Assembly (NCBI GenBank): GCA_002721705.1
Contig: PBLJ01000029.1
Span: 1 to 48,407, forward strand
Source of the DNA: Opitutia bacterium
GTDB lineage: Bacteria > Verrucomicrobiota > Verrucomicrobiia > Opitutales > Seribacteraceae
Direction of reading: 5' to 3'
Length of the DNA: 48,407 nt
In this document: positions 1 to 48,407 of the stretch, piece by piece
Layout: every line of letters starts with the position of its first letter
Position numbering within the stretch: the stretch's first letter is position 1
Program-made: the position numbers and the translations under genes
Notes under the pieces: generated by a model
Told to the model about the DNA's origin: nothing
The model's database searches: none
Seen by the model: the letters and a program-made list of their open reading frames with translations, nothing else

Positions 1-1
1 C

Positions 2-859
2 TTCTCCGTGAAGGCGGCCGAAAAGAAAGTCATCGAGATCGGCGTCAAGCCGGAGAGCGTCTGCCGAGGCTTCGGCGGCAAGCTCTACGTCACCATGATC
101 AACGGCGACGAGCCGGGCGATGGCGAGATCAAGGTGCTCGACGGAGACAAGCACAAGGTATTCGCGAAGGGCCTCAACAACCCCAAGGGCATGGCTTTTG
201 TCGGTGGTTTCCTTGTGGTTTCCGACGAAACCATGGTCCGCAAGATCGACAAAAAGGGCAAAGTCACTGTCTTGGCCGAAGCCAAGGATTTCCCCAAGGA
301 AGTTACTTTTCTGAACGACGTGGCAGCCAGTCGCGACGGACAGAGCGTGTACGTCACCGACATGAGCCACCCGAAGTGGATGTTCGATCCCAATGGCGAA
401 CGCAAGCTATGGCCCATAGACAGCGACAAAGCGGTGGCCCCAATGACCGGTTGCGTATACAAGGTGGCATTGGATGGCAAAGTCTCGGTGGCGGTTCCTC
501 CCGGTGACAAGCGCATGCCGGGACCCAATGGTGTAACCGTGACGGGTAAAAAGGGTGAGGAAACCTTGCTCATGGGCGACTTTTTCACTGGGAACATAGT
601 TGCCTATGCCGACAAAAAATTACGCGTCGTGGCCAAGGGCATGCGGGGAGCCGACGCCGTGGAGGCATTTGGGAGTAAGATCTATGTTTCCAGTTGGCCA
701 CTGGGAAAAGTCTGGGCCTATGACCGCAAAACCAAGAAAACCACTGTCTTGGCCGACGATTTCACCACCGCCGCCGACTTCTATCTCGACCGCAAAGGCA
801 AACAGTTGGTCATTCCCGACATGCTGGCGGGCAAGATCGTGTTTCTACCGCTTGAGTAG
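2..859 (+). CDS. SMP-30/gluconolactonase-like beta-propeller protein, 5' end missing
   Basis: The reading frame is open from the first bases of the window (Phe-Ser before a possible GTG at position 8), so the true start and any signal peptide probably lie upstream. The 285 visible residues are built from repeated beta-propeller blades with patterns such as VLDGDKHKVFAKGLNNPKGM and KVWAYDRKTKKTTVLA. An FLNDV segment near residue 102 and a GPNGV segment near residue 177 resemble the Asn-containing metal-site segments of the SMP-30/gluconolactonase/LRE family. Such enzymes hydrolyse sugar lactones, but NHL- and SMP-30-type propellers are functionally diverse, so the substrate is not assigned. 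The gene stands alone here; the downstream heme-uptake pair is separated by about 136 bases and looks different in base composition. Confidence 0.75.
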   Translation, partial: FSVKAAEKKVIEIGVKPESVCRGFGGKLYVTMINGDEPGDGEIKVLDGDKHKVFAKGLNNPKGMAFVGGFLVVSDETMVRKIDKKGKVTVLAEAKDFPKEVTFLNDVAASRDGQSVYVTDMSHPKWMFDPNGERKLWPIDSDKAVAPMTGCVYKVALDGKVSVAVPPGDKRMPGPNGVTVTGKKGEETLLMGDFFTGNIVAYADKKLRVVAKGMRGADAVEAFGSKIYVSSWPLGKVWAYDRKTKKTTVLADDFTTAADFYLDRKGKQLVIPDMLAGKIVFLPLE

Positions 860-938
860 TCCCAACATACCGAGGAGATATCTTTAAAAGTTAAAAGTCA
901 CCCAACGCCTCTTGTTGCGAACGATTCTCAAGAAGGGC

Positions 939-967
939 TTGACAACTGTCCGCGGACCAGCTAGGAA
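939..967 (+). promoter_or_regulatory. Candidate promoter for hemP and the heme receptor
   Basis: A perfect TTGACA (939-944) is followed after 17 bases by TAGGAA (962-967), a weak -10 match, about 30 bases before the hemP start. The -35 element and spacing favour a sigma-70-type promoter, but the poor -10 keeps confidence low. I could not recognise a convincing Fur box in 860-995, although family context makes iron control likely. Confidence 0.3.
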
Positions 968-995
968 AACTAATTAACTTTGATTCGTTTACATA

Positions 996-1178
996 ATGAA
1001 TACTAATACCGAAGCCAAGCGACTGCCAGACGACAAAAGTAGGGTAATAACCCTCTTGAACAATCGTGTCAAAAGCAGTGACCTATTGGAGCGGTGCAAG
1101 AAAGTATTCATTATACATAAAAATGAAGAATACATGCTAAGGCTTACCAACAAGGGAAAGCTAATTTTAACAAAATAA
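996..1178 (+). CDS. hemP: Hemin uptake protein HemP/HmuP family
   Basis: This 60-residue protein carries the conserved HemP ending: an Ile-His segment, then EEYMLRLTNKGKLILTK at the C-terminus. This matches the family pattern 'H-x-G-x-x-Y-x-L-R-x-T-x-x-G-K-L-I-L-T-K'. HemP/HmuP proteins are small cytoplasmic proteins encoded beside heme receptors; in rhizobia and Burkholderia-type bacteria they act as activators needed for expression of the heme receptor. The receptor gene follows 91 bases later on the same strand, which supports the assignment. The ATG at 996 has no obvious Shine-Dalgarno sequence. The N-terminal half (residues 1-30) is charged and not conserved as far as I can judge. Base composition is AT-rich relative to the window. 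Confidence 0.88.
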   Translation: MNTNTEAKRLPDDKSRVITLLNNRVKSSDLLERCKKVFIIHKNEEYMLRLTNKGKLILTK

Positions 1179-1269
1179 ACCTGTAGCATGCCACCAAGCC
1201 AAGCAGTCAATCGACTAACTTCAGCCAGGCAGCCAGTCAAAGCGCAGATGAAACAACAAGGAGAAAACT

Positions 1270-3282
1270 ATGCGACGACTACTATTGCAATTGGCCTGCT
1301 TGGGCACACTCTCATTGATATCCAGCCATTCACTTACTTTGGCTCAGGAAGAGAAAAAACCTATTTCGCTGGAAGAAATAACGATATACGCCACCCGGAG
1401 CCCGCAATCGAGTTTCGATGTACCGTCGATAGTTTCCAAGATAGACGCCAGAGCCCCCGGTATGACTTTGGCAGGAGACATTGGCGATCTGTTTGAATTT
1501 ACTCCAGGCGTGGAAGTGGATGACGGTCCTCGCCGAAATGGACAGACCATATCCATTAGAGGTTTTGACGATGAAGCGATCCTCACACTTATGGATGGTC
1601 GCCGCCAGAACTTTTATTCCGCTCATGACGGCCGCTTCTTCATAGATCCTTCACTGATAAAATCAGTTGAGATCGTCAAAGGAGCCTCTTCTGCAATCTA
1701 TGGAGGCAGTGCCGTTGGCGGCGTTGTGGCCTTTGAAACAATCGAAGCCTCTGATCTCCTTGCCCCAGGCCAAAGTAGCGGAGGCCTCGCGTCGCTTGGC
1801 TACCGCAGTGCCAACAGCGAATATTCTCCAACCATAACACGGTTTGGTCGTAGTGGCGACTGGGACCTATTGGGAAGTTTCTCGTATCGAGACTCGGGCA
1901 ATATAAATCAAGGAGGCAGCAACTCGCTTTCCACCGATGATCGAGTGCTGCAGGCCCTGTTAAAGGCAGGATACTCTCCAAACGACCTGCAAAAGTTAAA
2001 GTTTCAAGCACAGATATTCAATAATGACGGTCAGGAACCTACTAATGGGTCCAGTGCCTTAAGCACGTCAAATCCCCTTGTTGACAAGGAAATCAAGGAC
2101 AATCGATTCAGCGTTAAGTATTCATTTGAAAACCAGTCATGGATGAATCCAGACTTACACCTTTATTACAATGACACAGAGATCGAGGAAACTAATCTAA
2201 CGGGTGCCAATGCAGGTCGGATTCAAAGCAGGGAACTCAACACGCTTGGCTTTGCCTTCGACAACCAGACTACCCTATCGGCAAGCGACACGAACACCCA
2301 AGTCATCTCCTATGGGTTTGAAATTTTCACGGATGAACAAACAGGATACAGTTCTACCACAGGAAAACGCCCTGGCGTACCTAATGGAGAGGCCACCAAT
2401 TACGGCTTCTATTTTCAAGATGAAATCAGCTTGGATGCGGAATCTGGCAAATTCCTGATCATACCCGCAGCTCGTTTTGATCAATACGAAAGTAATGATG
2501 AGAATGGGAACTCTCAGGATGAGAATGAATTGTCTCCCAAACTCTCCTTTAGCTACAAGCCATCGGAAGCGATGGTTTTCTTTGGCAGTTGGGCACAGGC
2601 ATTCAGGGCTCCAAACTTGACCGAAATATATTCTTCGGGTCTGCATTTCCCAGGCATTCCCTTTGTCTTTCCTGACAACAACTTCATAGCTAACCCCAGC
2701 CTAAAGCCGGAAAGAGTAACCACCATTGAACTTGGAACCGGATACTCCTTCGCCGAGGATAAAGGGCAAGTAAAGGCATCTTGGTTTACCAGCGATGGAA
2801 AAGATTTCATCACTTCGGAAGTGAACGTCTTTGCAGGCACTACAACGATCCTCAACATACCCAAAGCCAAAATACATGGCTGGGAATTGGAAGGCGAGTA
2901 CGAGCAAGATTCTCTCACCACAAAGTTAGGACTGTCCTACGTCGAAGCGGAAAACGACGCCACAGGCGAATACTTGTCCAATAACGTTCCTCTGACCCTG
3001 TTCACCGGTATTTCATACAAGTTGGCCTCATCCAATGGGGTGATTGGCTGGCGAGCCCGATTTGCCGAGGCTAACGACAAAGTCGGCGCGAATGATACCG
3101 CTACCAGCGGCTATGCCATGCATAGCATCTATTACAGATGGAGACCTGAGAACGAGGGACTGGAATCATTGACGATCGACCTTGGAATCGATAACATTTT
3201 CGACAAGGCGTATACAAAACGATTCGCAAGCTTGCTCGAAGAAGGACGTAGCTTTGTGGCAAAGGTATCGTATGAATTTTAA
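1270..3282 (+). CDS. TonB-dependent outer membrane heme/hemoglobin receptor
   Basis: This 670-residue protein has a signal peptide (residues 1-25, ending LTLAQ), a TonB-box-like EEITIYATR segment (35-43), a plug domain (about 45-160, with VEIVKGASSAIYGGSAVGGV) and a C-terminal beta-barrel ending in Phe. Residues 445-448 read FRAP, 475-478 read NPSL, and a His lies between them at 459. This FRAP/His/NP(N)L arrangement is the signature of heme receptors such as HemR and HmuR, where the His helps take up heme. The start at 1270 has a good ribosome site, AAGGAG at 1258-1263. It follows hemP, so the two are probably co-transcribed and iron-controlled. No TonB, ExbBD or heme ABC transporter is in the window. 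The gene is visibly richer in A+T than its flanks. Confidence 0.92.
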   Translation: MRRLLLQLACLGTLSLISSHSLTLAQEEKKPISLEEITIYATRSPQSSFDVPSIVSKIDARAPGMTLAGDIGDLFEFTPGVEVDDGPRRNGQTISIRGFDDEAILTLMDGRRQNFYSAHDGRFFIDPSLIKSVEIVKGASSAIYGGSAVGGVVAFETIEASDLLAPGQSSGGLASLGYRSANSEYSPTITRFGRSGDWDLLGSFSYRDSGNINQGGSNSLSTDDRVLQALLKAGYSPNDLQKLKFQAQIFNNDGQEPTNGSSALSTSNPLVDKEIKDNRFSVKYSFENQSWMNPDLHLYYNDTEIEETNLTGANAGRIQSRELNTLGFAFDNQTTLSASDTNTQVISYGFEIFTDEQTGYSSTTGKRPGVPNGEATNYGFYFQDEISLDAESGKFLIIPAARFDQYESNDENGNSQDENELSPKLSFSYKPSEAMVFFGSWAQAFRAPNLTEIYSSGLHFPGIPFVFPDNNFIANPSLKPERVTTIELGTGYSFAEDKGQVKASWFTSDGKDFITSEVNVFAGTTTILNIPKAKIHGWELEGEYEQDSLTTKLGLSYVEAENDATGEYLSNNVPLTLFTGISYKLASSNGVIGWRARFAEANDKVGANDTATSGYAMHSIYYRWRPENEGLESLTIDLGIDNIFDKAYTKRFASLLEEGRSFVAKVSYEF

Positions 3283-3343
3283 TAGCCTATCCCCAAAAGA
3301 TTAAAGGTGATACCCAACCGAAGAACCCAAGCTGAAAATCCAC

Positions 3344-4303
3344 CTAAGGTCTGAGTAATTCCAGCATGCCCTTGCCGAGGGCGTCCCCAATAAGAAAGTA
3401 GCTTTCCGCATTGCCGAACCAGTGGTGGCCGTGCCCCATGTTGGGGGATTCCTCCTTGGGGCGGGCGAAAGCCGTGGTACTCACGAATTTCACGTTGCCC
3501 TTGAAACCCTTGTGTTCGGCAGCTGCCTTTTGAGCGGCCCGAATGGCCAGCATGTTGGCTCCCGCCTTCGGACCACCATTGCCCAATTCCCCGATTACGA
3601 CAGGCAACTTGGGGCTCTTGAATTCCTTGCGCAGGTCCTTCACGAGGTGAACGAGGTTCTGCTCGTACTCCGCCAACGCATCCTTGTTGAACATGTCGTT
3701 CCAGCCCTGAAACCAAATGAAGCCCGCCCATTCCGGCTTGCTTCCCTTGAGCGAAGGAAATTCCTCGTCCACGGACGCGAGGGCATCCTTTACCTCGGCC
3801 AGCATCTTCTTGTAATACTCGCCGACCTCGCCGCCTGCGGAGGGCGGGCGAAAGTCCTTGAAGAGGCTCTTGCCGCCCCAAGCCGTCTTGATCAAAAGAA
3901 TGGGTTCCTTGTGGGAATCACCCAAAACGTGTCCAATCTGTAACTCGGGTCCGATGTGATGACGACTCTTGTCGCTCCCATAGCCCGTGAACCCTATGCT
4001 AACACCTCCCGCCATCACGCCTTGCTTATTGCGAAAGCGTATGAAGGCGTCGTCCCTCACCACCCATTTGCCATCCTTGTCCTTGAGGTGGGCGTAGCGC
4101 TTCGTATTGGCGGGATCGGCCATGACCCGGTTCAATATGCCTTTGCCACCGTTGTAGTACTTAGGATGGTCGAGGTCGACCACGCCTTGGCCTTCCATGT
4201 TGGATTGTCCGGCCAGCAGGAAAACCTTGAAGCTGTCTTTGCCGTGGGCCGTAAGCCCGATGCATGCGAACAAGCAGAAAAACGGCCAAAGTTCTTTGGT
4301 CAT
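3344..4303 (-). CDS. Secreted sialate O-acetylesterase-like (SGNH/SASA domain) protein
   Basis: The chosen ATG at 4303 gives 319 residues with an N-terminal signal peptide (about 1-21). A start 18 codons upstream would overlap the preceding gene and bury the signal peptide. The SASA/DUF303 esterase signature GQSNM appears at 32-36 with the nucleophile Ser34, and block II-like and Asn-containing segments follow (SIGFTGYG, WFQGWND). These enzymes remove acyl groups from sugars. The C-terminal block, normally Asp-x-x-His, here reads GHGHHWFG; a His is present but the expected Asp is not obvious. It is 25 bases downstream of the gene at 4329-5471 on the same strand, so the two probably form an operon. 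A second, shorter paralogue lies at 5662. Confidence 0.85.
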   Translation of the reverse strand: MTKELWPFFCLFACIGLTAHGKDSFKVFLLAGQSNMEGQGVVDLDHPKYYNGGKGILNRVMADPANTKRYAHLKDKDGKWVVRDDAFIRFRNKQGVMAGGVSIGFTGYGSDKSRHHIGPELQIGHVLGDSHKEPILLIKTAWGGKSLFKDFRPPSAGGEVGEYYKKMLAEVKDALASVDEEFPSLKGSKPEWAGFIWFQGWNDMFNKDALAEYEQNLVHLVKDLRKEFKSPKLPVVIGELGNGGPKAGANMLAIRAAQKAAAEHKGFKGNVKFVSTTAFARPKEESPNMGHGHHWFGNAESYFLIGDALGKGMLELLRP

Positions 4304-4328
4304 CAGAGGGAAAGCTGGTGACTGCCAA

Positions 4329-5471
4329 TCAGTCCGGGGCTCCGGGCAATCGCTCACCGTTCACCGAAAGAATACCCGCCCTCATGACCTTGGCGAAAGA
4401 ATAGCTGAGTCCCTTGACGTTGCCGGAACCATTTACGCTGACAGTCACTTGCCCCTCTTCGGTCGTGGTGGCGCGCAGGTAAACCCGCGTTTTGCCGTCC
4501 AAGGAACCCACGAGGATCATTTCATTGGCGAAATTCACTTCCGGAACTTTTTCCGTCGGTCGCCATGCATGCCACAACTCTTCCCAAGTTTCCTCGTCGA
4601 GAACGTAACCGTTCTTAGGCAAGCCGAAACTGGGAGCTCCATTAGGGCGAAACCCAACCCACTGCTGATAAATGCGCACACTTCGGGCGCGATTGACCAC
4701 GCGCCCCGGAATGGGAACGGCGGGCTTGATGCCACCGCGAATCACGCCGTCGACCTTCACTTTCGGTGGAAGCACTTTCCTAGGTGGGATCGGCTTGGGG
4801 ACGACGGGTACCGGTTTCGCTTCCACGACTATTTCGGCACCATTCACGCCCTCTGCAATCTGGACGTTGAAATCACCTGCGTCCGCCTCCACCACGACAC
4901 GCGCATTGCCAACGACGACGGCATTACCTTTGGCTTCCACGACTTTGAGATCCACGCCGGGCAGGGGAGGTGGAGGGACGCCCTGCCCCTGAACGTTTAC
5001 AGGTTGCGCTCGAGCCACTTTCCAAGTCGCGTTTTGCGGCAAGAGGTAAAGCTTGGAATGAAAACGAAGGTCCTTCGTCAGACCGGGGGTATAATGAAAA
5101 ACAACATGGGGCTGGTTCGGTTTCTTCAGATCAGGCTCCGCCTTGGGGCTGAGGCTATCCTTGCCCGAACCGTTCCAGCGAAACAACAACACCTTCTGTT
5201 TTTCGAAATCAACGCCCTTGCGGAGAACCATCATGTCCTTGCCCTTCCCGAAAATGGCTTTCAAGTCTTTCCTTTTGAGAATCTCCAGCGGCTTGTCCAC
5301 TTTGCTGAAGCCGGGCTTCAATGCTGGAATTTCCAAGCCTTTGATTTCCTTGAAAGAAGATTGCTTTTCATCGGCTGCCTCGATCTCACTCACCGCAAGC
5401 GGAGAGAGGAAAGCCATGCAGGTCAGCAGGATGAAAAGGGAAGAAAAATAAGTTTTGTCTTTGTCCATCAT
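4329..5471 (-). CDS. Secreted protein of unknown function with two PrcB-like halves
   Basis: The ATG at 5471 (a second ATG follows at once) has a good AAGGA ribosome site and gives 380 residues with a signal peptide ending near residue 32. Two related segments are visible, one around residues 55-135 and one around 275-365. Each has a helix rich in acidic residues followed by a 'V-D/N-F-x-x-x' strand (VDFEKQKVLLF and VNFANEMILVGS). This resembles the PrcB C-terminal domain fold, but that is a pattern match only. A proline- and valine-rich linker (about 165-255, with VPVVPKPIPPRKVLPPKV) separates them. No catalytic motif is recognised. It is upstream of, and probably co-transcribed with, the SASA esterase gene. 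Confidence 0.75.
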   Translation of the reverse strand: MMDKDKTYFSSLFILLTCMAFLSPLAVSEIEAADEKQSSFKEIKGLEIPALKPGFSKVDKPLEILKRKDLKAIFGKGKDMMVLRKGVDFEKQKVLLFRWNGSGKDSLSPKAEPDLKKPNQPHVVFHYTPGLTKDLRFHSKLYLLPQNATWKVARAQPVNVQGQGVPPPPLPGVDLKVVEAKGNAVVVGNARVVVEADAGDFNVQIAEGVNGAEIVVEAKPVPVVPKPIPPRKVLPPKVKVDGVIRGGIKPAVPIPGRVVNRARSVRIYQQWVGFRPNGAPSFGLPKNGYVLDEETWEELWHAWRPTEKVPEVNFANEMILVGSLDGKTRVYLRATTTEEGQVTVSVNGSGNVKGLSYSFAKVMRAGILSVNGERLPGAPD

Positions 5472-5563
5472 ATTTCCTTTTGAAGCTTTTCTAGCGCCTT
5501 CGAAGGCCAACTGTCAACCTGTGGGGCATGCAATTTATTCATGACACCCACATAAGTCATTCA

Positions 5564-5573
5564 TTTCATGAAA
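5564..5573. promoter_or_regulatory. Short perfect palindrome in a divergent intergenic region
   Basis: TTTCATGAAA is a perfect 10-base inverted repeat in the 190-base gap between the divergent genes starting at 5471 (minus) and 5662 (plus). A second TCATGA half-match lies near 5538. It could be an operator, but a 10-base palindrome in an AT-rich gap can arise by chance. I saw no other clear signal in this gap. Confidence 0.2.
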
Positions 5574-5661
5574 ATCACCGCGCCAAGGCTTTCGGGTTTG
5601 CCATTCACCGATTGGGGAGGTGAATTATTGTCCTGAAATCCCTTCCATCTCCCATAAACCC

Positions 5662-6342
5662 ATGAGACCAACACTTCTCTTCTTTCTCTTCGCAACACTT
5701 CTTGTCGGATCCTCCCTATGGGGCAAGACGCACCTTTTCATCCTCTCCGGCCAATCCAACATGGCGGGGCTCAACCCCGCTATCTCCTTCACTCCCACGG
5801 TGAAGAAACTCCTCGCCAACGATGAATGCATCGTGGTCAAGAGCGCCAAAGGCGGCGAGCCCATTCGGCGCTGGTACAAGGCATGGAAGCCCGCCAAGGG
5901 AGACGGCCCCAAGGCCGACGGCGCCCTCTACGACAGGCTCATGACCGCGGTTAAGAAAGCCGTCGGCGACAAGAAATACGACACCGTGACCTTCGTCTGG
6001 ATGCAGGGCGAACGTGACGCCAAGGAACGCCACGGGGAAGTCTACGAGAAAAGCTTCGCCGGACTGGTAAAGCAACTCAGCGACGACCTCGGGCGCGACG
6101 ACCTCAACTTCGTCATCGGACGCCTCAGCGACTGCATGAACAAAAACCCCGGTAAGTCCCACTGGATGGAAGTCCGCAAAGCCCAGGTCGCCGTGGCGGA
6201 GAAGAATCCCCGTGGGGCATGGGTCGACACCGACGACCTCAATGGCCCCAAGGACGCCCTCCACTACAACAAGGAAGGCTACGCCGAACTAGGCAAACGA
6301 TTCGCCGAAAAAGCTGTCGCGCTAGTCAAGAAGGGGAAGTGA
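5662..6342 (+). CDS. Small secreted SGNH/SASA-type esterase
   Basis: The ATG at 5662 gives 226 residues starting with a clear signal peptide (MRPTLLFFLFATLLVGSSLW). The esterase signature GQSNMAG begins at residue 30, with nucleophile Ser32. A WMQGERD segment near residue 113 matches the Gly-containing block, and DALHYNKEGY near the C-terminus (Asp198, His201) supplies the Asp-x-x-His pair. The full triad is therefore present, unlike in the paralogue at 3344-4303. It probably removes acetyl or other acyl groups from carbohydrates in the periplasm or outside the cell. It is divergent from the two-gene minus-strand unit; shared regulation is possible but not shown. Confidence 0.88.
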   Translation: MRPTLLFFLFATLLVGSSLWGKTHLFILSGQSNMAGLNPAISFTPTVKKLLANDECIVVKSAKGGEPIRRWYKAWKPAKGDGPKADGALYDRLMTAVKKAVGDKKYDTVTFVWMQGERDAKERHGEVYEKSFAGLVKQLSDDLGRDDLNFVIGRLSDCMNKNPGKSHWMEVRKAQVAVAEKNPRGAWVDTDDLNGPKDALHYNKEGYAELGKRFAEKAVALVKKGK

Positions 6343-6407
6343 GCAAAACCTACCTCCAGCTGGCCGAATCCTTTAGATAAAATGGGAGGCAAGCTTAGGC
6401 CTGAAAA

Positions 6408-7688
6408 ATGGATGCTATGATTGAGAATAAAAGTATCGTCATAATCGGAGGGGGATTCGTTGGTATAAATGCGGCCAAAATCCTTGGCAATAGCCATGGC
6501 ATTAAAGTGACCTTGGTGGACCGAGCAAATCATCATCTTTTCCAACCATTGCTTTATCAGGTTGCCGTAGCAGGATTGAGTCCGGCCGAAATTGCAGTTC
6601 CCATAAGGAGCTTGCTGAGTGATTTCGCGAACACCAAGGTCGTTCAGGACGAAATCAATTCGATCAACCTAAAAGAGAAGCTGGCTTGCGGCCATCAGGG
6701 AAATTACTCGTACGATTATTTGATCTTGGGAGCGGGGGCCACCCACAATTATTTCGGAAACGAGGCTTGGGAAGAGCATGCGCCCGGGCTCAAGACACTT
6801 GCCCAAGCGACCGAAATAAGAAGACGCATAATGATTGCCTTTGAAAAAGCTGAAATAGAAAAAGATCTAAGCGAAAGAAAGAAGTTGCTTACCTTTGTGG
6901 TCGTTGGTGGCGGGCCGACGGGAGTTGAGCTTGCGGGAGCAATTGGTGAAATGTCCAGGTTCACCTTGGCCCGTGATTTCAGAAGCATCGATCCAAAACT
7001 TACTCGTATCATCTTGATAGAGGCCGGTTCGAGAATCCTCCACAGCTTTGATGAGAAATTATCTAGCCGGGCTGCTCGGGATCTTGAAAGTTTAGGTGTG
7101 CAAATCTGGACGGAAAGCCCCGTGACTAAACTTACCGAAAACTCGGTCATGGTTGGTAAAGAGAGGATATCTTCGGCTACCGTATTGTGGGCCGCTGGAG
7201 TAAAAGGATCAAGGATTGGGGCACAAATGGAGGTAGAGGTCGATCAGCAAAACAGAATCATTGTGGAAAAAGACCTGAGCTTGAAAAATTCTCCAGAGGT
7301 ATTCGTGGCTGGCGATCAGGCTTACTTTCTAGGAGAAGATGGCAAAGCCTTGCCTGCAATCGCACCAGTAGCCATGCAGCAAGGAAGGCACATAGCCAAA
7401 AATATCCTCAACGAGCTAAACTCGAGGCCTCGGATAAATTTCCGCTACAAAGACAAGGGACAAATGGCGACCATTGGACGAAAGAAGGCAATAGCCGAGC
7501 TGGGCACTTTGCGGTTCAGCGGCTTCCTTGCATGGATCACTTGGCTTTTCATTCACATTTTTTATCTCAGCGGATTCAAGAACAGGATCATCGTCCTGAT
7601 TCAGTGGGCCTATAGTTATTTTTCCTTTGCGAGGGGAGCCAGGCTCATAATTGATCGCAATTGGCGTTTCTTCAAGAAGACCAAGTGA
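6408..7688 (+). CDS. ndh: Type II NADH:quinone oxidoreductase (NDH-2)
   Basis: This 426-residue flavoprotein has two Rossmann nucleotide-binding motifs: GGGFVG at residues 14-19 for FAD and VVVGGGPTGVELAGAIGEM around 165-183 for NADH. The conserved ATVLWAAGVKGS and VFVAGDQAY segments follow. The NHHLFQPLLYQVA stretch and the late IAPVAMQQGRHIA segment (quinone site region) identify the NDH-2 family. The hydrophobic C-terminal part (about 360-410) contains an amphipathic or membrane-anchoring segment. The enzyme passes electrons from NADH to quinone without pumping protons, feeding complexes such as the ACIII encoded at the other end of the window. An alternative ATG lies at 6417. The gene is AT-rich compared with the sulfatase genes next to it, which may reflect a different history. 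Confidence 0.93.
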   Translation: MDAMIENKSIVIIGGGFVGINAAKILGNSHGIKVTLVDRANHHLFQPLLYQVAVAGLSPAEIAVPIRSLLSDFANTKVVQDEINSINLKEKLACGHQGNYSYDYLILGAGATHNYFGNEAWEEHAPGLKTLAQATEIRRRIMIAFEKAEIEKDLSERKKLLTFVVVGGGPTGVELAGAIGEMSRFTLARDFRSIDPKLTRIILIEAGSRILHSFDEKLSSRAARDLESLGVQIWTESPVTKLTENSVMVGKERISSATVLWAAGVKGSRIGAQMEVEVDQQNRIIVEKDLSLKNSPEVFVAGDQAYFLGEDGKALPAIAPVAMQQGRHIAKNILNELNSRPRINFRYKDKGQMATIGRKKAIAELGTLRFSGFLAWITWLFIHIFYLSGFKNRIIVLIQWAYSYFSFARGARLIIDRNWRFFKKTK

Positions 7689-7719
7689 AACAAGCTTTCA
7701 AGCAAGCCAAGCGCTTTAA

Positions 7720-9639
7720 CTAGTCCTTCTCCAACCTGTCGAGAAAGGCTTGGCAGGAGAAGGCGACGAACATGGCGAGGTCCTTGTCGCCCGGCAAGAC
7801 GATGACGGGGGACAGGTCAGGTGGTCGGATTTTCACGGCCCGCTCGAGAGCTTTTTTCATCTGTGGCGCGGCGGAGGTCGCTTTCTTTCCCAGCAATTCT
7901 ATGGTGCGTGCCGCATGGGTCACGATGATCAGGTTTTCGTGGGCCAAGTCCTTGAGCAGGACGGGCAGAGCGGTCTTGACGTCGCCATGGGCGGCGAGGG
8001 CGTTGGCCGCCTCGATGCGGACGGCGGCCGACGTATCCTTGAGGGCGGCCTTCAGCTTCTTCAATGCCTTGCCCGAGGGCTTGTCCAGGGCGGCCAAGCC
8101 AAGGGCTCCCCAGTAGCGGACGCTGGCGTCCTTGGAGGAAAGGTTCTTGAGGAAAGCTCCTTCCTTGGCCACGCCGACCTGGGAGGCGGCTTTTTGAGAA
8201 GGCCCCACGGGCACTTTGCCGCCTTGGCCCATTTCCCAACCGGAACTCCCCTCGAAAAGCGACCAGGCCTCGCTTTCGGGTAGAAACCCGAGGTCCACCG
8301 TGCTGCGGATGTGCTTCTTATGTTCCTTGCGAAGGCGCTGGAGAACTTCCTCGTGATCCTTGGAGCCCGCCAAGTTGTTCAGGTTATGCGGATCCTCCTG
8401 GCAATCGAACAATTCCTCCACCGGACGAGTAGGACCTGCAAAATGCCACTGGGCCGCATTCATCTTGTCGGGAGTGGCGAGACGGTAGAACTCGTGGCGT
8501 ATTTCGCCGCGGTCGGGCCACACGGTAGGCTGATTGTAGCCGAGATGCGGCATGTAATTCCTTATATAGAGATAGCGCTCGTCCCGCACCGAGCGGGCGA
8601 GGTCACGTACTTCATCCACCCGGTCGCGGTGTCCGTAGACGTATTTGCGAGGCTTGACGTTCTTGGCCCCGAGAAAGGGTTTTCCTTGCATCTCCTCGGG
8701 AATAGGGGTGCCGGTGAGGCTGAGCACGGTGGGCCCGAAGTCGACGAAAGCGACCAAGCGGTCCGACGTAGTGCCTGGCTTGCTCGGAGCAAGGTGCTGC
8801 CATTTCTTGGGGAAGCGAATCATCAAGGCGACCCGCATGCCGCTCTCCAGCAAAGCCCGCTTGTGGCGTGGCATGCCCGAACCATGGTCGGAATAAAAGA
8901 AGACGATGGTGTTCTCGGCGAGACCGTCGTCCTCCAGTTGCTTGAGGATGGCCCCGACTTCCTTGTCCATCGCGGTCACGCAATCGTGGAAGCGGGCCAC
9001 GGTGCGCCGGATGACCGGGGTGTCGGGATAATAGGGGGGTAAGGTGATCTTGGCTGGGTCATGGATCTCGGAAGGCTTCAACTTGCTTTGCACCTCCTTG
9101 AGGAATCTTTCGCGGGGCCAGACCATGGAACGGCTCTGGTGCGACGTCATCAAGTTGAATACCGAGAATATGGAAGCCTTCTTGTCGGCCCGCTTGCGCC
9201 AATGAGCGGTGGCGCTGCTCTCGTCCCAGGAACTCTCTATGATGTCCTGATAGTTGCCGCTGTTGTAGTCCGTCTTGACGTTGTTCGTGGTGTAGAAGCC
9301 TTCCTTGCGCAACAAGGCGGGGAAGCCCTTCATATGCTCAGGCATCGGAAAACCGGAGCGCATTTGCTGGGTACTGAGGGAAGGAGGGTAGCAACCGTTG
9401 ATCAGGCAGGAGCGCGAAGGCGAGCAGACCGGGGCGCTGGCGTAGGCCTTGGTATAGCGCACGCTTTGCTTGGCGAAAGCGTCGAGGTTGGGCGTGATGG
9501 CGTCCTTGTCGCCGTAGCACCCGAGAACCGGACTCATGTCCTCGGCCGTGATCCACAGAACGTTGGGGCGTTCCTTGGAGAAGCCGACGGCGCAGGGGAA
9601 AAGGAATAGAAGAGATAGAAGGAAGCGTGTGGTTTTCAT
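7720..9639 (-). CDS. Secreted sulfatase with C-terminal HEAT-like helical repeats
   Basis: The ATG at 9639 gives 639 residues with a signal peptide (MKTTRFLLSLLFLFPCAVGF). It has the sulfatase formylglycine motif CSPSR at residues 72-76, an N-terminal metal-site segment (AEDMSPVLGCYGD) and a second metal-site segment FFYSDHGSGMPRHKR. Together these assign it to the type I (S1) sulfatases, which hydrolyse sulfate esters and need formylglycine maturation. Residues of about 495-605 form short helical repeats with HEAT character (VRYWGALGLAAL, VRIEAANALAAHGD, LIIVTHAARTIELLG). Such a tail is not part of the catalytic domain and may bind a partner. Substrate is unknown. The gene faces the NDH-2 gene and is divergent from a second sulfatase at 9795. 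Confidence 0.92.
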   Translation of the reverse strand: MKTTRFLLSLLFLFPCAVGFSKERPNVLWITAEDMSPVLGCYGDKDAITPNLDAFAKQSVRYTKAYASAPVCSPSRSCLINGCYPPSLSTQQMRSGFPMPEHMKGFPALLRKEGFYTTNNVKTDYNSGNYQDIIESSWDESSATAHWRKRADKKASIFSVFNLMTSHQSRSMVWPRERFLKEVQSKLKPSEIHDPAKITLPPYYPDTPVIRRTVARFHDCVTAMDKEVGAILKQLEDDGLAENTIVFFYSDHGSGMPRHKRALLESGMRVALMIRFPKKWQHLAPSKPGTTSDRLVAFVDFGPTVLSLTGTPIPEEMQGKPFLGAKNVKPRKYVYGHRDRVDEVRDLARSVRDERYLYIRNYMPHLGYNQPTVWPDRGEIRHEFYRLATPDKMNAAQWHFAGPTRPVEELFDCQEDPHNLNNLAGSKDHEEVLQRLRKEHKKHIRSTVDLGFLPESEAWSLFEGSSGWEMGQGGKVPVGPSQKAASQVGVAKEGAFLKNLSSKDASVRYWGALGLAALDKPSGKALKKLKAALKDTSAAVRIEAANALAAHGDVKTALPVLLKDLAHENLIIVTHAARTIELLGKKATSAAPQMKKALERAVKIRPPDLSPVIVLPGDKDLAMFVAFSCQAFLDRLEKD

Positions 9640-9794
9640 AGTTAGGGAAATGGCATCATGCGTTGCCTCGGCCCTTCGTCCAGCAAACGTTTCCATGAAA
9701 ACCTACTTGTCGATCAAAAGCTTGGATTGACTAGATGCCCCGAAAAAAGAAGTCTGCATGGTTTCCCTTTTACCCGATCAACCCGCATCGTCCA

Positions 9795-11279
9795 ATGAAT
9801 CGTCTGTTTCGCTGTTTGCTCGTTGCCCTCGCTTTGCTGGGCTTTCATTTCACCGCCTCGGCCAAGGCCAAGCCCAACGTCTTGTGGATTTTCCTCGAGG
9901 ACGTCAGTGGTTGGTTTGGTTGCTACGGGGACACCTTCATCAAGACCCCGAACATCGATGCCTTGGCAAAGAGCGGCAAAAAGTACGACCGCTTCTACAC
10001 CACCGCCGGCGTCTGTTCGGCGATGCGTTCGGGTATCGTCACGGGGATGTACCAAACTTCGATAGGGGCCCATAATCACCGTAGTTGCCGATCCAATTTC
10101 CGCGGAAAGGGAATGGGGAAGTTCGATGAGAATATCCTTTCCATAAAGACCATTCCCGAGATTATGCGAGCGGCCGGTTACTGGACGTTCAACGAGGGAG
10201 GCAAGGACGACTACAACTTCACCTTCGACGCCAACAAGCTCTATAATTACCTACCGAAGAAAAGAGGGTGGGGACCCGCCGACCTCGTCGCGGGCAACTG
10301 CTGGAAAGGAAAGAAAAAAGACCAGCCGTTTTTTGGCCAGGTGCAACTGGGCGGAGGCAAACTTGGACGCAGGGCCGACAAAGTGATGGACCGCTCCAAG
10401 GTGCCGGTTCCTCCGTACTACCCAGACACCGCGCTAGTGCGGGAAGAAATCGGTCACCACTACGACTGCCTGCTCAAGACCGATGAACAGGTTGGCCAAG
10501 TGATCGCCGCCCTCAAGCGCGACGGGCACTATGAAAACACTCTGATCCTGCTTTTCAGCGACCACGGCTACAAGCTGCATCGCCACAAGCAGTACCTCTA
10601 CGAGGGCGGCATCCACATGCCCCTGATCGTGGTGGGGCCCGGCATCAAGGGTGGCCAAGTGACTCAAGAATTAGTCAGCAGCATAGACGTCAGCGCTGCC
10701 ACCGTGGCGGCATCGGGCACCCCCGTGCCGGATTACATGGAAGGCCAGGACTTTCTCTCATCGGACCACACGCCGCGCTCCTACGTCATTTCCGCTCGCG
10801 ACCGCTGCGATTACACCATCGAACATATCCGGGCAGTGGTCACCCCCCAGTACAAGTATCTCCGCAACTACCTGACGGACCGCCCCTTCATGCAGCCCAG
10901 TTACAAGGACCCATGGCCCGTCTCCAAGGAATTTCGACGCCTCATGGCGGAAGGCAAGATGAACAAGACCCAGCTCATCTTCTTCGGCGACAAGAAGGAA
11001 CCCGAAGAACTCTACGATCTGGCAAAGGACCCCCATGAAATCAACAACTTGGCCAAAGATCCCAAGTACCAGAAAGAAATGGCCAAGCACCGCAAGATAC
11101 TCGCTCAATGGATCAAGGAAACCGGTGACAAGGGGGCAAAGCCCGAGTCAGACATCGGACTCTTGAGCACCCTCAAGCGGTGGGGATCCAAGTGCGTCAA
11201 CCCGGAGTATGACAAGGTGCGTCATTTGTTGAAACCGGCCGCCCCCGCCGAGAAACCGGGGCCAAAGAAGAAAAAGTAA
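9795..11279 (+). CDS. Secreted sulfatase with CxAxR-type formylglycine motif
   Basis: The ATG at 9795 gives 494 residues with a signal peptide (MNRLFRCLLVALALLGFHFT...). The formylglycine motif reads CSAMR (residues 74-78) rather than the commoner C-x-P-x-R; Ala at the third position is an accepted variant in S1 sulfatases. Metal-site segments are FLEDVSGWFGCYGD and LFSDHGYKLHRHKQ. The C-terminal part contains the usual EELYDLAKDPHEINNLA segment and ends in a lysine-rich tail (KKKK). It resembles the sulfatase encoded divergently at 7720-9639 in its middle region (both have PPYYPDT), which suggests related subfamilies. It is 37 bases upstream of the PhoD-like gene on the same strand and probably in one operon with it. 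Confidence 0.93.
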   Translation: MNRLFRCLLVALALLGFHFTASAKAKPNVLWIFLEDVSGWFGCYGDTFIKTPNIDALAKSGKKYDRFYTTAGVCSAMRSGIVTGMYQTSIGAHNHRSCRSNFRGKGMGKFDENILSIKTIPEIMRAAGYWTFNEGGKDDYNFTFDANKLYNYLPKKRGWGPADLVAGNCWKGKKKDQPFFGQVQLGGGKLGRRADKVMDRSKVPVPPYYPDTALVREEIGHHYDCLLKTDEQVGQVIAALKRDGHYENTLILLFSDHGYKLHRHKQYLYEGGIHMPLIVVGPGIKGGQVTQELVSSIDVSAATVAASGTPVPDYMEGQDFLSSDHTPRSYVISARDRCDYTIEHIRAVVTPQYKYLRNYLTDRPFMQPSYKDPWPVSKEFRRLMAEGKMNKTQLIFFGDKKEPEELYDLAKDPHEINNLAKDPKYQKEMAKHRKILAQWIKETGDKGAKPESDIGLLSTLKRWGSKCVNPEYDKVRHLLKPAAPAEKPGPKKKK

Positions 11280-11316
11280 AAGTCTAACAACGCATTTTCC
11301 TTCAATCCTACAAAAA

Positions 11317-13158
11317 ATGAAGCTGCTGCTACCGATCGTCTCTCTCCTCTGCCTTTGCGGGCAGGCTCTTGCCCAAGACCCCGCACCCACTCCGATTCGC
11401 GTAACCGATGGCCCCATGCTGGGCCGCCCGGCAAGCGATTCCATGACGCTTTGGGTGCGCACCGTACGGCAGGGCGAGGTCGTGGTGTTTTACGGAACGG
11501 ATGCCAACAAGCTCGACCGAACCGCCACCTTTACTACACGCGGCCCCGAGCATGACTACACCGGTACCCTGACCATCGACAAGCTCTTGCCCAACACACG
11601 TTACCACTACCGCATTGCCGACCACCAGTTGAGCGGTTCCTTCCGCACCATGCCACGGGCAAAGGATTTCAAGAACCCCAAAGGCAACCCCAAGGGATTG
11701 TTCAACTTCCGCTTCGAGTTCGCTTGCGGCAACAACCCGAAGGGAGGAGGCGGCAGCGTGGGGCCGACCCTGCCCGTCTTCGACACCTTGAACGCCCAAG
11801 TCCGTGACAAAATAAACTTCGCCATCCTCAACGGGGACTGGCTTTACGAAACACGCCGTGACTACCCTCCGCAGGAATGGTTGCACCAAGTCGGTCTCGC
11901 CGAGAGAGATACCCCGCGCATCGTCCGTCACGCTCCCACCGTGGTCGGGGTCTGGCAAAACTACAAGGATCTGATGCACCGCGGCCGCAACCTTGCCGAG
12001 TGGCATCGTCACGTACCGTCTTATTTCACCGCCGACGACCACGAGTTGATCAACGACATCTACGGGGCCGGGGAAACCGGTTACGTCAACCGACGGGCCG
12101 TCTTTAGGGACATCGGAACAAGAGCCTGGTTCGACTATTTGGCGTGGGCCAATCCCACGGAGCATGACGCCCCGGCTCATTTCGGCGCCGCTCACTTTGA
12201 AAAAGGATCCAACGTACTGGAAGACCCCGATGCCGACTTCACGAGTCTTCCTCTGGCCGAGATGGCCAACCTGCACGTGCACTGGGGCACGCCCACCGCG
12301 GGAGTCCCCGATTCCAAGCTGGACGCTCAGCCCGGCAACCCCAACTCGGCAGTCTACGAAATCGTGAAGGTGCTCGGACCAACCAAGCTACAGGTGAAAC
12401 CGTCCGCCAAGGCAACCGGCAAGGCATCGTATTCGATCGGACGGCGCTGCTACGGGAAATTCACCGTCTCCAATTGCGATTTCTTCCTTCTCGACACGCG
12501 CACCCACCGCAACCTGCACAACGTCGACAAGCCGGACAACCCCAAGGCCACCATGATCGGCAAGGATCAACTGAAGTGGCTCAAGGACGGCATACGCAAG
12601 AGCAAGGCCGACTTCATCTTCGTAGTCTCCTCGGTCAACTTCATGGTGCCTCACGTCGGAAGCGGAGGGGGGGACGATAAGCAGGCAACGATCAAGAAAG
12701 ACGATGCTTGGACCGTGTTTCTCAAGGAACGCGAGGAATTGATCGAGTTCTGGGACGACCTCGACAAGGCGGTCTTCATCCTCACCGGCGATCTCCATAA
12801 CAGTTTTGCGATCAAGATAACGGAGAACGTCTGGGAATTCGCCAGTGGTCCCCACAACTCCATCAACCACGCTCCGATGAAGGACGAGGGAGGACGCCCT
12901 CCCAACGGGAAATTCAAGTACGGACCGCGATCCTGCGACATCCGCTGGTCAAGCTATGCCATGGCCGACATTCCGCGGGCCCACCGCACTTTTCCTCACT
13001 ATTGCGTGGTTCAGGTCAACAACGTCTTCAACAACCCCTTGGAACGCGACGGCGAGCGCTGGTTCGCCTTTAAACACCCTCAAGTGATCTTCCAGTTTCA
13101 CGACGCCTTTACCGGCGAGCTCCGCTACTCGGAGACCATTGTGCTTGGTCTGGACTGA
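11317..13158 (+). CDS. PhoD-like secreted phosphatase/phosphodiesterase
   Basis: The 613-residue protein has a signal peptide (1-19, ending GQALA), an N-terminal beta-sandwich domain typical of PhoD proteins (about 25-115), and a metallophosphatase core. Core motifs seen are NGDWLY (172-177), ADDHEL (239-244), LDTRTHR (392-398) and TGDLHNS (490-496), corresponding to the metal-binding GD, DDHE and GDxH blocks of PhoD enzymes. A segment of about 90 residues (295-385), including HVHWGTPTAG and a lysine-rich stretch, separates DDHE from LDTR; it looks like an insertion. Family members cleave phosphomonoesters or phosphodiesters in the periplasm or outside the cell. It follows a sulfatase gene closely, suggesting joint removal of sulfate and phosphate groups. 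Confidence 0.85.
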   Translation: MKLLLPIVSLLCLCGQALAQDPAPTPIRVTDGPMLGRPASDSMTLWVRTVRQGEVVVFYGTDANKLDRTATFTTRGPEHDYTGTLTIDKLLPNTRYHYRIADHQLSGSFRTMPRAKDFKNPKGNPKGLFNFRFEFACGNNPKGGGGSVGPTLPVFDTLNAQVRDKINFAILNGDWLYETRRDYPPQEWLHQVGLAERDTPRIVRHAPTVVGVWQNYKDLMHRGRNLAEWHRHVPSYFTADDHELINDIYGAGETGYVNRRAVFRDIGTRAWFDYLAWANPTEHDAPAHFGAAHFEKGSNVLEDPDADFTSLPLAEMANLHVHWGTPTAGVPDSKLDAQPGNPNSAVYEIVKVLGPTKLQVKPSAKATGKASYSIGRRCYGKFTVSNCDFFLLDTRTHRNLHNVDKPDNPKATMIGKDQLKWLKDGIRKSKADFIFVVSSVNFMVPHVGSGGGDDKQATIKKDDAWTVFLKEREELIEFWDDLDKAVFILTGDLHNSFAIKITENVWEFASGPHNSINHAPMKDEGGRPPNGKFKYGPRSCDIRWSSYAMADIPRAHRTFPHYCVVQVNNVFNNPLERDGERWFAFKHPQVIFQFHDAFTGELRYSETIVLGLD

Positions 13159-13167
13159 AGAAGCCCC

Positions 13168-13410
13168 TTACGAGGGAGGCAGATTGGGCGGCGACGGCGC
13201 ATTCGCCTTGTAGAGGAAGAAATAGGCCACAACAACTGGCCCCAAAGCCAAGGTGGCCACAGCGTAGCCCCAATGCTCAAATAATCTCAGCCCGATTACG
13301 ATGGCTTTTGGTGGTTCGCCTTCATTGAATGCGTTTCCGGTGAAGACGAATCCCATCCAAAGGATCGTCAAAAGAATCGATTGAAGTACGGTGGAGCCGA
13401 CGCGGTTCAT
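13168..13410 (-). CDS. Small two-helix membrane protein, function unknown
   Basis: The 80-residue protein has two hydrophobic segments, roughly residues 9-27 (VLQSILLTILWMGFVFTG) and 50-68 (AVATLALGPVVVAYFFLY), and a proline-rich C-terminus (APSPPNLPPS). It starts 19 bases after the stop codon of the ThuA gene on the same strand, so they are likely co-transcribed. Its stop lies only 9 bases from that of the convergent PhoD-like gene. I do not recognise a family. Confidence 0.6.
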   Translation of the reverse strand: MNRVGSTVLQSILLTILWMGFVFTGNAFNEGEPPKAIVIGLRLFEHWGYAVATLALGPVVVAYFFLYKANAPSPPNLPPS

Positions 13411-13429
13411 TTATCGGCCAAGTGAGCCT

Positions 13430-14452
13430 CTACTCCTGCAACGGCACGATGGGGTTGTCCCAGCCCGCCATGTCGCTCGGCTTGGTGCCTCCCTTGCGTC
13501 GGCCTTTGCCCCGCGCCCAAGTACCGTTGAAGGGACCCACGAAATCGACCTTTAAATCCGGTTTGATGGCGTCTTCCAAGCCAACCGCCCAGATGCATCC
13601 GTTGATCAGCAGGCGGCGGTAGCCGTCGCTCTCGATGTCGTTGGACGCTCCGTAGGTGCTGGTGAAGACGCGCCCCTTGGTCTTGCCGTCCTTGCCGACG
13701 TAGTGGCGCGTCCAAGCGCCGGGTACGGGCTTGCGGGTTTCGTCGTTGGGTGAATCGGGCGACATTCCCTTGAGGGGCTGAGCCATGGCCAATGCAGTGT
13801 ATGGCTTCAAGGGATTGGCGTTATATCCGCCGCACTGGGCCCACATGTCCTTCACTCCCCTAAGAATGGGATGCTTGGCCTGCTCGGGCACAATGTCAAG
13901 GCGCGTACTGGAGCGATGGTTGCCTCCGTAGTGACCGGCCCATTTTTCGCCGAGAACCTGACGTCCAAAACCATCCTTGTACTCTTCTCCCTTATAGCCG
14001 TTGTTGTACTTTGCATAGGGACTGTCCTTGGGAATTTTGTTGAACCCGTGAGTGGCGGTACGCAGTCCCACGATGGGACCGGCTCGATCCAAATAGTTCA
14101 CGAAATGCTTCATTTGGTCCTCGGGCCAGTTTTGGAAACGGGTGAAAATCACCATGAGGTCGGCTTTTGCCAACTCTTCGATCCCGGGTACGTTATTGGC
14201 TCCGGGCTGTATTTCGCCTTTGCCGTTCACGCCGAACACGACGGAGCACTTGAAACCATGATGTTTAGCAAGAATGCGAGCCAAGGCGGGCAAGGTCTCC
14301 TCGGAGCGGTATTCGTGGTCGCTCGCGATGAATACCAAGTGCTTGCCTTTGCCCAGGCCTTTCTCGCCTTCGTAGACAAGAGGAGCCTCGGCCAAGCTAC
14401 TGATCATGGGACTAAAAAGAAGAGAGAGAATAAGGATCGTTTTGTGATACAT
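13430..14452 (-). CDS. Secreted ThuA-domain protein
   Basis: The 340-residue protein has a signal peptide (about 1-22, ending SSLAEA) and a glutamine-amidotransferase-like ThuA domain. Characteristic segments are VFIASDHEYRSEETLPALARI, LAKADLMVIFTRFQNWPEDQ, GPIVGLRTATHGF and a late DIESDGYRRLLINGCIWA. ThuA was named for trehalose utilisation in rhizobia; in PVC bacteria such proteins are abundant and usually secreted, with no settled reaction. The C-terminal part (about 300-340) contains a basic GKGRRKGG stretch. It probably forms an operon with the small membrane protein at 13168. It is divergent from the DUF1549 operon; the 130-base gap shows no clear promoter to me. Confidence 0.85.
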   Translation of the reverse strand: MYHKTILILSLLFSPMISSLAEAPLVYEGEKGLGKGKHLVFIASDHEYRSEETLPALARILAKHHGFKCSVVFGVNGKGEIQPGANNVPGIEELAKADLMVIFTRFQNWPEDQMKHFVNYLDRAGPIVGLRTATHGFNKIPKDSPYAKYNNGYKGEEYKDGFGRQVLGEKWAGHYGGNHRSSTRLDIVPEQAKHPILRGVKDMWAQCGGYNANPLKPYTALAMAQPLKGMSPDSPNDETRKPVPGAWTRHYVGKDGKTKGRVFTSTYGASNDIESDGYRRLLINGCIWAVGLEDAIKPDLKVDFVGPFNGTWARGKGRRKGGTKPSDMAGWDNPIVPLQE

Positions 14453-14582
14453 GCCAACAAACCTAGGCAGAGCGTTTTCCTTGGCAAGGCTTAGGCCGCC
14501 CTTAACTAAGAATATTTTCGGGAAACACCTTGGGTCTTGAGTCCCCGTGTAGTTGCGGGCAATTATTGCATGCAGAACAAAG

Positions 14583-16244
14583 ATGTTCGGTCCTTTTCAC
14601 AGCATTCAAGTTGGTAAAACTGCGGGGTACGTGGCGGCGTTGGCCTTTGGATGGAACCTTTCGGCCGAGCCTCTCCATGTGCGCATCGACGACTTGGTGA
14701 AGGCCAAGGCGGAGAAGGCGACCTTTGCCGAAGTTGCCGACGACGCCAGTTTTCTGCGACGAATCAGCCTCGACCTGACCGGAAACATTCCGACCGCCAA
14801 AGAGGTTTCCGCTTTCCTGGGGAACAAGAACCCGGGCAAGCGCGCGAAGTTGATCGATGAATTGCTGGACGCCAAAACTTTTGCCATCCATTGGTCGGAA
14901 AGGCTCAGCGTGTTGCTGCTGGAACGCTTGGACCTAGGCAAGGTTTCCAGTGAGGAATGGAACGATTTCCTCCAGCAAGCTCTCGGGGAGAAGCCATTAT
15001 GGGACGTCATGATTCGCCGGATGATCGAGGCCAAGGGGGAAGGCCCATCGCGTCCCGCAATGAAATTTCTGGGCAATGCCGATCACCATGCCATGACGGA
15101 GAGCGTCGCTCGCATGTTCTTGGGAATGGATCTGACCTGCGCCAAATGCCACGACCACCCCTCGGTCAAGGAGTGGAAACAGGCTCATTACTGGGGTTTG
15201 TTCGCCTACCTCAACCAAACCAAGCAGGCCACCAGCAAGCAGGCCAAGCAAGCCTATCTGGTGGAGGGATTGGCAACCGAGAAGGTGGAATTCGAGTCGG
15301 TGTTCGACTTGGTAAAAATGACTACCGGCCCTAAGCTTCCCGATGGAGAAGAAGTGGAAATCCCCCAATTCGAGAAAGGCGAGGAATACGACAAACCGGC
15401 GGACGACGGTCTCCCTGCAGTACCGAAATTTCGGCCTCGCGAACTCCTCGCCAAGGACCTGACCGCCAAAGGAAACACCTTGTTTGTCCGCAACAGCGTA
15501 AACCGAATTTGGTTTCTCCTGATGGGAAGGGGCCTGTCTCATCCGCTCGACGAGATGCATTCGAAGAATCCGCCTTCGCACCCCGAGTTGCTCACCCTGC
15601 TGGCAGATGAATTCGTGGCTCACCAATACGACCTGAAGTGGTTGATTCGTGAAATCACCTTGACCGACGCCTATCAGCGTAGCAGCCGTCTTCCCGCGGG
15701 AGTGCTCAAGGTCGAACCGACCAGTTATCGGGTCGCTTCGCCCAAAGGCTTGAGTCCCGAACAATTGCTACGAGCCTTGTTGCGGGCAACAGGCAACACC
15801 GAGCAGGCAGAGGCTCTCGAAGTCGACCCGGAAGCCGAGAAATTCGACCGCAAGGGATATTTCACGGGCAGCAACCTAGAGCTTCCGCCTTCCTTGGAGG
15901 AGATGGAAGCGATTTTCATTCAAACCTTCGGCCAACCACCCGGCGAGAGCGAGGAGGACTTCAACCCAGGAGTGAACAAATCGCTCTTCCTCATGAATGA
16001 TCGCCTCATTCAACATTGGCTGAAGCCGCGCGCCGGCAACTTGATCGATCGCTTGGCCAAACTGGAAAGCGTCGAGTTGATTACCCGCGAAGCGTACCTC
16101 CAAGTGCTCTCTCGTTTGCCTGACGCTAAAGAGCAAGAATGGTTCAGCGATTATCTTGCCAAGAACGGGGACCGCAGGACGGAGGCCCTGGGCGACTTGG
16201 CCTGGGCGTTGCTGAACTCAGCTGAATTTAGGTTTAATCACTGA
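14583..16244 (+). CDS. DUF1549/DUF1553 (PSD-type) exported protein
   Basis: The ATG at 14583 gives 553 residues with a hydrophobic N-terminal stretch that may be a signal peptide; a TTG ten codons upstream is less likely. The DUF1549 part (about 40-200) contains SFLRRISLDLTGNIPT and a CAKCHDHP motif at 186-193, a C-x-x-C-H sequence typical of this family that may bind heme c. The DUF1553 part (about 285-540) contains FVRNSVNRIWFLLMGRGL, DLKWLIREITLTDAYQ and SLFLMND. Unlike many PVC relatives it lacks the N-terminal cytochrome domain. Its TGA overlaps the next start by one base, so it is translationally coupled to the DUF1501 gene, its usual partner. Biochemical function is unknown. Confidence 0.9.
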   Translation: MFGPFHSIQVGKTAGYVAALAFGWNLSAEPLHVRIDDLVKAKAEKATFAEVADDASFLRRISLDLTGNIPTAKEVSAFLGNKNPGKRAKLIDELLDAKTFAIHWSERLSVLLLERLDLGKVSSEEWNDFLQQALGEKPLWDVMIRRMIEAKGEGPSRPAMKFLGNADHHAMTESVARMFLGMDLTCAKCHDHPSVKEWKQAHYWGLFAYLNQTKQATSKQAKQAYLVEGLATEKVEFESVFDLVKMTTGPKLPDGEEVEIPQFEKGEEYDKPADDGLPAVPKFRPRELLAKDLTAKGNTLFVRNSVNRIWFLLMGRGLSHPLDEMHSKNPPSHPELLTLLADEFVAHQYDLKWLIREITLTDAYQRSSRLPAGVLKVEPTSYRVASPKGLSPEQLLRALLRATGNTEQAEALEVDPEAEKFDRKGYFTGSNLELPPSLEEMEAIFIQTFGQPPGESEEDFNPGVNKSLFLMNDRLIQHWLKPRAGNLIDRLAKLESVELITREAYLQVLSRLPDAKEQEWFSDYLAKNGDRRTEALGDLAWALLNSAEFRFNH

Positions 16245-17530
16245 TGATCTCGAAGAGACGAAGTACTGCCTGCGGCGACGCCGTCCACGGTATCACCAGG
16301 CGCCGTATGCTCGGCTCCTTGGGTGGACTGGTTGGCTTCGGGAGCTTGCTTCATCCGGCCATCGCCAAGGAAATCGCGGAAAAGAAAAAGCAAGTCTGCC
16401 TGATTTGGCTGGATGGGGGCATTAGCCAATATGAAAGCTGGCATCCTTTGCCGGACAGCAAGTTCGCGGGGCCGTTCCGCAGCATAAAGACCAGCATACC
16501 CGGCATCCATTTCAGCGAACTGATGCCTCATACCGCAAAGATTGCCCACAAGATATCGGTCATCCGAACGATGGCGACGAAGGATCCCAACCACTCCACC
16601 GGCGTACCGCGCATGCAGCGGGGCGATCCCTTGGACCGAGGAGTCGATTATCCTTACATTGGCTCAGCCATCGCCAAGTTGCTCGGGCCAGCCGACCCCG
16701 AACTGCCCCCCTACGTCTGGATCAAGCCGGGCAACGGTGGCTTCATTCATCGCGAGGCGGGATTTCTCGGCGCCCAGTACGGCGCCTTGGCCTTGGGCGA
16801 CGGGCGACCACCAGTCCATATACATCGTCCGGACGGCGTCTCCTCCGAACTCGACGCCGCCCGCAACGCCCTGCGCCAAAAGGCAAACGAGCGCTTCCGT
16901 GCCTACCGGAACACTTCGGAGATCGACGCCTTCGAGACCAGCTACGAGATGGCTCGCAAGTTGATGGCGCGCAAGGAAATCTTCGACGACGACAAGATCG
17001 AGCCCAAGGACCGAGAGCGCTACGGAACGCACCCTCTGGGTCGGCACGTCCTGCAGGCTCGGCAATTGCTCGAGTCAGGCGTCCGCTTCGTCAAGGTGAA
17101 CAGCTACCATTGGGACACCCATGGCGACAATTTCAACATGTCGCAGCGCCTTGTGCCGCAAGCGGACCAACCCTTTGCCGCCCTTGTCAACGATCTCGAC
17201 GATCGTGGCATGCTGGATAACGTGCTGGTCGTCATGATGAGCGAGTTCGGCCGAACCCCCCTGATCAACTCTCGGCTCGGACGCGACCATTGGCCCGACT
17301 GCTGGAGCCTGGCCTTGGCCGGTTGTGGCATCAAGCGGGGCGCCATCATCGGCGAAACCACCGAGGATGGAGGTTTCGTGGATGGGAAAGGGTACGACGT
17401 GGGAGATTTATTTCATACGATCTACAACGTCTTGGGAATCCGTTCCAAACGTGCAAAATACCGCCACAAAGGTCAGAAACTGGCCATTGCCCACGATCAC
17501 TGCGAGCCGATCGAGGAGGTTATGCTGTGA
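16244..17530 (+). CDS. Tat-exported DUF1501 protein
   Basis: The 428-residue protein begins with a twin-arginine signal: ITRRRMLGSLGGLVGFGSL at about residues 17-35. The DUF1501 family shares the alkaline phosphatase/sulfatase superfamily fold. Typical segments are CLIWLDGGISQYESW, TKDPNHSTG, RFVKVNSYHWDTHGDN and VVMMSEFGRTP with GRDHWP. The reaction is not known. In PVC genomes DUF1501 genes usually follow DUF1549/DUF1553 genes, as here. It overlaps the upstream stop by one base (TGATG) and the downstream WD40 start by four bases (GTGA), so the three are a tightly coupled operon. The Tat signal suggests it folds, perhaps with a metal, before export. Confidence 0.92.
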   Translation: MISKRRSTACGDAVHGITRRRMLGSLGGLVGFGSLLHPAIAKEIAEKKKQVCLIWLDGGISQYESWHPLPDSKFAGPFRSIKTSIPGIHFSELMPHTAKIAHKISVIRTMATKDPNHSTGVPRMQRGDPLDRGVDYPYIGSAIAKLLGPADPELPPYVWIKPGNGGFIHREAGFLGAQYGALALGDGRPPVHIHRPDGVSSELDAARNALRQKANERFRAYRNTSEIDAFETSYEMARKLMARKEIFDDDKIEPKDRERYGTHPLGRHVLQARQLLESGVRFVKVNSYHWDTHGDNFNMSQRLVPQADQPFAALVNDLDDRGMLDNVLVVMMSEFGRTPLINSRLGRDHWPDCWSLALAGCGIKRGAIIGETTEDGGFVDGKGYDVGDLFHTIYNVLGIRSKRAKYRHKGQKLAIAHDHCEPIEEVML

Positions 17531-18615
17531 GTGTTTCCACGCTCGAGGTATCCAAGGCCTGGCCGTCCCGTGAACTGGAGCACGAACGCCAGTTGTTCCG
17601 GGCCCAGTTCAGCCCGGATGGGCGGTGGATTGCGGCGGGCGGGCAGGACAAGCTCGTTCATTTGTGGGAACTGGAGAACGACGGTAAGAAGGCCCTCTCA
17701 GGGCACGACACATGGGTTTCCTCGCTGGTCTTTCATCCCAAGGAAAAGAAATTATTCACGGCCGATTACCTCGGCGTGATTTATTGCTGGAACTACGAAA
17801 AAGGCGACCAGCCGCAATGGATCATAAAAGAGGCGGACCGCGACAACGTGAGGGCCTTGGTGGTGAGCAAAGATGGCAAACATCTCATTAGCGCGGGCGA
17901 CGATGCGGTGATCAAGGTATGGAAAACAAGCGACGGCCAGCAAGTGGCGAGGATGGAAGGCCACGAGGAATGCATCTTTAGCCTCGCCCTTTCGCCCGAT
18001 GGCAAGCAACTCGTGAGCGGCGACCTCTTCGGCATCGTGCGACAGTGGAGCGTCGGGAAGTGGAAACAAGTTCGCGAATTGGACGCGAAGTTGCTGCATA
18101 CCCGCAAGGAAAACTTCATCGCCGACGTGGGAGGCGTCCGCAGCTTCGCCTTCAGTTCCGATGGCAGCCTGCTCGCCGTCGGCGGCATGAAGGAGGCCAA
18201 GAGCAACGCCTTTTGTCCCGGCAAGCCCACCGTGTTGGTCTTTGATTGGGCCAGTGGCAAAGTGAAGACCGAGCTGGGCATCAAGGGGAAGAGCGACGGG
18301 CCCTTCAATGCCTTGCGCTTTCTCGAGGATGGCACCTTGTGCGGCCATACCGAGATTCTGCACAGCGCCTCCGAGTTGACCTTCTGGAAAATAGACGAGC
18401 CCGAGCCTATCCACTCCATAAAGAACGGATCCGGCTACGATCTCAGCCTGCACCCGGACAAGCGCCAACTCCTCGTCCCGACCTACGTGACGGGAGGCAG
18501 CAGCGGAAACGGAGGTCGCGGCAAGACGCCCGAAAACTACCTTACGAACACCACAGTGTTGCGAATCTTCAGCCTTTTCGCCAAACCCGAGGAAAAAGGA
18601 GACGAAAAAAAGTAA
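17527..18615 (+). CDS. WD40-repeat protein coupled to DUF1501
   Basis: The chosen GTG at 17527 overlaps the DUF1501 stop as GTGA and gives 362 residues; the frame is open further upstream but that stretch lies inside the DUF1501 gene. About seven WD40-like blades are visible, for example [56 protein letters not shown] and [20 protein letters not shown], closing near residue 345. No signal peptide is seen, so the protein may stay in the cytoplasm while its two operon partners are exported. WD40 propellers usually hold complexes together. The C-terminus is charged (EEKGDEKK). A sulfatase gene follows after 59 bases. Confidence 0.88.
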
Positions 18616-18674
18616 TCGTCTTCCCCCCACACTTGTTCTTGCCCTCATTCGTTGCGCCTCCAGCATTCCCCACC

Positions 18675-20426
18675 ATGCGTAAATCCTTTCCCCTTTTCGC
18701 TTTTCTTGCCTGTGTAACCCTGCTTGTCGCCAAGCCCAACGTGGTAGTCTTTCTCACCGACGACCAAGGCTGGGGCGACCTCAGCTTGAATGGCAACGTC
18801 GACCTCTCCACCCCAAACGTCGATTCGTTGGCCAAGGACGGGGTAAGTTTCGACAGGTTCTACGTTTGCCCGGTCTGTTCGCCCACTCGAGCCGAGTTCC
18901 TAACCGGGCGTTATCACCCGAGGAGCGGCGTCTACAGCACATCGGCCGGCGGCGAACGGCTCGATCTCGACGAGACCACCATCGCCGAGGTCTTCCAAGA
19001 AGCAGGATACCTCACGGCGGCCGTGGGCAAATGGCACAACGGCATGCAGTATCCCTACCATCCCAACGGACGAGGATTCCGAGAGTACTACGGATTCTGC
19101 TCCGGCCACTGGGGAAATTACTTCAGCCCACTTCTCGAGAGAAACGGCAAGCTGGTCAAGGGAAACGGTTTCTGCATCGATGACTTTACCGATCACGCCA
19201 TGCGCTTCATCCAGAAATGCGCCCGGGCGAAAAAGCCTTTCTTCGTCTACTTGCCCTACAACACTCCACATTCGCCGATGCAGGTGCCGGACCGTTTTTG
19301 GGACAAATTCAAGGACAAGGAGCTGAAGATGCATAACCGCGAACCCCACAAGGAGAAGCGGCTGCACCAGCTCTGCGCCCTCGCCATGTGCGAGAATATC
19401 GACTGGAACGTCGGCCGCCTGCTGGCCATGCTGAAGGAACTCGAGGTGGCCGACGACACGATCGTCCTTTTCTTTCACGACAACGGTCCCAACGGAGCCC
19501 GCTGGAACGGCGACATGCGGGGCCGCAAGGGCTCCACCGACGAAGGAGGCGTGCGATCTCCTTTGCTCGTCCGCTGGCCCAACGGTATCAAGCCGGGCAC
19601 AAAGGTTCCCCAAATCGCCGCCGCCATCGACCTCTTGCCCACCTTGGCCGACCTCTGCGGCATACCCGCCAAGACGGCCAAGAAACTCGATGGGCGAAGC
19701 CTCAAGCCGCTCCTCACGGGAAAATCCAAGGATTGGCAGGAACGCATCCTGTTTTCCCACTGGAAAGGCAGGACAAGCGCCCGCAACCAACGATTCCGCC
19801 TAGACAACAAGGGGAAACTCTACGACATGACCGCCGATCCCGGACAACGCGTGGAAGTGGGCAAGAAGCACCCGAAGGTGAACGCCGAGCTTTTGGCCGC
19901 AGTAAAGAAATTCGATGCCGAGGTGGTGTCTGAGCTGGGCACCGACGACCGCCCCTTCGTAATCGCCCATCCCAAGGCAAGGAGAACGCAGATTCCAGCC
20001 CGCGACGCCACCGCCCACGGTGGCCTCAAACGTTCGAACAAGTTCCCCAACTGCTCCTATTTCACCAACTGGACCAAAACCGAGGACAAGATCACCTGGC
20101 AAGCCGAGGTGGGAGCATCGGGAAAATACTTGGCCGAGATGTGGTACGCCTGCCCGAGGAAAGACTTGGGGGCTCTCGTGCAATTGTCCTTCAAGAACGC
20201 CAAGGTACAGGCTAGAGTGGCGGAAGCCAATGACCCACCGTTGCGAGGAGCGAAAGAAGACCGCTCGCCCCGTACGGAATCCTACGTGAAGGATTTCAAG
20301 CCCATGAAACTGGGTGTCATCGATCTGGAAAAAGGAAAGGGCGAACTCACCTTGCAGGCCTTGGAGATACCCGGCTCCCAAGCTCTCGAGTTCCGTTTGC
20401 TTATGCTGACCAGGGTAGATCGCTAA
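18675..20426 (+). CDS. Secreted arylsulfatase-type sulfatase with C-terminal beta-rich module
   Basis: The ATG at 18675 gives 583 residues with a signal peptide ([19 protein letters not shown]). It has the metal-site segment [10 protein letters not shown] (27-36), the formylglycine motif CSPTR (68-72), AVGKWHNG and FHDNGPNG segments, and the [10 protein letters not shown] segment that usually ends the catalytic domain. Residues of about 440-583 form an extra module ([47 protein letters not shown]) that resembles a galactose-binding or CBM6-like beta-sandwich. It probably desulfates a carbohydrate, but the substrate is unknown. It lies between the WD40 gene and the dehydrogenase-cytochrome gene on the same strand; the latter starts only 9 bases after its stop. 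Confidence 0.94.
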
Positions 20427-20435
20427 TCCCTTTTG

Positions 20436-23366
20436 ATGCGCTATACCCTGCTGTCTTTTCTCGCTGCTTGCATCAGCTTCTCCTCGCTCACGGGAAAAGC
20501 GCCCGAGTGGATTTGGGGGAAGAATGAGCGGAAAGACAAAGTATGGGCGGAATTCACGCAAACCTTCGAAGCGCCCGGGCAGATCTCATCGGCTCGCTTG
20601 CAAGGCATCGCCGACTTTGCCTCACTCAGCATTCGCATAAACGATCAACCCGTCGGACAAGCAGTCGCCCATGGATCGCTGATTGATGAAGACGTCTCCC
20701 GATTCCTACTGAAAGGAGAAAACCTCATTACCTTGAATGCGGTTTCCGTCGGATCCGCTCCGGCAGTGGCCCTCCAGTTCGACTTGACCGATGCAAAAGG
20801 CAAAACCACGTCCTTGGTGACTGACACGAAATGGGAGTCCGCCATCGGTCGGGCGAGGTTTGTTCAACCCACAGCTACCTTTGGTTCCTTGTCCAAGGAG
20901 CCATGGTGGAACCTACCGCCCCTGGCCTTGGATTCGATCGATGACTACACCCAGTGGAAACGCGCCTCCAACGCGGAAAAAGGAACTGATCCCTCGACTT
21001 TCCAGACTTTGCCCGGCTACGAGGTCGAATTGTTGCGCTCGGCCGGCGAGGACGAGAGCTCCTGGGTGAGCCTCGCCTTCGATCCGCAGGGCAGGGTGAC
21101 GATCGGGCGGGAGGACAAGGGCCTGCTGCGGTTCAGCTTTTCCCAGGATGGGAAGAAGATCACCCACGGGGAGACCATCGAGGACACATTGAAGGAGTGC
21201 CGAGGTTTGCTTTATGCCCATGGCTCCCTCTACGCCAACGCCAACAACTCGAAGGCCTTGTATCGCCTGCGTGACGCGAACGGGGACGGGAAGTTCGACG
21301 AAAAGAAGTCCTTGTACGCGTCGGAGGGCGGGGTAGGGCACGGCCGTAATGACTTGGCCTTGGGCCCCGATGGCAAAGTCTACGCCATACAAGGAGATTC
21401 CGTCCGAATTCCCGCCGACCTTGCCAACCGCACCTCCCCGCTCAGGCGAGAACGCGTTCCCTACAGGCCGAACGAGGGGCACGTGCTGCGAATGGACAAG
21501 GACGGCAAGAAAATCGAGGTATTTTGCGGCGGGCTGCGCAACCCCTATGGCATCGCCTTCAACCGGCATGGCGAAGCCTTCACCTATGATGCCGACGCCG
21601 AGAACGACATGGGCACGCCGTGGTATCGCCCGACCGAAGTCAAGCACTTGACCAGTGGAGCCGATTTCGGTTGGCGTGCGGTCACGGGGAGCTGGCCTCC
21701 ATACTATCCCGACCATCCCGACAACGCCCAAGCCAGCGCCCATATCGGCAAGGGATCGCCCACCTCCGTGAAATTCGGGTACCAAAGCAAGTTCCCTCCC
21801 GCTTACCAAGAAGCCCTCTACGCGCTCGACTGGACCTACGGACGTATCATCGCCGTCCATATGGTCGAACGGGGAGCTGGCTACGTCGGCGTTCCCGAGG
21901 TATTTTTGCGGGGGCGTCCCCTAAACGTGACCGATTTGGGCTTCGGCCCGGACGGGGCCATGTATTTCGTCACCGGCGGACGTCGTACCCAAAGCGCCCT
22001 GTACCGGGCGCGGTACGTTGGCTCGAAGGACGAACCTCCCGTCGCCACGGTTCAGCAAACCGCTCGCTCAAAGTTGGCGGGCAAGGCGAGAGAGGTTCGC
22101 CGCAAGCTGGAATTCCTCCACGGCAAGCCCAGTCAAGCTATCGACGACGACCTGCTTGGTGATGGTTCCGCCGGAAAGTTGGTCGTGCTTTGGCCTCATT
22201 TGGGCAGTGCCGACCCGCGCATTCGCTATGCCGCCCGCATCGCGCTGGAACACCAACCCTTGGAGCGTTGGCGAGACGCCGCCTTGACCGGAAACGGTGC
22301 CCCCTTGACTATGCTGACGGGCTGGACCGCCTTGCTTCATGCCGATGCCAAACAAGCAAGCGCAGTTCTTCCAAGGCTAACCAAACTCGATCTTAAATCG
22401 TTGGAGCAGGACCTGATCCTTCAGGCAGCCTACCTATATTCTCTTTGCCTGCCTGAAGCCGACCCCACGACGAAAGAGGCTGTTCTGAACCAACTGCGCC
22501 CGCTCTACCCTAACCAATCGGACAAGCTGAACTGGGCTCTCGCTCCGCTTCTAATCGAACTGGATCCAGAACAAGCGGTCGGCCTAACCATTCAGCTATT
22601 GGAAACGAGTGACGACCCGATCCAAACGGTGCATTACCTCCATCATTTGCGGAAGGCTCAGGATGGCTGGACAAAAGCTCTACGCGAAACCTACTTTCGC
22701 AAGATCGGCGAAGCCACGGGGTATATCGGTGACAGCCGCGGCTTGCCGAGAAGCTTGGGCAGAATAAAGAAAGACGCCTTGGCCTCCGTGCCCGAGGGAG
22801 AAAGGACAGCCTACGAGGCCTTGGCCGGCAGCAAAAGGAAAATGCCTCCCTTGCCTGATTTCACAGGCCGCAAGTTTGTTCGGAACTGGAAGGCTGCCGA
22901 TTTCGCCAAGGATCTGAATTTTCGCCGGGAACAGCGCTCGGTGGCAAAAGGGAAGCAAATGTTCGCCTTGGCCTTGTGCAGCCGTTGCCATCGCTTCCAT
23001 GGAGAAGGCTTTCCCATTGGACCTGACCTTTCCGGCGTGGCCAACCGCTTGGGGAGAAAGGATTTGCTCCAGGCCATCGTTTCGCCTTCCGAATCCATTG
23101 CCCAAAACTACCGGGGCGACGTCTTGGAATTAACCGATGGCCGCATCCTGACCGGCCAAATCATACCGACTCTGGATTATCGCGCTCCCCACCTCCTGCT
23201 GGCGGAGAATCCATTGCAACCAGACCAAGCGAAGAAAGTGCAGAAAGTGGAGGTGGTGAACCGAAAGCGCTCGGAACAGTCCATCATGCCCCCCGGTTTG
23301 ATGAACAACCTCACCAAGGAGGAAATCCTCGACCTCCTGGCCTACTTGGAAAGCCCGCCCGACTAA
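20436..23366 (+). CDS. PVC-type dehydrogenase propeller with C-terminal cytochrome c
   Basis: The ATG at 20436 (a TTG one codon earlier is possible) gives 976 residues with a signal peptide ending near residue 20. Domains in order: a beta-sandwich (about 25-145); a glucose/sorbosone-dehydrogenase-like beta-propeller (about 185-525), with GRNDLALGPDGKVYAIQGD, GLRNPYGIAFNRHGEAFTYD and LGFGPDGAMYFVTGG; a helical HEAT-like region (about 540-800); and a C-terminal cytochrome with CSRCH at 848-852 and GPDLSGVANRLGRKDLLQAI. This matches the PVC families TIGR02604 and TIGR02603. It probably oxidises a sugar or polyol outside the cytoplasm and passes electrons to heme c; substrate unknown. It follows the sulfatase by 9 bases. 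Its stop overlaps the stop of the convergent DUF1552 gene. Confidence 0.92.
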   Translation: MRYTLLSFLAACISFSSLTGKAPEWIWGKNERKDKVWAEFTQTFEAPGQISSARLQGIADFASLSIRINDQPVGQAVAHGSLIDEDVSRFLLKGENLITLNAVSVGSAPAVALQFDLTDAKGKTTSLVTDTKWESAIGRARFVQPTATFGSLSKEPWWNLPPLALDSIDDYTQWKRASNAEKGTDPSTFQTLPGYEVELLRSAGEDESSWVSLAFDPQGRVTIGREDKGLLRFSFSQDGKKITHGETIEDTLKECRGLLYAHGSLYANANNSKALYRLRDANGDGKFDEKKSLYASEGGVGHGRNDLALGPDGKVYAIQGDSVRIPADLANRTSPLRRERVPYRPNEGHVLRMDKDGKKIEVFCGGLRNPYGIAFNRHGEAFTYDADAENDMGTPWYRPTEVKHLTSGADFGWRAVTGSWPPYYPDHPDNAQASAHIGKGSPTSVKFGYQSKFPPAYQEALYALDWTYGRIIAVHMVERGAGYVGVPEVFLRGRPLNVTDLGFGPDGAMYFVTGGRRTQSALYRARYVGSKDEPPVATVQQTARSKLAGKAREVRRKLEFLHGKPSQAIDDDLLGDGSAGKLVVLWPHLGSADPRIRYAARIALEHQPLERWRDAALTGNGAPLTMLTGWTALLHADAKQASAVLPRLTKLDLKSLEQDLILQAAYLYSLCLPEADPTTKEAVLNQLRPLYPNQSDKLNWALAPLLIELDPEQAVGLTIQLLETSDDPIQTVHYLHHLRKAQDGWTKALRETYFRKIGEATGYIGDSRGLPRSLGRIKKDALASVPEGERTAYEALAGSKRKMPPLPDFTGRKFVRNWKAADFAKDLNFRREQRSVAKGKQMFALALCSRCHRFHGEGFPIGPDLSGVANRLGRKDLLQAIVSPSESIAQNYRGDVLELTDGRILTGQIIPTLDYRAPHLLLAENPLQPDQAKKVQKVEVVNRKRSEQSIMPPGLMNNLTKEEILDLLAYLESPPD

Positions 23367-24703
23367 GCGAGGACTTCCTTCATTTCGCCGGTGCTGTCGG
23401 CGAAGGAATCAGCCTTGGCCCCCAAGCTCTTTTGCATCGTGACGAAGAGGTTGGCGAGGGGCACGTCCTTATCGAATTTCAAGTACTGCCCGTGCTTGTA
23501 GCCGAGGTTCTTTCCTCCGGCCAGAATCAGCGGATAATTGTTGTTGTTATGCGTCTTGCTGTTGCTGCTGCCGTAAAAGAGGCAGGTATTGTCGAGCACA
23601 GTACCGTCGCCTTCCTTCATCTCGCTCAGGCGCTTCATCAAGTAGGCTAGGCATTCGGTCTGGTAGCGATCCCATTTGCCTCGATTCTCAGCCCCCGCTC
23701 CCTTGCCGGCCCCATGAGCCAAGCCATGAGCTTCTTTAGGAAACCCGAGCAGGAGAGGGAACTTGTTGGCGATCGAAATGGCTCCGTGCATGCTTGCCAA
23801 TTGGTAGGTGACAAATCGGGTGGAATCGGTCTGGAAAGCGAGCGCTATCAAGTCGAGCATGGCGTGGATCAGCTTGCCTGGGGTCTCGTTGTCAGCGTCC
23901 AAGTTGAGGCCCTCGGCATTCACCTTGGGTCGGGGCACGTTAAGCCATTGGGCGGAGCGCTCGACGTCCTGCTCGATCTCACGCACCGCCGTAAGGTACT
24001 GGTCCAGCTTTCCTTGGTCCGCCTTGCCCAGCTTACGATGCAGACCCTTGGCCTCGTCGAGCAACAAGTCGAGGTGGCTGCCGGTTCGGGTGAAACCTGT
24101 TCTTTGGGCGTCGATGGAATCGCCCTTCAGTCCGAATAGCCGTTCAAAGACAAAGGCGGGCCGATTCAGGGAAGGTATGGGTTGGCCGGTGCGGGAATAG
24201 GAGAGGGTGTTGGCCCGGGTCGGCATGCCCACGCCGCCATCCGAGGAAAGAACCAAGCTGGTGAAGCGGGTGCTTGCCCCCAACCTTTGTGACCGGGCCA
24301 TGAACTGGTCCAGGGAAATGGAGTTTTTCAAGCCCGTCGTGGCCAAGCTCATTTCTTCGCCGGTGAGGAAGGTATCTCCGCTGTCGTGCCCGCCGATTCT
24401 TCTTACCTTTGGATGAGAAAGCCCGCCCAGCACGGTAACTTGGTCGCGCATCGGCTCGAGGGGATCGAGCGACTTGTTGAAGGTAAAGTTCTTGCCTTCA
24501 CCCTTGGGGAACCAGTGCCATTGACCATATTCACCATCTTGGTTGGGGAGGCTGACGCCATAGGGAAAGTAAATGGAGCAAAACCGCTTCGGGGGGGCTG
24601 CGGCCCGTGGCCCCGCAAATGACTCCATCCAAGGCAAGGCCAAGGAGATGCCCGCCGCCTTGAGCATGGTCCTGCGATTCATCTGAAATGGCTTTTTCTG
24701 CAT
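23363..24703 (-). CDS. Tat-exported DUF1552 protein with degenerate HxxSHH motif
   Basis: The ATG at 24703, preceded by GAGGGG, gives 446 residues starting with a Tat-like signal (NRRTMLKAAGISLALPW, Arg10-Arg11). The DUF1552 family is marked by an HxxSHH motif; in this protein the matching place (residues 326-331) reads HGLAHG, so the Ser and last His are replaced. The rest is typical: RFCSIYFPYGV, GHDSGDTFLTG, SISLDQFMAR, YLTAVREIEQDVER and FYGSSNSKTHNNNNYPLILAGG. Function of the family is unknown. It is 45 bases downstream of the DUF1592-type gene, the usual partner. Its TAG overlaps the TAA of the convergent dehydrogenase-cytochrome gene (sequence CTAA at 23363-23366). Confidence 0.92.
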   Translation of the reverse strand: MQKKPFQMNRRTMLKAAGISLALPWMESFAGPRAAAPPKRFCSIYFPYGVSLPNQDGEYGQWHWFPKGEGKNFTFNKSLDPLEPMRDQVTVLGGLSHPKVRRIGGHDSGDTFLTGEEMSLATTGLKNSISLDQFMARSQRLGASTRFTSLVLSSDGGVGMPTRANTLSYSRTGQPIPSLNRPAFVFERLFGLKGDSIDAQRTGFTRTGSHLDLLLDEAKGLHRKLGKADQGKLDQYLTAVREIEQDVERSAQWLNVPRPKVNAEGLNLDADNETPGKLIHAMLDLIALAFQTDSTRFVTYQLASMHGAISIANKFPLLLGFPKEAHGLAHGAGKGAGAENRGKWDRYQTECLAYLMKRLSEMKEGDGTVLDNTCLFYGSSNSKTHNNNNYPLILAGGKNLGYKHGQYLKFDKDVPLANLFVTMQKSLGAKADSFADSTGEMKEVLA

Positions 24704-24748
24704 AAAGTTTCCCCTCGCTTTCTCTAATACCATGAAGGGTTGAGGTGG

Positions 24749-27700
24749 TTACCGCGACAAAAAAGGTTGGCTTTTGGCGATATTCGCCATGAGGGCAGGC
24801 AAGCGATAACCGTTCTGGGCAAAGGACCTGCTCAATTCCTCGATCAAAGGGTGGTCCCCAAACTCCAAGTCACGCCCGAGGGCATAGATGAGCATTTTGG
24901 AGACCAAGGCATGGGCGAATTGGTCGCGCCTTTCATTGAGGAGGTATTTCTGCAGGCCAGCCAAGCCGCTGACAGGGTGATTGCCGGGGAGCACCGCGTC
25001 GGAAGCGACCGGTTGTTTTTGGGTGGCCGTCTTTTCCCTGGGCAAGCCGATGGCGTCGTATCGTTCCAAGGCAATGCCCCAAGGATCAATGCTACGGTGG
25101 CATTCGGCGCAGGCCGCCTTTTCGCGATGAATCTTGAGTTGTTCCCGAATGGAAAGCTTCTCGAAATCAGGCACGCTCTTGGCCAATTCGGGAACGTCGG
25201 GTGGAGGCGGATTGGGCGGATCATGGAGGAGATGTTCCCTGATCCACACCGCCCGCTTGATCGGGTGAGAGTCCGCCCCGTCCGAGCCGGCCAAGAGGGT
25301 GGACGCGTGACCGAGCAGACCGCCCGGGCGGTTCGTGCCTTTCAAGGATACCCGCTCGAAGAACTGAGATTTCGGTCCGCTCAATCCATAGTGCTTGGCC
25401 AAGGTGGCGTTCAACATGGTGAAATCGGCGTCGAGAAACTGGAGAGCCGAGCTGTTACTGCGCAGAATTTCCCGAAAGAAGGCTTGGGTCTCGCCCACCA
25501 TGTCAGGCTTCAAATTGTTGTCGAAACTCTTGTAGTATTGTGGATTGATGGCCACACGGTCGACTCCCTCTAAGTCGAGCCATTGCATGCTGAACTGGTC
25601 GGCGAAGCGATCGGCCTTCGCATCTGCCAACATACGCTCAAATTGTAGCCCGAGCACCTTGGGATCGAGCAAGCGGCCTGAATCTGCCAAGGCGGACAGT
25701 TCCTCGTCCGGCATCGAACTCCAAAGAAAATAGGATAGCCTGGCTGCCAACTCATGGGCGTTGAGTTTCCTTGGTTTATCGGACTTGAGAGGTTCGCTGA
25801 GATACAGGAAGTGGGAGGAGGACAAGGCGGCCGAAAGGGTTTCCTTGAGGGCCGAGACGGGTGTGTCCGACTGTTTCGAAATGACCTCGAAGTGGGTTTG
25901 CCATGTCTTGACCTCTTCCTCGCTGACCGGCCGTCTCCAGGCACGGCGTAGGAAACGGCTCAATATGCTCGTAACCGCCTCGGGGTCGGACAAGTCCTCT
26001 CCTTCGCGAATGATTCTTCGATGGAGCGGGGGAGGCCAGGACGGGTAGTCGTTGCGGACGAACTCGACGGACTCGATGATGATTCGTGGAAAATCAGGAT
26101 CCTCGGGGTAGACCTTGGCCTTTTTCTTCCTGATCCTCGGCTGAGGTTTGCGGGCTTCATAGGCAAAGAGTTTCGTGGTCAGGGAAACCCACTTGGAGTC
26201 GACGTAACGAAATTTGGGCACCAAGTCCTGCCGCTGTTTTTCGTCGAGAGATTCGACACCACCCAAATTTTCCACGGCATCCAGCAGGCTGATCCATGCC
26301 ATGCTGCTCGACTGGCCATCGAGTTGGGGAAGAAGCGAAGATGAAACGGAAAACCTAGGCCTTCCAATGACGTGGCTTGCATTCTTGTTAAGGTAGTCCA
26401 ACTCGAGAGTGAATACCATGCCATCCTTGTGTTCGACGGCTTCGGCAAACTCGAAGAGACAGGCATGGTCCTGACCAACTCGGTTGCCCGAGCCCCATCC
26501 AGTGTCACGAGGATTGTCGTCGATAGCCAAGGCCGCGGAGAATTTTTTGTTGTCTTGCAACAAGTCGCTCCGGGGATTGATCAACTTGACCTGTTTGCCT
26601 TTCCCTTCGGCGCCGATTGGCTTGGCGAATACCCTCAGGTCGCTGAGGACGAAATTTCCGTTGCCGGCTCTTCCCGGCCCATTTTTCTTCAGCGACTTGT
26701 CGGTCAAGGCCTCGATCCGAATGGCTCGAACACTAGGCAAATCCACCTTGGCAGTGACGACCCAACGGTCAGATTTCGGGTTCTGCCCGGAAAGAAGAAA
26801 GGAACCATCTTGCTGGGGCACGAAGGTTGCCCCCTCGAGGGATTTTGGCTCAGCGTTGCCCAGGGTGGCCCAATCAGGTGGAGCGGGAGCTTTTGTCGGG
26901 AGCTTCTGCAACCATTGCTCGAAGCGGTCGGGAAGTTCCTCCTTTTCGAAGAGCTCGCGTTGGGCAACAAGTTCAGCCAAGGCCTTCTCCCACTTGGCGA
27001 CTTTCTCTCTCGTGGCCTCGGCATTGAGCTCCTCCTCGATTTCCTTGTTGATGGCCTGGGGAGGCTCCTCACCATCGTAAAGGGCGTTTTGCAAGGCGAT
27101 GATCCCGCTCAGTTTGTCATCCGGCACACGAGCCTCGGGTTTCGGAAAGAACTCGGGCCATCCGGAAATATCATAGTATTTCGGATCGCTCGAGGTAACT
27201 GCAATTTCTCCGGCATCTTCCATTATGTTGAGGGTTAACCCGGAGACGAAATATCCATACTGGGCGTAGAGAATGGGTGCGGGCTGACCAGGTTTCCTAT
27301 CCGTCGAAGCCTTCACCCGAATGGTGAATTTACCTGTGCGCGGCAGACCATTGAAGGAGCCGTGCCAAAAGTTCACCCGGCCCAGACGCTCCGAGGAAAG
27401 CCCGCTGAAACGCCTGCTGTTGGGACCTTTCATGCCGCCATTGTTTCGATTGATTGCGGCGACTTCCCTTTTTTCCTGCTCACCTTCCACGAGGATAAAG
27501 TCCAAGGCTTTCCGCGCGGTATTCAGATAGCTTTCGACTTGGAGGGCAGTCATGCCCAAGTACGCGCCGTTGTTCTTGAAGCCCTCCCCTGAGCGGGCAT
27601 CGGACGGCAGGTTTTCACTGTAATCCATTTCGAAGCCCAATAGATCCGTCATGGTGTGTTGGTACTCCGCCCGGTTGAGACGCCGAAGGACCGCTTGCCC

Positions 27701-28057
27701 TCCCGTCTTATTACGCGCTTTGGCGGCCCGCTTCAATTCGGCGTTCAACCATTGCGTGAGCGTGGTTCGTTCCGAGGGAGTCGGTTGCGGTTCGTCCTCC
27801 GGAGGCATTTCTCCGAGATTCAATTGGTTCAAGGCATCATGCCAAGTCTCGGCGGCATTCCCGTTCACCATGTCGGGATCCAATTGATCCAAACGCAATT
27901 TGCCCTTTTGTTTCTCCGGTCCGTGGCAACCATAGCATCTTTTCGCCAAAATCGGCCTGATTTCGTCCTCGAACGCCTTCTGGTCAGCAACCAATAAGGA
28001 GCCAAACAGCAAGGCGCTTGACGACAACAATACGGTCAATCGGAAAGAAATTCCCAT
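24749..28057 (-). CDS. DUF1587/DUF1592/DUF1588/DUF1585 multidomain exported cytochrome-like protein
   Basis: The ATG at 28057 gives 1102 residues with a signal peptide (about 1-24). An N-terminal cytochrome-like domain has CYGCHGPEKQKGKLRLD (heme motif at 41-45) and LGEMPPEDEPQP. DUF1587 follows (VLRRLNRAEYQHTMTDLLG). A long middle part (about 170-620) holds two beta-rich stretches and a coiled segment (about 315-370, rich in Glu and Lys). The DUF1595/1592/1588/1585 block follows (RFLRRAWRRPVSEEEV, LAARLSYFLWSSMPDEELSA, ADFTMLNATLAKHYGL, GLLGHASTLLAGSDG, ACAECHRSIDPWGIALERYD), with a second heme-type motif at 983-987. Family function is unknown; it is always found with DUF1552, which follows here. 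It is likely exported and may bind two c-type hemes. A TTG five codons upstream is a less likely start. Confidence 0.93.
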   Translation of the reverse strand: MGISFRLTVLLSSSALLFGSLLVADQKAFEDEIRPILAKRCYGCHGPEKQKGKLRLDQLDPDMVNGNAAETWHDALNQLNLGEMPPEDEPQPTPSERTTLTQWLNAELKRAAKARNKTGGQAVLRRLNRAEYQHTMTDLLGFEMDYSENLPSDARSGEGFKNNGAYLGMTALQVESYLNTARKALDFILVEGEQEKREVAAINRNNGGMKGPNSRRFSGLSSERLGRVNFWHGSFNGLPRTGKFTIRVKASTDRKPGQPAPILYAQYGYFVSGLTLNIMEDAGEIAVTSSDPKYYDISGWPEFFPKPEARVPDDKLSGIIALQNALYDGEEPPQAINKEIEEELNAEATREKVAKWEKALAELVAQRELFEKEELPDRFEQWLQKLPTKAPAPPDWATLGNAEPKSLEGATFVPQQDGSFLLSGQNPKSDRWVVTAKVDLPSVRAIRIEALTDKSLKKNGPGRAGNGNFVLSDLRVFAKPIGAEGKGKQVKLINPRSDLLQDNKKFSAALAIDDNPRDTGWGSGNRVGQDHACLFEFAEAVEHKDGMVFTLELDYLNKNASHVIGRPRFSVSSSLLPQLDGQSSSMAWISLLDAVENLGGVESLDEKQRQDLVPKFRYVDSKWVSLTTKLFAYEARKPQPRIRKKKAKVYPEDPDFPRIIIESVEFVRNDYPSWPPPLHRRIIREGEDLSDPEAVTSILSRFLRRAWRRPVSEEEVKTWQTHFEVISKQSDTPVSALKETLSAALSSSHFLYLSEPLKSDKPRKLNAHELAARLSYFLWSSMPDEELSALADSGRLLDPKVLGLQFERMLADAKADRFADQFSMQWLDLEGVDRVAINPQYYKSFDNNLKPDMVGETQAFFREILRSNSSALQFLDADFTMLNATLAKHYGLSGPKSQFFERVSLKGTNRPGGLLGHASTLLAGSDGADSHPIKRAVWIREHLLHDPPNPPPPDVPELAKSVPDFEKLSIREQLKIHREKAACAECHRSIDPWGIALERYDAIGLPREKTATQKQPVASDAVLPGNHPVSGLAGLQKYLLNERRDQFAHALVSKMLIYALGRDLEFGDHPLIEELSRSFAQNGYRLPALMANIAKSQPFLSR

Positions 28058-28148
28058 CTTGAAACGTCGCAACTCTAAGTGGAAAACCCACGTCGGTCAC
28101 GCAGGAAAAGCGGGTTTGCACGTAATTTTTGAAGAACCGCGTCAGGAT

Positions 28149-29570
28149 TCAAAGCTCCTCGGCGAGATCCTCCAGGGGATAGGTCCAGATTTCGGAAAGG
28201 GTGGGATGATACCAATCGGCCCGAATCAAATCCTGAACGTTAGCCCGTAGGGAAACTGCAAGCGACAAGGCTTGAATCAATTCGCCGGCGTCCTTGCCTA
28301 CGCATTCGGCTCCCAGCACCCGCCCGCTCGGCTTTTCCGCAATCACCTTCACATGTCCGCGCATGGCATTCATAAGGATGGATTTTCCGTGGTCGTCGAA
28401 GGGATAGGAGGCCGTGAGGAAAGAAAGGCCGCGAGCCCGCAACTCGTCTTCAGTCAATCCGACGAAGGCGATTTGCGGATCGGTGAACACGACCTTCAAG
28501 AGGGCATCGTAGCTCATGGGGTCGGGGGCTTGCCCGAAGGCATGGAAAGCGGCGGTCTCACCCTGTCGGATTGCAACGTGCACGATTTCGTGAGGTCCGG
28601 AACAATCACCGGCGGCATAGATGCGGGGATTGGTGGTTTGCTGAAAACCATCCGTCTTGAGGTGACCACTGGCCAACAGTTCCACCTGAGCAGCCTCAAG
28701 GCCCAGATTCTTCGTGGCTGGTTTGCGCCCGAGGGCATTGAAGAGGTGGGCGGCCTTTCGTTCGACGAGGGCGCCCTCATGCTGAAAGCGCACCGATACG
28801 CCGCCGTCGGTTTCCTCAACCTGCTCCAGTTGGGTGCCAGTAAAGACCTCTATTCCTTCGTCGCGGAAGGCTTGCTCCACGCAAAGAGAGGCTTCCTTGG
28901 AGAATTCCTTGAGTATCCGTGGACTTCTTTGGACAAGGGTCACCTTCGCGCCCACACGCGCGAGGAACTGAGCCAGCTCGCATGCCACCACGCCGCCGCC
29001 CAAGGTGATGACGGACTCGGGCAGCTCGTCTAGCTCGAGCACTTCGTCACTAGTCCAGAAAGAAGTCTGGTCCAAACCGGGAACCTTGGGAGACGAAGCC
29101 ACCGAGCCCGTGGCCACCAGAAAGGCATCCGCCTCGATCACGGAGCCATCGGTCAGTTCGACCGATCCCTCGTCGCGAAAACGGGCTTTTTGACGAAACA
29201 ACGTGAAACGATCGGATTCCAGTTGTCCTTGACGGTATTCGGCGAATTCCGCGATGACCTCTTGCTTGCGTCGCTGCATGGCGGCCAAGTCCGCTTTCGC
29301 GTTATCCGCGGCAAAGCCGAAGGTTTCGCCGTTTTGGGCGAAATGCAGAGCCTCGGCGGAATAGATCAAAGTCTTCGAAGGCATGCAGCCGCGCAAAATA
29401 CAGAGTCCACCGAGTTCTTTCGCGCCATCGACGATGGCTACCTTTTTACCGAGTTCGGCTGCGGTGCGGGCGGCCGCATAGCCCGCGCTGCCTCCCCCAA
29501 TGACCACGAAATCGAAGCGCGAGGTGGGTTTTGATTGAATTGCCGGTGATTCCTGCATTGAAAAAGTCAT
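28149..29570 (-). CDS. Dihydrolipoamide-dehydrogenase-like pyridine nucleotide-disulfide oxidoreductase
   Basis: The frame extends upstream into the divergent gene, but the ATG at 29570 (MTFSMQES) is the first that avoids that gene and gives 473 residues, normal for the family. The FAD motif is VVIGGGSAGYAAARTAAELG (about 22-41), with a redox-active disulfide Cys57-x4-Cys62 in GGLCILRGCMPSKT. The NAD motif is LGGGVVACELAQFLARVGAK, and the second FAD segment is IYAAGDCSG. A C-terminal YHPTLSE contains the His-Pro-Thr and Glu of the dimer-interface acid-base pair. It lacks the C-terminal cysteines of mercuric reductase. It may be a lipoamide dehydrogenase or a related enzyme with another disulfide substrate; no 2-oxoacid dehydrogenase genes are nearby. 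Only 22 bases separate its start from the divergent gene at 29593. Confidence 0.88.
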   Translation of the reverse strand: MTFSMQESPAIQSKPTSRFDFVVIGGGSAGYAAARTAAELGKKVAIVDGAKELGGLCILRGCMPSKTLIYSAEALHFAQNGETFGFAADNAKADLAAMQRRKQEVIAEFAEYRQGQLESDRFTLFRQKARFRDEGSVELTDGSVIEADAFLVATGSVASSPKVPGLDQTSFWTSDEVLELDELPESVITLGGGVVACELAQFLARVGAKVTLVQRSPRILKEFSKEASLCVEQAFRDEGIEVFTGTQLEQVEETDGGVSVRFQHEGALVERKAAHLFNALGRKPATKNLGLEAAQVELLASGHLKTDGFQQTTNPRIYAAGDCSGPHEIVHVAIRQGETAAFHAFGQAPDPMSYDALLKVVFTDPQIAFVGLTEDELRARGLSFLTASYPFDDHGKSILMNAMRGHVKVIAEKPSGRVLGAECVGKDAGELIQALSLAVSLRANVQDLIRADWYHPTLSEIWTYPLEDLAEEL

Positions 29571-29592
29571 GTTACTCTTTTCCTCTCCCTGC

Positions 29593-31080
29593 ATGAAGCG
29601 TTTTTTCTTCCTTGCCTCTCTCATTCTCCCTTGGGTCTCCGTCCTGCGGGCTGCGGAAGAAATACCGCAAGGACTTATTTCCGAGACTTGGATGGAAGTC
29701 AGGATGTTCAATGCGAAGGTAGGGTACTCCCATATCACGATTCGCAGGAAAGACGACGTCGTGCATACGCGCACCGAAACGACAATGAAGATCAACCGCG
29801 CAGGCGCTAACGTCGAAATGATCTCGATCGAGTCTACCCGGGAAAGCATCGACGGCAAACCCCTGGATTTTTTTAATTCAGTTAACCTCGGCAATTCGCC
29901 GGTTCGGAGAAAAGGAGAGTTTCAAGATGGAAAAATTATAGTTACTGCGACGCAATTGGGCAGGGAGCAGGTCACCGAGTACCCATACGACGAGAAAGGC
30001 CTGATGGCATGGGGGCTTGAACTGTTGTCGAGAAAACATGGCCACGAACCGGGAACCAAGTACGAAGCTTGGCTCTACTCACCCGACTTCGGATTGGAAG
30101 CCCCTACGCGGATCACGGTGGAAGCGAAGCCGAAAGAGAGTTACCCTTGGCGCAACGAGCAAAAGGAGGGGGTCCAATTACTCACCACGATGCATTCGAA
30201 AATCGGCGATGTGACGCTGAGTAGCTGGCTCGACGACAATGGGCTCCTAGCCCGAATGACCATGGAGATGGCGGGCATCCCCATTGAAATGTTGGCAACC
30301 GACCACAAGACGGCGATGGCGGAGTTCGAGCCGACGGACCTGTTTACCCAAAGCCTGTTGATCCTCGATCGAGAAATTCCCCGCGACGCCAGTTCAGTGA
30401 CCTATGAAATACACCCCAAGAAGGAACAGAATCTGGATCTTTTGCCCGAGAACGGTGATTTCCAGAAAGTCTTGCAACGAAAGGACGGTGTCTTGGAAGT
30501 CACCGTGAATCGATCCGACCACAAAGCTTTACGGGATGCCAAAGGCCACTCCGCAGGCATCGACCTGAAATACAAAACCGCCAACCTCATGATTGATTCC
30601 GATGATCGACGCATCCAACGCCTCGCTCAAAGGGCCTCGCTCGGTGCCAAGAACGTCTTTGATCTCGCCCATCGCCTCAGACACTTCGTCTCTCATTACG
30701 TGCGGGACAAGAACTTGGAGGTTGGCTTTGCCTCGGCCAGCGAAGTGGCTCGAGACAGGGAAGGGGACTGTAGCGAACACGCCGTCCTCTTGGCTGCCAT
30801 GGGGCGGGCCAAAGGCTTGCCCAGCAGGATTGTAGCCGGGTTGGTGTACGTTCCGGAATTGGCTGGTAAAACCAAGGTCATGGGCTACCACATGTGGACC
30901 CAGTTTCATTTGCGGGGACGCTGGGTGGACTTCGATGCTGCCCTCGGTGAAAGTGAATGCGCCCCCACCCGCATCGCCTTGATGACGACCTCTCTTGGCG
31001 ATGCCACGCTGACCGAACTGGGATTGGCTTTGCTCGACTATATCGGCCAAGTTGAGATCAAGGTGAAAAAAGTGGAGTGA
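29593..31080 (+). CDS. Secreted transglutaminase-like protein
   Basis: The ATG at 29593 gives 495 residues with a signal peptide (MKRFFFLASLILPWVSVLRA). The first 300 residues are beta-rich and of unknown function; a DUF3108- or DUF6263-like fold would fit but is not recognised with certainty. The C-terminal transglutaminase core (about 345-470) has the triad Cys393 in REGDCSEHAVLLAA, His433 in GYHMWTQF and Asp448 in WVDFDAALG. The family includes proteases, amidases and cross-linking enzymes, so the reaction is open. The protein probably acts in the periplasm. It is divergent from the flavoprotein gene by only 22 bases and ends 7 bases from the convergent DJ-1 gene. Confidence 0.88.
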   Translation: MKRFFFLASLILPWVSVLRAAEEIPQGLISETWMEVRMFNAKVGYSHITIRRKDDVVHTRTETTMKINRAGANVEMISIESTRESIDGKPLDFFNSVNLGNSPVRRKGEFQDGKIIVTATQLGREQVTEYPYDEKGLMAWGLELLSRKHGHEPGTKYEAWLYSPDFGLEAPTRITVEAKPKESYPWRNEQKEGVQLLTTMHSKIGDVTLSSWLDDNGLLARMTMEMAGIPIEMLATDHKTAMAEFEPTDLFTQSLLILDREIPRDASSVTYEIHPKKEQNLDLLPENGDFQKVLQRKDGVLEVTVNRSDHKALRDAKGHSAGIDLKYKTANLMIDSDDRRIQRLAQRASLGAKNVFDLAHRLRHFVSHYVRDKNLEVGFASASEVARDREGDCSEHAVLLAAMGRAKGLPSRIVAGLVYVPELAGKTKVMGYHMWTQFHLRGRWVDFDAALGESECAPTRIALMTTSLGDATLTELGLALLDYIGQVEIKVKKVE

Positions 31081-31087
31081 AAACCGA

Positions 31088-31633
31088 TTAATCGGAGTGC
31101 GTTTCCTCTCCCACTCGACGAGCCATTTCTTCCCCCTGCAAGGCCCTAACCAGAGCCAACCCGAAGGCCACGGCGGTTCCCGGTCCGCGAGAAGTGATAA
31201 GGGGAAGATCCTCCACCACCGCGCATGCCTCCTTCATCTCGGGAAGTTCTCCCACCACCGCGCCATGAGCCGTATGCTCCTTGCCCGTCAATACACCTGC
31301 GTCCTTGAGCAACAAGGGAGCTGCGCATATGGCTGCAACAAGACGTCCTCGCTGCGCCTGACTGGCAATCAAGTCGAGAACGCGGACGTCCTCTCGCAAG
31401 CTGAATACACCGGGGCCTCCCGGTAAAACGAGAAGGTCGTATTCTTTGTCCAAGCAATCGGCCAGCTTGGAGTTGGCCTGTATCACGACACCCATTTTTC
31501 CGGTTATTTCCAGAGACTCGGTAGCCGAGGCAAGGGTTACCTCCACTTCCGCTCGGCGAAGAAGGTCGATCGGCGTGATTGCTTCGATTTCCTCGAACCC
31601 GTCGGTGAGAATTACGAGGGCTCTTTTTTTCAT
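31088..31633 (-). CDS. DJ-1/PfpI family protein
   Basis: The 181-residue protein aligns closely with human DJ-1 at the start (KRALVILTDGFEEIEAITP). It has the conserved Glu17, the nucleophile-elbow Cys103 in AAICAAPLLL, and the strand VLPGGPGVF. Length is that of single-domain DJ-1 proteins. In bacteria such proteins are linked to oxidative-stress protection, chaperone activity or glyoxalase-type reactions; the sequence alone does not decide. A THGA-like segment (EHTAHGAVVG) holds a His in the region of DJ-1 His126. Its ATG overlaps the stop of the upstream alpha/beta hydrolase gene by four bases (31630-31633), so the two are translationally coupled. Confidence 0.92.
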   Translation of the reverse strand: MKKRALVILTDGFEEIEAITPIDLLRRAEVEVTLASATESLEITGKMGVVIQANSKLADCLDKEYDLLVLPGGPGVFSLREDVRVLDLIASQAQRGRLVAAICAAPLLLKDAGVLTGKEHTAHGAVVGELPEMKEACAVVEDLPLITSRGPGTAVAFGLALVRALQGEEMARRVGEETHSD

Positions 31634-32451
31634 GGATTTCCTTCTGTCCGGGAGAGCAAGCCATCGCCAAAGGCGCGTATGGCTTCCAAGTAGGTGGCTC
31701 CTCCCACAGTGGAAAGATTGTTGTGAGAAGCCTCGGGAACCGCCAGGAACTCCTTTGGCTCGGGAGCCGCCTCATGGAGAGCTCGACCATGCCAAAACGG
31801 CACCACTTCATCGAGTTCTCCGTGAATGATCAGCGAAGGACATCCAATGTCGTCTATCTTGTCGAGGTTCATAAAGCGATCGAAAGGGAAGAGCTTGATT
31901 CTCGTCAGCACGCGAAAGGCGCTGACGAAAGGGCTCTCAAGAATGATGCCTCCCACTTCGTAACGGGTAGCGAGTTCCACGCTCGGGCCACTACCCAGGG
32001 AACGCCCATGGAGGATGAGTTTCCTGGAATCGATGCCACGCTTCTCCACCAAGTAACGATAGGCGGCTTCGGCGGCTAGGTAGCAACCTTCCTCGGAAGG
32101 GCTTCCTTCCGACAAGCCATACCCCGGATAATCGTAAGCAAACACTGAAAACCCGATCGCTCGAAGTTCATTCAAGAATTCGCGCATTCGTCCGATGTCT
32201 TCGCCATTGCCATGACTGAAAAGGATCGTCAGCTCGGCATCTGGGTTTTCAAAGAAAACACCAGACACGGAAGCGCCTTCACTGGTTCGAAGAGTGACCG
32301 AAGGATAGGATTCATCGTAGGAAGGCTTTGGGGCGGGAAACATCATCGGACCGGACACCGCGCAAGCCACCAAGCAAAGGATCAAGTAGAGCAAAACGCC
32401 CAGGATAAAAAGTTGAGCCACGGGATGGATCTGCTGAAATTGAATTGTCAT
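31630..32451 (-). CDS. Membrane-anchored alpha/beta hydrolase (ABHD13/17-like)
   Basis: The 273-residue protein has one N-terminal transmembrane segment (about 12-33) and an alpha/beta hydrolase domain. The oxyanion segment [13 protein letters not shown] leads to [13 protein letters not shown]. The nucleophile Ser151 lies in [10 protein letters not shown], the acid Asp214 in HGELDEVVP, and the His243 in ASHNNL. The layout resembles the BEM46/ABHD13-ABHD17 group of membrane-bound serine hydrolases, some of which cleave lipid or thioester bonds. The substrate cannot be told. It overlaps the DJ-1 gene by four bases and is divergent from UDP-glucose dehydrogenase with 78 bases between starts. Confidence 0.9.
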
Positions 32452-32529
32452 ACTGGTAACTTTCTCTATTTTAAGTCGTTCAGAATCAAGTACGGAAGCA
32501 GGCGCTTCCTACCCCAAAAATTTCTTGGA

Positions 32530-33888
32530 ATGAAAATTTGCTGCATTGGCGCTGGATACGTCGGGGGGCCCACCATGGCCATGATCGCGGATAAATGCGA
32601 GGATATCCAGGTCACCGTGGTCGATCTCAACGCGGAACGAGTGGATGGATGGAACTCGGACGACCTCCCCGTCTTCGAGCCCGGTCTGACCGAGATCGTT
32701 CTTCGTCGAAGAGGGAAAAACCTTTTCTTCACCACCGCGGTGGAGGACGGCATTCGTGAAGCCGACGTCATTTTCATCAGCGTCAACACGCCCACCAAGA
32801 CGTCCGGAGTGGGCGCGGGCAAGGCGGCTGACCTGAGATACGTGGAAAGTTGCGCTAGACAAATTGCCGAGGTCGGTGGCGGTGACAAGATCGTGGTCGA
32901 AAAATCAACTGTACCCGTGCGTACCGCTCATTCCGTCCAGGAAATATTGAGCTCCGCCGAGAACGGTCATTCCTACCAGGTTATCTCCAACCCGGAATTC
33001 CTGGCAGAGGGAACCGCCATGAAGGACTTGGAGAAGCCCGATCGCGTGCTGGTAGGAGGAACCGTAACGCCGGAAGGCCGCGCCGCGGTAGACGTCATTG
33101 CCTCGATTTACGCTCAATGGGTTCCCCAAGAACGCATCATAAAGACCAACCTGTGGTCATCCGAGCTTTCCAAGCTGACCGCAAATGCCTTCCTTGCTCA
33201 ACGCGTATCCAGCATCAATTCGATCTCCGCCCTCTGCGAGGCCACCGGCGCCGACGTCGACGAGGTATCGCATGCCATCGGAGCCGACTCCCGCATCGGC
33301 CCCAAGTTCCTCAAGAGCTCCGTTGGGTTCGGAGGCTCCTGCTTCCAGAAGGACATCCTGAACCTGACTTACCTGTGCGAGCATTTCGGACTGCCGGAGA
33401 TCGCCGAATATTGGACCAAGGTCGTAGAAATGAACGACCTCCAGAAAAAACGTTTCGTCACCCGTATGATCGACGCCATGTTCAACACCGTATCGGAAAA
33501 GAAAATTGCGGTGCTAGGCTACGCCTTCAAGAAAGACACCAACGACGTACGCGAATCACCTGCAATCGACGTTTGCCGCTACCTCCTCGACGAAACCGCC
33601 GAACTACGTGTATATGATCCCAAGGTCGAACCGGAAACGATTTTGAGCACTCTGGGAACCAAGGAAGGCGAAGATTCGGTCTCCATCTGCAAAGACCCAT
33701 ACGAAGCCTGCGAAGGCTCCCATGCCATCGCCGTGCTGACCGAGTGGGACGAATTCAATGATCTCGATTTCGCCAAAATCCATGCCCAGATGAAACAGCC
33801 CGCCTTCCTTTTCGATGGACGCAACGTCCTCGATCTCAAGGCCCTTGAGGAAATCGGTTTCCGGACCTACGGCATTGGCAAGGGCTGA
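32530..33888 (+). CDS. ugd: UDP-glucose 6-dehydrogenase, animal-type
   Basis: The ATG at 32530 gives 452 residues; the frame is open further upstream but that part lies across the divergent promoter. The NAD motif is [17 protein letters not shown] (4-20), followed by [11 protein letters not shown] (153-163). The catalytic Cys271 lies in [18 protein letters not shown], and a C-terminal [18 protein letters not shown] segment lies in the UDP-binding domain. Segments such as [15 protein letters not shown] and [14 protein letters not shown] are typical of the eukaryotic-like subgroup of UDP-glucose dehydrogenases. The enzyme oxidises UDP-glucose to UDP-glucuronate with two NAD+, supplying precursors for surface polysaccharides. 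No other sugar-nucleotide genes are adjacent, and a terminator-like hairpin follows at 33914. Confidence 0.95.
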
Positions 33889-33913
33889 ACGCTTTACGCT
33901 GCCATCGGACCTG

Positions 33914-33949
33914 GCAAAAAGTTCGGTTCGGCTTTTTGCATTATTTTAT
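33914..33949 (+). terminator. Rho-independent-like terminator after ugd
   Basis: GCAAAAAG (33914-33921) and CTTTTTGC (33932-33939) form a perfect 8-base stem with a 10-base loop, TTCGGTTCGG. A T-rich run, ATTATTTTAT, follows. It lies 26 bases after the ugd stop codon. The stem is AT-rich, so termination strength is uncertain. Confidence 0.6.
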
Positions 33950-33986
33950 AATGGTTGGCGAATGTCCCATCGAGTAGGCTGCCCCA

Positions 33987-34748
33987 ATGAGATTGAGCAG
34001 AGGAAACTCCATTGTGCTGAAACCCGGCCAGCAAAAAATAATAGGCATGGGGTGCACCTTTTCGATATTCGCTGGATTGGGCTTGTTCATGAACTTTATG
34101 CTCCCACAACACAAAGGGGCAATATTACTCATGATAGGTTTCGCCTTGGTCTTCATTATGGGCGAAGCGCTAGTCAAAAGTTCTCCCTCCACCCGCATCA
34201 CCATGACGAGGCGTTTCCTCAGCGGAGGCACCCTGCGACGCAAAACCATTGCTTGGGAAAAGCTGGGGGCAATTTGGTCGGACGAGGGAACAATCAAATG
34301 GAAAAGCAACGACGCCCAGTCGATCTCCTGCCAAATACCCTGGCATGAAACAGGGTGGGTATGCGCACACAACGGCCGTCCTGTCTCTCTTGCTTTGGCC
34401 ATGGACTGGATCGAAGCTTTGCGGGACGCTCAATCCGAAGTCGAACGAGATAAGCTGCTACGGAAATTCAGGAAAGTAGCTCCGAAAACCTTTACTCCCT
34501 TGAATAAGCTTTCCACCACGGATCAAGCCAAGGCCGATGAACTGTTGCGGGGCATAAAGAACTTTCAAGGAGCGGAGCGAAGCCGGCGTGTAAGTGAAAC
34601 CATACAACTCTTCAGGGAAAAAGGATGGGCTCCACCCAAGGCGAAACTCTTGATGAACCTACTGACTCCCAGTACGGTCATTCGATGCGGCCTCCTCGTA
34701 GCGATTGGAGTCATAATAATCAGCATTTTGCTTGGAAAGGTCAATTAA
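33987..34748 (+). CDS. Membrane protein of unknown function
   Basis: This 253-residue protein has two adjacent N-terminal transmembrane segments (about 16-38 and 45-64). It then has a cytosolic or periplasmic region with a WEKLGAIWSDEGTIKWKS beta-hairpin, and a charged helical part (about 140-215) with WIEALRDAQSEVERDKLLRK. A C-terminal transmembrane segment follows (about 231-249, GLLVAIGVIIISILLG). I recognise no family. It lies alone between a terminator and the convergent rsmA gene. No clear Shine-Dalgarno sequence precedes the ATG at 33987, and base composition is somewhat AT-rich. Confidence 0.65.
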   Translation: MRLSRGNSIVLKPGQQKIIGMGCTFSIFAGLGLFMNFMLPQHKGAILLMIGFALVFIMGEALVKSSPSTRITMTRRFLSGGTLRRKTIAWEKLGAIWSDEGTIKWKSNDAQSISCQIPWHETGWVCAHNGRPVSLALAMDWIEALRDAQSEVERDKLLRKFRKVAPKTFTPLNKLSTTDQAKADELLRGIKNFQGAERSRRVSETIQLFREKGWAPPKAKLLMNLLTPSTVIRCGLLVAIGVIIISILLGKVN

Positions 34749-34761
34749 GCGTCGATAAGCG

Positions 34762-34797
34762 ACAAGAATAGAGAAAACGCAACCTAGCGAGGTTGTG
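34762..34797 (-). terminator. Terminator downstream of rsmA (minus strand)
   Basis: CGCAACCT (34778-34785) and AGGTTGTG (34790-34797) form an 8-base stem, including one G-T pair, with a 4-base loop. Read on the minus strand the hairpin is followed by TTTTCTCTATTC, a U-rich tail, about 43 bases after the rsmA stop codon. This fits the end of the trpC-rsmA transcript. Confidence 0.6.
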
Positions 34798-34839
34798 AAC
34801 CAACGCCTACCGTCATCAAGAGAGCGCCTGCCTAAAAAA

Positions 34840-35676
34840 CTACGAAAGACGCAGACTCCACCAGCATTCCGGAGGTATCTGTTCAGGCCTCAAGGCAGTC
34901 GAAAGCTCTTGGTCCTCCAGCCATTCCTCGATGGCCTTGTGGATCGCTGGCTCCTCGGTCCGAGCCAACCCACCGATTTGCTTGCGTCGGCGGGTGAATA
35001 GCCTTCGAATCAGCTCGCGAGTCTCCTTGGGGAAGAGACCGGCAGGTTCCTTGCGATCCAGACGAAGCAGCACGGAATCAACCTCGGGTTTAGGGTAAAA
35101 ACAGGTTCGTGAAACTGGATGTTGATCGGCAACCTCGTAAGCGGCTGCGAGGAAAATAGTCAGAGCCCCATAGTTCTTTGAACCCGCTTCGGCTTGGTAT
35201 CGCAAGGCCGCTTCCTTTTGCAACATGAGCACCATGCGAGTGGGCAGAGAGCCCCCCGCCAGCACAGCCTCCAGCCATGGGGAAGCGATGGCGTATGGCA
35301 AATTCGCAACGATCTGGAAGCCTCCCTTCTCCGCAGGCAGGCGAGCCAAGGGGAAATCCATCGCATCCTCTCCAAACAAATCCAACCTTTCTTGTTCCAA
35401 GGCATCTGCGTGACAAGCTCGCAGGTGCTTCACCAAGACAGGCTCTCTCTCCACCGCATAGACACAATGTCCGGCATCAAGCAAGGCGCCCGTCAGCGCT
35501 CCAAGACCAGGCCCGACCTCCACCACGGTGGATTCGGGCGGCAAATCCGCCATCTGCATGGATTTGCGGACTAAATTGCCATCGACCAGAAAATTTTGCC
35601 CCAATCGCTTGTCTGGACGATGCCCCATTTCCTCCAGCAGGGCTTTGGTTTCCGTGGGAGTGAGGGGCATGGGCAA
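34840..35676 (-). CDS. rsmA: 16S rRNA (adenine1518/1519-N6)-dimethyltransferase RsmA/KsgA
   Basis: The 278-residue protein has the N-terminal KRLGQNFLVD segment (23-32), the SAM-binding VVEVGPGLGALTGALLDAG (51-69), an EREP motif near residue 77 and the catalytic NLPY (125-128). A C-terminal RRLFTRRRKQIGGLA segment completes the KsgA family pattern. It dimethylates two adjacent adenines near the 3' end of 16S rRNA during 30S subunit assembly. The start could be Met1 (35676) or Met3 (35670). It lies 9 bases downstream of trpC on the same strand, so the two are co-transcribed; a hairpin with a U-rich tail follows at 34762. Confidence 0.96.
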   Translation of the reverse strand: MPMPLTPTETKALLEEMGHRPDKRLGQNFLVDGNLVRKSMQMADLPPESTVVEVGPGLGALTGALLDAGHCVYAVEREPVLVKHLRACHADALEQERLDLFGEDAMDFPLARLPAEKGGFQIVANLPYAIASPWLEAVLAGGSLPTRMVLMLQKEAALRYQAEAGSKNYGALTIFLAAAYEVADQHPVSRTCFYPKPEVDSVLLRLDRKEPAGLFPKETRELIRRLFTRRRKQIGGLARTEEPAIHKAIEEWLEDQELSTALRPEQIPPECWWSLRLS

Positions 35677-35685
35677 CGAAAAGTC

Positions 35686-36480
35686 TCAAGCTTCCTTCAT
35701 GGCGGCAACGAATCCCTCGGGGTCATCCGAGCGCATCAAGGCCTCTCCACATAGCACGGCGTCCGCTCCCGCATCCCGAGCTCGCCAAGCATCCTCTGGA
35801 TCGACGATTCCGCTCTCACTCACCTTCACGACCTCGGGAGGGATCATCGGCAACAAACGCTCGGTCACCGCAAGGTCGGTCACGAAGGTAGTCAAATTCC
35901 GGTTGTTCACGCCCACGATGAACGGTTCCTGATCCAAGATTCTCTCCAGCTCCTTTTCGTCGTGCGCCTCATAAAGGCAATCGAGACCCGCTAAATCGGC
36001 CACCCGCCGCAATTCGGAAAACTCCACGTCGTCGAGGGCTCGGGCTATAAGCAAGACCGCGGAAGCGCCTGCCTCCGCAGCTTCCAACACTTGGATGGGG
36101 TGAAAGATGAAATCCTTGCGCAGAGAGGGAACCAAGCGATCGTGGGAACGTATGAAGTCGGTCACGTTCCAGAGATCCTGCAAGGATCCACCAAAGAACT
36201 TCTCGTCGGTCAGCACCGACAGGGCATCCACCTCCGCGTTGAGATAAAGGCGAGCCTGCTCCTCCGCGGAGGGAATGTTGGCAATTTCACCTGCGGAGGG
36301 AGACCTACGCTTGATCTCGGATATGACGGACAACTCATCCGGAGAAGAAAGGACATCGCGAAAAGAACGATGGGAATCCCGGCGATCACCAAACGAAATG
36401 AACTCTTCGTCGCGAACGGGACGAAGTCGAGAGGACAGTTCCTCCCGCTTGCAAGCCATGATTTCAGCCAGTTTATCCAT
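35686..36480 (-). CDS. trpC: Indole-3-glycerol phosphate synthase
   Basis: The ATG at 36480, with AAGGA about 12 bases upstream, gives 264 residues, normal for TrpC. The frame extends further upstream but would run into the divergent mazG start. Hallmarks are SEIKRRSPSAG (54-64), LSVLTDEKFFGGSLQDL, LRKDFIFHPIQV with the catalytic Lys, LYEAHDEKELERIL, VGVNNRNLTTF and VSESGIVDPED. The enzyme closes the indole ring from CdRP in tryptophan synthesis. No other trp gene is in the window, so the pathway genes are dispersed. It is transcribed with rsmA, 9 bases downstream. Confidence 0.96.
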   Translation of the reverse strand: MDKLAEIMACKREELSSRLRPVRDEEFISFGDRRDSHRSFRDVLSSPDELSVISEIKRRSPSAGEIANIPSAEEQARLYLNAEVDALSVLTDEKFFGGSLQDLWNVTDFIRSHDRLVPSLRKDFIFHPIQVLEAAEAGASAVLLIARALDDVEFSELRRVADLAGLDCLYEAHDEKELERILDQEPFIVGVNNRNLTTFVTDLAVTERLLPMIPPEVVKVSESGIVDPEDAWRARDAGADAVLCGEALMRSDDPEGFVAAMKEA

Positions 36481-36543
36481 AATTTTCAATCCTTCGGGCG
36501 GATTTGATTGCTTCCGTGAAAAGCCACACCACGATGCCGTCTC

Positions 36544-37206
36544 GTGAGCGAAATTCAACGTTTAAGGGAAATAATGGCTACCTTGCGTGGTCCGGATGGT
36601 TGCCCGTGGGATCGCGAACAAACCCACCAATCCTTGACCCGATGCTTGGTAGAGGAATGCTCCGAGACCCTCGAGGCAATTGATGAGGAAAACTTCGAAC
36701 ATCTATGCGAAGAGCTGGGCGACTTGTTGCTACAGGTCGTCATGCACGCATGCCTAGCCGAGGAGGAAGGTCATTTCGATCTGGAAGACGTCGCTCGTCG
36801 CATCAACGAAAAGCTCATCCATCGTCACCCGCATGTCTTCGGTGACCAAAAAGGCGTGCATTCACCGGAGCAAGTCTTGCTGCAATGGGAAGAGTTGAAG
36901 GCTCGAGAAAAAGGGCATGAAGGGCAATCGAAACGATTCTTCAAGAATTTACCCCCCCAATTACCTGCCTTGCTTTACGCCCATTCCGTATACAAGCAGG
37001 GATCCGTTCAAAGCGCTCTCATGAAGGATTTCTGCGACCCCGAGGAAGCCCGCGAAAAGGGGGAAAAACTAGACGAACACGAAGCTGGCAGACTCCTTTT
37101 CAGCCTCGTGGCAGCATGCCGAGAGGCAGGCGTTGATCCAGAAGCGGCCTTGCGACGCTTTGCTGCAGGAATGGAGAAAGAAGTGGAAAGACGTGTCGAC
37201 CTGTAA
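36544..37206 (+). CDS. mazG: Nucleoside triphosphate pyrophosphohydrolase MazG
   Basis: The GTG at 36544 gives 220 residues, somewhat shorter than E. coli MazG (263). The hallmark E-E-x-x-E...E-x-x-D metal motif is present as VEECSETLEAI (Glu37, Glu38, Glu41) and CEELGDLLLQV (Glu57, Asp60). It also has the GCPWDREQTHQSL segment and RRINEKLIHRHPHVFGD. The second MazG half is shortened and lacks a clear second metal motif, which explains the length. It hydrolyses NTPs to NMPs and PPi as a housekeeping step. It is divergent from trpC with 63 bases between starts, and overlaps the downstream YgjP-like gene by 14 bases if the start proposed there is right. Confidence 0.93.
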   Translation: MSEIQRLREIMATLRGPDGCPWDREQTHQSLTRCLVEECSETLEAIDEENFEHLCEELGDLLLQVVMHACLAEEEGHFDLEDVARRINEKLIHRHPHVFGDQKGVHSPEQVLLQWEELKAREKGHEGQSKRFFKNLPPQLPALLYAHSVYKQGSVQSALMKDFCDPEEAREKGEKLDEHEAGRLLFSLVAACREAGVDPEAALRRFAAGMEKEVERRVDL

Positions 37207-37951
37207 CCGAGTCGAATTAGTTGAGTTGAAGGGTCGGCGGGAACGTTTTTGGGCACCTTGCCGGATTCGTCGATCCAAGAAGGCTCGACGAGTCAGCGCC
37301 AAGGTATTGGCAGGTGGTGAAATAGAACTCGTGCTGCCTCTGCGTCTATCCGAAAAAAAGGGGTTTGCCTTTCTGCGGGAACAAAGTGCTTGGCTGGAAA
37401 AACACATAGCCCGCAGCGTGGCTCCCGTATCTCTGCTGAAACACTTGCAGGACAAGCCTCTGCTCACCATTGACGGGATGCCTCGAAAGACGGAAATCGT
37501 ATTCGTTAAATCTCGCGCTGCCCCATCATGGCAGCGGTCGACTGAAGGAGGCGTCCTCTTCAAGCTGAATCCAACGGGGTCGGATCCTGAATCCCAAATG
37601 CTTTCTCTGTCCAGAAAATTGGCGAAAACCTATTTGCCGATTCGTCTGGCTCGTCTCGGAGATCGCATCGGCTTAAAACCTAAAGCCATTCGGGTGGGCG
37701 ACCAGCGGGAAAGGTGGGGCTCATGCTCTTCTCGCTCGGTGCTGTCGTTGAACTGGAGGCTACTGTTGCTCGATCCTCCCCTTCAAGATTACGTCCTATA
37801 TCACGAACTGGCTCATCTAAAGATTTTGAATCATTCCGAACAATACTGGCGATTTCTTGCGAAACTGGATCCGAAGACGGTTCTGCACGACAGCCAGCTG
37901 TCCAAAGTCTCAAAGATTTTGATGAACGTGGGCAGACTCCCCAAAAGTTAA
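37193..37951 (+). CDS. YgjP-like (DUF45) putative metallopeptidase
   Basis: The proposed GTG at 37193, preceded by GTGGAAAG, gives 252 residues; a TTG at 37133 would extend it deep into mazG. The signature of the family is complete: RERWGSCSSRSVLSLNWRLL, then YHELAHLKILNHSEQYW, with the zinc-binding H-E-x-x-H (His204, His208) and a third His six residues later (His214). YgjP/DUF45 proteins look like minimal zinc metallopeptidases related to WLM and SprT proteins, but no substrate is firmly known. It is probably co-transcribed with mazG. Downstream is a 223-base gap with AT-rich sequence before the next small gene. Confidence 0.9.
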   Translation: MSTCNRVELVELKGRRERFWAPCRIRRSKKARRVSAKVLAGGEIELVLPLRLSEKKGFAFLREQSAWLEKHIARSVAPVSLLKHLQDKPLLTIDGMPRKTEIVFVKSRAAPSWQRSTEGGVLFKLNPTGSDPESQMLSLSRKLAKTYLPIRLARLGDRIGLKPKAIRVGDQRERWGSCSSRSVLSLNWRLLLLDPPLQDYVLYHELAHLKILNHSEQYWRFLAKLDPKTVLHDSQLSKVSKILMNVGRLPKS

Positions 37952-38080
37952 AAGAAAGAATGGTGAAGGATGGGCACGAGCACTGGCTTCCAGCTCCACT
38001 TACAAGCGCTTTCAAAGCCTTATTAGTTATAATCGCGCACGCGAGGTTTCCTAATCATTCAGATTAAGAGAATTTAATAA

Positions 38081-38112
38081 TGTAACGTAGGAAAGAATAA
38101 GTTTGTAACGTA
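38081..38112. repeat. Direct repeat TGTAACGTA upstream of the ACIII operon
   Basis: TGTAACGTA occurs at 38081-38089 and again at 38104-38112, 23 bases apart (about two helical turns). It lies in the AT-rich gap 37952-38174 between the YgjP-like gene and the 57-residue ORF that opens the ACIII region. A TATAAT occurs at 38028-38033 but without a good -35 element. The repeat spacing fits a dimeric regulator binding on one DNA face; this is inference. Confidence 0.4.
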
Positions 38113-38174
38113 ACCTCCAAGAATTAAAACAAATCTTTACACATTCGTAGCCTCGGAAACGAGAGAAATTACTA

Positions 38175-38348
38175 GTGAGCAAAGAACCCAGTTCCCGAAA
38201 GTCATTACTGGTAGCAGTCGCAGGTTCGTTGGCTGCCCTTCCTTTGCTGGCCAAATCATCCAGCTCTTCCGCTCCCTTGAAGGCACGGCAGCCCATCAGC
38301 AAGCTCAAGGTGCGAAAGGCTCCGGGAATCGTTTCCCGTAACGATTGA
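38175..38348 (+). CDS. Predicted 57-residue exported peptide before actA
   Basis: A GTG-started frame encodes MSKEPSSRKS followed by a hydrophobic stretch (about 11-26, LLVAVAGSLAALPLLA), five serines, and a basic C-terminus (KARQPISKLKVRKAPGIV). It looks like a signal peptide plus about 30 mature residues. It ends 22 bases before the actA start and is in the same orientation, so it is probably the first gene of the ACIII operon. I recognise no family. A start with no clear Shine-Dalgarno sequence and the short length keep confidence moderate. Confidence 0.5.
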   Translation: MSKEPSSRKSLLVAVAGSLAALPLLAKSSSSSAPLKARQPISKLKVRKAPGIVSRND

Positions 38349-38370
38349 AGGTTCCAACCGAATTATCAGG

Positions 38371-39096
38371 ATGGCGAATATTTTTCCAAAGTGGTCCAAC
38401 ACCCTCCCCTTGAAGATATTGATTGGACTCACCCTCGTTGGCGGTGGCGTCTCCTGGGGCACGATGTATTACTTTTCGCCCAAGTTCTCTCGCCCCGGCT
38501 ACATGCCGGAACAGCCCGTTTCCTACGACCATAGCTTTCACGTCGGCCAACTGGGCTTGGATTGTCGCTATTGCCATAGCAACGTGGACAAGAGCCCGCA
38601 CGCCAACCTCCCCGCAGCCAGCACTTGCATGTCGTGCCATGACACGGTGCTCAAGGACTCGCCGGCCTTGGCTCTGGTCAGAGAAAGCTATTATGGCGAG
38701 GACAAAAACAGAAATCGGAAACTGGATCCGGGCGAGGACCTAAACGCGAACGACGTACTGGATGGTGGTCCTCCCGTGCCTTGGGTTCGTGTTCACAAAT
38801 CGCCGGACTATGCATATTTCAATCATGCCATCCACGTGAACCGCGGCATCAGCTGCGTGGAGTGCCATGGCGACGTCACCAAAATGAAGGAGGTTCGACA
38901 CGAGAAATCTCTCGGCATGGCCTTTTGTCTGGATTGTCACCGTAATCCCGAAAAAGCGTTGCGTCCCTTGGACAAGGTGTACGACTTGACTTGGAAACCA
39001 GATCCCGAAGATCCACATCATCTGGGACTGGGTCAGGAATTGAAGAAAAATTGGCATATTCAACCCCCAACTAGTTGCACTGGCTGTCACCGATGA
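38371..39096 (+). CDS. actA: Alternative complex III subunit ActA, pentaheme cytochrome c
   Basis: The 241-residue protein has an N-terminal membrane anchor (about 14-34) and five C-x-x-C-H heme motifs: CRYCH (65-69), CMSCH (86-90), CVECH (162-166), CLDCH (186-190) and CTGCH (236-240). The YFNHAIHVNRGISCVECHG segment is typical of ActA. The subunit receives electrons from the ActB iron-sulfur centres and passes them towards ActE or soluble cytochromes. Residues 110-133 form an insertion rich in Asp and Asn (GEDKNRNRKLDPGED, then LNANDVLDGG) that resembles EF-hand or dockerin calcium loops; family members usually have a short linker here. Its stop overlaps the actB start (ATGA at 39093). Confidence 0.95.
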   Translation: MANIFPKWSNTLPLKILIGLTLVGGGVSWGTMYYFSPKFSRPGYMPEQPVSYDHSFHVGQLGLDCRYCHSNVDKSPHANLPAASTCMSCHDTVLKDSPALALVRESYYGEDKNRNRKLDPGEDLNANDVLDGGPPVPWVRVHKSPDYAYFNHAIHVNRGISCVECHGDVTKMKEVRHEKSLGMAFCLDCHRNPEKALRPLDKVYDLTWKPDPEDPHHLGLGQELKKNWHIQPPTSCTGCHR

Positions 39097-42000
39097 AAAG
39101 CCCATCTTCAGAATCGAATGGCTCAAGCAGCCCTACCGGACCTCGTTACTGGCGAAGCTTGGATGATTTGGCCGAAACCCCGGGATTCCAAAACTGGCTT
39201 GAACGCGAATTTCCCGAAGGGGCTTCCGAGCTGGATGCTCCCGGACGCCGCAACTTCTTGAAAATCATGGCCGCGTCTTTCGGCGTTGCAGGATTGACTT
39301 TTTCCGGATGTCGCCGTCCCGAGCAGACTATCATGCCCTATGGCCGCCAACCTGAGGAAATTATTCCCGGAGTCCCGAATTACTATTCCACCTCCCTTCC
39401 AGGTTCTCGTGGCAACGTACCATTGGTCGTGGAAAGCCACCAAGCAAGACCCACGAAGGTCGAAGGCAATCCCAGCTACAAACAGTATGGAGGGGGCACC
39501 TGCGCCCATGCTCAAGCCAGTGTGCTGGATCTGTACGACCCCGACCGCGCCGCCAAGAGCCAGTCCCGGAGATCCCGCAACAACCCGAACTGGAACGCCA
39601 TGACCAAGTCCGCCCGCGACGATATCGTCGCGGAATGCGCCAAGGCCATCTCCGAGGCCTCGCCCAAAGCCAAGGTCGCTTTTCTGGCATCCTCATCAAG
39701 TTCTCCGACCAGAGCTGCCTTGGTGAAGAAATTACAAGGTAATGCCAACGTCATTTGGGCCGAACATGACGCGATCGATTTCAGTAATCCGGAACAAGCT
39801 TTGGGTAAAGTGGCACAAACCAAAAACGATGCCTACATCCGCCCCGTTCATCATTTGGCCAAGGCGAAGAGAATTTTTTCATTGGATTCCGACTTTCTCG
39901 GGATCGAGCCCGATCATCTCAGATGCAGTCGTGATTTTTCAGCAGGGCGTGACGTCGAATCCGAAAAAGACGTCGCCAAGATGAACCGACTCTACGTCGT
40001 CGAGGCAAACCTTACCTTAACTGGTTCCATGGCGGATCACCGCCTGCGACTCGAAACCTCCAGGATCACGTCTTTTGCTCGGCTCCTCGCAGCCGAAGTA
40101 TTGTCGCAGGCTGGCATCGAAGCAAAGGGGGCCGCCGTTCTTCGCAAGCATGAGAAAAGTCTCGGCATCGAGCCCAAATGGCTACAAGAGGCAGCCAAGG
40201 ACTTAGTGGAACATGCCAAGAATTCGGCATCCGTCGTCTTAGCCGGTTCTCACCTTCCGGATGAAGTCCATGCCCTGACCTTTGCCATGAATCAGGCGTT
40301 GAATGCGATTGGTAAAACGGTGGAATACGTCGAGGTCGAGCAAGGCTCGAATGCCTCCATCGAGGACTTGGCAACCGAACTGGAAGCAGGGAACGTCCAG
40401 ACCTTGATCTTCATGGAGGGCAATCCCGCCTATACCGCCCCTCGCGACTGGCCAACCCTGTTGAAAAAGGTTAAAGGCAAGGTCATTCGTTTCGGCTATT
40501 CATTGGATGAAACCAGCGATCTGGCGGACATCCATCTTGCCTCCACCCATTATTTGGAGTCTTGGTCCGACGGCTTCTCCTATGCGCAAGATTCACTATT
40601 CCCCGTCCAGCCCCTGATCCAGCCGCTTTTCGACGGCATTTCCGAATTAGACTTTCTGGCTCGCGTATTGGGCTCGAGACAAGACGCCCATGCCTTGGTC
40701 AAAGCTACTTTTGCAAGGCATTCAAAAGGTGATTTCGACAAGTTTCTCAGGGATGGAAAATCGAGCCAGAGCCCGACCAAGTTCGAGCAGCCCATCGCTT
40801 ACGAAGATCTACTTGCTTTGTCCGCAGATCAAGCCGACCCTTCCACTCTCTCCGCCGATAACTTGGACTTGGTCCTCGTCCCCAGTTTCCACAATTGGGA
40901 TGGGTCTTACGCAAACAATGGGTGGATGCAGGAATGTCCAGACCCCTTGACCAGATTGACTTGGGACAATGCAATTTTGATCAGCCCAAAGTTGGCCAAG
41001 GAACTGGAGTCTTCTTCTGGGGTTCAAATTCTCCCCAATTCGACGATGCTCAATAAAAGTGGTGTCATCGCCCCCGATACCGCGACTTTCGACTTAGGCA
41101 TGCAGAGCGCCCCTGTGGCCAAAATCAAGGTGGGAGACACGGTGGTTGAAGGACCGGTGCACGTGCAACCGGGTCTCGCCACCTATTCCATCGTCGCCTC
41201 TCTCGGATTCGGCAGGCGAAAAGTCGGCCGAGTAGGGGAGGGTACCGGATTTGACGCCTATCCTCTACTGGTGAGTGGTGAACGAATCGTTTCGGGAGCT
41301 GAACTTGATCTTAATAAAGACTTGGGCCGAATGAAATTGGCTAACGTTCAGGAACACTGGTCCATGGAAGGGCGCGCCATTATCCGTGAAGGCACCACCG
41401 AAGAGTACGCAAAGAAACCTGATTTTGTCTCCAAAATGGGAATGGAGTCTCACTCACCTCCGATCTATGGCAAGGACAAGCATCAATCCGTCAAGGAAAA
41501 GGCCCAGTCGACACCTCGAGGAGCATCTTCCTACGAACTTCCTGATCATAAGCCTGGCAAACATGGTGAAATTCTCGGTGATCATCAAGCTGATGAATAC
41601 GGCTTGCATCAATGGGGCATGGCCATCGACTTGAATCGTTGTACCGGATGCAGCAGTTGCGTCATCGCTTGCCAGAGTGAAAACAACATTCCGATCGTCG
41701 GAAAGGACCAAGTCCTGCGTGGTCGAGAAATGCATTGGATTCGCATGGATCGCTATTTCAGTTCCGAGGAACGAGAGGGCGCCGAAATCCCCGAGGACGT
41801 ACAAGTCTCGTTCCAAGGCATGTCTTGCTCCCAATGCGAAACGGCCCCCTGCGAGAGCGTTTGCCCGGTCAATGCCACGGTACACGACGAGGAAGGCTTG
41901 AATGCGATGGCCTACAATCGGTGCGTAGGCACCCGTTATTGCGCCAATAATTGCCCCTATAAAGTGCGTAGGTTCAATTTCTTCGATTGGAATAAGCGAG

Positions 42001-42578
42001 CCATCGGAGAGTTTTACGAAGGCCCGCTCGGCGACAAAAACGATCCCTTGCCTTCTCTTCAGAAAAACCCCGACGTATCCGTCAGAATGCGAGGCGTAAT
42101 GGAGAAGTGCACTTATTGCGTGCAACGAATTCAAGAGGCGAAGATACAGACCAAGATCAAGGTTCAACAGGCCAAGCAATCGGCTACCGGTCAAAGTGGA
42201 AGTGATCTAAAGCTTGATAGAGAAGAGCTTAAGGTACCAGATGGTACAATCAAGCCAGCTTGCCAGCAGTCCTGCGGATCAGATGCCATTGTTTTTGGCG
42301 ACATTTCCGATCCCGAGAGCAAGGTATCCAAGCTCAAGGCATCGAATCGCGACTATTCGGTCTTGGGCTACTTGGGTACTCGCCCCCGTACTACTTACCT
42401 CGCCAAACTCCGCAACCCGAACCCATCCATGCCAGACAAGTACTCATACTCTACGCCTCATGCGGCTGGAGAACATGACAGGCGCGCCCACAGCGGAACA
42501 GGCAGTCATGGCCATGGGGATGACCACGGGGATCATCATGAAGGTCACAAGGGCGATTCGGGAGGACACCATCGATGA
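39093..42578 (+). CDS. actB: Alternative complex III subunit ActB, molybdopterin-oxidoreductase-like plus ferredoxin domains
   Basis: The ATG at 39093 overlaps the actA stop and gives 1161 residues. The N-terminal part has [15 protein letters not shown], typical of ActB, and a Tat-like signal [20 protein letters not shown] (51-70). Next is a molybdopterin-oxidoreductase-type region (about 80-830), which in ACIII carries no molybdenum. The C-terminal ferredoxin-like part binds Fe-S clusters through Cys850, 853, 856 and 860 ([14 protein letters not shown]), [28 protein letters not shown], and later CTYC and PACQQSC. The C-terminus is His-, Gly- and Asp-rich ([18 protein letters not shown]). It passes electrons within the quinol-oxidising complex. 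Its stop overlaps actC (ATGA at 42575). Confidence 0.95.
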
Positions 42579-43993
42579 GCGCTTCCCCCAAGGAAAAAGC
42601 TGGCGCTCCCGCTGTATTTAAGAAGATACAACCGGCCGAATGGTCGGAGCCAGCTTTGGTGTCCAACGGTCGTAGTTTTGGCTGGATCACGGACAAAATA
42701 TGCGGGATCGTGGAGTCCAAGACACCGAAGTGGTGGTGGTGGTGCTTCATCGTTTGCTTGGGGATTTGCAGCTACTTGGGAGTAGGCCTTTTTTATTTGG
42801 TTTCCACAGGCGTAGGAACATGGGGATTGGCCAACCCAGTCAACTGGGGATGGGCCATCACCAACTTCGTTTTCTGGATTGGCATCGGGCATGCCGGCAC
42901 CTTGATCTCCGCTGTTTTGTGCCTGCTTAAGCAGCGATGGCGAACCTCGATCAACCGCGGAGCCGAGGCCATGACGATTTTCGCGGTAATGTGCGCAGGC
43001 ATATTTCCTCTTTTTCACGTAGGCCGTGTGTGGTTCGGATGGTGGTTGCTCCCATTACCTAACGTAAATGCCGTTTGGCCTCAATTTAGAAGCCCTCTGG
43101 AATGGGACGTGTTTGCAGTATCCACCTACTTTACGGTCTCTCTCCTTTTTTGGTACATGGGCATGGTTCCCGATTTCGGGGTTTTGCGCGACCGAGCCAA
43201 GAAAACTTGGAGGAAATACTTCTATGGAGTCCTCGCAATGGGTTGGCGCAATGCCACCAACCACTGGCGTAATTACGAAATGGCCTACCTGATCCTGGCG
43301 GGCTTGTCCACACCGCTGGTGCTTTCCGTACACACCATCGTTTCCTTCGACTTCGCCGTGGCCAATCTACCCGGTTGGCACACCACGATTTTCCCACCTT
43401 ATTTCGTTGCTGGAGCCATATTCTCGGGATTCGGCATGGTGCTGACCCTTTTGCTTCCTCTGCGATCCATCTACGGTCTGCATGACCTCATTAATCAAAA
43501 GCATATCGACAACATGTGCAAGGTGACCTTGGCCACCGGCAGCATAGTAGGATACGCCTATTCGATGGAATTTTTCATCGCATGGTATGGGGCAAATGAA
43601 TTCGAGGGATTCGCGTTCATCAATCGTGCCTTTGGAGTGTATTGGTGGGCTTACTGGATAATGATAAGCTGCAACGTTATTTGTCCGCAGTTGTTTTGGT
43701 TCCGTAAAGTGCGGGAAAACATAGCCTTGGTCTGGATCATCTCAATCTTCGTGAACGTCGGCATGTGGTTTGAGCGATTCGTGATCGTTAACACCACCCT
43801 AGCGAACGACTTTTTACCATCAAGCTGGGGCTATTACTCGCCCACGGTAGTCGATATCTTCACTTTCTTCGGAACTTTTGGATTCTTCGGGCTATTGTTC
43901 CTGCTGTTCATACGCTTCTTTCCCCTCATGCCCATGAGCGAGATTAAAGCGGTCGTACCTGAAGCTGATCCGCATGGAGGTAAGCACGAATGA
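42575..43993 (+). CDS. actC: Alternative complex III subunit ActC, NrfD-like quinol-binding membrane protein
   Basis: The 472-residue protein has about ten transmembrane helices and the NrfD/PsrC fold. Segments such as [40 protein letters not shown] and [20 protein letters not shown] are conserved in ActC. It forms the membrane core that binds menaquinol and, with ActF, is thought to provide a proton path. Its N-terminus (about 1-40) is cytoplasmic and carries a PTWS-like amphipathic part. It starts within the actB stop (ATGA) and ends within the actD start (ATGA at 43990), so translation is coupled along the operon. Confidence 0.95.
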
Positions 43994-44544
43994 GCGCCAA
44001 GCAGCAAGCGCCCGCTTACGCCTTGGCGGCTACCTTCAATTCTCCCAAGGATATTTACAAGGCGGCCGGCAAAGTCCGGGAAAAAGGATTCACGCATTGG
44101 GAATGCTACACGCCTTTCATGGTACACGGCCTCGACAAGCAAATGGGTATGCCTCGTTCGAAGGTCCCTGTCTTTACGTTCATGGGGGGAATCACGGGAT
44201 TCTTCACCGGGATGCTGATCGTTTGGTATATGAACGCATACGATTACCCGCTGATCGTTGGTGGCAAGCCTTACTTCAGCCCCATCTATCCCTTTCCAGT
44301 CTTTTACGAACTGACGATTCTGCTGGCGGCTTTCGGCACCTTTTTCGGCATGTTCCTGTCCAATAAATTGCCGCGCCACAACCATCCCGTCTTCGCATAC
44401 AGTCGTTTCGCCGAAACCTCCGACGACAAGTTCGCCTTGGTGATTGAAGCCATCGATGCGAAATTCGACGAGGACGAAACCAAGGATTTCTTGAAAAAGA
44501 TAGGTGGCAAGCGAATTACCTTGATCCGAGAGGAGGAAGGCTAG
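43990..44544 (+). CDS. actD: Alternative complex III subunit ActD (DUF3341)
   Basis: The 184-residue protein has an N-terminal cytoplasmic alpha/beta domain ([39 protein letters not shown]), two transmembrane helices (about 57-77 and 99-119) and a second cytoplasmic stretch ([20 protein letters not shown]). This is the DUF3341 layout of ActD. It is a structural membrane subunit of ACIII without cofactors. It overlaps actC by four bases and ends one base before actE. Confidence 0.94.
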
Positions 44545-44545
44545 G

Positions 44546-45616
44546 ATGAAATATTTTCTGGCCATATACGCCCTCGCGGTGGCGGCAACGATTTCGATCC
44601 TCGGCTTTCGCGGCGAAAATTCCAGAAAGCCTCCCTTGGAGATTTTTCCCGACATGGATCGTCAGCTGAAGGTTCTCGAGCAAAGCGGCAATGGTGTTTT
44701 CGCCGATGGGAGCAGTGATCGCATGCCTCCCGCTTATTCCGTGCCTCGAGGAAATGGTTTGGACCTGAAAACCGCTTTTTCGCCGGATAGTGACGCCAGG
44801 GATAAGCTCGCCGACAAAGTTTTCAATACTGGTCTCGAGGATGGGGTTGTTGGGCTCTCAGGCTTTCCCGACCAACTGGAAGTGAACGAGGAATTGATGC
44901 GTGAGGGCAAGAGCCAATACACGATTTATTGCAGTCGCTGCCACGGTGATTTGGGCAATGGCAAAGGGGTATTATCGAAATTCGGACTGAAGCCGCGTAA
45001 CTTGACCGATCCGTTGGAACCCGATTACCTCAAGCTCCCTGACCTTCCAGACGGAAAGAAGCACGGGATCGAAGGCTATGTGGTCCACGTAATCGCCGAA
45101 GGGAAGAACACCATGCTTGGCATGAAGGATCGCGTGGGTCCAAAACAACGTTGGGCAATCGCCCTTTACGTGAACGCCTTGAGGAAATGGTTGGAGTCCC
45201 GAGATAAACCCACGGCCGAGCCGGTGGCTCTGGAACAAAGTGATTCGACCAGCGAAGACCCCGCTCTCATCGCCCAAGGAAAGGCACTGTTTCAGACAAA
45301 GGTTTGCTTTACCTGTCACCAGGTTGATCCCGCTGTCCCAGCTCCCGCGGGAGGCCCTCTCAAGGCTACCAAGTTCATAGGCGAATTCTGGGGTACTTCT
45401 CGGGAAGTTCACGTGGGTATCGGTGGCCCTATCCAAAAGGTAAAGATGGACGAAGCCTATTTTCTGGAATCAGTTGAGAATCCCATGGCCAAGATCGTCA
45501 AAGGCTCCGTGGCGGGCATGGCTCCCTTGCCGACGACCCTGGAAGAACGCCAAGCATTGATGGCATACGTGAAAAGCCTGAGCAAAGCGTCTACAACCGG
45601 AGAAGAACAAGAATGA
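44546..45616 (+). CDS. actE: Alternative complex III subunit ActE with two cytochrome c domains
   Basis: The 356-residue protein begins with a signal or anchor helix (1-20) and has two C-x-x-C-H sites: CSRCH (129-133) in ActE's usual cytochrome domain and CFTCH (254-258) in a second class I cytochrome domain at the C-terminus. MPPAYSVPRGNGLDL is typical of ActE. The classic subunit from Rhodothermus marinus has one heme, so the second domain is an addition; the final helix (LEERQALMAYVKSL) is the usual C-terminal helix of a cytochrome c. The extra domain may replace a soluble cytochrome that carries electrons to the oxidase. It starts one base after actD and overlaps actF by four bases. Confidence 0.93.
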   Translation: MKYFLAIYALAVAATISILGFRGENSRKPPLEIFPDMDRQLKVLEQSGNGVFADGSSDRMPPAYSVPRGNGLDLKTAFSPDSDARDKLADKVFNTGLEDGVVGLSGFPDQLEVNEELMREGKSQYTIYCSRCHGDLGNGKGVLSKFGLKPRNLTDPLEPDYLKLPDLPDGKKHGIEGYVVHVIAEGKNTMLGMKDRVGPKQRWAIALYVNALRKWLESRDKPTAEPVALEQSDSTSEDPALIAQGKALFQTKVCFTCHQVDPAVPAPAGGPLKATKFIGEFWGTSREVHVGIGGPIQKVKMDEAYFLESVENPMAKIVKGSVAGMAPLPTTLEERQALMAYVKSLSKASTTGEEQE

Positions 45617-46914
45617 GCGCCGCGGAAGGCAAGGATGCGCACGCGGGTCTCAAGACCAAGTTTCTCGCCGCCGCCGTTGCGGGATGCACATTGGGCATGA
45701 TCGGTTTGTACATGGGAATTACCAACGACGAGCCTGACCCAAGGCCTATCTTGGGCTGGTTGCTGGGGTTGGGGTTTTGGCTCTCCATCGCGGTGGGCAT
45801 GCTCATGTTGACTATGCTCCTCAGAATCTTTCGGTCGAGCTGGGGCGTGGTGGTGCGTAGACAACTGGAACACGGTTTGCACGCGTTCCCCGTCTTGGCC
45901 GCGTGCTTCGCCCCTCTCTTGCTGATCGCTTGGTTTGGAGAAGGCCAAGCGGGCATCCTATGGCAATGGATCAATCCCGCCAACGAGTTGCCCGAATTGG
46001 TAGATGGAAGCCGCCATCACGTCAGCGAAGACATCTTGTACTTGAAGAAAAGCGGCTATTTGAACATACCTTTTTTCAGCATCCGAGCAATTATCTATTT
46101 TGGTATATTCTGTGGGTTGGCTCATTGGATGCGCAAGTGCTCCTTTGAGCAAGACAAGGACGGTTCCCCGAAATGGACGGTCTTGGGTCACCACATTTCA
46201 GCAATTGGTATTCCCGCCGCCGCCTTGGCTCTCACTTTCGCGGCTTTCGACTGGTTCATGAGCCTCGAGTACCACTGGTTCTCGACCATGTTCGGCGTAT
46301 GGTTTTTCGCCGGCTCCATGCGGGCGGGCTTGGCCGTGACCATAATCATTTGTTTCTTCCAATCCACAAGAGGTCAACTGAAGGGAATATACAACCAAGC
46401 CCACCGCTACGACTTGGCCTGCTTGAGTCTGACCTTCACGATTTTCTGGGCATACATTAGCTTTTCCCAGTATTTCCTCATTTACCAAGCGAACATACCG
46501 GAAGAAACCTTTTGGTACCAGATCAGAGAAATAAACCCCATCACCGAGGAAAAGATCACTTGGTGGTGGGTTAGCATGGGTTTGGTCTTCGGTCATTTCC
46601 TCGCCCCTTTTCTCTACCTCTTGTGGTATCGCAACAAGATCGACGTGCAACGCTTGCTGGTTGCCGCGTGTTGGATTTTGTCTTTCCACCTACTCGACAT
46701 GTATTGGAATATCCTCCCGGGAAGAGTATTGGCCGACAACAGCCTGGGCTACCTGCCACGAGAGTTTACCATATCTCATTGGGACATTGCCGCCATCATT
46801 GGGATAGGAGGCCTTTGTGGATTGCGGTATCTTCAGAGTTTAAACCAATCCGAGGTCGAAGACATACCTGTGCGTGACCCTCAAATCCTCGAGTCGATTC
46901 ACCACCATGAGTGA
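45613..46914 (+). CDS. actF: Alternative complex III subunit ActF, NrfD-like
   Basis: The 433-residue membrane protein has about ten transmembrane helices and is a paralogue of ActC. Typical segments are RRQLEHGLHAFPVLAACFAP, LTFAAFDWFMSLEYHWFSTM, FGVWFFAGSMRAGLA, YNQAHRYDLACLSLTFTIFW and ISFSQYFLIYQANIPEE. ActF makes up the second half of the ACIII membrane core. It overlaps actE by four bases (ATGA) and the next gene by eight bases (ATGAGTGA at 46907-46914). Confidence 0.95.
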   Translation: MSAAEGKDAHAGLKTKFLAAAVAGCTLGMIGLYMGITNDEPDPRPILGWLLGLGFWLSIAVGMLMLTMLLRIFRSSWGVVVRRQLEHGLHAFPVLAACFAPLLLIAWFGEGQAGILWQWINPANELPELVDGSRHHVSEDILYLKKSGYLNIPFFSIRAIIYFGIFCGLAHWMRKCSFEQDKDGSPKWTVLGHHISAIGIPAAALALTFAAFDWFMSLEYHWFSTMFGVWFFAGSMRAGLAVTIIICFFQSTRGQLKGIYNQAHRYDLACLSLTFTIFWAYISFSQYFLIYQANIPEETFWYQIREINPITEEKITWWWVSMGLVFGHFLAPFLYLLWYRNKIDVQRLLVAACWILSFHLLDMYWNILPGRVLADNSLGYLPREFTISHWDIAAIIGIGGLCGLRYLQSLNQSEVEDIPVRDPQILESIHHHE

Positions 46915-47206
46915 CCCCAAGCCAGATATCATGGACGGTTGCGGCGTCTCCTTTTGGCTGATCGTCAGCTTGTTCTTGCTGTTGCTTGTTCCGGTAGGCA
47001 TTCGCACCTGCTCCAGCTCCGAAGAAGAAATGCCGGTCGACGCGCTTACCGAACAACGACGCTCCCAAAGAATTGAGCAAGCCAAGGACGAAAACGAAGA
47101 AACACGCGAGCAATTAACCATTTCACTGGAGGAAGCTGAAGGACAAGTCCTGAGTGAAATCCAAAGCTCCGATCGCAACGCATCAGTGGAGGCAAGCAAT
47201 GAGTGA
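46907..47206 (+). CDS. Single-helix membrane protein, possible ActG-like subunit
   Basis: The ATG at 46907 gives 99 residues: a short N-terminus, one transmembrane segment (about 15-33, WLIVSLFLLLLVPVGIRTC), and a charged, Glu-rich tail (about 35-99) predicted as helical (LTEQRRSQRIEQAKDENEE). It sits between actF and the oxidase-like gene, overlapping both by eight bases with the same ATGAGTGA sequence at each junction. In Rhodothermus marinus ACIII a small single-helix subunit (ActG) follows ActF; position and topology agree, but I see no clear sequence hallmark. It could also be an assembly factor for the downstream oxidase-like subunit. Confidence 0.65.
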   Translation: MSDPKPDIMDGCGVSFWLIVSLFLLLLVPVGIRTCSSSEEEMPVDALTEQRRSQRIEQAKDENEETREQLTISLEEAEGQVLSEIQSSDRNASVEASNE

Positions 47207-48407
47207 TTCGAGCGAAAGTATCCTCGATCAATCCTTCCGAAAGTTGGCTGTCTTCTTTCTTTATTCCGGTGCCGCCTGGCTCGTTTTGGGAACGTTGCTG
47301 GCATTATTGGCGGCCACCAAGATCGTAACGCCCGCTCTCCTGAGTGAGTGGGAGTGGATGTCTTACGGGCGTTTGCGTCCCGCTTTCGTTAATGCCTTGG
47401 TTTACGGTTGGGGCGGCAATTTGGCATTTGGGGCCACGCTCTGGCTTCTGGCTCGCCTATCTTGGGCTGAAATTCCCTACCCGGGCATAGCCGTATTGAC
47501 CGGCATGTCATGGAACGGCGCCGTGTCCTTGGGTGTCATTGGTATTCTCGCTGGCCAAGGCACACCCTTCTCGTTGCTGGAAATGCCCCAGCACGTATCA
47601 ATCTTGCTTTATTGTTCGTTTTTGGGTTTAGCCGCCTGGAGCATCATAATATTCCACACTAGGCTGGAACGTGAAACCTACGTCACCCAATGGTTCGCCA
47701 TCGGCTCGCTCTTTTGGTTTGGCCTTACCTATTACTTGGGAAACTGGGGCCTATTTTGGGAACCACTTCGTGGAACCGTACAATCCGTGGCGGCCTCTTG
47801 GGTTGCTCAAAACATCCTTTGGCTCTGGTTGACGCCCGTGGCTTTCGGCATCGCATATTACCTTGTGCCGAAAACCCTTGGGGTCGCGGTGCGTGGTTAT
47901 TCCCTGGCCTTTTACGGTTTCCTTTCCCTTGCCTTGATCGCTCCGTGGACGGGGTTGGTTGAACTGCGTGGAGGTCCCGTTCCCGAATGGATACCTTCAG
48001 TTGGCTCCGTAATGGCCGTCGCCATGTTCTTTCCCGTCACCGTGTTCGCAGGAAACGTACTAGGCACTGCCTGCGGCAATTTGCAGAAGGTTTGGGACAA
48101 CGTCAGTTTACGGTTCGTGATAGCCGGCACCTTGCTTTTCACGGTGTGCGCCTATCTTGGCATTCTGTTTTCCTTTCCTAGCCTAGTATCCGTCACACAA
48201 TTCAGTCTCTTGGGTAATTTTCAGTTCAATTACCTGATACACGGTCTGTTCGGAATGGTGGCCTTTGGCTTGGCCTATTACTGGATACCTCTTTTATTCG
48301 ATGGCAGACGACCCAGCGATCTAATGGTCTCGACCCATTTTTGGGTCGCTTTCAGTGGAGTGTCCGCTTTGCTCGCCGCATCCGTTTGGGGAGGCTTTGC
48401 GGGTGGC
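47199..48407 (+). CDS. CcoN-like (cbb3 oxidase subunit I) homologue without heme/copper ligands, 3' end missing
   Basis: The frame opens at the ATG at 47199 and has no stop before the window edge, giving 403 residues with about ten transmembrane helices. It follows CcoN in order: YGRLRPAFVNALVYGWGGNL matches helix II, VAQNILWLWLTPVAFGIAYY helix VI, YGFLSLALIAPWTG helix VII, and FQFNYLIHGLFGMVAFGLAY helix X, with STHFWVAFSG after it. The metal ligands are missing: the heme b His is Phe63; the CuB ligands are Gln204, Trp250 and Thr251; the b3/b His pair is Gln342 and Asn344; and the active-site Tyr position is Leu244 (my own ungapped alignment with Pseudomonas stutzeri CcoN). Only four His are present in the visible part. 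It may be a structural subunit of an ACIII-linked complex. The gene overlaps its predecessor by eight bases. Confidence 0.8.
   Translation, partial: MSDSSESILDQSFRKLAVFFLYSGAAWLVLGTLLALLAATKIVTPALLSEWEWMSYGRLRPAFVNALVYGWGGNLAFGATLWLLARLSWAEIPYPGIAVLTGMSWNGAVSLGVIGILAGQGTPFSLLEMPQHVSILLYCSFLGLAAWSIIIFHTRLERETYVTQWFAIGSLFWFGLTYYLGNWGLFWEPLRGTVQSVAASWVAQNILWLWLTPVAFGIAYYLVPKTLGVAVRGYSLAFYGFLSLALIAPWTGLVELRGGPVPEWIPSVGSVMAVAMFFPVTVFAGNVLGTACGNLQKVWDNVSLRFVIAGTLLFTVCAYLGILFSFPSLVSVTQFSLLGNFQFNYLIHGLFGMVAFGLAYYWIPLLFDGRRPSDLMVSTHFWVAFSGVSALLAASVWGGFAGG

Follow-up and report, generated by a model that had tools for sequence, protein, structure and literature searches.

The last gene in the DNA analysed here, designated N, encodes a homologue of subunit I of the C-type (CcoN-like) heme-copper oxidases in which none of the seven catalytic residues (six His and a Tyr) is kept, although it lies within an operon for alternative complex III (ACIII). 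The window, i.e., the whole stretch of 48,407 nucleotides, comprises positions 1-48407 of a contig of 60182 bases (C22) from a draft genome of 3.5 Mb that is 89% complete. As read from the alignment, the protein almost certainly binds neither heme b, heme b3 nor CuB, cannot reduce O2 and is non-catalytic. Two facts are invisible from the window alone: the majority of the orthologues encoded in this operon have all their ligands, and a gene for an oxidase assembly protein, ccoS, goes with the ligands. The ancestor would have been the subunit I in a C-type oxygen reductase encoded by N, O and P. These genes, together with ccoS, joined the ACIII operon in the Opitutales and their relatives; this ACIII-linked terminal oxidase may then have been gutted repeatedly to a cofactor-free scaffold.

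N occupies positions 47199..48407 of the forward strand, where the window end cuts the gene. The open reading frame is genuine, and its start overlaps the stop of the small gene upstream. The full-length protein has 515 aa, with its stop at contig position 48746, and in the window's genus its C-terminus consists of an acidic linker and an extra predicted transmembrane helix that are absent from the other aligned relatives; four bases in the post-window part of the gene, in this linker and helix stretch (L002 1600-1947), read N. Profile searches match the protein to Pfam COX1 (PF00115, E=1.1e-32) and, as its nearest profile, to TIGR00780 ccoN (E=1.6e-27), where its 96.6 bits stay below the curated cut-off of 583, as do the 226.6 bits of the intact orthologue tested. 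All relatives among solved structures are CcoN. An AlphaFold2 model of the window protein (pLDDT 90.6) has its best PDB matches in CcoN (3mk7) with an rmsd of ~2 Å, CcoN is again the best match for a model of the full-length N of the genus-mate (pLDDT 85.5), and the TM values are 0.92 (query) and 0.88 (target); the input alignments contained intact orthologues, so that the models attest compatibility with the fold and are not independent proof. The relationship to CcoN proposed in the preliminary description is thus borne out by profile HMMs, PDB relatives and structure prediction. By COX1 homology and a predicted 12-helix fold, N is a C-type subunit I homologue within the heme-copper oxidase superfamily.

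What defines a heme-copper oxidase is its set of ligands, and by function N stands outside the superfamily, with 0/6 His ligands. In the ungapped alignment around the sites with orthologues that keep the motifs, F63 (47385..47387, this and the following all on the forward strand) replaces the helix II heme b His and Q204 (47808..47810) the first CuB His. The helix VII Tyr, which in C-type oxygen reductases is cross-linked and lies beside the CuB His pair, is replaced by A248 (47940..47942), and the pair itself by V254-E255 (47958..47963). The His-x-His sequence has become Q342-F343-N344 (48222..48230), with Q342 at the heme b3 His site and N344 at the second heme b His site. The preliminary description had named F63, Q204, Q342 and N344 correctly; its assignment of W250/T251 to the CuB pair and of L244 to the Tyr site was dropped in favour of V254/E255 and A248, W250 aligning with the conserved Trp of the Y-x-W-A-G-x-H-H motif, and the total loss is unchanged. 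That this first register was wrong at 3/7 positions lends something to the idea that N is an ordinary oxidase whose ligands have been misread or mis-aligned. Such an error is hardly credible: the 403 residues in the window contain just four His (132, 153, 348 and 380), all of them off the ligand positions, the motif alignment has no gaps, the N of the genus-mate also scores 0/7, and ccoS is missing.

The operon around N is a conserved array of ten genes, ActABCDEF-S1-N-O-P, and its placement within an ACIII operon, put forward in the preliminary description, is confirmed by synteny: ActA-F lie in order upstream of N, all on the forward strand. ActA (38371..39096) is the pentaheme cytochrome c of ACIII, with five CxxCH motifs and matches to Pfam cytochrome c7/c3 in addition to its synteny; ActB (39075..42578, exact start uncertain) is the large subunit with Fe-S domains (Pfam Fer4, syntenic orthologues); ActC (42575..43993) is an NrfD-like membrane subunit (PF03916, E=1.5e-22); and ActD (43990..44544) is recognised by orthologues at the same place in other loci. 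ActE (44546..45616) matches subunit E of ACIII (6f0k, 6btm) and carries at its C-terminus an additional cytochrome c domain (residues ~237-356) with a second CxxCH, similar to the cytochrome domain of a caa3 CoxII. The C-terminus of ActE matches a cytochrome oxidase subunit II (1w2l) at E=7e-4, or E=7e-5 for the C-terminal piece alone; among the compared proteins the case for a CoxII origin of this domain is marginal and rests on one PDB match, and ActE of the genus-mate (G001) lacks the domain. A second NrfD-like membrane subunit, ActF (45613..46914; synteny, phmmer matches), is followed by S1 (46907..47206), a one-helix protein of 99 aa between ActF and N that is called as an open reading frame and occurs in intact and broken lineages. 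The possibility raised earlier that a catalytic CcoN/CcoO set follows N is not realised. Beyond the window lie O, a FixO family protein (PF02433, E=1e-10) with one heme c motif, as expected of the mono-heme subunit beside N in C-type oxygen reductases, then P, a cytochrome c also with one heme c motif, and then efflux-system-like genes.

N is found in 42 of 57 relatives and in 208 of 277 order-level genomes of completeness at least 85%; a scan of named genomes places its relatives in the Opitutales, other Verrucomicrobia, the Planctomycetes and two genomes labelled Myxococcales. Where the length of the locus allows a judgement, N-O-P almost always comes after ActF, which answers the earlier question of whether homologues always adjoin actF. 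The 177 N orthologues divide into 102 with all seven residues and 75 that are broken, having lost some or all of them in 43 residue combinations with no common replacement site. The window's genus, whose only other member found is the metagenome genome Opitutia bacterium SP85, stands at 0/7, and its sister genera in the same family at 3/7. Two Opitutaceae metagenome genomes (L110, L126) are halfway, with 4/7 and ccoS retained in one and 5/7 without ccoS in the other, and possibly represent a natural intermediate of ligand loss. With the ligand columns left out of the tree and true CcoN as its root, the intact state comes out as ancestral and the supported branches require at least four independent losses, a minimum because fast-evolving rows may be drawn together. 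The lineages offer a natural stepwise series (7/7, 5/7, 4/7, 3/7 and 0/7) in which to study the passage from respiratory enzyme to scaffold.

In intact loci a FixS/CcoS gene (PF03597) lies between S1 and N. It is present in 101/102 intact loci vs. 2/73 broken ones, of which one is the 4/7 case and the other holds a degenerate copy, and Pfam FixS matches occur in 7/9 intact and 0/16 broken genomes. The gap between ActF and N measures mostly ~550 bases in intact and ~300 in broken loci. In the window genome (G000) CcoS is absent from this gap, and a Pfam FixS search of the whole genome is empty. Ligand and ccoS losses coincide in ~3.4 of 4 independent lineage pairs and never run opposite, n=4 being too small for significance. 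Insertion of b hemes into the cbb3 oxidase of R. capsulatus needs CcoS (PMC10588857), and active cbb3 requires it (PMC7558416).

A vanished active site whose replacement residues vary freely could mean that gene N is decaying and functionless, but this is highly improbable and largely refuted by the way in which the rest of the protein evolves. The median dN/dS in 28 broken pairs is 0.13 (~0.04-0.26), equal to that of intact pairs. Reading frames are intact in all 75 broken loci, the gene persists in many genera, and 44 positions are conserved at 90% or more in intact and broken classes alike. Substitution patterns of this kind indicate that broken N is under purifying selection and is no decaying pseudogene, as the preliminary description had also concluded.

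The positions that are conserved in intact N and lost in broken N cluster at the ligands and at S237, Y314 and S318, which we take to be polar residues of the K pathway (a literature search returned no published K-pathway residues). The changes of S237 to Ala and of Y314 to Phe go along with ligand loss. They bear on the suggestion that N has become a proton channel of ACIII or a module binding quinone there, in favour of which a proton input path exists in the fold of the active relatives. Such a conversion is nevertheless quite improbable: the presumed pathway residues disappear with the ligands, which weakens the proton channel, and a conservation comparison of the broken N set revealed neither a new shared metal-binding site nor a new conserved charged or quinone-type site; nothing speaks for quinone binding. 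Of the roles proposed in the preliminary description, that of a docking platform or scaffold appears to be the best fit.

On the reading preferred here, ligandless N would be retained in the membrane as a scaffold, holding the cytochromes O and P at ACIII. Electrons taken from quinol would exit the complex via ActE and be handed along the c hemes of the two cytochromes to CuA in a separate aa3 oxidase. Such a relay is moderately probable, judging by the order of the genes, the heme content of their products and co-occurrence; the physical association of N with ACIII, the electron route and the docking to aa3 are steps that we infer. The heme c motif of O is retained in 70/70 broken loci that have O, and a second heme c domain occurs in 26/70 broken vs. 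0/94 intact loci. This second domain is P-like (L054 4915-6081, L045 3257-4582), and in many broken lineages the cytochrome part of O enlarged while the active site of N disappeared. The Tyr of the O motif CxYCH, present in 91/94 intact vs. 7/70 broken loci, follows ligand loss loosely, independent pairs giving little. On the acceptor side, a CuA-bearing CoxII is found in 16/16 broken genomes tested. The sole other oxidase of the window genome is aa3, with a CoxII of 244 aa that has no heme c domain, while ActE of this genome has gained a CoxII-like one; this clue is not general, since the domain is missing from ActE of the genus-mate. The CoxII frame of the genus-mate is likewise short (238 aa). 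Against the relay, CoxII of other genera in the family carries a heme c itself, which leaves no need for an external relay there.

That broken N occurs alongside a further oxidase is a weak argument, because the majority of intact-N genomes carry a second oxidase too, and it was set aside as a main one; it is informative only in the reverse case of a genus with a single oxidase. In genus g13 (UBA7350 type; G045, G105, G158; L040), the intact ACIII-linked N is the sole COX1 protein, the operon-borne ccoS is retained, and neither CoxII nor cytochrome bd was found in the three genomes, which are 97-99% complete. As the sole terminal oxidase of three near-complete genomes, intact N very probably functions in O2 reduction. 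A further arrangement is seen in Chthoniobacterales-type loci (L082, L103, L123, L133, L134), where N is intact and aa3 genes come after N-O-P, giving two oxidases per ACIII cluster.

Ligand loss extends to the verrucomicrobial methanotrophs, taken here as the six genomes of pmoA-bearing Verrucomicrobiota, five of which contain an N homologue. Each of the five has lost the two heme b His, the His of heme b3, the first CuB His and the Tyr, and has kept a single His in the CuB pair (1/7 residues). Three loci were examined at length (N at L244 11063-12529, L245 4739-6298 and L246 6375-7847): ccoS was not detected in them, N-O-P lies in the ACIII cluster with aa3 genes directly after it, and the CoxII found in two of the three has no heme c. 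In the genome of one of these loci (G422) the remaining COX1 proteins are of A-type, B-type and NorB-like (the last by motifs), with no further C-type candidate among them. In a genome of the methanotroph group (G360), ActF and N are separated by genes for NosZ and NosD. An insertion of this kind suits a different view, in which N-O-P serves ACIII purely in structure or assembly and O and P donate to soluble cytochrome c or to another reductase, not to aa3 specifically; any structural role is compatible with the conserved synteny and the purifying selection. We regard this as unlikely, since the rise in the heme count of O in broken lineages points to flow towards aa3, and the aa3 genes directly behind N-O-P in the methanotrophs argue in the same direction.

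The relay from ACIII to aa3 on a ligandless scaffold has partial counterparts among known systems. With cbb3 (CcoNOP; 3mk7) the window shares the fold of N, a FixO-type O and a cytochrome c P, but it lacks the ligands of heme b, heme b3 and CuB, the Tyr and ccoS; moreover, P of cbb3 has two hemes and that of the window one, and cbb3 is linked to bc1, N of the window to ACIII. In Flavobacterium johnsoniae, to our knowledge, no C-type oxidase-like scaffold stands between ACIII and oxidase. The ACIII-oxidase supercomplex of this species is cited as delivering electrons to the oxidase without soluble cytochrome c (Sun et al. 2018, cited in PMC8498564), a feature that the relay proposed here would share. 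Another close system is the ACIII-linked C-type oxidase of Opitutaceae and methanotrophs, which has the same layout (Act genes, then N, O, P) and an orthologous N. It is published as an active cbb3-type enzyme, and versions with all residues do exist in most Opitutales, whereas N scores 0/7 in the window and 1/7 in the methanotrophs. The gene cluster of ACIII and C-type oxidase is already known; its repeated conversion to a cluster with a cofactor-free N was not found in the literature searched, and a search of openly licensed papers returned no report of a ligandless subunit I with ACIII. Repeated and total ligand loss under retained selection suggests a further role for the fold in respiration, one that involves no catalysis. 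Similarity-based annotation counts such ligandless N genes as high-affinity terminal oxidases.

For the methanotrophs this affects published descriptions. According to PMC8498564, which cites Refojo et al. 2010 on the point, a C-type oxidase adjoins ACIII in verrucomicrobial methanotrophs and Opitutaceae. A cbb3-type terminal oxidase is listed in papers on these methanotrophs, in several of which it stands beside ACIII (PMC6688271, PMC8498564, PMC10205796, PMC11102522), and one genome paper ties the ACIII-linked C-type oxidase to high oxygen affinity (PMC6688271). If the published "cbb3" is the N protein seen here, as we infer, the ACIII-linked enzyme of these acidophilic methanotrophs appears from its residues to be in a state similar to that of ligandless N, and conclusions on oxygen affinity drawn from "cbb3" need another look. 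Somewhat favoured is a wider reading in which the "cbb3" linked to ACIII in Methylacidiphilum and Methylacidimicrobium, an oxidase in the literature and invoked there to account for high oxygen affinity, forms one case with the protein of the window. One of the loci described above shows a nitrous-oxide reductase cluster (NosZ/NosD) between ActF and N-O-P (L246 7800-14600), and the same kind of NosZ arrangement is described for M. caldifontis IT6, where the adjoining oxidase is called cbb3 (PMC11102522).
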